Assembly (NCBI GenBank): GCA_945787445.1
Contig: CALZHT010000025.1
Location: 1 to 35,267, forward strand
Direction: 5' to 3'
DNA from: an uncultured Desulfobulbaceae bacterium
GTDB taxonomy: Bacteria > Desulfobacterota > Desulfobulbia > Desulfobulbales > CALZHT01
Length of the DNA stretch: 35,267 nt
How positions within the stretch are numbered: position 1 is the first letter of the stretch; every line of letters starts with the position of its first letter. The notes beneath the pieces were generated by a model. The model searched no databases and was not told the DNA's origin. It saw only the letters and a list, made by a program, of their open reading frames with translations. Positions 1 through 35,267 of the stretch are shown here, piece after piece. The translations under genes and the position numbers were made by a program.

Positions 1-580
1 CAGCTAAAGCCGGGGCAACCATAATCATACCAAGCAACAGGTCAATTCTGCTGACCTTGCCGACAAAAGGATGCCCCGTTCCTGCCGGTCTGGGGTATTT
101 GCCGGCAAAAGCCAGAGCAGCCATAGCCCAGCGCGCTGCTGCCGGAGCTGCAGCGAGCAAAAAAAATGATCGGCTGGAAGAATCCCCAAGAATCTGAGTG
201 AGACAGGCTATTTTAAGAGCCAACACCACAACCAGCCCCACTACTCCAAATACACCGAGAGCAGAATCCTTCATTATGGCCAACCGTTGCTCATGCTCCG
301 AGCCGCCACCCAGTCCGTCCAGCAAGTCGGCCACCCCGTCGAGATGAAGCCCCCTGGTAATCCAGGCCTCAAATCCGACGAGCAAGACGGCGATAATGAA
401 TGGTGAAAGCCCTGAATAGCCCAATACATAGGCCCATCCGGCTAGAGACCCACCCAACACCCAGCCGACAGCCGGGAAAAAAACCACGCTCCTGGGCAGG
501 TCTTCTCTGGATACTTTTACAAATGAACCTGTCGGGAATATGGTAAGAAAGGATAATGCTAGCCGGAACCTGGCAAACAC
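1..580 (-). CDS. cobS: Adenosylcobinamide-GDP ribazoletransferase CobS (3' end missing)
   Basis: CobS is the membrane cobalamin synthase that joins adenosylcobinamide-GDP to alpha-ribazole (or its phosphate) in the last steps of cobamide assembly. About 193 codons are visible before the window edge cuts off the C-terminus. The family hallmark GLHLDGVADLLDG is present at about residues 78-90, embedded in several hydrophobic helices, and the N-terminus reads RLALSFLTIFPTG as in typical CobS. The best start is a GTG whose last base is 580: it is preceded by AGGGAG six bases upstream, and an in-frame stop lies about 30 bases further upstream. It lies 53 bases downstream of a CbiR-like gene on the same strand, which supports a cobamide role for both. 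Confidence 0.9.
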   Translation of the reverse strand, partial: MFARFRLALSFLTIFPTGSFVKVSREDLPRSVVFFPAVGWVLGGSLAGWAYVLGYSGLSPFIIAVLLVGFEAWITRGLHLDGVADLLDGLGGGSEHEQRLAIMKDSALGVFGVVGLVVVLALKIACLTQILGDSSSRSFFLLAAAPAAARWAMAALAFAGKYPRPAGTGHPFVGKVSRIDLLLGMIMVAPALA

Positions 581-633
581 ACTATTCTCCCTGTTCCCTT
601 CTCTTTATATGTCCAGTGGCAATCATTACTTCT

Positions 634-1425
634 TCACTCTTCCATAAAAGCCTGCCACGCGCCGGCAAGTGTGTGCAGGGATGTATCAAGACGTGTAATA
701 TCATACATCTCAAGGGTCACGACTCCCTTAAATCCAACATCATGGAGGGCATTTCCCAGGGACGCCGTATATGCCTCGTGCGCATCGGCAATAGCATGAT
801 GGTCCTCACCGTCATTACAGCTGTGATAATGAATATGCCGGGCCCAGGGCAGCAGGGCCATTGTTTTTTCCCAGTCATGTTGGTAGCGCAGGACATGTCC
901 AAGGTCGAGGCAGGCGGAAAAACCATGGTCCCGCACCAGCGGCCAGATCCGGGCAAACGGGTACTCGATATTTTCAACCGCCACCCTGCTTCTCTCTTCA
1001 GCCAACTGTTTGGCCAATGAGGCCAACGACAGGTCCAGATATTCCAGCCATTGCGGTTCGCCCATTTCCTCCTTATGCAGGTGCAGGTCATAGCACAGTG
1101 GTTCAAGTTCCGCAAGGCTCTCCATTATCCGGAGTATTTCATCAAGGCCGTTTTGGCGAACTTGCGGATCAGCGGCTCCCAGTCTGATATCGCTGGGGAG
1201 ATGGACTGTATAGGTGAGATGATGGGCGAGAGCAAGTTCCCGAAGAACGGGAACCTCCACCACATGCTCAAGGTGAGATTCGGTTGCACTTTCGAAATAA
1301 AGGATCTGGATGTTATCTACCTTACCGGCCAACAGTTGGACATTTTCCAGCACCGAGCCTGGAATCACATAGGAGGTGGCACCGAGGCGCCACGGCAGCT
1401 TTCCCTTAACAGAAAGCTCCTTCAA
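634..1425 (-). CDS. cbiR: CbiR-like cobamide remodeling phosphodiesterase (AP endonuclease 2 / xylose isomerase-like TIM barrel)
   Basis: A 263-residue protein of the AP_endonuc_2/sugar phosphate isomerase TIM-barrel superfamily. The opening RLGATSYVIP (about 13-22), YTVHLPSDIRLG (72-83), the DLHLH strand (113-117), VAVENIEYPF (148-157), CLDLGH (172-177) and a late VVTLEMYD supply the His/Glu/Asp residues expected for a metal site at the barrel mouth. I assign it to the CbiR family, which hydrolyses the phosphoester of the cobamide nucleotide loop so that the lower ligand can be swapped. This rests on recalled similarity of the first 80 residues and on cobS being next downstream. The start is a TTG overlapping the upstream stop (TTGA), with GGGAG six bases before it. 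An uncharacterised sugar phosphate isomerase/epimerase is the main alternative. Confidence 0.65.
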   Translation of the reverse strand: MKELSVKGKLPWRLGATSYVIPGSVLENVQLLAGKVDNIQILYFESATESHLEHVVEVPVLRELALAHHLTYTVHLPSDIRLGAADPQVRQNGLDEILRIMESLAELEPLCYDLHLHKEEMGEPQWLEYLDLSLASLAKQLAEERSRVAVENIEYPFARIWPLVRDHGFSACLDLGHVLRYQHDWEKTMALLPWARHIHYHSCNDGEDHHAIADAHEAYTASLGNALHDVGFKGVVTLEMYDITRLDTSLHTLAGAWQAFMEE

Positions 1426-2243
1426 GCGCAGCTCCCGGACAGGCCGATCATCTCACCCGCCTTTTCCTGAAGGGCCAGGGAAATTCCGGGGAAGCCGTTG
1501 CCGGGAGTATCAGGCAGAGTCATATCTTTTTCTTCTCCCTTGAACAGGATGCTGTTCAAAGCCTGCCGGACCATGGCCAGGGAGTTATTGGTCTCACTGA
1601 TATGGGCCAGCACTACATGCTGTAAGCCGTCATGCAGTAATTCGCTTAAAAAGGAAACAGCGACCGGGTTGGCCAAATGGCCGGTTTTTGAACGCACCCT
1701 CTGTTTCAGGGCCGGTGGATAGGGGCCGTTCTTAAGAAGGTCCGGATCGTGGTTGCTTTCCAGTATCAGACCATGACACCCTGCTAAGCGGTGGGACATC
1801 AACCGGGAAACGAGCCCCGTATCAGTACAATATCCCAGATCATATCTGCCGTCACTGACAATGAATCCCACCGGATCGGCGGCATCGTGGGAAATAGAAA
1901 AAGGGTGGACATGGATATCCTGAAAGGAAAAGGATTCTCCCGCTGCGAACTCATGACCGGCGTGGAGTTTGACCAATGCGTCGGCAACAGTTCCAAAGGT
2001 TCCGGAAGTGGCGTACACCGGCAGCTTGAATCTCCTCGAAAGCACGGCAACGCCGCGGATATGATCGGTGTGTTCATGGGTGACGAGAATGGAGGAAAGG
2101 GAGGCCATTTCGACCCCTATTGAGGCTAGGCGGCGCTCGATTTCCTTTCCTGAAAAGCCGGCATCAATAAGCACTCTGGTGGCGCCCGCCTCAACAAAGG
2201 TGCAGTTGCCTTTACTGCCGCTGCCAAGAACACAAAAACGCAT
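1422..2243 (-). CDS. MBL-fold metallohydrolase, YycJ/WalJ-like
   Basis: A 273-residue metallo-beta-lactamase-fold hydrolase. It opens with MRFCVLGSGSKGNC, typical of the YycJ/WalJ branch, and has the metal-binding HEHTDH motif at residues 56-61 (H56, H58, D60, H61). Further ligands are plausible in SISHDAADPVGF and in LILESNHD. The family contains exonuclease-like or phosphodiesterase-like enzymes of uncertain substrate; in Firmicutes the gene sits in the walRK operon, but here there is no two-component system. It overlaps the CbiR-like gene by four bases, suggesting translational coupling. The last ~25 residues (from about TPGNGFPG) extend past the conserved core. The Shine-Dalgarno sequence is weak. 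Confidence 0.8.
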   Translation of the reverse strand: MRFCVLGSGSKGNCTFVEAGATRVLIDAGFSGKEIERRLASIGVEMASLSSILVTHEHTDHIRGVAVLSRRFKLPVYATSGTFGTVADALVKLHAGHEFAAGESFSFQDIHVHPFSISHDAADPVGFIVSDGRYDLGYCTDTGLVSRLMSHRLAGCHGLILESNHDPDLLKNGPYPPALKQRVRSKTGHLANPVAVSFLSELLHDGLQHVVLAHISETNNSLAMVRQALNSILFKGEEKDMTLPDTPGNGFPGISLALQEKAGEMIGLSGSCA

Positions 2244-2453
2244 GATGAAATCAATCTGTTCTTTTTAAGGGTTTAGTGCATGTTCACTCTGGCCAGTAAT
2301 CCACGATTCGAAAAGGATGCGTTATTATGCTTCTGCAGTTTACCCACAAGGGGCATAAAATCCATTCCTTGTTCGTCATTCGATATTCACACAATAAATC
2401 GCCAAACTGCCATCTAAAAATGAGGCTTGACCCTTCACAAAAAAGAAACCTGG

Positions 2454-2912
2454 CTATACTCCGGTATGCCCGAAGCCCCCTTCCTGGCGGGCTGTTTCGT
2501 CCAACTCATCCACAACCTTAAGCTCAGCCCGGCTGACCTGCGCCATTACGAGCTGGGCTATTCTATCGTTGCGCTTGATGGTATACGGGGCTTTACTCAG
2601 ATTTATCAGGCCGATCTTAACCTCGCCCCGATAGTCGGCATCAATGGTGCCCGGCGTATTAATTATGGTGATACCATGTTTGATGGCCAGGCCGCTTCTG
2701 GGCCGCACCTGCAGTTCGAAACCCGGCGCAATGGCCACGGCAAAACCGGTGGGGATCATCGTAATTTCACCGGGTTCAAGTACCAGGGGTTCATGCACTG
2801 CCGCCGCCACATCCATACCTGATGCCAAATCAGAGTGATACGTTGGCAGATTCAGGTCGTGGGCTTTGGTCGGGTTCAGCCAGGTTATTTCTAAAGGGAT
2901 AGTTGCTTTCAT
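2454..2912 (-). CDS. dut: dUTP diphosphatase
   Basis: A 152-residue trimeric dUTPase, which hydrolyses dUTP to dUMP and pyrophosphate to keep uracil out of DNA and feed dTMP synthesis. All five family motifs are visible: SDLASGMDV (28-35), PRSGLA (71-76), [11 protein letters not shown] (88-98) with the catalytic Asp at 91, RIAQLVM (117-123), and the C-terminal glycine-rich GGFGHTG (145-151), where the more usual residue before TG is Ser. Length is normal. It starts 11 bases after the M16 peptidase stop, so the two are probably cotranscribed. The 210 bases downstream, before the MBL gene, contain no gene. Confidence 0.95.
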
Positions 2913-2923
2913 TGTCTGCCCGC

Positions 2924-4222
2924 TTAAGAGATATCTTGATGGGCAAAAGGCTGCCAGTCTATTTCAGTGTCAGTAAGCGGGCCCAAAGCCACAGCAGTCA
3001 ATGGCCGGGCGCTGAACACCTTTTGCGCCAAGGCTAAGATATCGCTGTTCTTCACACTTTCAAGGGATCCTATAACCTCATCAAGAGAAAAATACCGGCC
3101 AAACAGCATCTCGTTCCTGGCAAGCCGCAACATCCTTGTATCCATATTATCTGAAGCAATAAGAAGAGCGGCCTTGGCATAGTCCTTGGCATCGGCAAGC
3201 TCAGTTTCGGCAAAAGGAGTGTGACAAATTTTTTCAACTTCATGTGCCACCAAGGAAATGACCGAATGAGTAGACTGCGGATCGATCCCCAGGTAGACTC
3301 CAAGATAGCCGCTGTCCACATTTGCGGCAATATAGGAATAGACGGAATAGGCAAGTCCTCTTTTTTCCCGCACTTCCTGAAATAGGCGCGAACTCATGTT
3401 GCCGCCCAGCAGTATATTTAATAACAGCAGGACATAGCGATCATCTGAAACAGAAGAAGGACAGGTGGTGCCAATGACGACATGTTCTTGCTCTAAAGGC
3501 TTGCGGACTGCAATCTGCTTCGGTTGCAGAATCGGGGGCGGTTTTCTCCTGTTTATTTTCGCACTGGCCTGTAAGGCAGAAAATTTGGCCTCAAACAGGG
3601 CGACTACTTCTTCATGAATAACGTTTCCGGCAGCCGCGATCAGTATTTTTTCAGGAGAATATTGTTTTGCGACAAAATCCATCAAACTGCGGTCCGTAGT
3701 GTTGGCAATCACCGCTCTGCTTCCCAGAATAGTGTTGCCGAGCGGATGCTCCTTCCATAACACGGAGGCAAAAAGATCGTGGATCAACTCATCAGGAGTA
3801 TCTTCCACCATACCGACCTCCTGGAAGATCACCTGCCGTTCCCTTTCCAGTTCTTGTTTGGAAAATACGGAATTCAAAAAGATGTCGGACAACAACTCCA
3901 CGAGCTGGGGTAGTTTATCATCCAGAACCGAGGCGTGAAAACAGGTGGTTTCTCTGGTGGTGAAGGCATTGGAAGTGCCGCCCAGCACGTCAAATTCTCT
4001 GGCCAACTGTTGGGACGTACGTGTTTGTGTGCCCTTGAACAGCATGTGTTCCACGAAATGGGCATAACCATTGTTCAGGTCGTGCTCATCCCGGGAACCT
4101 ATGTCGACCCAGATACCGAGGGAAACGGTGCGGCTGGGAATATGCTCCGAAACAATGCGGACACCATTGTCCAGAACGGTTTTGCGATATGTAGAAAGGC
4201 TGTTAGGACTCGTTTTCTGCAA
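2924..4222 (-). CDS. M16 family zinc metallopeptidase (pitrilysin/MPP-like)
   Basis: A 432-residue single-chain M16B-type peptidase. The inverted zinc motif HFVEH lies at residues 55-59, and the third ligand Glu is expected in the helix around [17 protein letters not shown]. The second half (from about [13 protein letters not shown]) forms the usual inactive repeat with the R/Y-containing segment [13 protein letters not shown]. Such peptidases degrade short or unfolded peptides, and the substrate here is unknown. The start codon overlaps the end of pnp by 20 bases, and pnp-M16-dut is a common gene order in Desulfobacterota. No signal peptide is visible. Confidence 0.88.
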
Positions 4223-6293
4223 GGGCTGCTTTCCTGCTCAATCGGATTTTCCCCCGTTGGTCGATCTCCAGAACCTTGACCATGACCTCGTCGCCCTCCT
4301 TCAAAACATCGGTAACCTTTTCCACCCGCCTGTTTTCAAGTTCGGAAATATGAACCAGGCCGTCTGTGCCGGGCAGTATCTGGACAAAGGCGCCGAAATC
4401 AACCACCTTCTGGACAATTCCTTTGTAGAGCTTGCCGACTTCCGCTTCCTGAGTTAGCTCACGGATGCGTTCGACGACTTGCTCGGCTGCTTCGCCGTTG
4501 GGGGCGAAAATCATGATCTTGCCCGTATCTTCGACATCGATCTTGACTCCGTAGTCAAAAGTGAGCGCCTTGATCATCTTTCCGCCGGGGCCAATGACAT
4601 CTCTAATTTTATCAGGATTGATATTAATGGTGAATATTTTAGGCGCATGATCCGGCAATTCGGCCCTGGGCTGCGACATCGCCTTGTGCATTTCACCGAG
4701 AATATGTAACCTTCCGGCCTTGGCCTGTTGAAGGGCCTGGGACATGATGTCGCTGGAAACACCTTCAATCTTTATATCCATCTGCAGGGCGGTTATCCCT
4801 TCTTCGGTGCCGGTCACCTTAAAATCCATATCGCCCAGATGGTCTTCATCGCCTAAGATGTCGGACAGTACGACAATATTATCACCGTCCTTGATCAATC
4901 CCATGGCCACGCCGGATACCGGCTTTTTGATCGGCACACCGGCATCCATCAAAGAGAGGCTGCCGCCGCATACCGTCGCCATGGAAGATGAACCGTTTGA
5001 TTCCATAACTTCAGAAACGACCCGAATAGTATAAGGGAAGCTGTCATTATCCGGCAATACCGCTCTGATTGCCCTTTCCGCAAGAGCGCCGTGGCCTATA
5101 TCCCGGCGGCTGGGACCTCTCATGAACCGCACTTCACCAACACAATATGGCGGGAAGTTATAATGCAGCATAAAGGGCTTGGTAGACTCGCCATACAACG
5201 ATTCTATTTTCTGTTCGTCTTGGGCGCTGCCAAGTGTGGCGGTTACCATAACCTGGGTTTCACCTCGGGTAAAAAGGGCGGAGCCGTGTACCCTCGGCAG
5301 ACAGGCCACTTCAGATGTGATCGGCCGGATTTCGTCAAAACGTCGGCCATCGATGCGTTCCTTATCGTTGACGATCCGATCGCGCATCATGGTTTTCTTC
5401 AAATCATGGAGGAATTTCTTGGCTTCAGCAGCGCACCCCTCAACTTCCGCTTCCAAGGTTGTTTTCACTTTTGTTTCCAACTGATGAAAGAGATCATAGC
5501 GCTTCATCTTATCGGACATGGTAATTACCTGCATCATGTCATCTTTTGCCAGTTCTTCCACTCTTTTCTTAAGATTTTCATCAACAGGCGGCGGTTCAAC
5601 CGTCATCTTCGGTTTGCCAAGGGCTGCACCGAGTTCTTCCTGCAGGGTAATGATGGGCTGCAGTCCCTGATGTCCGTAATAAATGCCTTCGAGGACTTCT
5701 TCTTCGGAAAGGCTGTCAGCCCCTCCTTCCACCATGACCACGGCATTTTTTGTGCCGGCAACGATCAGGTTAAGGCGGGATTCTTCCCATTGGCTCTTGG
5801 TGGGATTCAGGATATATTCACCGTTCAGATAACCGACTCTGATCCCGGCAATGGGACCGAGGAAAGGGATGTCGGATATGGTCAGCGCGCAGGATGCCCC
5901 GATCATGGCCAGCATATCCGGATCGTTCTGTTGATCCGCTGAAAGAACCGTGGCAATAACCTGGGTCTCGTTCTGATAGCCTTCCATAAATAAAGGCCGC
6001 AGAGGCCGGTCGATAAAGCGGGCCGAAAGGGTCTCCTTTTCGGTTGGCCGCCCGATTTCACGCCGGAAAAAGCTTCCGGGTATGCGGCCGACCGCGTAAA
6101 ACCGCTCCTGATATTCAACTGTTAAAGGAAGGAAGTCCACTCTTTCCCGGGGTTCCTTTGCTGCGGTGGCCGTGACCAACACCACGGTTTCTCCGTAGGT
6201 GACCAAAGCGGAACCATTGGCCTGCTTAGCCAGGCGCCCGCATTCAACTGTCATTGTGCGGCCACCGATTTCTAATTCTATTTTTTTATGCAT
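4203..6293 (-). CDS. pnp: Polyribonucleotide nucleotidyltransferase (PNPase)
   Basis: A 696-residue PNPase, a phosphate-dependent 3'-5' exoribonuclease that degrades mRNA and adds heteropolymeric tails; it is a core degradosome enzyme. Two RNase PH domains (about 10-220 and 310-540) flank an alpha-helical linker. They are followed by a KH domain with DVIGPGGKMIKAL (about 563-575) and an S1 domain starting VGKLYKGIVQKVVDFGAF. FMRGPSRRDIGHGALAERA marks the phosphorolytic core of the second PH domain. The start is preceded by GAGGAG about six bases upstream. It lies 161 bases downstream of rpsO, separated by a hairpin, as in the classical rpsO-pnp arrangement where mRNA processing controls pnp. 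Confidence 0.97.
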   Translation of the reverse strand: MHKKIELEIGGRTMTVECGRLAKQANGSALVTYGETVVLVTATAAKEPRERVDFLPLTVEYQERFYAVGRIPGSFFRREIGRPTEKETLSARFIDRPLRPLFMEGYQNETQVIATVLSADQQNDPDMLAMIGASCALTISDIPFLGPIAGIRVGYLNGEYILNPTKSQWEESRLNLIVAGTKNAVVMVEGGADSLSEEEVLEGIYYGHQGLQPIITLQEELGAALGKPKMTVEPPPVDENLKKRVEELAKDDMMQVITMSDKMKRYDLFHQLETKVKTTLEAEVEGCAAEAKKFLHDLKKTMMRDRIVNDKERIDGRRFDEIRPITSEVACLPRVHGSALFTRGETQVMVTATLGSAQDEQKIESLYGESTKPFMLHYNFPPYCVGEVRFMRGPSRRDIGHGALAERAIRAVLPDNDSFPYTIRVVSEVMESNGSSSMATVCGGSLSLMDAGVPIKKPVSGVAMGLIKDGDNIVVLSDILGDEDHLGDMDFKVTGTEEGITALQMDIKIEGVSSDIMSQALQQAKAGRLHILGEMHKAMSQPRAELPDHAPKIFTININPDKIRDVIGPGGKMIKALTFDYGVKIDVEDTGKIMIFAPNGEAAEQVVERIRELTQEAEVGKLYKGIVQKVVDFGAFVQILPGTDGLVHISELENRRVEKVTDVLKEGDEVMVKVLEIDQRGKIRLSRKAALAENES

Positions 6294-6409
6294 ATATGCT
6301 CCTCTGACTTCTGTATGTTACGATACCAGCCCATCAAGGATCTTTTCTTCTGAGAGTGTCAATTCATGTCTTAACACACAAAAGCCAGCCCTTTCAGTTC
6401 TTCGGGATG

Positions 6410-6439
6410 AAAAATGATCGGGGCTTAAGGACAAGCCCC
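6410..6439 (-). terminator. Hairpin with U-rich tail between rpsO and pnp
   Basis: On the minus strand GGGGCTT and AAGCCCC (plus-strand positions 6433-6439 and 6420-6426) form a 7-bp stem with a 6-base loop. The stem is followed after GATCA by five T residues. The short gap before the T run makes it a weak intrinsic terminator. It could equally be an attenuator or an RNase processing hairpin, as known for the rpsO-pnp intergenic region in E. coli. Confidence 0.5.
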
Positions 6440-6454
6440 TTGAAGAACCGGACG

Positions 6455-6724
6455 TTACTTTCTGATGCCAAGTTCCTGAATGACTTGGCGGTATCTGTCT
6501 ATGTTTTTGTTTTTCAGGTAGTTCAACAGTCTTCTGCGCTGGCCGACTAGTTTCAATAGACCCCTTCTGGAATGATGGTCCTTTTTATGGACCTTGAAGT
6601 GGTCGGTTAAATAGGTGATCCTGGCGCTCAGCAAGGCAATCTGCACTTCCGGAGAGCCGGTGTCGGTGTCATGGGTGTTGAATTTATTAATAAGTTCTTG
6701 CTTCTGTTCTGGTTGAAGTGTCAC
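6455..6724 (-). CDS. rpsO: Small ribosomal subunit protein uS15
   Basis: Ribosomal protein S15, which binds the central domain of 16S rRNA early in 30S assembly. The chosen start is the GTG ending at 6724. It gives 89 residues, the standard length, and is preceded by a perfect AGGAGG six bases upstream. A GTG 15 bases earlier would place that AGGAGG inside the coding sequence. The family signature is intact: [32 protein letters not shown] and [11 protein letters not shown]. It sits between truB and pnp, the standard order. Confidence 0.96.
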
Positions 6725-6772
6725 AATTAACCTCCTCACTATATGTTTCCAAAATCTTAATTTTACAATACC

Positions 6773-7609
6773 TTATGCAGTTTGTTGCCCACAATCCTCG
6801 GCTGTAGTTTGCAAGACATCATCAACCGTAAGAATGCTGTTCAATAAAATTGTTTTGGCGCCCGCCACGTCGCAGATAGAGTCGCCTGCAACAGCGTTAT
6901 CAACCGAAAAACGACCGATTCGTGTTCTTCTTAAGGCAGCAAGATACGCGCCTGTGCCTAATGCTGCGCCGATGTCCGCGGCAAGGGTCCTAATATAGGT
7001 ACCTTTACCGCAGGTCACCCTGATCGTCAAGAGGTCCTGATCAAGGGAAAGTAATGTTATCTTTCTGATCGTAACCGGACGCGGTGGTTTCGCCACATCA
7101 ATGCCGCGCCTGGCGTAATAGTACAAGGGTTTGCCCTTATGTTTCAATGCTGAATACCTGGGCGGCACCTGCATGTGGTCACCGATAAACCCGGCAAGGC
7201 AATTTCCCACCTGCTCCTTCGCCAGACCATGTACAGGGTGCCTGGCAATAACCTTGCCCTCGGGATCTTGCGTATCAGTCTCCACCCCGAGCTTCAAGGT
7301 GGCTTCGTATACTTTTTCAGTGTCCATCAACCGGGAAATTAACTTGGTGGCCGGCCTACCCGCACAGATTATAAGAAGCCCTGTAGCAAAAGGATCAAGG
7401 GTTCCGGCATGTCCGACCTTCTTCATGCCGAGAGCCTTTCTGATCTTCCTTACCATTGCGAATGAAGTAACCCCTGCCGGTTTGTCCACCAAATAAACGC
7501 CGACCCCTCTCTCACAATTCCCGGCCGATTGTACTACTGGTTTCATTTCCCGTCCGGGCTTCTTGTTGTTTGTCAGTTCGGCCTCAATGGATTCAAACGC
7601 TATTTGCAT
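6773..7609 (-). CDS. truB: tRNA pseudouridine(55) synthase TruB
   Basis: TruB isomerises U55 in the T-loop of tRNAs. The catalytic motif GHAGTLDPFATGLL has the nucleophile Asp at residue 72 of this 278-residue form. VYLVDKPAGVTS starts the catalytic domain at about 38, CGKGTYIRTLAADIG is also present, and a short C-terminal region ends the protein. The first ~35 residues extend beyond most TruB proteins. The ATG at 7609 overlaps nrnA by 17 bases, while an internal ATG at 7546 (reading MKPVV) has GGA six bases upstream and may be the true start. Either choice leaves the enzyme complete. Confidence 0.93.
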   Translation of the reverse strand: MQIAFESIEAELTNNKKPGREMKPVVQSAGNCERGVGVYLVDKPAGVTSFAMVRKIRKALGMKKVGHAGTLDPFATGLLIICAGRPATKLISRLMDTEKVYEATLKLGVETDTQDPEGKVIARHPVHGLAKEQVGNCLAGFIGDHMQVPPRYSALKHKGKPLYYYARRGIDVAKPPRPVTIRKITLLSLDQDLLTIRVTCGKGTYIRTLAADIGAALGTGAYLAALRRTRIGRFSVDNAVAGDSICDVAGAKTILLNSILTVDDVLQTTAEDCGQQTA

Positions 7610-8576
7610 TGATCATCGCCCGCACTTCTTTGAGGAGCCTGTTGCGAACCTCGTTAATGTCTTCTTTCGGCACCCTGAATCCCGCGGCATTCCGGTGGCC
7701 ACCACCTCCGAACTTTTCCGCCACCTGTGCCACATCACAATCTTTTCCCTTGGAGCGAAGGCTGACCGATATTTCATCGCCTTTATTTTCTTTTACAAAG
7801 GCGGCCACTTTGACAGTGCCAAGCGAGCGCGGATAGTTGATGAAGGTTTCCGTATCCCCGGGACTTGCTCCTGTTTTATCAAACATCTCCTGGGTGACGG
7901 TAATCAAGGCTATTTGATTGTTTTCATAGAGCTGCAAAGAGGCCAACACTTCATTCATGAGGGAAAGGCGGCTGACTGTGAAGTTGTCAAAAAGTTTTCC
8001 GGCGACCTCGGAAGGCTTCACCCCTTTTACGATCAACTCCCGTGCTACCCGAAAAGTCTCGGCCGTGGTTGAAGAATATTTAAAAGAACCCGTGTCTGAG
8101 ACAATCGCGGCATAGAGGCAATACGCAGCATCATAGGAAAGGTCCGTGTCCAATGCGACAGACAAATCAAAAACCATTTCAGCTGTTGAGGCACGCTTGG
8201 GATCCACCCAGCTAATGTCGCCAAACTTTTTATTTCCGGCATGATGATCGATCATAATAAACGGATGGACCTCGAGAAGACGATCCATCTCCTTTCCCAG
8301 CCGGTACTTATCTCCACAATCCAATGCCAGTGCACAGTCAAAAACCGAGAGATCCGGAAGCGTTGTGACCAGTTTGTTGCTGCCGGGTAAAAAATCATAC
8401 AAGTGGGAAACCTTTTCCTCGCTGTAAAGAACCACGTTTTTGCCTAAGGATTCAAGAATATCGCCCATGGCGAGCAGTGAACCGAGAGCGTCGCCGTCAG
8501 GGAAAACATGCGTTACCACCAGAACATTTTGGGCCCTGCCAAGCGTCTTGATTATTTCATCAAACTTTTGTTCCAT
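7593..8576 (-). CDS. nrnA: DHH-family oligoribonuclease / pAp phosphatase (NrnA-like)
   Basis: A 327-residue DHH/DHHA1 phosphoesterase of the NrnA type, which degrades nanoRNA and may dephosphorylate 3'-phosphoadenosine 5'-phosphate. Metal-binding motifs are in order: PDGDALGS (26-33), LDCGDK (85-90), DHHAGN (110-115) and SDTGSFKYS (160-168). The DHHA1 substrate-binding GGGHRNAAGF is near the C-terminus. I reject the longer reading from 8687 because those extra 37 codons lie inside rbfA and look non-native. The ATG at 8576 precedes MEQKFDEI and gives normal family length. It overlaps rbfA by 17 bases and truB by 17 bases. Confidence 0.92.
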   Translation of the reverse strand: MEQKFDEIIKTLGRAQNVLVVTHVFPDGDALGSLLAMGDILESLGKNVVLYSEEKVSHLYDFLPGSNKLVTTLPDLSVFDCALALDCGDKYRLGKEMDRLLEVHPFIMIDHHAGNKKFGDISWVDPKRASTAEMVFDLSVALDTDLSYDAAYCLYAAIVSDTGSFKYSSTTAETFRVARELIVKGVKPSEVAGKLFDNFTVSRLSLMNEVLASLQLYENNQIALITVTQEMFDKTGASPGDTETFINYPRSLGTVKVAAFVKENKGDEISVSLRSKGKDCDVAQVAEKFGGGGHRNAAGFRVPKEDINEVRNRLLKEVRAMINANSV

Positions 8577-8964
8577 GACTGTCGTCAATCTCTCTGAGCA
8601 GTTTTTCCATGCGCTCCTGATGAAGCAGAGAAAGATCCCGCTTGAATTCCAATTCCGGAACGTAGCGCAAGCCCAATTCTTTGGCAAGATGACTGCGTAG
8701 ATAGCCCTTGGCGCTTTCCAAGCCTGCAGCAGCTTGTTCGGTCCGGTCCTCGGCGCAGCTGTAAAATATCCGAGCCCGTTTCAAATCACTGGTCATGGTG
8801 ACCGAAGTGATGGTCACATTTTTGACCCTGGGATCATTAATCCTCATGAGCAGCAGCATGGCGACTTCGCTTTGAATCAGGTCAGAAACCTTGGACAATC
8901 GCCTGCTCGGCTTGCCCATCGCGCCAGGCATTAAAATCCCGGTTTTTGTTTTTCGTAATGCCAT
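8560..8964 (-). CDS. rbfA: 30S ribosome-binding factor RbfA
   Basis: A 134-residue RbfA, a KH-fold protein that binds the immature 30S subunit and aids 16S 5'-end maturation and cold adaptation. Family features are RLSKVSDLIQSEVAMLLLM, the NDPRVKNVTITSVTMTSDLKRARIFYS strand-turn segment, and LGLRYVPELEFKRD near the end. The ATG at 8964 has AGGGG seven bases upstream; a TTG one codon earlier is less likely. It lies 55 bases after the infB stop, in the conserved infB-rbfA-truB-rpsO order. Confidence 0.95.
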   Translation of the reverse strand: MALRKTKTGILMPGAMGKPSRRLSKVSDLIQSEVAMLLLMRINDPRVKNVTITSVTMTSDLKRARIFYSCAEDRTEQAAAGLESAKGYLRSHLAKELGLRYVPELEFKRDLSLLHQERMEKLLREIDDSHGTKV

Positions 8965-9019
8965 CAAAAAACCCCTTCAATCAAACTAAGCGGAATCTCG
9001 GTCCAATACCTGAACACAA

Positions 9020-11758
9020 TTAGAGCTCCCGGCTCACTTCCTCGACAACAAAAACTTCGAGTACGTCGCCCACCTTGATGTCATTAAAGTTTTCTACGCC
9101 TATGCCACACTCGTATCCGCTAAGAACCTCCTTGGCATCGTCCTTGAAGCGCCTGAGAGATGAAATACTGCCGGTATATACGACCACACCGTCCCGAAGC
9201 AGGCGGACTTTGCCGTTGCGGATAATTTTGCCTTCGGAAACATAAGAGCCGGCAATGGTGCCGACCTTGGGAACGGTGAATGTTTCCCGCACTTCGGCGC
9301 TGCCGATAACCTTCTCGGCAAAGGTCGGTTCCAGCATGCCCGACATGGCTTTACGGATATCATCAATGGCGTGGTAGATGACGTCGTAATAGCGGATATC
9401 AACTTTTTCCGTCTTGGCCAGGTCCTGCACTTTGGTGTTCGGCCGCACATTGAAGCCGATAATGAGAGCTTCGGAAGCAGCGGCAAGAAGCACATCCGAC
9501 TCTACGATAGTGCCGGCCCCGTCATGGATGATCTTGACTCTAATCTCATCGGTGCTCAGTTCCTCGATGGCATTCCTAAAGGCTTCGAGGGTACCCTGAA
9601 CATCGGCGCGCAGGATGACACGCAGCTCTTTAACCTCTCCTTCCTGAAGCTTGTCAAACAGGTTGTCCAGAGATATCTTAGAGGTTATCGCCAATTCAGC
9701 TTCCCGGCTTTTCAATTGCCGGTGGGAACTAACGTTTTTGGCAAACTTTTCATCCGGCACCACCATAAACTCATCACCGGCCTGAGGCACGCCGCTCAAG
9801 CCTTGAACCTCGACCGGGATTGAAGGCCCGCCTTCCTGAACGTTTTCGCCTTTGTCACTGAACAGCGATCTCACCTTACCGAAATGTTTGCCTACCACAA
9901 AGGCGGCACCGACCTGCAAGGTTCCCTGTTGCACAAGAATGGTGGCCACCGGTCCGCGTCCCTTGTGCAGTTGGGCCTCAACAACTCGGCCCCGCGCCAT
10001 TCTTTTTGGATCTGCCTTGAGTTCCAGAATCTCGGCCTGCAATAAAATCTGCTCCAGCAGTTCCTCTATGCCGATATTTTTCTTTGCAGATGTCTCGCAA
10101 AAAATAGTATCACCGCCCCATTCCTCGGGTACCAGACCGAATTCGGCCAGCTCTCTCTTAACCCGATCAGGGTTTGCGTCATCTTTATCAATCTTATTGA
10201 CCGCCACAACGATGGGCACTTCCGCAGCCCTGGCATGATTGATTGCTTCTTTGGTTTGGTCCATAACGCCATCATCCGCTGCCACTACCAAAACAACAAC
10301 ATCGGTAACCTTGGCGCCCCTGGAACGCATTTCAGTAAAAGCGGCATGGCCAGGTGTATCGAGAAACACAACATCTCCCTTGGTGGAACGCACATAATGG
10401 GCGCCGATATGCTGGGTGATGCCGCCGGCCTCGCCTGCAGCCACATCGGTTTTGCGGATAGCGTCAAGAATGGAGGTCTTGCCGTGATCAACGTGGCCCA
10501 TTACCGTCACAACCGGAGGCCGGGCCATTTCTTCGCCCCCGCTTTCCTTTTCCTCAAGATCGAGAACGGTTTGCTCCTCTGTAACCCCCTGTTCTATTTC
10601 ATAGCCGAAATCCGCGGCAACAAGAGAGGCGGTGTCCACATCCAGGGCTTGGTTTACCGTTGCCATCACCCCTAGCTCCATAAGCTTGGCGATAATTTCA
10701 CTGGCCCTCACTCCCATTCTGTGTGCAATGTCGGCTACAGAAATAAATTCATATACTTTAATCCGTTTTTTAATGGCCTTGGTCTCCGCAACTTCGACCT
10801 CATGCAGCTGCTTGGCCTTCCTGGCTCCAGGCCGAGAGCCGCGGCCCACTCGTAAACCGGCAGGGATGCGGTCACCAAATTCGCCAATGTCCTCAATATC
10901 CATTTCCACCCGGCCTTTTCGCTTGCCGGGGCCTTTCCGCAAACGATCTCTGACGGTGGTATCCGGATGGAACTTTACAAGCCGCTTGCCCTTTTTTCCT
11001 TTGGCAGGGGCCTCCTGCTCCTTGGCCTCTTTTTGTTCGACCCCAACGGGTTCTACCGGAACTTGCGGGACTTTACCTTTGGCCTTGAAAGCCCTCTTCG
11101 GTTTAGGTTTGGGTTTCGGTTCCTCTTCTACTTGGGGTATATCAATGGCAGATTTTTTTATCACCCGGGCAAGGCCCTTGCGAGACTTTTCCGGCTTCGG
11201 TTTTGCTGCTTTCTTGGCAGGCGGCTCTTCAGTTTCAACCTCAGCACTTTCTATTTCTTTTGTTTCTGCTAGTTTCTTTGGCGCAACAGGCACTTCCCCT
11301 GCTGCTGCCTCCGTTTCCGGAGCCTCCTCAGGTTTTTTTCCAGGCTCTGTTTTTACAGGAACTTCTTCAAGAGGTAGCGCCTCCTTTTCAGTCTTGGCCG
11401 CAATTTCTTCTTCTGAAGGCACTGCTTCCAGCGGCTTCTCTTCAACCATGGCTTCTGGTGCGGATACTTCCTCTTCCGGTTTTTTCTCCGCTGGCACTTC
11501 CTGCGGTTGAGACACCTCCAAAGGCACGGCGCGCGTCCGACGCCGGATTATAGTGGTCTTTCCTTTGGTTTGGATCCTCTTCCTTTCAACCTGAGTTTCA
11601 ACGAGACCAAGTTTTTGGCGGACATCTTCAGCCTCGTGCTCTTCAAGCGAGGAACTGTGGGATTTGATACTGTATCCCATTTCCTTAAGTTTCTCAGTCA
11701 TAGCCTTGCTATCCATGCCAGCCTCTTTGGCCAACTCATAAACCCTGATTTTACCCAT
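9020..11758 (-). CDS. infB: Translation initiation factor IF-2
   Basis: IF-2 is the GTPase that brings fMet-tRNA to the 30S subunit and drives subunit joining. The ATG at 11758 ([12 protein letters not shown]) has GGAG six bases upstream and gives 912 residues. An N-terminal IF2_N domain (about 1-50) is followed by a long low-complexity Glu/Lys/Pro/Ala linker (about 60-270), a basic segment, and a second IF2_N domain (about 330-390). The GTPase follows with GHVDHGKTS (about 421-429), DTPGHAAF and NKID, and the C-terminal beta-barrels complete the factor. The long charged linker is usual for the family. A 23-codon upstream extension of the same frame lacks support. Confidence 0.97.
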
Positions 11759-11832
11759 TACAAACTCCAAATATCCTACAACGCTTCCTGATACCTTTAT
11801 ATAATTGAGTCGAATAGTCCTGAACAATTTTG

Positions 11833-12025
11833 TTGATCCCGCAAAAAGGCGGGAAAGCGGTTAACGTGCCATGTAATTCCAACTAGTACAACGTAATACA
11901 TCGATGAACTGGCAATAGCTTTGTAAGAAATCCCGGTTGAACTTATCGCCCGTTTCATCGCAAGAAATCAAGGTGGTCAACGCGTCCGCGTAGCAGACAA
12001 ATTGTATTTTTTGCGATTTCATCAA
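11833..12025 (-). repeat. Dispersed repeat element, copy A
   Basis: About 193 bases that match 13768-13965 at roughly 90% identity by eye, in the same orientation, 1.9 kb apart on the far side of nusA. Read on the minus strand, the element starts with TTGATGAAATCG, contains a CUGC-UAC-GCGG hairpin (GTCTGC/GCGGAC with one G-U pair), and ends in a CCCGC/GCGGG hairpin with a CTTTTT loop (11838-11853). There are no obvious target-site duplications or transposase. It is possibly a miniature mobile element or a repeated mini-gene. Confidence 0.8.
11861..12022 (-). CDS. Possible small protein (53 aa) inside repeat copy A
   Basis: A 54-codon frame starting ATG AAA TCG and ending at the TAA at 11861-11863. 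The ATG has AAGGA about six bases upstream. The product starts MKSQKIQFVCYADALTT, continues with ISCDETGDKFNRDF, and ends SWNYMAR. It is Cys-rich for its size (five Cys), with no signal peptide or membrane segment. I do not recognise it and assign no function. Copy B of the element has a stop at codon 4 and a +1 base near the end, and only three of about eleven substitutions are silent. Coding is therefore possible but not supported by conservation. Another frame of the element is also open in both copies. Confidence 0.3.
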   Translation of the reverse strand: MKSQKIQFVCYADALTTLISCDETGDKFNRDFLQSYCQFIDVLRCTSWNYMAR

Positions 12026-12282
12026 TTTTCCTTGTTATTACAAATCTTCTAAAAAACATTGTTCCTGCAGTATTACGGTTGTCACCCTTGCCTCTGTTTT
12101 GAGGGCTTTCAACCACATTGCCTTGCATCAAATGCTAAACAGACTATTTTTAATTTTCCTTTACAGCTCCATCAATAATACACCTTCATTTCTGAAACTC
12201 TATCCATTAGCAGCTGTAAGAAAAAAATACAGTTCTAAAATTACTACTATTTCGCACACCTTGGAAATCCAGGCGCACCATC

Positions 12283-13581
12283 TCAGGAAACCTCGTCTTC
12301 TGATTCTGCCGCCTGTTTTTCTTCTTGGCCATCATTTTTTGGTGCTTCAGCCGCACGAGTCTTGGCAGCTTCAATGATCTTTGCAGCCAATTCCTCGTCA
12401 ATTTCTCCCAGGGAAGTCAATTCTTCAAGCGACGCTGCTGCAAGTTCCTGGACAGAGGCAAAGCCTCCGTCATATAACACGTCTGCCAACTTCTCACCCA
12501 CTTCTTCCAGTTCCAGGAGAGACTGGTAGCCTTCCTCCATGAGCTTTGCATACTTCGCTTCACTTTTCACATCAATCTTCCAGCTCAGCAACTGAGAGGC
12601 AAGGCGGACATTCTGCCCCTGGCGACCGATGGCGAGGGAAAGTTGATCATCCGGTGCAACCACAAGCAAAGTTTTATTTTCCTCGTCGACCACTACCAGA
12701 GAGATCTGGGCAGGGGCCAAGGCATTGGAAACAAACCGAGCCGGATCAGGACTCCATGGCACGATATCAATTTTTTCACCTTGCAGTTCCTGCACTACAT
12801 TTTGTACCCTTGAGCCTTTCATACCCACGCAGGCACCCACTGGATCAACATCAGTTTCGGTTGAGGTGACGGCAATCTTTGCCCGGGAACCAGGCTCGCG
12901 GGTCACACCCATTATCTTAACAATACTCTCTGCAATTTCAGGCACTTCCAGACTAAAAAGTTTTTCCAAAAACTCGTTGCATGTGCGGCTTAAAACAAGT
13001 TGAGGTTCTTTGGAGGTTTGTCTTACATCCAAAAGATACGCGCGAATTCGGTCTCCCTGACGGTATGATCTGCGGGGCATCTGTTCATTAACCGGGAGAA
13101 TTGCATCGGTCCGACCAAGATTGACAATAATATTGCCCCGCTCAAAACGCTGAACGATGCCATTTATTACTTCACCCTTGCGGTCCTTATAAAGGTCATA
13201 CACCACATCCCGTTCCGCATCCTTCATCTTTTGAATAATGACTTGCTTGGCTGACTGCGCCGCAATTCTCCCGAGGTCGGAAACATTTTCCATCTTTGTG
13301 CCGATATCATCGTGCAGTTGGACTTCAGGATCGAACATCTTAGCTTCTTCAAGCGATATCTCCGTCTGTTCATCCTTGACCTTGTCCACCACGGTCCGGA
13401 ACTGAAAAAGCTCCACTTCGCCAAGCTCATCATTATACCGAGCCTCAAGATCCCGCCGCGATCCGAAACTTTTCCTGGCTGCAGAAATAACAGCCTCCTC
13501 AAGGGCCTCAACTAAAAGCTCTCGGTCAATTCCTTTATCTCTGCTTATCTGATCAATAATTCTCTTTAAATCTGACAGCAT
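12283..13581 (-). CDS. nusA: Transcription termination/antitermination factor NusA
   Basis: A 433-residue NusA, which binds RNA polymerase and nascent RNA to modulate pausing, termination and antitermination. An N-terminal RNAP-binding domain (about 1-125) is followed by an S1 domain (GEVINGIVQRFERGNIIVNL), KH1 with VGMKGSRVQNVVQEL, and KH2 with LAIGRQGQNVRLASQL. A short C-terminal helix-hairpin-helix-like region (LLELEEVGEKLADVLYDGG) precedes a Glu/Ala-rich tail. The ATG at 13581 has GGAG eight bases upstream; the 23 codons before it in frame look random. It is separated from rimP by 379 bases carrying repeat sequences, unlike the near-contiguous arrangement in many bacteria. Confidence 0.96.
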   Translation of the reverse strand: MLSDLKRIIDQISRDKGIDRELLVEALEEAVISAARKSFGSRRDLEARYNDELGEVELFQFRTVVDKVKDEQTEISLEEAKMFDPEVQLHDDIGTKMENVSDLGRIAAQSAKQVIIQKMKDAERDVVYDLYKDRKGEVINGIVQRFERGNIIVNLGRTDAILPVNEQMPRRSYRQGDRIRAYLLDVRQTSKEPQLVLSRTCNEFLEKLFSLEVPEIAESIVKIMGVTREPGSRAKIAVTSTETDVDPVGACVGMKGSRVQNVVQELQGEKIDIVPWSPDPARFVSNALAPAQISLVVVDEENKTLLVVAPDDQLSLAIGRQGQNVRLASQLLSWKIDVKSEAKYAKLMEEGYQSLLELEEVGEKLADVLYDGGFASVQELAAASLEELTSLGEIDEELAAKIIEAAKTRAAEAPKNDGQEEKQAAESEDEVS

Positions 13582-13960
13582 CACACCATCTCCACAACAA
13601 CTTTGCCCTTCCCAATCCTGAAGTTGTGCTTTGGTTTGGGAAACGTTCAATTATGATAAACCCGAAAAATTCGGGAACACGGCTCCTATGCCATGTGATT
13701 TCAACTTTTTACAATATACTATTTCAGTAAATTTGTAGTTTTTTCAAAATGTTAGCAGTATCAAAACTTGATAATCCCTCAAAAAGTAGGGAAAGCGGTT
13801 AACGTGCCATGTAATTTCAAGTAGTTACAGCGTAATACATCGATGAACTGGCAATTACTTTGTAAGAAATCCCGGCTGTACTTATCGCCCGTTTCATCGC
13901 AAGAAATAAAAGTGGTCAACGCGTCCGCGTAGCAGACAAATCGTATTTTTTACGATTTCA
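13582..13960. other. 379-bp gap between rimP and nusA filled by repeat sequence
   Basis: The gap contains repeat copy B (13768-13965) directly beside a degenerate partial copy C (13654-13719). The remaining ~120 bases are AT-rich with no reading frame. I see no convincing promoter, so nusA is probably transcribed through the repeats from rimP. Confidence 0.7.
13654..13719 (-). repeat. Degenerate partial copy C of the repeat element
   Basis: About 65 bases resemble only the distal end of copies A and B. The shared core is TTGAAATCACATGGCA, then CCG, TTCCC, a T-rich loop and GGG. The end hairpin here is CCCGAA/TTCGGG (13661-13675), a different but still paired stem. It lies about 50 bases from copy B in the same orientation. 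Confidence 0.55.
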
Positions 13961-13965
13961 TCAAA
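13768..13965 (-). repeat. Dispersed repeat element, copy B
   Basis: About 198 bases matching 11833-12025. On the minus strand the element begins at the very end of rimP: the rimP stop TGA overlaps the element's ATG (TGATG). The mini-frame is broken by TAA at codon 4 and by one extra base near its end, so this copy is decayed as a gene. The terminal hairpin is CCCT/AGGG (13776-13791). An AAATCGTA/TACGATTT hairpin near the element start is perfect here and imperfect in copy A. Confidence 0.8.
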
Positions 13966-14443
13966 TCTCAATTACCAGCTTCGCCTTCACGATAGTAGTA
14001 TATGGAATTACTACCTTGCCCTGCTCAGTGGCCAACCGGACAGTATCGTCATCGGCATCTTCTATGCTGCCCTCCCAATTAAGTTTTTCCAAGAGAGGCA
14101 CTCTCACGGTCACCCGCACTTTTTCTCCCCGTGACCTGGCAAAATCCCTTTTATTTTTAAGGGGCCGGTCCAGACCAGGAGATGAGACTTCCAAATGATA
14201 GGAATGCTCAATCAAGTCCTCAACTTCGAGGAGATGCTCCACCTCCCGACTGACGCGGGCACAATCATCAATTGTGATTCCATCTTCTCTATAGATTAAC
14301 AGCCGCAGGACCAGGCCGATGGGCTCCCCCCTAAACTGCACCTCGACCAATTCAAAGCCAAGGTCCTCAATTACGGGCTCGACAAGCTTGGTTACAGCTT
14401 CGATCACCTGGGTATTATTTGAGCCTGCAGTGCTTTTTTTCAT
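13961..14443 (-). CDS. rimP: Ribosome maturation factor RimP
   Basis: A 160-residue RimP (YhbC), needed for 30S maturation. Family segments are VEPVIEDLGFELVEVQF, ITIDDCARVSREVEHLLEVEDLI, YHLEVSSPGLDRPLK and a C-terminal SH3-like domain ending VIPYTTIVKAKLVIEI. The ATG at 14443 (MKKSTAGSN) has GAGG nine bases upstream; an ATG 15 bases earlier has no ribosome-binding site. The stop codon overlaps the first bases of repeat copy B. The gene is followed by nusA and infB and preceded by tRNA-Gly with a terminator-like leader. Confidence 0.94.
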   Translation of the reverse strand: MKKSTAGSNNTQVIEAVTKLVEPVIEDLGFELVEVQFRGEPIGLVLRLLIYREDGITIDDCARVSREVEHLLEVEDLIEHSYHLEVSSPGLDRPLKNKRDFARSRGEKVRVTVRVPLLEKLNWEGSIEDADDDTVRLATEQGKVVIPYTTIVKAKLVIEI

Positions 14444-14593
14444 ATACAAAGACCTCATACCAATTCACGTTCAAATTCTAACTTTATCGGCTGCGTCTTC
14501 GGCTTCCTCGATCCGCCGCGGCGGACCTCCAGGACCTCCTCCTTGCCGACTTGTTACCTCTTTGAATGTACCTTGGTATCAAGAGAGCCAAGA

Positions 14594-14624
14594 ATAAAAA
14601 AAAAGCGGGTGCTCAACCCACTTT
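14594..14624 (-). terminator. Intrinsic terminator / attenuator in the rimP leader
   Basis: On the minus strand AAAGTGGGT and ACCCGCTTT pair (9 bp with one G-U) around a TGAGC loop, running directly into nine T residues. This is a strong intrinsic terminator between tRNA-Gly (14709) and rimP (14443). It could end the tRNA transcript, or act as a read-through attenuator, as reported for rimP-nusA leaders in other bacteria. A separate rimP promoter was not clear. Confidence 0.75.
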
Positions 14625-14708
14625 CCTCCCAGTCACAAAAGTCTTTTTCAGGAGTAAAAAAACGGCTCAACATCCCTTATTGGACGCGGCCGTTGCAAGC
14701 AATGAGCT

Positions 14709-14784
14709 TGGAGCGGACAACGGGATTCGAACCCGCGGCACCAAGCTTGGGAAGCTTGTACTCTACCAGCTGAGCTATGTCCGC
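14709..14784 (-). tRNA. tRNA-Gly (anticodon CCC)
   Basis: A complete cloverleaf: acceptor GCGGACA/TGTCCGC, D stem GCTC, anticodon stem CAAGC/GCTTG around TTCCCAA with anticodon CCC (reads GGG), T arm GCGGG-TTCGAAT-CCCGT, discriminator T, and an encoded CCA (14709-14711). It is the first gene upstream of rimP, comparable to the tRNA gene heading the E. coli metY-rimP-nusA-infB operon. Confidence 0.96.
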
Positions 14785-14797
14785 TCAACACAAAAGC

Positions 14798-14825
14798 ACT
14801 ATACAGCAATATTCATTCTTGTCAA
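14798..14825 (-). promoter_or_regulatory. Sigma-70-type promoter for tRNA-Gly
   Basis: On the minus strand TTGACA (14825-14820) and TATAGT (14803-14798) are separated by 16 bases. The tRNA 5' end is 14 bases past the -10 box. It may also feed rimP if the following terminator is read through. Confidence 0.75.
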
Positions 14826-15026
14826 GAACACCCTTTTCTTCACGTCATATTTTTGTAAGGACTCCTGAAAGAATTTCGTAGGGACTCTGGGAAAAGGATA
14901 ACAAAGCAACCATGCAGGGAGGAATTCACCGCAGTGAAATAGAGTATTACGGCAGGAACGGACGATACAGCCGGTAGAGTTGCGGCTTAATTAAACATAT
15001 CAGCAGGCTCGGATATAAAAATACAA

Positions 15027-16448
15027 TTACAGAATTGCCTTTACGGCAGTGGAAGCAACTTCAATTATCCGTGCCGGGGCAAGGCCCATAAAGATGATGA
15101 TCACCATCAACGAAACGCTCAAGGCCTTTGTCATCCCATCCACATCAACCATGGGTTGATCTTCAGGATCACTGGCATAGGTTATACGTACCACGGAGAG
15201 ATAATAGTAAATAGAAATTGCCGTATTGAGGGCTGCCAAAATGACCAAGGGCAGGTGTCCTTCGCGCAAGGCGCCTGTCAACAGCATGAATTTGCCCATG
15301 AACCCGACAAATGGTGGTATTCCGGCAAGGGCGAACATACCGACCGCCAAGGTCAAAGCAAGCATTGGCGCCCTTTTGTGTAAACCGCTCAAGTCTTCGA
15401 TCAATACATTTTCCCCGTTCCGGGATACCTTGCAGATCACCAAGAAACAGGCAAGATTCATTACCAGGTAACCAACGATATAATACATTGCCGTGGCGTA
15501 CCCCGTCTCCTTCAAGGTGATCAAACCCAAGAGAACATAGCCGGCATGGGCAATACCGGAAAATCCGAGCATCCGCTTAATATCCTTCTGCACCAAGGCT
15601 ATGAGATTGCCGTAGAACATGGAACAAACAGCAAGCACCATAAGCATGGTTATGATGGTTTTGCCTTCAGGGGCAGCCAAAACGGCTATACGTATCAACA
15701 TGGCAACCGCAGCGATCTTGGGTACAGAGGCGATAAACGCGGTCGTCTCGTTAGAAGCACCCTCATAGACATCCGGCACCCAAAAATGAAACGGAAACAC
15801 CGCCAGCTTAAAGAAGAAACCGCCCATAACCATTGCAATGCCAACGATGACCGCTGGCTGGTCGTACATGGCATGCAGTCTTGGAATCAATTCATTAAGG
15901 TAGGTGGTTCCGGTGAGGCCAAAGAGGTAACTCATCCCGAAAAGCATCACCCCGGTGGCCACCACACCGAACAATATATATTTGATGGCCGATTCCATTT
16001 GGTAACGGAGACCGCCATGGTCGTCCCGCATGGGTACCAGCAAATATAAGGAATAGGAAGAGAGTTCCAGGGCAACAAACAAGGTTAAAAGTTCTACACT
16101 GCTGACCAGCATGATAAGCCCCATGGTGCTCAGCAATAAAAAGAGATAGTATTCGGCCTTCACATTCTGCTCAATTCCCTTAAGTTCCCTGCCGAAAAGC
16201 ACGACAACGAGAAGACCAAAGGACATGATGATTTTGAACAGCTGGGAGAATGGGTCAATTTTATAGGCGCTGAAGAACAATTCCCCGGTCAGGTCCTTGC
16301 ACCCCATGCAAATCAGAATATTGACAACAGCAATGGAGATTATGATATTCCGCGCTGTTTTTGCGTTTGATGAGCCCAAACTCACAAAAAACAAAACCAA
16401 ACAACCCAGGAGGAGAAATAATTCTGGAGCGAATAACATGACTTTCAT
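15027..16448 (-). CDS. nuoN: NADH-quinone oxidoreductase subunit N
   Basis: A 473-residue antiporter-like membrane subunit of complex I with about 14 predicted helices. Conserved pump residues are visible: the TM5 Glu in LFVALELSSYS, the TM7 Lys nine residues before W in FKLAVFPFHFWVPD, the TM8 Lys in SVPKIAAV and the TM12 Lys in FMGKFMLL. It is the last gene of the nuo operon. The start has GGAAGG seven bases upstream. No clear terminator was found in the 242 bases before tRNA-Gly. Confidence 0.95.
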   Translation of the reverse strand: MKVMLFAPELFLLLGCLVLFFVSLGSSNAKTARNIIISIAVVNILICMGCKDLTGELFFSAYKIDPFSQLFKIIMSFGLLVVVLFGRELKGIEQNVKAEYYLFLLLSTMGLIMLVSSVELLTLFVALELSSYSLYLLVPMRDDHGGLRYQMESAIKYILFGVVATGVMLFGMSYLFGLTGTTYLNELIPRLHAMYDQPAVIVGIAMVMGGFFFKLAVFPFHFWVPDVYEGASNETTAFIASVPKIAAVAMLIRIAVLAAPEGKTIITMLMVLAVCSMFYGNLIALVQKDIKRMLGFSGIAHAGYVLLGLITLKETGYATAMYYIVGYLVMNLACFLVICKVSRNGENVLIEDLSGLHKRAPMLALTLAVGMFALAGIPPFVGFMGKFMLLTGALREGHLPLVILAALNTAISIYYYLSVVRITYASDPEDQPMVDVDGMTKALSVSLMVIIIFMGLAPARIIEVASTAVKAIL

Positions 16449-16497
16449 ATTGATGCCTTCCGTTGGTCAATGATTAACATATCGAGACAACCGCCAT

Positions 16498-18030
16498 TTA
16501 CGGAATCAAACTGGCCATTGTTGTGGCGCCGTGCGAAGCGGCATTGACCTGTTCAATGAGATGATGCACACTGGTATGCATTACGTCTAAAAATGGGCTC
16601 GGTCCAAGCCCTATCCAAAACACAAACAGCAGAAGAGGCGCCAAAGTAATCACTTCCCGTGCATCCAGATCAAACAGATAGGACTGGTCCGGATTCTTGG
16701 TGCCGCCCCATACCACTTTCTGCAACATACGGAGCATATAGGCTGCAGCCAATACTGCACCGGGAATAGCGAAACTTGCTATGAGTGTCGAATGGGTGAA
16801 CCCCCCTGCCAATACTAAAAATTCACCGACAAAGGAGTTAGTGCCTGGAAAAGCAAGGGATGAAAGCGAGAAAAAGCCAAGAAATATGACATAGAGCGGC
16901 ATAAACTTCCCCACCCCGGTTGCCATGGCAAGTTCGCGGCTGTGGGTGCGTTCATAGATCATGCCAACCATGAGGAATAGGGCGCCGGTGGTTACGCCGT
17001 GGTTGATCATCTGCAGCATCGCCCCTTCAATCCCGTTTTTATTGAGGACGAAGATGCCCAGGGTGACGAAGCCCATGTGGCCCACACTGGAATAGGCCAC
17101 AAGTTTTTTCATATCGCTCTGGGCCAGGGCGGTGAAACCGCCATACAGGATGCCGGCGATGGAAAGCCACAAGATATAGGGCATAAAGGTAAAGGTGGCA
17201 TCAGGGGTGATGGGCAGGCAAAACCGCAAAAAGCCGTAGGTTCCCATCTTCAGTAAGACACTGGCCAGCACCACACTGCCGGCGGTGGGGGCTTCAACGT
17301 GGGCTGCCGGCAACCATGTATGGAACGGAAACATCGGCACTTTGATGGCAAAGGCCAGGAAAAAGGCAAGAAACACCCAAAACTGAAAGACAGTGGAGTA
17401 GCCTTGGCCCATCATATTGGGGATACTGAAGGATCCGGTCTTCAGGTACAGGGCAATGAGGGCCACCAGAAGCATTACTGAACCGGCCAGGGTGTACAGG
17501 AAGAACTTAATGGAGGCGTAAGTCTTTCTCGGCCCGCCCCATACGGCAATGAGCAGATACATGGGAATCAGCATGGCCTCCCACAAAATATAGAAAAGCA
17601 CGAAATCAAGAGCCATAAAAACACCCAGCATGGACGTTTCCATGATGAGCAGGCAGATCATGAACTCCTTCACTCTTTTCTGAATGTATTTCCATGATCC
17701 CAATACACAAAGGGGCATGAGCAAGGTGGTCATCAACACCAGCAGCAGGCTGATGCCGTCAATACCCAAGGTATACCAGATATCAAGGCCGGGGAACCAG
17801 GCATGGTGTTCGCCGAATTGGTATTTTGGCGTGGTTGGGTCAAAACCCCAATATAGCGGTAAAGATATCACCGCATTAGCTACCGTCACCACCAGGGCAA
17901 AATAGCGTACCGCGTTATCATTGTTGATAAACAACAAAACCAATGATCCTAATACAGGCAGAAAAATAATGATGCTTAAAATGCCGATATCGAAAAATTT
18001 ATAACTTTCGTTTATTAAGAGAAAATCCAT
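16498..18030 (-). CDS. nuoM: NADH-quinone oxidoreductase subunit M
   Basis: A 510-residue antiporter-like subunit. It shows the TM5 Glu in YILWEAMLIPMYLL, the TM7 Lys in AIKVPMFPFHTWLP, a Lys in LLKMGTYGFLR and the NuoM-type TM12 Glu in SFVGEFLVLAGG. Length and motifs are canonical. It lies 49 bases before nuoN and 19 bases after the NuoL-like gene. Confidence 0.96.
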   Translation of the reverse strand: MDFLLINESYKFFDIGILSIIIFLPVLGSLVLLFINNDNAVRYFALVVTVANAVISLPLYWGFDPTTPKYQFGEHHAWFPGLDIWYTLGIDGISLLLVLMTTLLMPLCVLGSWKYIQKRVKEFMICLLIMETSMLGVFMALDFVLFYILWEAMLIPMYLLIAVWGGPRKTYASIKFFLYTLAGSVMLLVALIALYLKTGSFSIPNMMGQGYSTVFQFWVFLAFFLAFAIKVPMFPFHTWLPAAHVEAPTAGSVVLASVLLKMGTYGFLRFCLPITPDATFTFMPYILWLSIAGILYGGFTALAQSDMKKLVAYSSVGHMGFVTLGIFVLNKNGIEGAMLQMINHGVTTGALFLMVGMIYERTHSRELAMATGVGKFMPLYVIFLGFFSLSSLAFPGTNSFVGEFLVLAGGFTHSTLIASFAIPGAVLAAAYMLRMLQKVVWGGTKNPDQSYLFDLDAREVITLAPLLLFVFWIGLGPSPFLDVMHTSVHHLIEQVNAASHGATTMASLIP

Positions 18031-18049
18031 GAATTATGACCTCATCATA

Positions 18050-19837
18050 TTACGCCAAAACATAGGCGACGATCACCACAGCCACGATTGTAACCGCATA
18101 AAAAATGTTATACTGCAACTGACCGCTCTGCATTCTCCTGGCAATGGCGCCTAATCCCCTAACGGAACGGGCAATGCCATCAACCACTCCATCAATGGCA
18201 TGCCAATCGAACCAGGACCAGAATTTGGCCTGTGTCATGAGAGGAATAAGCCCGACATAACGATAAAATTCGCTCACACAATTATCGACAAACTGGATGG
18301 GCTTTCTGGCTACCCAATAGAATACGCGACCACCCATGCGGTATGGCCAGTCCATATCGATGGAAATGGTGGGTTCCGGCGCCAACTTCTTGACAAACAG
18401 GAAGAAGCCAAGGGCGGTAAACAACAGTATCTGCAAGGTTTCCGACAGATGGTACGCACTGTATGGATTATATTGCGCCGCCAATTCAGGATAGGGCAGC
18501 ATAGTATAAAGATATGGGGTATAGCAGCCGATAAAAATACAGAGGATTGAAGCAGCTGCCATGGCCACATTCATGTTCCATGGCGGGTCTTTTGCCTTTT
18601 CCCAAGTCTCCTCGCTGCAATTGTTTTTGCCGAACCAGATGAAATAGGGAACCTTCAGGCCGGTGTGGAGAAAGGTTCCGGCCGAGGCTAGGGTAAGCAG
18701 GAAGGCAGGCCACAGCATATGTTCCTTGAATCCGGCCGCCACGATCATCGCCTTGCTGACAAAGCCGGAAAATAATGGAAAGGCCGAGATCGATAACCCC
18801 CCGATCAAGGTAAAAACAAAGGCCAACGGCATTTTCTTATACAGGCCACCAAGTTCGGTGAATTTGTTTTTGCCGGTCATGTGGAGCACCGAACCGCATC
18901 CCATGAACAATAAGCCTTTATAAAGGATGTGGGCAAAGGCATGGGCGCATGTACCGTTAATCGCCATCTGGGTACCAATCCCCACGCCGGTCACCATGTA
19001 GCCGACCTGGGATATGATGTGGTAGGCCAACAGTCGCCTGGCATCGTTTTCCAACACCGCGTAGACAACACCATAGAGGGCCATGAACACTCCAAGCGGT
19101 ATCAGAACATCCATGCCGGCAAAGCCGCGGCACAAGGCATACACCGCGGTCTTAGTGGTAAAAGCGCACATGAAGACAGCGCCGCTTACCGAAGCCTCAC
19201 CATAGGCATCGGGGAGCCAGGCATGGAAGGGCGGCACTGCGGCATTGAGAATAAAGCCGATCATGATCAGATAGGTGGATACGGAAGGAATGTCTACTCC
19301 TATGGGACCGAAGGACAGGTCGCCGCCGTTTGCCTGGTACCTGAGGATTATACCGGCAAGGAGTGCCAGACCTCCTGCCGTATGGACAAGGAGGTAGCGG
19401 TATCCTGTTGCCAATGACTCCTTTCTTCCCCTGAACCATACCAGAAACACGGAAGAGAAGGCCATGAGTTCCCAAAACAGGAAAAGCACCAGATAATCAC
19501 CGCAGTATATGACGCCAAGGGAGCCAGCCACATAGAGCCAGGCGGCAATGTGCTCCAGATCGTTTTCCACGTGCAGGCCGTAGATGGTGCCGATAATGCA
19601 CATCAAGGTCATGATGTAGCCGAATACCTGGCTGAGATTGTCGACCCGGCCGAAGGTAAGATGCCAATCCATGAAGGTGACGATCCCAAAGGTTCCCTTC
19701 TGCAAGAACAAGAAAACATCAATGAATGCCAGAAGCGGTACGAGCACTAAATAGGCCTTCTTGAGCGGCCGTGGTATAAACGGCAGCAGCAGAGCGCCAA
19801 CTATCAATATAAATGCCGGATGCAGGAAATCAATCAT
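18050..19837 (-). CDS. NuoL/MrpD-like antiporter subunit with C-terminal lateral helix
   Basis: A 595-residue proton-conducting transporter-family protein (MrpD/NuoL type). TM5 Glu is in LFWELMAFSS and TM12 Lys in FVSKAMIVAAG. At the TM7 lysine position, nine residues before W, it has Asn (ILNAAVPPFHAWLPDA), while the TM8 Lys in TTKTAVYALCR is present. After the last core helix (about 455) come ~110 mostly amphipathic residues. These end in VDGIARSVRGLGAIARRMQSGQ and a final membrane helix, closely resembling the NuoL lateral helix and its anchor. I infer it takes the distal NuoL position. It overlaps the upstream small gene by eight bases, with GAGGA five bases before the ATG. Confidence 0.85.
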   Translation of the reverse strand: MIDFLHPAFILIVGALLLPFIPRPLKKAYLVLVPLLAFIDVFLFLQKGTFGIVTFMDWHLTFGRVDNLSQVFGYIMTLMCIIGTIYGLHVENDLEHIAAWLYVAGSLGVIYCGDYLVLFLFWELMAFSSVFLVWFRGRKESLATGYRYLLVHTAGGLALLAGIILRYQANGGDLSFGPIGVDIPSVSTYLIMIGFILNAAVPPFHAWLPDAYGEASVSGAVFMCAFTTKTAVYALCRGFAGMDVLIPLGVFMALYGVVYAVLENDARRLLAYHIISQVGYMVTGVGIGTQMAINGTCAHAFAHILYKGLLFMGCGSVLHMTGKNKFTELGGLYKKMPLAFVFTLIGGLSISAFPLFSGFVSKAMIVAAGFKEHMLWPAFLLTLASAGTFLHTGLKVPYFIWFGKNNCSEETWEKAKDPPWNMNVAMAAASILCIFIGCYTPYLYTMLPYPELAAQYNPYSAYHLSETLQILLFTALGFFLFVKKLAPEPTISIDMDWPYRMGGRVFYWVARKPIQFVDNCVSEFYRYVGLIPLMTQAKFWSWFDWHAIDGVVDGIARSVRGLGAIARRMQSGQLQYNIFYAVTIVAVVIVAYVLA

Positions 19838-20081
19838 AATAGTCCTCGCGGGTCATGATTCCTAAATGACCAAACCATTTTGACACGAAAATAATGAGCA
19901 CGCATGCTACAAAGCCATAGAGAGACCACCAGCCCGGAATTTTCATTTCCATCCAGGTATGGGCATGTGATTTATCAACCAGAACAATATCTATTACCAC
20001 CAATACGGCAAGGACAGCATAGCTGGCCCAGATCGTGGCCTTAAGACGATCACGAAAAAAATCAATGAATTTAACTATCAT
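19830..20081 (-). CDS. Small two-helix membrane protein of the nuo operon, unknown function
   Basis: An 83-residue protein with two hydrophobic helices (about 17-36 and 51-70), a basic N-terminus (DFFRDRLKATIW) and an acidic tail ending EDYYD. I do not recognise a named family. It lies between two MrpD-like subunit genes, overlapping the upstream one by four bases (ATGA) and the downstream one by eight, so translation is probably coupled. That context suggests an accessory or assembly subunit of this complex I, or a bridging piece between antiporter modules. MrpF/MrpG-type small subunits were considered but their typical three-helix layout is not seen. Confidence 0.75.
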   Translation of the reverse strand: MIVKFIDFFRDRLKATIWASYAVLAVLVVIDIVLVDKSHAHTWMEMKIPGWWSLYGFVACVLIIFVSKWFGHLGIMTREDYYD

Positions 20082-21577
20082 CCGGTCACCGCCTTGACAA
20101 AATTCATGATAAAATCAGGATAAATCCCGATAATTACTGATATGATTGCGGCCAGGAAAAGTGGGATCACCATGGATAGGGACGCTTCCTGCACGCCGTT
20201 ATAGGTTTCGCCTGCCGGTCTTTTGCCGAAAAAGGCCTTAATGGTTACCGGTGCGAAATAGCCGACATTGAGCAGGGTACTGGCCAGGAGAACCAGGAGG
20301 AAAGCGATATTATGGGAGCTCATCTCCATGGTGCCGACCAGGAGTTTCCATTTGGTAACGAATCCTGCCACCGGCGGGGCGCCGATCATGGAAAGCGAGG
20401 CAATGGCAAAGGCTGCAAAGGTAAAGGGCATGGTACGTCCAAGGCCGCCCATTTCAGAAATATTCTTTTTATGACTTGCCACATAAATTGCCCCGGCACA
20501 GAAGAAGAGGGTGATCTTGGAAAAGGCGTGGTTGGCGATATGGACAAGGCCGCCCTCGATGGCGCTCGGGGTAAGCAGAGCAACACCCAGGATGATATAG
20601 GAAAGCTGGCTCACCGTAGAGTAGGCCAGCCGCGCTTTCAGGTTGTCCTTGGTAAGGGCAATAATCGAGGCGGTAATAATGGTGAAGGAAACGATATACG
20701 CGGTGGGAATGCCAAGGTTCAGAGCACCCATGGTGTCGGTGCCGAAAACATAGAGCATTACTCTGGTGGTGGAAAAGACCCCGACCTTTACAACGGCAAC
20801 GGCATGGAGTAGAGCACTGACCGGGGTGGGAGCAACCATGGCGCCCGGCAACCAGTTATGTACCGGCATGACGCCGTTCTTTGCAAAACCGAACAGGCAG
20901 AAAAAATAGAGTACTGTGACCATGGTGCCGCTTGCCCCGGCAGGGAAAATGCCGGTCTGGATATTGTTGGCAAAATCAAGGGTGCCGGTGATCACATAAA
21001 TGAGGATCATGGCAGGCAGCACTAAGCCCTTGGCTGTTGTGGTCAGATAAACAATATATTTTCTGGCGCCGTCGTAACCCTCATCATCCTGGTGATGCGC
21101 TACCAAAGGATAGGTGCAGACACTGACGATCTCATAAAAAAGATACAGGGTAAAGAGGTTGTCGGCAAAAGCCACGCCGATGGCGCCGAACAATGCCAGG
21201 GCAAAACAGGCGTTGAAGCGGGTCTGGGCATGTTCATGCAGGCCGCGCATGTAGCCCATGGAATAAAACACCGTAATAATCCATAAAAATGATGCCACAA
21301 AGGCGAAGATCATGGCAAAGGCGTCGACCCGGAAAGAAACGGTAATCGCCTGGTATGTATCGCTCATCTGGGGCAAGACCTCAAAGAGGGTGCAGACCAT
21401 CTTCTTGCCTGCCAACACCGTGGGAACCATGGAAGCGATTATGAGAAACATGGTGACGGCGGCAATGCACGAACAGGTTTCACGGAGGTTCTCCCGCTTC
21501 CCTGTCATGAGAACGCAAATGGTCCCAATGAGTGCCGCAAGAATTGCATATACCGGTTTATAGGATTCAACAATCAT
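20078..21577 (-). CDS. MrpD-like proton/cation antiporter subunit (extra complex I antiporter module)
   Basis: A 499-residue membrane protein of the proton-conducting antiporter family, with about 14 helices. The pump residues are complete: TM5 Glu in LFYEIVSVCTYPLV, TM7 Lys in FAKNGVMPVHNWLPGA, TM8 Lys in VVKVGVF, and TM12 Lys in FVTKWKLLVG. It ends at YPDFIMNFVKAVTG with no lateral helix, so it is not the terminal NuoL equivalent. It sits 17 bases after nuoK, where nuoL normally lies. It is commonly labelled Na+/H+ antiporter subunit D, but the surrounding nuo genes point to complex I membership. Confidence 0.87.
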   Translation of the reverse strand: MIVESYKPVYAILAALIGTICVLMTGKRENLRETCSCIAAVTMFLIIASMVPTVLAGKKMVCTLFEVLPQMSDTYQAITVSFRVDAFAMIFAFVASFLWIITVFYSMGYMRGLHEHAQTRFNACFALALFGAIGVAFADNLFTLYLFYEIVSVCTYPLVAHHQDDEGYDGARKYIVYLTTTAKGLVLPAMILIYVITGTLDFANNIQTGIFPAGASGTMVTVLYFFCLFGFAKNGVMPVHNWLPGAMVAPTPVSALLHAVAVVKVGVFSTTRVMLYVFGTDTMGALNLGIPTAYIVSFTIITASIIALTKDNLKARLAYSTVSQLSYIILGVALLTPSAIEGGLVHIANHAFSKITLFFCAGAIYVASHKKNISEMGGLGRTMPFTFAAFAIASLSMIGAPPVAGFVTKWKLLVGTMEMSSHNIAFLLVLLASTLLNVGYFAPVTIKAFFGKRPAGETYNGVQEASLSMVIPLFLAAIISVIIGIYPDFIMNFVKAVTG

Positions 21578-21594
21578 GTCTCTGTTCCCTTGTC

Positions 21595-21921
21595 CTAACC
21601 TTTGAGTTCCACGATGTCTTCCGTATCAATGGAGCGGTAATTGCGGTACACCGCAATTACGATGCTTAAAGCGATGGAGGCTTCGGCAGCTGCAATCGCC
21701 ATGATAAAGAGGGTAAAAATCTGCCCCACAGTTGGGTCCGGCGCCAGGAAGCGGTTAAACGCCATAAAATTAATGGATGCCCCTGAAAGAATGAGTTCTG
21801 CGGCAATGAGCATGCCGATCAGGGTCCGGCGCTGGAGAAGCCCGTAAAACCCCATGCCGAACAAAAATGCGCCGATGATGAGATATGTCTCAAGATTATT
21901 GCTTATATTCAAAAGGTTCAT
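21595..21921 (-). CDS. nuoK: NADH-quinone oxidoreductase subunit K
   Basis: A 108-residue three-helix membrane subunit. The conserved membrane Glu residues of helices 2 and 3 are visible in LIAAELILSGASINF and AIAAAEASIALS. It overlaps nuoJ by four bases. Length is normal. Confidence 0.96.
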   Translation of the reverse strand: MNLLNISNNLETYLIIGAFLFGMGFYGLLQRRTLIGMLIAAELILSGASINFMAFNRFLAPDPTVGQIFTLFIMAIAAAEASIALSIVIAVYRNYRSIDTEDIVELKG

Positions 21922-22445
21922 GCTTTCTCCCTGCCTTGCCTTGCCAATACAAGCGCTCCGATAATAGCCACCAAGAGGACCACGGAAATGAGTTCAAAAA
22001 CCATACTATATGTGGTGAGGAGCGATTTCCCCACCTCCCGCATGGAGCCGTCATTTGCCACGCTTACTGCAGCCTTCCAGTTGGTATTTCTGGCCAGTAC
22101 AGTCAATCCCCAGAACAACATCGCACCCACGGATAAACTGGCAACTCCGGCCAGCGCATTATTTTTGCCGACCTGTTTTTCAGGATGGGGTTCGGCCAGC
22201 ATAATGGCAAAAGCTATGGTGACGCACACCGCTCCAACATATATCAGCATTTCCATGAGTGCCACGAATGGACTGTTCAAAAAATAATAGAGGGCGGCAA
22301 CGCCGATAAAGCATATGGCAAGCCCAACAACAGCTCGGATAAGCCGTACCGAGTTTGTGGCGATTATCGCCCCCACAACAGTGGTTGCAATGGTTCCTAA
22401 GAAGACAAGGCCGGTCAGCCCGTCTGCTGAAAACAGTGAGTTCAT
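21918..22445 (-). CDS. nuoJ: NADH-quinone oxidoreductase subunit J
   Basis: A 175-residue membrane subunit with five helices. The conserved helix-3 region VALMEMLIYVGAVCVTIAFAIML includes the typical YVGA segment. It overlaps nuoI by one base and nuoK by four bases. Confidence 0.95.
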   Translation of the reverse strand: MNSLFSADGLTGLVFLGTIATTVVGAIIATNSVRLIRAVVGLAICFIGVAALYYFLNSPFVALMEMLIYVGAVCVTIAFAIMLAEPHPEKQVGKNNALAGVASLSVGAMLFWGLTVLARNTNWKAAVSVANDGSMREVGKSLLTTYSMVFELISVVLLVAIIGALVLARQGREKA

Positions 22446-22885
22446 CAGCTTTTTTCCTTTAATCTTTTTAACAGGTCAAAGATGAAATCATTTTTATCAA
22501 AACTGGCAAGGTTATAGTCCTTTGAAAATTCAATGGCGTTGGGCTTGCAGCTTTCCACACATTGGCCGCACAGACTGCACGTTGTAAAATTAAGGATATA
22601 TCTGGTCAAAGCCTTTTTCTTTGAGCCCTCAGGCTTCTTGCCGGCAACCGTGATGCACCCTGTAGGGCAGGCCTTCTGGCACATGCCGCATACTATGCAT
22701 TTGGATTCTCCGGTCTCTTCATCTTGTGTCAACTGGATATGGCCGCGGAATCTGGGCTTCATCTCCAGGGTTTCATAAGGATACTGTAGCGTGACCACCG
22801 GCTGGAAAAACGCTTTGATGGTAATTCCCAAGCCTATTGCCAGGCTTTTGGTCCCTGTAAAAAGTTCTGTAAAATAGCCGCTCAT
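22445..22885 (-). CDS. nuoI: NADH-quinone oxidoreductase subunit I (two 4Fe-4S clusters)
   Basis: A 146-residue iron-sulfur subunit passing electrons to NuoB. Two ferredoxin motifs are present: CIVCGMCQKACP with C63, C66, C69 and C73, and CSLCGQCVESCKP with C103, C106, C109 and C113. The N-terminal amphipathic helix (IGLGITIKAFFQP) is typical. The ATG at 22885 lies two bases after the nuoH stop; a longer frame to 23083 is overlap with nuoH and is rejected. Confidence 0.96.
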   Translation of the reverse strand: MSGYFTELFTGTKSLAIGLGITIKAFFQPVVTLQYPYETLEMKPRFRGHIQLTQDEETGESKCIVCGMCQKACPTGCITVAGKKPEGSKKKALTRYILNFTTCSLCGQCVESCKPNAIEFSKDYNLASFDKNDFIFDLLKRLKEKS

Positions 22886-22887
22886 GG

Positions 22888-23877
22888 TTAAAACACCTTT
22901 ATCATGGCACCGGTTAACAGCAGATTCACCAGCGAAATTGGAATGAGAACCTTCCAGGACAGGTTCAGCAGGGCATAGAACTGTACGCGCGGATAGGTCC
23001 AGCGGATCCACACCACCGTCCAGATGAGCAAATACAATTTGGCCAGGAACCACCACCACCCGGGAGCAAGGCCGAAAGGACACTGCCAGCCGCCAAGGAA
23101 CAGAATGGTTGTTACAGCGCAGCCAATGACGATGTTGGCATATTCCCCCATGAAGAAGACTCCGAACCCCATGCCTGGATACTCGGTATAGGCCCCGGCA
23201 ATCAATTCGCTTTCCGCTTCGGCCAGATCAAAAGGAGCCCGGTTCGTCTCAGCAAGCGAGCAGATAAAGAAAATAAGAAAGGCCACCGGCATCAATGGAC
23301 TTGCCGTGAACCTGAAGACATACCATTTGAAAATATTGGGCTGCTGCATCACGATCTCATTAAGGTTCATGGTCTGGGTAACCATGACCATGGTGATAAC
23401 CGTAATGAGCATGGGAATTTCATAGGCGACATTCTGGGAAACAGCCCTGGCCGCAGAGATAACGGCATATTTGTTGTTGGAGGCCCAGCCGCCGATGAGG
23501 ACGCCCAAGACATTCACCGAGGCAAAGGCAAAGATCATGAGCAGACCGAGGTTGATATCACGGGCAACCAGGGTCTCGCTGAATGGAATGGTGACAAAAC
23601 TCATGACCGCAGGCACCAGCAGGAGGATGGGGGCTACTTTGAAGAGCACCGGATCCACCCCCGCGGGCAGAAATAGCTGCTTGGTCATCAGCTTAATGCC
23701 GTCCGCTAAGGGCTGCAGCAAGCCAAAAGGTCCAACCTCTTTAGGACCTATGCGCCGCTGGATATGGCCGGCGCCCTTGCGTTCCACCCACACCAGGTAG
23801 GCAGCGTTCAAGGCGGCAAAGAGAATAAGACATGTAAGATAAATAACCAACCGCAAGACTTCTGGAATGGGGTTCAT
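22888..23877 (-). CDS. nuoH: NADH-quinone oxidoreductase subunit H
   Basis: A 329-residue membrane subunit that forms much of the quinone site and the link to the peripheral arm. Signature segments: VERKGAGHIQRRIGPKEVGP, LLQPLADGIKLMTK, GWASNNKYAVISAARAVSQN, and AETNRAPFDLAEAESELIAG. Length is normal. It lies nine bases after the nuoD stop. Confidence 0.97.
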   Translation of the reverse strand: MNPIPEVLRLVIYLTCLILFAALNAAYLVWVERKGAGHIQRRIGPKEVGPFGLLQPLADGIKLMTKQLFLPAGVDPVLFKVAPILLLVPAVMSFVTIPFSETLVARDINLGLLMIFAFASVNVLGVLIGGWASNNKYAVISAARAVSQNVAYEIPMLITVITMVMVTQTMNLNEIVMQQPNIFKWYVFRFTASPLMPVAFLIFFICSLAETNRAPFDLAEAESELIAGAYTEYPGMGFGVFFMGEYANIVIGCAVTTILFLGGWQCPFGLAPGWWWFLAKLYLLIWTVVWIRWTYPRVQFYALLNLSWKVLIPISLVNLLLTGAMIKVF

Positions 23878-23886
23878 AATAGCTCC

Positions 23887-25005
23887 TTACCTATCTATCT
23901 CCGGAATAACCAGGTCAAGGCTGCCCATTAAGGCAAGGGCATCCGCCAGCAGCATACCTTCGCTCGCCTCTTCGAACAGGCTCAAATTGGAATACGTCGG
24001 GGAGCGCAGTTTCAGCCGGTAGGGCGTGTTGGTTCCGTCGGACACTATCCGAACGCCAAATGATCCCCGGGCCGCCTCCACCGCGCAGTAGTAATCACCT
24101 GCGGGTGGCTTCAGTGTTTTGGGCACCTTTTTTGCCTTAACCGGCCCTTCCGGCAGTTTATCTATGGCCTGTTCAATAATCCGCATACTCTGTTCCATTT
24201 CATCCATGCGCACCATATACCGCGCCATGGAATCACATTCCGTATAAACCGGGATATCGAAATCAAACTCAGGATATACGGAATAGGGCTCATTTTTACG
24301 CAGATCAAAATTAAAACCCGAACCGCGGGCCACAGGACCGGTGGCTCCATAGCGGGTAACCATGTCCGGCGGTATGGGGCCGATATCCTTTAACCGTTTG
24401 ATGAGGATGATATTTTTGGTGACCAGGCCGTGGTACATGGGGAGCCGTGAACGGAGCCGAGAAATAAACGCCTTGGTGCCGACGAGGAAATCATCTTCCA
24501 CATCGTTGTACACGCCGCCAAAGCGGTAATAACAATAGGTCAACCGTGAGCCGGTAACACCTTCCAGAAGATCAAGGATCTGCTCCCTGTCATCAAAAGC
24601 ATAGAGCAAGGGGGTGAATCCGCCAAGATCAAGAACAAAAGCGCCGAACCAGAGAAGATGGCTGGAAATGCGGTTGAGTTCCGTGGTAATGACGCGGAGG
24701 TATTCGGCACGCTCCGGCACTTCAATGCCTGCGGCTCTCTCCACTGCCATAACATGCCCATGGTTATACGCCAAGGCATGGAGATAATCCATCCTTCCGG
24801 TATTGGGGAGAAACTTGGCCCAGGTCCGGTTTTCTCCCATCTTTTCATGCATGCGGTGGATATAGCCGAGAACCGGTTCGGCACGAACAACATATTCGCC
24901 GTCCATGGTGAGCTTAACCCTGAGAACCCCATGTGTTGCCGGGTGCTGGGGCCCCAGATTCATGACAAACGTCTCCTGCGTCTGGCTTAAGGCAAATTCA
25001 CTCAT
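23887..25005 (-). CDS. nuoD: NADH-quinone oxidoreductase subunit D
   Basis: A 372-residue 49-kDa-type subunit related to NiFe-hydrogenase large subunits, forming the quinone pocket with NuoB. NLGPQHPATHGVLR near the N-terminus carries the conserved His-rich loop, and RAEYLRVITTELNRISSHLLW, RGSFGVRIVSDGTNTPYR and the end GSLDLVIPEIDR are canonical. The hydrogenase NiFe-binding Cys pairs are absent, as expected. It overlaps nuoC by four bases. Confidence 0.97.
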   Translation of the reverse strand: MSEFALSQTQETFVMNLGPQHPATHGVLRVKLTMDGEYVVRAEPVLGYIHRMHEKMGENRTWAKFLPNTGRMDYLHALAYNHGHVMAVERAAGIEVPERAEYLRVITTELNRISSHLLWFGAFVLDLGGFTPLLYAFDDREQILDLLEGVTGSRLTYCYYRFGGVYNDVEDDFLVGTKAFISRLRSRLPMYHGLVTKNIILIKRLKDIGPIPPDMVTRYGATGPVARGSGFNFDLRKNEPYSVYPEFDFDIPVYTECDSMARYMVRMDEMEQSMRIIEQAIDKLPEGPVKAKKVPKTLKPPAGDYYCAVEAARGSFGVRIVSDGTNTPYRLKLRSPTYSNLSLFEEASEGMLLADALALMGSLDLVIPEIDR

Positions 25006-25565
25006 GGGGTATAGTCCTTCAATAATGGATGGAAATCAGCGTCTTCAGGGAGGAGCAGCGGCGACAGGTCGGGATGGCCCATGAACTCAATACCGAAAAA
25101 GTCGTGGGTTTCCCGTTCGTGCCAATTGGCCCCTGCATAAACTTCGGAGATCGTAGGTAGCTGCGGAGTAGATCGTGGAACCCGTGTTCTCACTACAACC
25201 CGGCAGAGCTCCGCCATGTTGTTGTAATCATAAACAACTTCGAATTCTTCCTCCTTCAGCCAATCCACTCCCGTGACTGCCTCGATAAAGAAATTTTCCT
25301 TATAGAGGATTTTGGCTGCCTCCACCACCTTATCCGGAGCGACCTGCACATCCAAATGGAAACCCTTTGCCCGATAATCGGTTTCCATAATCGGCGGTCT
25401 TGGTTTTTCCTCCTCCTTCCCTTCCGGGGCCTCAGCCGGGGCCTCACCCTCAGCGCGCTCAACAGTTTCAGGGGTTTCAGTAGCAGCCAGATCCTCTGCA
25501 GAAACTTCTTCTTCCGTACTTAATGCCACAGCGGCTAATTCTTTTTTGATCGTGTCCAACAGCAT
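25002..25565 (-). CDS. nuoC: NADH-quinone oxidoreductase subunit C with acidic N-terminal insertion
   Basis: A 187-residue 30-kDa-type subunit of the peripheral arm. The conserved C-terminal motif NWHERETHDFFGIEFMGHPDL is clear. Residues about 17-60 are a Glu/Ala/Pro-rich disordered-looking stretch (ETPETVERAEGEAPAEAPEG) that replaces the usual short N-terminus. The ATG at 25565 shares its A with the nuoB stop (TAATG) and has GGAGG seven bases upstream; eight extra upstream codons are less likely. NuoC and NuoD are separate, not fused. Confidence 0.94.
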   Translation of the reverse strand: MLLDTIKKELAAVALSTEEEVSAEDLAATETPETVERAEGEAPAEAPEGKEEEKPRPPIMETDYRAKGFHLDVQVAPDKVVEAAKILYKENFFIEAVTGVDWLKEEEFEVVYDYNNMAELCRVVVRTRVPRSTPQLPTISEVYAGANWHERETHDFFGIEFMGHPDLSPLLLPEDADFHPLLKDYTP

Positions 25566-26074
25566 TATTTGGCCTCCACCCTGGGCCATCTCCGGCTTCC
25601 GGTAATTTTTTCTTCCAGATGCAGAATTCCTTCAATCAACGCCTCAGGCCTGGGAGGACAGCCTGGAACATAAACATCAACCGGCAGGAACTTGTCTGCA
25701 CCTTCAACAATGCCGTACTGGCCTTTAAAGACAAATGGACCGCCGGATATGGCGCAGTTGCCCATGGCAATGACCCACTTGGGTTCCGGCATCTGGTCAT
25801 ATAGGGTTTTCACGGCCGGGGCCATTTTATGATTGATTGTTCCTGCCACTATCATCACATCACATTGACGCGGTGAGGGCCTGAAGACCTCGGCGCCGAA
25901 GCGGGCTAAATCAAAACGAGAGGCACCGGTGGCCATCATCTCGATGGCGCAGCATGCCAGACCAAAGGTCATGGGCCACAAGGAATTGGCCCTGCCCAGC
26001 CCAAGTAATTTATCGAGCTGGGTAAGCTTAACAACTGACTGAATTAATGAAGGCTGTACGCTTTCCGTTCCCAC
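25565..26074 (-). CDS. nuoB: NADH-quinone oxidoreductase subunit B (N2 cluster)
   Basis: A 169-residue subunit holding the terminal 4Fe-4S cluster N2 next to quinone. All ligands are present: adjacent C41-C42 in [11 protein letters not shown]107 in [11 protein letters not shown] and C139 in [10 protein letters not shown]. It starts with GTG at 26074, preceded by GGGAG seven bases upstream, inside the last 31 bases of nuoA. Confidence 0.97.
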
Positions 26075-26454
26075 TTAAACACTCCCTTCTTCCAGGCATA
26101 AACTACTGCCAGTGACAAAATTCCGACAAATATCACTATTTCGACAAAATCACGAATGACAAAATCCTGGTCATAGGCAAGGGCAACCGGAAAGAGGAAC
26201 AGCACGTCAACATCAAAGGCCAGGAACATCAAGGCGTACAAATAATAGACTATGCCGAACCGGACCCAGGCCTCGCCGATGGGGACCATGCCGCATTCAA
26301 TAATCTGATCTGTTTTGTTGATAATGTTGCGGGTGCCGCGGGGGGCAAGCAAGAAGGCAATAATGAAAGGGCCGATGGCGAAACCTAAACCGCCAATCAT
26401 AAAGGCGACCACATAGAGAAGATCTAATTGATCAAAAAGGGCCTGCTGTTCCAC
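26044..26454 (-). CDS. nuoA: NADH-quinone oxidoreductase subunit A
   Basis: A 136-residue three-helix membrane subunit and first gene of the operon. Conserved features: [25 protein letters not shown] with the loop Cys, and [15 protein letters not shown] in helix 2. The start is GTG (GTG GAA CAG), with AAGGAG nine bases upstream. A promoter lies about 75 bases upstream. Confidence 0.95.
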
Positions 26455-26527
26455 GATACATCGCTCCTTGTTATTGCGGAGAAGAACACTCCATTACGAG
26501 CAGCAAAAAACCTCGTGTGCGATCACT

Positions 26528-26556
26528 TATTTATCGTAATAAAAACCCGGTGTCAA
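26528..26556 (-). promoter_or_regulatory. Sigma-70-type promoter of the nuo operon
   Basis: On the minus strand TTGACA (26556-26551) and TAAATA (26533-26528) are 17 bases apart. The implied 5' leader before nuoA is about 65-70 bases. A perfect palindrome lies five bases upstream of the -35 box. Confidence 0.65.
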
Positions 26557-26561
26557 GAAAA

Positions 26562-26581
26562 AACTGAATGATCATTCAGTT
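26562..26581. promoter_or_regulatory. 20-bp perfect palindrome next to the nuo promoter (candidate operator)
   Basis: AACTGAATGATCATTCAGTT is self-complementary over its full length. The core TGAATGATCATTCA resembles operators of TetR-family regulators, such as FadR/PsrA-type sites. Its place just upstream of the -35 box fits an operator or activator site. On the minus strand it could also form a weak hairpin followed by Ts, so a terminator reading is possible but less likely given its AT-rich stem. Confidence 0.55.
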
Positions 26582-27087
26582 AAAAATTAAAATTCCTCCC
26601 CGGGCAACCGATAGCCACGCCACCTGCCTGTGATTCCTGGGCTTGACCAATACGGCTGTGTTCTTAATAGTATTTGAGGATGGAGTTTTTCCCGGGAATA
26701 GTGAACTGCTACTCACCTGAATCCGTGAGTGTTTGCCAGTGGTCCAGATGCGCGAAGGGAACGATTTTGATTATCCTGATGTGATATTAAAGAGTTACCG
26801 ACAGGTAAGCGAGCCCGCGAGACTCCGAAGCAGCTGGGCCACTGGCGGATGCCCCGCAGGGCGGCAGGGTGAATAGAATTTACAAAGGTATGCACTTAAT
26901 TTGAGCTCATTATTCAAGGCTTTACAGTTTTTTGCTTACTCTGCCGTCACGGATTCAGGATTCAGACAAGCCTTCCCTGATTTTGCATTCAAATATGATA
27001 ACGGGATGAACGCAATTTCTCTTCACAACAAACAGCATAGGAATCGCGAGCAGGAAGACGGCAACGCCTTGCGGGCCAGAATGGATT
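26582..27087. other. Intergenic region upstream of nuo and downstream of mpl
   Basis: Within the 633-bp gene-free stretch from 26455 to 27087, this part has no supportable gene. It includes an ACTCAC/GTGAGT hairpin near 26710-26730, an inverted-repeat pair (26735-26747 and 26834-26846), and a GCCC/GGGC mini-hairpin near 26852-26863. A 60-codon minus-strand frame (26713-26895) spans the same area but has no ribosome-binding site or recognisable domain. Bases 26900-27087 show nothing. Confidence 0.6.
26735..26846. repeat. Imperfect 13-bp inverted repeat enclosing 86 bp
   Basis: GCCAGTGGTCCAG at 26735-26747 pairs with CTGGGCCACTGGC at 26834-26846, with one position off (T versus C; G-U compatible in RNA on one strand). 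The arms could close a ~112-base structured RNA or mark the ends of a small insertion element. No transposase is present. Confidence 0.5.
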
Positions 27088-28512
27088 TTACAATAAATCG
27101 AGCAATTTTTGATGAATATTATCAAAGCTGCCATTGGAAAGGATTGCGATCACATCCCCTTCCATGGCGTTTTCGACCAGATAATCAAGAATGGAATCAG
27201 TATCGGCAAAATAATGGGCGTCAACACTTTTTTCACAGAGATCGTGCACAAGACGGTTGGAAGAAAAGCGCTCCTGCTCGGCAATATTCTGTAAGGGATC
27301 AGGCTCTTTCACTACAACACGATCAGCAGCCCCGAACGCTCCGGCATAAGCCTCTTGAAAAATCCGGCGTCGGCTGGAATTTGTTCGCGGCTCAAAGACG
27401 GCAATGAGCCGGTGCCCGTCATAGGCAGCCTTCAAAGCACCAAGAGTTTCGCGCACCGAGGTCGGATGGTGGGCAAAATCATCAATTACGGTAATGCCCC
27501 GTTTGACTCCCCTGACTTCCTGCCTCCTTTTCACCCCTTGAAAACCCTGTAAACCCTTGGCAATACGTTCTTCATCAATTCCCAGTTGATCAAGAACCGC
27601 GATCACAGCCAAACTGTTCAAGGCGTTATGCCGGCCTGGAATTCTGCTAATAAAATTCCCATAAAAGTTCCCTTCCTTATTGACTGAAAAGAAGGTGCCG
27701 TCAGGTGTAACGGTTATCTTCGCAAGCTGCCATGAGAGGCCGTGGGAGACGCCATATCCCAGGACAGCACATTTAGCGGCACCTACCACCTCCATAACAA
27801 CAGGATCATCAAGGTGGGCGATAATACAACCATCTTCCGGGACAATTTCAACAAGTTTTGCAAATGATCTTTTTATGGTTGCCAAATCAGGATAGATGTC
27901 GGCGTGGTCGAATTCTATGCTGGTAATCACAGCAATCTTAGGCTGATAATGAAGAAATTTCGGCCCTTTATCAAAAAAGGCGGTATCGTATTCATCTCCT
28001 TCCACCACAAAATACTTTCCGCTATTTACATTGAAATTCCTGCCAAATGCCTGGACTATACCGCCAATCATGAAACCCGGCGTGTGGCCTGCTGCATCAA
28101 GAAGCGTGGCAAGAAGCGAAGAACACGTAGTCTTGCCGTGGGTGCCGGACATCACTAGAGATGTTTTCTCCGAGAGAAAAAAATGGCGCAAAGCTTGTGG
28201 CAAAGAGACATACGGTAAGGCTAAACGTGCCAGCGCTTCCGCCTCTGGATTGTTTTTGGTGATGACGTTACCGACCACGACCAGATCCGGCCCGGGTGAT
28301 AAGTTCTGCGGCCCATATCCTGCGTTTATAGCAATTCCCTGGCTCACAAGGAAATCGCTCATGGGCGGATAGACCTGGGCATCAGAACCGCTGACATGAT
28401 ACCCTATGCTTTTGAGCATGCCTGCCAAGGCGCCCATGCCGGTGCCACAGGCGCCCATGAGATGTATATGGTTAATTTCCGAGGGGAATGTATTTAGTAA
28501 AGGATCAAGCAC
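27088..28512 (-). CDS. mpl: UDP-N-acetylmuramate:L-Ala-gamma-D-Glu-meso-DAP ligase (Mpl)
   Basis: A 474-residue Mur ligase that recycles murein tripeptide by attaching it to UDP-MurNAc. The N-terminal Rossmann segment HIHLMGACGTGMGALAGML, the ATP loop MSGTHGKTTCSS, and the Mpl-type EGDEYDTAFFDKGPKFLHY distinguish it from MurC. The C-terminal ligase domain contains DDFAHHPTS and EPRTNSSRR. It starts with GTG at 28512, 17 bases after a small unknown gene; no strong ribosome-binding site is seen. DAP-type peptidoglycan and a Gram-negative wall are implied. Confidence 0.92.
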   Translation of the reverse strand: MLDPLLNTFPSEINHIHLMGACGTGMGALAGMLKSIGYHVSGSDAQVYPPMSDFLVSQGIAINAGYGPQNLSPGPDLVVVGNVITKNNPEAEALARLALPYVSLPQALRHFFLSEKTSLVMSGTHGKTTCSSLLATLLDAAGHTPGFMIGGIVQAFGRNFNVNSGKYFVVEGDEYDTAFFDKGPKFLHYQPKIAVITSIEFDHADIYPDLATIKRSFAKLVEIVPEDGCIIAHLDDPVVMEVVGAAKCAVLGYGVSHGLSWQLAKITVTPDGTFFSVNKEGNFYGNFISRIPGRHNALNSLAVIAVLDQLGIDEERIAKGLQGFQGVKRRQEVRGVKRGITVIDDFAHHPTSVRETLGALKAAYDGHRLIAVFEPRTNSSRRRIFQEAYAGAFGAADRVVVKEPDPLQNIAEQERFSSNRLVHDLCEKSVDAHYFADTDSILDYLVENAMEGDVIAILSNGSFDNIHQKLLDLL

Positions 28513-28529
28513 TGATTTTTCAACAAGAA

Positions 28530-28721
28530 CTATGACCGTACCGCATCCCGGACGGTCTTATAAATACTATGGAAAGTTTCGTCAAAGTTGCCTGGGGAAA
28601 GGCGGCCGACCTCAATAAATTTAACGACGACCTCTTTGGCTACCTTGAGAATAGTCTCATCAGACACAGGGCGACTGACAGGTTCCGCCGCTTTTACCGT
28701 TTTTGGTTTTTGTGATGCCAT
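28530..28721 (-). CDS. Small conserved-looking protein, unknown function
   Basis: A 63-residue protein (MASQKPKTVKAAEP...) with a Lys/Pro/Val-rich N-terminus, then a regular helical part: SDETILKVAKEVVVKFIEVG and NFDETFHSIYKTVRDAV. It has no Cys and no membrane segment. I do not recognise the family. A TTG start at 28772 would give 80 residues, but those extra codons overlap a hairpin and read as an unusual hydrophobic leader. It is 17 bases upstream of mpl on the same strand, so they are likely cotranscribed. Confidence 0.6.
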   Translation of the reverse strand: MASQKPKTVKAAEPVSRPVSDETILKVAKEVVVKFIEVGRLSPGNFDETFHSIYKTVRDAVRS

Positions 28722-28741
28722 GTTTGCCAGTAAGCTTTGAA

Positions 28742-28795
28742 AGAAAAGCCTCTGAGGCAAGAAGAAGGCCAATTCTCATGTTGCCCACAGAGGCT
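28742..28795 (-). terminator. Long-loop inverted repeat with T-rich tail
   Basis: On the minus strand AGCCTCTG (28795-28788) is complementary to CAGAGGCT (28754-28747), followed by TTTCTTT. The loop is 33 bases. It may end the tRNA-Ala transcript or regulate the downstream small gene; the long loop makes this weak. Confidence 0.3.
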
Positions 28796-28921
28796 GATCC
28801 TCTAGGAAAAACCAGTCAAGCCCTCCCCAAAGATTATTCAGTTTCCGAATTGGAAACAACTTGTTCAAGCATCCTTAAAGTCTGCGACTTTTCGAATGGG
28901 AACTATTTATGAAAATTGCAA

Positions 28922-28997
<76 letters not shown>

Positions 28998-29252
28998 ACA
29001 TCAAAATTCTTGTACTGCAACCAGTATGTGAAAATCTTTCTATGAATACCAAAAATTTTGAAAAACATCAATACATCGGGCCGTTCAATACCATGTCACT
29101 TCAAAATGTGTCAAGTTTTTTCTCCCAACGCCGAGAAGCATTGATATTGGCAGGCATTTCTCTTGCCAAGCACATTATAGTTTGGTAGAGTTGATTCGAT
29201 CAACACCGTACGGATTCCCAAAGAATATTAAACACATCCAATACTAAATTGA

Positions 29253-30314
<1,062 letters not shown>

Positions 30315-30429
30315 AGCCCAAGCCAATTCCAGGTAAAATATCTTTGCTAAATGACTCGCCACAGCCCTTTGCAGAATAGCATCTTACCATGACTGCACCT
30401 CGAATCCCTTCTGCTTTTTAATTATTGCA

Positions 30430-31263
30430 ATGAAGAAGAAAGAAAAACGTGCACGACAAATCAAGGCGCTTCTCATCTTCGGCATTGTCCTCACCCTATT
30501 TCTTATTCTTATTGTTTCCACGGTGGGCCGCAAGGGTTTCAACACCCCCCATAAATTTGCCCTGGAGGTAGTTGGCACACTTCAATCAGCATTTACCCAG
30601 GTAACCAGCGGCCTTGGTACCCTATGGACAGACTATGTCGCACTCTGGGATGTGCGGGAAGAGAACAAGAAACTGAGCGAAGAAATCAGCAAATTAAAAG
30701 CAATAAACAACCACTATCAGGAAGCTATTTCCACCAATGTCCGCCTCACCAAACTGCTTAAGGTAAAGGAATCTCTCCCCCCACCGACTCTTACTGCCCA
30801 AATCATCGGCAAGGATCCTTCCATTTGGAGCAGAACGGTTGTTGTTGACAGAGGCAGCAATGAAGGTGTCCGAAAGGGAATGCCTGTAGTAACTGATGAA
30901 GGCGTGGTCGGGCAGGTTATGGACACCTCTCCCCATTTCGCAAAGGTCCTGCTTGCCACGGACCCCAACAGCGCCATTGACGCCCTCGACCAAAGCACGC
31001 GCGTGCAAGGCATTATTAAAGGCGATGGACACACCTTCAGTATGCACTATGTATTGAAAAATTATATCATCACAGAGGGTGACACCATAATTACTTCAGG
31101 AGTCGGCGGCGTTTTTCCTAAGGGGTTGCCCATTGGCAAGGTCAGTAATATTACGAAAAGCCGCCGTGGTATGTTTCAACAAATAACCATATCTCCAGCC
31201 GTTGATTTCTCGACCATTGAATACCTTATTATTATATTGACGGAAAACCCTCTGACCAGGTAA
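30430..31263 (+). CDS. mreC: Rod shape-determining protein MreC
   Basis: A 277-residue bitopic membrane protein. It has a basic cytoplasmic tail, one membrane helix (about 12-33), a coiled coil (about 75-110, with ENKKLSEEISKLK), and a periplasmic beta-rich MreC domain including NEGVRKGMPVVTDEGVVGQV and DTIITSGVGGVFPKGLPIG. MreC scaffolds PBP2 and other wall enzymes. It is 130 bases after mreB and eight bases before mreD. The ribosome-binding site is weak. Confidence 0.95.
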   Translation: MKKKEKRARQIKALLIFGIVLTLFLILIVSTVGRKGFNTPHKFALEVVGTLQSAFTQVTSGLGTLWTDYVALWDVREENKKLSEEISKLKAINNHYQEAISTNVRLTKLLKVKESLPPPTLTAQIIGKDPSIWSRTVVVDRGSNEGVRKGMPVVTDEGVVGQVMDTSPHFAKVLLATDPNSAIDALDQSTRVQGIIKGDGHTFSMHYVLKNYIITEGDTIITSGVGGVFPKGLPIGKVSNITKSRRGMFQQITISPAVDFSTIEYLIIILTENPLTR

Positions 31264-31271
31264 CCCAAAAA

Positions 31272-31808
31272 ATGCGAGTCGTATACTTTTTATTCATAGG
31301 CACCCTGCTCCTGGCACTCCAGACCACAATTCTGCATGTCTTGCCGGACTGGATAGGCAGACCGGATCTTCTTTTCATGCTTGTCGTTTTCCTTGCCACC
31401 GACATGGAAACGTTCAAAGGCGCCTTGCTTGTCCTGCTTTTCGGTTTTTTGATGGATATTTTTTCAGGGGTGTACCTCGGCATGTATCCCATGCTGTATC
31501 TGCTTATGTATTTCGGCATCAAAATGGTTGCCAAGCACTTTGTTCTGGTTGAGCATACCCACCAGGTACCCCTGATTGTTGTCAGTTATCTTCTCTTGAA
31601 TTGCGGAATTTATATTTTTAATGCTGTTATTGCTCCGGACAATATTATTTATTGGTCGTGGCTGGGTATTTTGCAGCAGCTACTTATTTTAACAGTTATT
31701 GCGATACCGCTAAGGCATCTATATGACCGCATCTTCTCCCTTTTTGAAAAGGAACAGACCTATCTTCCGTTTCTTAAAAAAAAGGGCCGTAACCGCTTCA
31801 GATTATAA
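31272..31808 (+). CDS. mreD: Rod shape-determining protein MreD
   Basis: A 178-residue integral membrane protein with about five or six helices, in the usual mreC-mreD-mrdA position. RPDLLFMLVVFLATDMETFKGALLVLL and FGFLMDIFSGVYLGMYPMLYL are typical of MreD. It partners MreC in the elongasome. The basic C-terminus (KKKGRNRFRL) is probably cytoplasmic. Confidence 0.9.
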   Translation: MRVVYFLFIGTLLLALQTTILHVLPDWIGRPDLLFMLVVFLATDMETFKGALLVLLFGFLMDIFSGVYLGMYPMLYLLMYFGIKMVAKHFVLVEHTHQVPLIVVSYLLLNCGIYIFNAVIAPDNIIYWSWLGILQQLLILTVIAIPLRHLYDRIFSLFEKEQTYLPFLKKKGRNRFRL

Positions 31809-31832
31809 CCACTCCATATTGACTGCCTGCAA

Positions 31833-33698
31833 ATGGTGCAAAGAATATTCAGAATAAGAAAAATCGGTGAAGACGACGTCAAAATCCTTAAAAAAAGGAT
31901 AGACATTGCCCTTGCCATTATCATCTCCTTGATTGCCCTCCTCATTGCAAGGCTCTGGTTTCTGCAAATACACCAAGGAGCGGAATACAGCAAGCTTTCG
32001 GAAAGCAACCGTATTCGAGAACGCTTCATTGCCGCGCCGCGCGGCAATGTTCTTGACAGGAAAAACAAACTGCTGATTACCAACCGTCCACAATTCAATG
32101 TGGCGTGGATTCAAGAAGACACCCCAAATCCTGATCAAGTAATAAAAAACGTGGCGCAAATTCTGAAAGTTGATATTTCAGATCTCTACGAACGCATCCG
32201 CAAAGGATCTGACCGCCCCCGTTACATGTCCATCCGCTTAAAAGAGGATATTGATTGGAAATCCCTGGTGTATATAGAAAATCACCACCTTGACTTGCCA
32301 GGTATTCGCATAGAGGTACTGCCGGCGCGCGATTATCTCTATGGCAACCTTGCTTCCCACCTTATCGGATATCTTGCCGAAATCAACAAGGAAGAACTTT
32401 CCGACCACAAATGGGAAAATTATCAAATCGGCGACCGGATCGGAAAAATGGGGGTGGAAAAACTCTTTGAAAAGGAATTGCGGGGAGAAAAAGGCCAAAG
32501 ATTCGTTGAAGTTGATGTCCTTGGTTTTGAGCAAAAGCATATAAAAACCCAAAAACCCCTGCCAGGCAATGATATCTATCTCACCCTTGACATCGACATG
32601 CAACTCACAGCGGAAGAGGCCATGGCAGATAAAGCTGGATCGGTTGTGGCCATGGATGTAAAAACAGGCAAGGTCCTTGTCTTGGTGAGTTCTCCACCCC
32701 TTCGCATCAAGGAATTCGTCGGCGGGATTCCAGCAGCAATCTGGAAGGAAATGCTTAACAATCCTTTGCATCCACTTATCAACAAATCCATCCAAGGCCA
32801 ATATCCTCCAGGCTCAACCTATAAGATCGTGACCGCCCTTGCCGCACTCTCAGAACAGGTTATAACGCCGGAAACCATATTTTACTGCACCGGCTCTCTT
32901 AGATTCGGCAACAGAAGATACGGGTGCTGGAAAAGAGCTGGCCATGGCGCGGCAAATCTTCATAAGGCGCTGGCCGAATCATGCGACGTGTATTTTTATC
33001 ATGTCAGCCAGAGATTGGGAGTGGATACCCTGGCACGATACGCCAACAATCTGGGGCTTGGCTTGAAAACGAGCATCAACCTTGAACATGAAAAAGGGGG
33101 ATTGGTACCCACTTCGTCCTGGAAATTGCGGCGGTTCAAGGAACCGTGGCAAGAGGGCGAAACCCTTTCCATAGCAATCGGGCAGGGATTTGACCTGGCT
33201 ACACCTCTACAGATCTGCCAGATGACGGCGGCAATAACAAATGGCGGAGTTCTCTATAGACCCCAGTATATAGAGACTATAAAAAGTCCGGAAGGTGTAC
33301 CCCTCAAAAGCTTTACTCCCATCGTTGACCGAAAAATGCCGGTGAGCAAGGGCGCGCTGGCGCGCATCAAAAAGGCGCTGGTCTCAGCGGTCAATGACAA
33401 ACATGGTACCGGGGGTAAAGCAAAACTCAAAACAATTACCGTGGGCGGAAAAACCGGCACCGCCCAGGTGGTCAGACTTTCCCAGCACAAGGACCTTAAG
33501 GAAGATGAGATACCGTATAAATATAGAGACCATGCCTGGTTTACCTGTTTCGCTCCGGCCGAAGATCCTGAAATTGCGGTGACGGTATTGGTTGAACATG
33601 GAGGCCATGGCGGTTCTGCGGCCGCTCCTGTTGCCAAAAAAGTGCTGACCCGGTACTTTAATATTCAGGAAGAAGATACTGAAAGCATAGACTACTAA
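31833..33698 (+). CDS. mrdA: Penicillin-binding protein 2 (elongasome transpeptidase)
   Basis: A 621-residue class B PBP. A cytoplasmic tail and one membrane helix (about 24-42) precede the pedestal domain (APRGNVLDRKN at 68-78) and the transpeptidase domain. The catalytic triad motifs are STYK (328-331, nucleophile S328), SCD (383-385) and KTGT (540-543). It crosslinks DAP peptidoglycan during elongation, with RodA as glycosyltransferase partner encoded next. The start has a weak ribosome-binding site 24 bases after mreD. Confidence 0.96.
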   Translation: MVQRIFRIRKIGEDDVKILKKRIDIALAIIISLIALLIARLWFLQIHQGAEYSKLSESNRIRERFIAAPRGNVLDRKNKLLITNRPQFNVAWIQEDTPNPDQVIKNVAQILKVDISDLYERIRKGSDRPRYMSIRLKEDIDWKSLVYIENHHLDLPGIRIEVLPARDYLYGNLASHLIGYLAEINKEELSDHKWENYQIGDRIGKMGVEKLFEKELRGEKGQRFVEVDVLGFEQKHIKTQKPLPGNDIYLTLDIDMQLTAEEAMADKAGSVVAMDVKTGKVLVLVSSPPLRIKEFVGGIPAAIWKEMLNNPLHPLINKSIQGQYPPGSTYKIVTALAALSEQVITPETIFYCTGSLRFGNRRYGCWKRAGHGAANLHKALAESCDVYFYHVSQRLGVDTLARYANNLGLGLKTSINLEHEKGGLVPTSSWKLRRFKEPWQEGETLSIAIGQGFDLATPLQICQMTAAITNGGVLYRPQYIETIKSPEGVPLKSFTPIVDRKMPVSKGALARIKKALVSAVNDKHGTGGKAKLKTITVGGKTGTAQVVRLSQHKDLKEDEIPYKYRDHAWFTCFAPAEDPEIAVTVLVEHGGHGGSAAAPVAKKVLTRYFNIQEEDTESIDY

Positions 33699-33718
33699 CA
33701 AATGGATTAAATCAAGAC

Positions 33719-34852
33719 ATGTTCCAGTTTGACAGAAGACTTGTCCTCAATTTTGATTGGGCCCTCCTCATCATTGTTCTTATCATCGCCGGCACTGGTC
33801 TGGCAAACCTATACAGTGCAACATATTTAGGCAGTGTTCCCGGAACTCCCGTCTACATCAAACAATTTTACTACTATGTCTTGGCATGTTTCCTGGCACT
33901 GGCAATAATCAGCGTCGATTACCGTCAACTGTTGTCATTCAACTATCCCCTCTATTGTTTTTCGATCCTGCTGCTGATCATCGTGCTTTTCTTCGGCACC
34001 GGGGCGGAAATCCAACGCTGGATAAACTTGGGTTTTTTCCGGCTCCAGCCTTCGGAACCCGCCAAACTTGTCATGGTGATCACCCTGGCAAGCTACTATT
34101 ATCGCAAAGACACCAACAAGGGCTTCTCTTTAAAGGAACTGATCCCCCCGGCATTTTTAACGGGCATCCCCTTTCTGCTCATCGTCAAACAGCCCGATCT
34201 GGGGACAGCACTCATGTTCGGCTTTATCTTTATTTCCATGACCTTATTCGTAAAGCTCCGTTGGTCAACCCTCGGCGTCCTGCTGGGCTTTTGCGGCTCT
34301 ATGATTCCTTTAGGTTGGAAGTTTTTTCTCAAACCCTATCAGAGGCAACGAATTCTCACCCTTTTCAATCCGGAAAATGACCCCCTCGGCTCAGGCTATC
34401 ATATTATTCAGTCGAAAATTGCGGTGGGCAGCGGGCTTAAATTCGGCAAAGGCTATCTCAAAGGCACCCAGGGACACCTCGATTTCCTACCGGAAAGACA
34501 CACAGACTTTGCCTTTTCAGTATGGGCTGAGGAGTGGGGTTTTGCCGGATCTCTCTTTCTGCTGGCCTGTTATTTCTTTTTTCTTTTTCTCGGTTTGAAC
34601 ATCGCCCTTTCGGCTCGGGATAAATTTGGAGCCCTTCTCGCCTTTGGCATTGTATCCCTAATTTTTTGGCAGACATTTATTAATCTGGCAATGGTTTTGG
34701 GATTATTGCCCGTGGTGGGCATGCCTCTGCCTATGTTCAGCTATGGCGGCTCATCCCTCATAACAACTCTTGCCGGAGTTGCCATTCTATTCAACATCCG
34801 CATGCGCCGCTATATGGCGCCTACCTCCAGTCCCCACCTCTGGAGTGATTAA
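33719..34852 (+). CDS. rodA: Peptidoglycan glycosyltransferase RodA (SEDS family)
   Basis: A 377-residue polytopic SEDS protein with about ten helices. Conserved segments include RWINLGFFRLQPSEPAKL, IVKQPDLGTALM, YQRQRILTLFNPENDPLGSGYH, LPERHTDFAFSVWAEEWGF and GMPLPMFSYGGSSL. It polymerises glycan from lipid II in complex with PBP2. Spacing from mrdA is 20 bases. Confidence 0.96.
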   Translation: MFQFDRRLVLNFDWALLIIVLIIAGTGLANLYSATYLGSVPGTPVYIKQFYYYVLACFLALAIISVDYRQLLSFNYPLYCFSILLLIIVLFFGTGAEIQRWINLGFFRLQPSEPAKLVMVITLASYYYRKDTNKGFSLKELIPPAFLTGIPFLLIVKQPDLGTALMFGFIFISMTLFVKLRWSTLGVLLGFCGSMIPLGWKFFLKPYQRQRILTLFNPENDPLGSGYHIIQSKIAVGSGLKFGKGYLKGTQGHLDFLPERHTDFAFSVWAEEWGFAGSLFLLACYFFFLFLGLNIALSARDKFGALLAFGIVSLIFWQTFINLAMVLGLLPVVGMPLPMFSYGGSSLITTLAGVAILFNIRMRRYMAPTSSPHLWSD

Positions 34853-34918
34853 CCCTGACAGACTCGCAAAAAAGTGTGGCAATCATCGTATTTGCACATA
34901 ATCTCTTGTAAGGTTTAC

Positions 34919-35267
34919 ATGATGCGGCTTAACAATTTTAGAATCCTTGTAACCATATTTGCCATTCTTCTCTTGACCCTCTTCGGATGCGCCACCGTCA
35001 AATCACCTGTCCATACAGGAAAAGAAGCCGCATACATTGTCCAAAATAATGCCTCTCTGGCATGCCGATTTGCCCCGATTTTTCTTGTTGAAAAAAACGA
35101 TCTTTCTTTCAACCGCTTGGGATTGCCAAGCGCCCGCTCTGATGATAGTGGAAATGAAGAAATCTTTGTTGACCCGGACAAGCCGGCCATATATTTCCAG
35201 GTCCAGCCTTTTCAAACTGAAAAAGGTCGTTATAAAAATATTATTTACCGAATTCACTTTGAAAAAG
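34919..35267 (+). CDS. Putative lipoprotein (3' end missing)
   Basis: An open frame of at least 116 codons running off the right edge. It starts MMRLNNFRILVTIF with AAGG five bases upstream, followed by a hydrophobic segment and the lipobox LFGC (about 21-24), so the mature protein would begin at Cys24. The visible mature part has no motif I recognise; FVDPDKPAIYFQVQPF hints at a beta-rich fold. It lies 66 bases after rodA and may be part of the same transcript. Confidence 0.7.
   Translation, partial: MMRLNNFRILVTIFAILLLTLFGCATVKSPVHTGKEAAYIVQNNASLACRFAPIFLVEKNDLSFNRLGLPSARSDDSGNEEIFVDPDKPAIYFQVQPFQTEKGRYKNIIYRIHFEK

Follow-up and report, generated by a model that had tools for sequence, protein, structure and literature searches.

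The window, by which we mean the whole analysed stretch of 35,267 nucleotides from an uncultured Desulfobulbaceae bacterium, carries a presumed nuo operon of 12 genes on the minus strand (15027..26454); that these genes form a single transcript is inferred from their orientation and spacing. The first gene, nuoA (26047..26454, minus strand; PF00507, E 4.6e-27), starts at 26454 and is followed by nuoB, C, D, H, I, J and K and by four Proton_antipo_M subunits (L/M/N-like), one above the usual number. Neither nuoE, F nor G was found among the ORFs scanned, and the electron donor is therefore probably not NADH. A second, diverged nuoA-like stretch, with 43% identity and one in-frame TAG reported, was noted at G000:C18:13133-13495.

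Upstream of nuoA we read a promoter on the minus strand, composed of a -35 box TTGACA (26551..26556), a spacer of 17 bases (26534-26550) and a -10 box TAAATA (26528..26533), for which there are no transcription start data. A simple promoter scan did not list it, because the scan accepts only T as the sixth base of the second hexamer, where TAAATA carries A; the call is backed by the sequences of relatives. Five bases (26557-26561) separate the -35 box from AACTGAATGATCATTCAGTT, a perfect 20-bp palindrome at 26562-26581 that has no strand. It was the sole match within three mismatches in the whole window, none of 100 shuffles gave one, and the palindrome is not a chance occurrence. Relatives retain the inner 14 bp, TGAAT-N4-ATTCA, which in the window spans 26565-26578 and lies 8 bp from the -35 box; we predict this core to be the operator of a FadR-like TetR protein. 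The sequence TGAATGATCATTCA has one more copy within one mismatch in the genome. The gene upstream of the site, Mur ligase-like, lies on the same strand and ends at 27088, about 500 bp off, so no divergent gene was recognised for the site to serve. The original prediction had placed a palindrome five bases from a TTGACA-17-TAAATA nuo promoter, and all of these details were correct. It had also stated that the window holds no regulator gene; this held for TetR genes, none of which is on the window's contig, while for other kinds of regulator gene the ORF list was checked by eye only.

Upstream nuoA sequences were collected for 57 of the 58 genomes from the window's order (Desulfobulbales, by inference), and these 57 include a weak nuoA match in G012 (E 2.9e-12). 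In a positioned test that sought TGAAT-N4-ATTCA with up to two mismatches, 4-17 bp before a TTGAC box, 47 of the 57 genomes had the site, 38 of them exactly. The gap between operator and -35 box was 8 bp in 29 genomes, 6-9 bp in 45 and 16 bp in two, placing the nuo operator near -50, upstream of a -35 box that is the consensus TTGACA in most genomes. Loss of the palindrome upstream of nuoA in relatives had been named as a refutation of the original prediction, and on this count it was not refuted. When up to one mismatch was allowed anywhere within 300 bp, the site was found in 43/57 genomes, against a mean of 0.52 and a maximum of 2 for 29 permuted half-sites. The looser positioned test gave a mean of 1.9 for the 29 decoys, with one decoy half-site reaching 18/57; such high decoy counts, seen at nuo and again at dsrA, might be off-register matches to the same site, although this is only a guess. 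The ten genomes without a positioned nuoA site were G007, G008, G018 and G048 together with six of family f11 (G012, G022, G031, G039, G047 and G054). Three genomes (G005, G026 and G056) carried two tandem sites at nuoA.

We then considered which protein could bind the site. The window's genome has four TetR genes. One of them (G000:C13:29266-29877) is on another contig, flanked by greA- and purD-like genes, and carries TGAACGCTCATTCA at positions -87 to -74 relative to its start; the other three were rejected as the regulator, there being no near-exact site in front of any. The candidate protein contains a TetR N-terminal DNA-binding domain (PF00440, E 6.3e-12) and matches the YsiA-like C-terminal region PF08359 with 74.7 bits (cut-off 21; E 1e-20). 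A sequence comparison with the PDB places it closest to FadR of B. halodurans and B. subtilis (34-35% identity). An AlphaFold model with a mean pLDDT of 84 found B. subtilis FadR first in a fold search (3whb, TM 0.91 to the target), followed by the B. subtilis FadR stearoyl-CoA complex (3whc, 0.88-0.91). The protein scored 178.8 bits with the NCBIfam FadR equivalog model, under the cut-off of 200, and we therefore call it FadR-like rather than FadR. ArgR, the first family suggested by the core, was rejected as the binder: PF01316 was found in 0/58 genomes, with a positive control in 9/14 named genomes.

Orthologs of the candidate above 190 bits were present in 53/58 genomes, and 45 of these 53 have the site in the gene's own promoter, no more than 300 bp away and with one mismatch or none (29 exact; decoys mean 0.86, largest 5). 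In a separate collection of named genomes, 77 of 80 TetR loci could be scored, of which 67 had the site and 42 had it exactly. In seven of the ten named loci without the N4 site, a wider N8 form is all that is present. Those ten include the TetR gene of Desulfurivibrio sp. AMeS2, and neither it nor those of G028 and G006 has a site of its own within one mismatch. Of the other three TetR genes in the window's genome, those at L003 and L004 had no site within two mismatches near the gene starts, and the one-mismatch site at L006 falls within a neighbouring ORF some 770 bp off. Together, these data make the FadR/YsiA-like TetR protein the likely binder of the palindrome; the binding is inferred, as there are no binding data. 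The idea that the palindrome is a TetR operator of the acyl-CoA-sensing kind is thus supported by a YsiA/FadR-like TetR gene that has the site in its own promoter, with binding and ligand both inferred. The proposed scan of the genome for more copies and for a TetR gene bearing its own site returned 22 exact core sites and one such gene. Direct regulation of nuo is likewise supported by a conserved operator beside the promoter, with neither repression nor activation shown.

What the original prediction missed is that the same site lies before dsrA and sat. Matches to sat, dsrA and aprB were present in 55, 56 and 50 genomes, respectively, and the 30 best loci of each were scored. The site was found at 29/30 dsrA promoters, 26 of them exact, the sole miss (G045) having only 57 bp of upstream DNA; decoys at dsrA averaged 0.62, with one decoy half-site reaching 8/30. 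At sat it was found in 22/30 promoters, two of them exact, usually as TGAAT-N4-GTTCA. A further 12 dsrA and eight sat promoters from families f11 and f12 and from genomes without the TetR gene had the site exactly at 10/12 dsrA promoters and within one mismatch at 6/8 sat promoters; G048 has an exact dsrA site at a different position. Only 2/30 aprB promoters had the site, so the regulon does not span the whole pathway. We dropped APS reductase as a regulon member on this ground, and aprB serves as a negative control; the exact site 133 bp before aprB in the window's genome is probably local or due to chance. Taking a 17-base spacer and an assumed -10 box, the operator begins 7-14 bp past that box in 29/30 dsrA promoters and 12-23 bp past it in 22/30 sat promoters. 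From this position we infer that a dimer on the DNA would stop transcription of dsrA and sat at initiation or in early elongation, as a repressor would.

Across the 58 genomes we counted 558 exact sites, compared with 34 for the reversed pattern, a rough control based on summed counts. Nineteen of the 22 exact sites in the window's genome lie outside ORFs of at least 110 codons. Among the genes beside these sites, Pfam confirmed sat, aprB and dsrA, a pyrophosphatase-like DHH/DHHA2 protein, ATP synthase I, a carbonic anhydrase, multihaem cytochromes, and an RsbRD-domain gene with a nitrate-reductase-gamma-like (DsrM-like) gene behind it. Inspection by eye picked out no fatty-acid gene next to the 22 sites, although not every neighbour was scanned. 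There are two exact sites at sat in this genome (L053, 1106 and 1212). Two further exact sites lie 27 bp apart (L054, 1417 and 1444) beside a phospholipase-D-like gene, with no respiratory neighbour.

Sites were also read in four named genomes. The 2.8-Mb genome of Desulfurivibrio sp. AMeS2, a genus assigned to Desulfobulbales by NCBI, has only four exact sites, which precede ATP-synthase b, an RsbRD-domain gene, nuoA and dsrA. Its coordinates coincide with those of G028, a genome of the window's order, from which we infer that the window very likely falls in Desulfobulbales. Four of seven sites were read in Desulfoprunum benzoelyticum DSM 28570 and include those at the TetR gene, at sat and at the hemL 3' end ahead of ATP synthase I. 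In Desulfofustis sp. PB-SRB1 (four of six sites read) they were at ATP-synthase b, RsbRD and NiFe hydrogenase genes, and in the MAG STE_37 (four of eight read) at the TetR gene and nuoA. The ATP synthase and RsbRD sites come from the window's genome and from these named genomes, without an order-wide count.

If the TetR protein is the binder, its loss might be accompanied by loss of the operator. No TetR match was found in G012 (one contig, 99% complete) or in G008. In G012, dsrA and sat are without the operator (loci L282 and L292), and in G008 there is none at sat and only a one-mismatch match at dsrA, far downstream of promoter-like sequences. Of its f11 sister genomes, five were read and all five retain an exact dsrA operator, and G012 and these sisters could represent a natural loss experiment. 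However, G019, in which no TetR ortholog was detected (E 0.001), still has an exact nuo site plus dsrA and sat sites, and G042, with weak TetR matches only, also has an exact nuo site. Assembly gaps may lie behind these two cases. Because these two genomes break the pattern, the co-loss of TetR gene and operator is only suggestive.

We also sought the composite of operator plus TTGAC in 297 genomes of the phylum, members of the order included, and found it in 47. Where the locus was readable, a position ahead of nuoA was confined to genomes of the order (L323-L326). Families elsewhere in the phylum have the composite before genes for acetyl-CoA synthetase (L329-L335, seven genomes of f46, with Pfam run on L329), 3-hydroxyacyl-CoA dehydrogenase (L314, and L320 by likeness) and thiolase (L318). 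The f46 composite, TGAATGATCATTCATTTTT(C/T)CTTGAC, is nearly invariant before the acetyl-CoA synthetase genes. In further families it stands before YeeE/YedE-like transporter genes named by eye (L336, L338, L339 and L342), which may serve sulfur import. Targets among acyl-CoA genes outside the order would fit an older acyl-CoA regulon that was rewired to respiration; this remains no more than a possibility, as the TetR ortholog was not sought in those families.

What the findings above show directly is where the site lies, how it and its spacing are conserved, that it recurs at dsrA, sat and the TetR gene, and that the protein is FadR-like. Our preferred reading, which we consider likely, is that the palindrome is the operator of a FadR-like TetR dimer and is shared with dsrA, sat and the regulator's own gene in most genomes of the order sampled; binding, ligand and the sign of regulation at nuo are inferred. 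Under this model, a dimer of the FadR/YsiA-like protein, encoded elsewhere in the genome, would occupy the palindrome. The regulator would repress its own gene, as inferred from operator position, and in most of the genomes sampled would act on dsrA, sat and nuo through operators of this kind, with repression at dsrA and sat again inferred from position. In several genomes the RsbRD-domain gene and ATP synthase genes would also be under its control. By analogy with Bacillus FadR, the free protein would bind DNA and acyl-CoA would release it, and carbon and electron supply would thereby raise the sulfate-respiration chain. At nuo, a dimer near -50 may hinder the alpha-CTD of the polymerase or may serve activation. 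Hindrance seems the more likely of the two because the -35 box is already optimal, and activation stays open because the distance between operator and -35 box is nearly fixed.

Several other explanations were weighed. The one that survives best, although we lean slightly against it, is that the regulator binds as proposed and senses a ligand other than long-chain acyl-CoA, such as a short acyl-CoA, a sulfur intermediate or a redox signal. In its favour, the recognised targets are respiratory rather than fatty-acid genes, and the protein scores under the NCBIfam FadR cut-off. Against it, sequence and fold are nearest to Bacillus FadR, the stearoyl-CoA complex included, and in other families the composite precedes acetyl-CoA synthetase, hydroxyacyl-CoA dehydrogenase and thiolase genes.

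It is also possible, if less favoured, that the same regulator activates at nuo, where a dimer near -50 would contact RNA polymerase, and represses dsrA, sat and its own gene. The distance to the -35 box (6-9 bp in 45/47 positioned sites) supports this, as does the place upstream of that box, a location from which activation by HcpR was inferred by Rodionov and co-workers (PMC545781). However, a consensus TTGACA rarely needs an activator, B. subtilis FadR, a relative, is described as a repressor (PMC4525379), and common descent alone also preserves distances.

We consider it unlikely that the site serves a different regulator, such as a CRP/FNR or other TetR protein, that has the FadR-like gene merely as one of its targets; the CRP/FNR, Rex and MarR families were not searched. 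Consistent with this alternative, exact nuo sites remain where the TetR gene is missing (G019) or only weakly matched (G042), and the TetR gene of Desulfurivibrio sp. AMeS2 has no good site. Against it stand the site in the FadR-like gene's promoter in 45/53 genomes, a half-site, TGAATG, that agrees with the B. subtilis FadR box, the lack of ArgR in all 58 genomes and the other three TetR genes without a near-exact site. Finally, that the palindrome is an intrinsic terminator of the upstream Mur ligase-like gene, another RNA hairpin or chance is all but excluded: the minus strand has an 8-bp stem with TTTTTT directly after it (-6.4 kcal/mol, z -2.8 in a 36-base piece), but the stem is weak and A/T-rich with no z-score signal in a 61-base piece, the upstream gene ends about 500 bp away (27088), a terminator scan listed none, an Rfam search of the window returned only two tRNAs and no match at the palindrome, and the site keeps its distance to the -35 box and recurs at dsrA, sat and TetR promoters.

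On the preferred reading, the palindrome is likely one of several operators through which a FadR-like TetR protein would control a predicted regulon of respiratory targets, serving sulfate respiration and energy conservation. Transcriptional control of the core pathway in sulfate reducers is largely open. The evidence points to a single regulator gene, a single 14-bp operator and a short list of targets kept across many families of the order, and suggests that acyl-CoA pools on the carbon side, the ligand being inferred, set expression of the sulfate-respiration machinery. The operator system also occurs in named strains (Desulfurivibrio sp. AMeS2 and Desulfoprunum benzoelyticum DSM 28570), and one purified protein with a few DNA fragments would make the question of the regulator testable. 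A bolder reading, which we would neither back nor bet against, is that in Desulfobulbales a FadR-like, acyl-CoA-sensing repressor was rewired from fatty-acid degradation to global control of sulfate respiration and energy conservation, with sat, dsrAB, an RsbRD/dsrM-linked operon, complex I and ATP synthase as its targets. If true, this would provide a dedicated direct regulator of dsrAB that ties acyl-CoA supply to the terminal electron-accepting pathway.

In the open-licence literature searched, which did not extend to RegPrecise or subscription journals, we found no description of a FadR-like regulator of sulfate respiration or of this operator. The core TGAAT-N4-ATTCA is also that of the ARG box, but ArgR (PF01316) is lacking from the genomes sampled; the Rex motif has another half-site phase. 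The closest parallel in target genes is HcpR, a CRP/FNR-family protein of Desulfovibrio predicted for sat and apsAB, not dsrAB (PMC545781). Its predicted sulfate-reduction regulon likewise includes sat and has repressor-like site positions, but it belongs to another protein family, and its motif is TTGTGA-N6-TCACAA or, in D. psychrophila and Desulfuromonas, ATTTGACC-NN-GGTCAAAT (PMC545781). In D. psychrophila, hcp and frdX genes are named as carriers of HcpR sites (PMC545781). The palindrome does not match the HcpR motifs given in that paper; the HcpR protein was not searched for. In Desulfobacteraceae, TetR-type repressors beside SulP sulfate transporters were proposed in 2025 to modulate sulfate use (PMC11887813). 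That proposal differs from ours in resting on gene neighbourhood and concerning sulfate uptake, with no operator or relation to FadR in the relevant passages. A FadR-named TetR regulator is known in another sulfate reducer, Desulfococcus multivorans, whose FadR2 sits in a myristate-degradation cluster that it is proposed to control (PMC5109826). The nearest solved relatives are Bacillus FadR (YsiA) of B. subtilis and B. halodurans, which share the YsiA-like C-terminal domain and the half-site TGAATG. FadR of B. subtilis is a repressor of fad operons, and long-chain acyl-CoA inhibits it (PMC4525379). The Bacillus FadR box is TGAATGA-N4-TCATTCA, and this box has eight bases between TGAAT and ATTCA, whereas there are four at nuo, dsrA and most TetR promoters here. 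The conserved targets also differ, being dsrA, sat and nuoA rather than fad genes.
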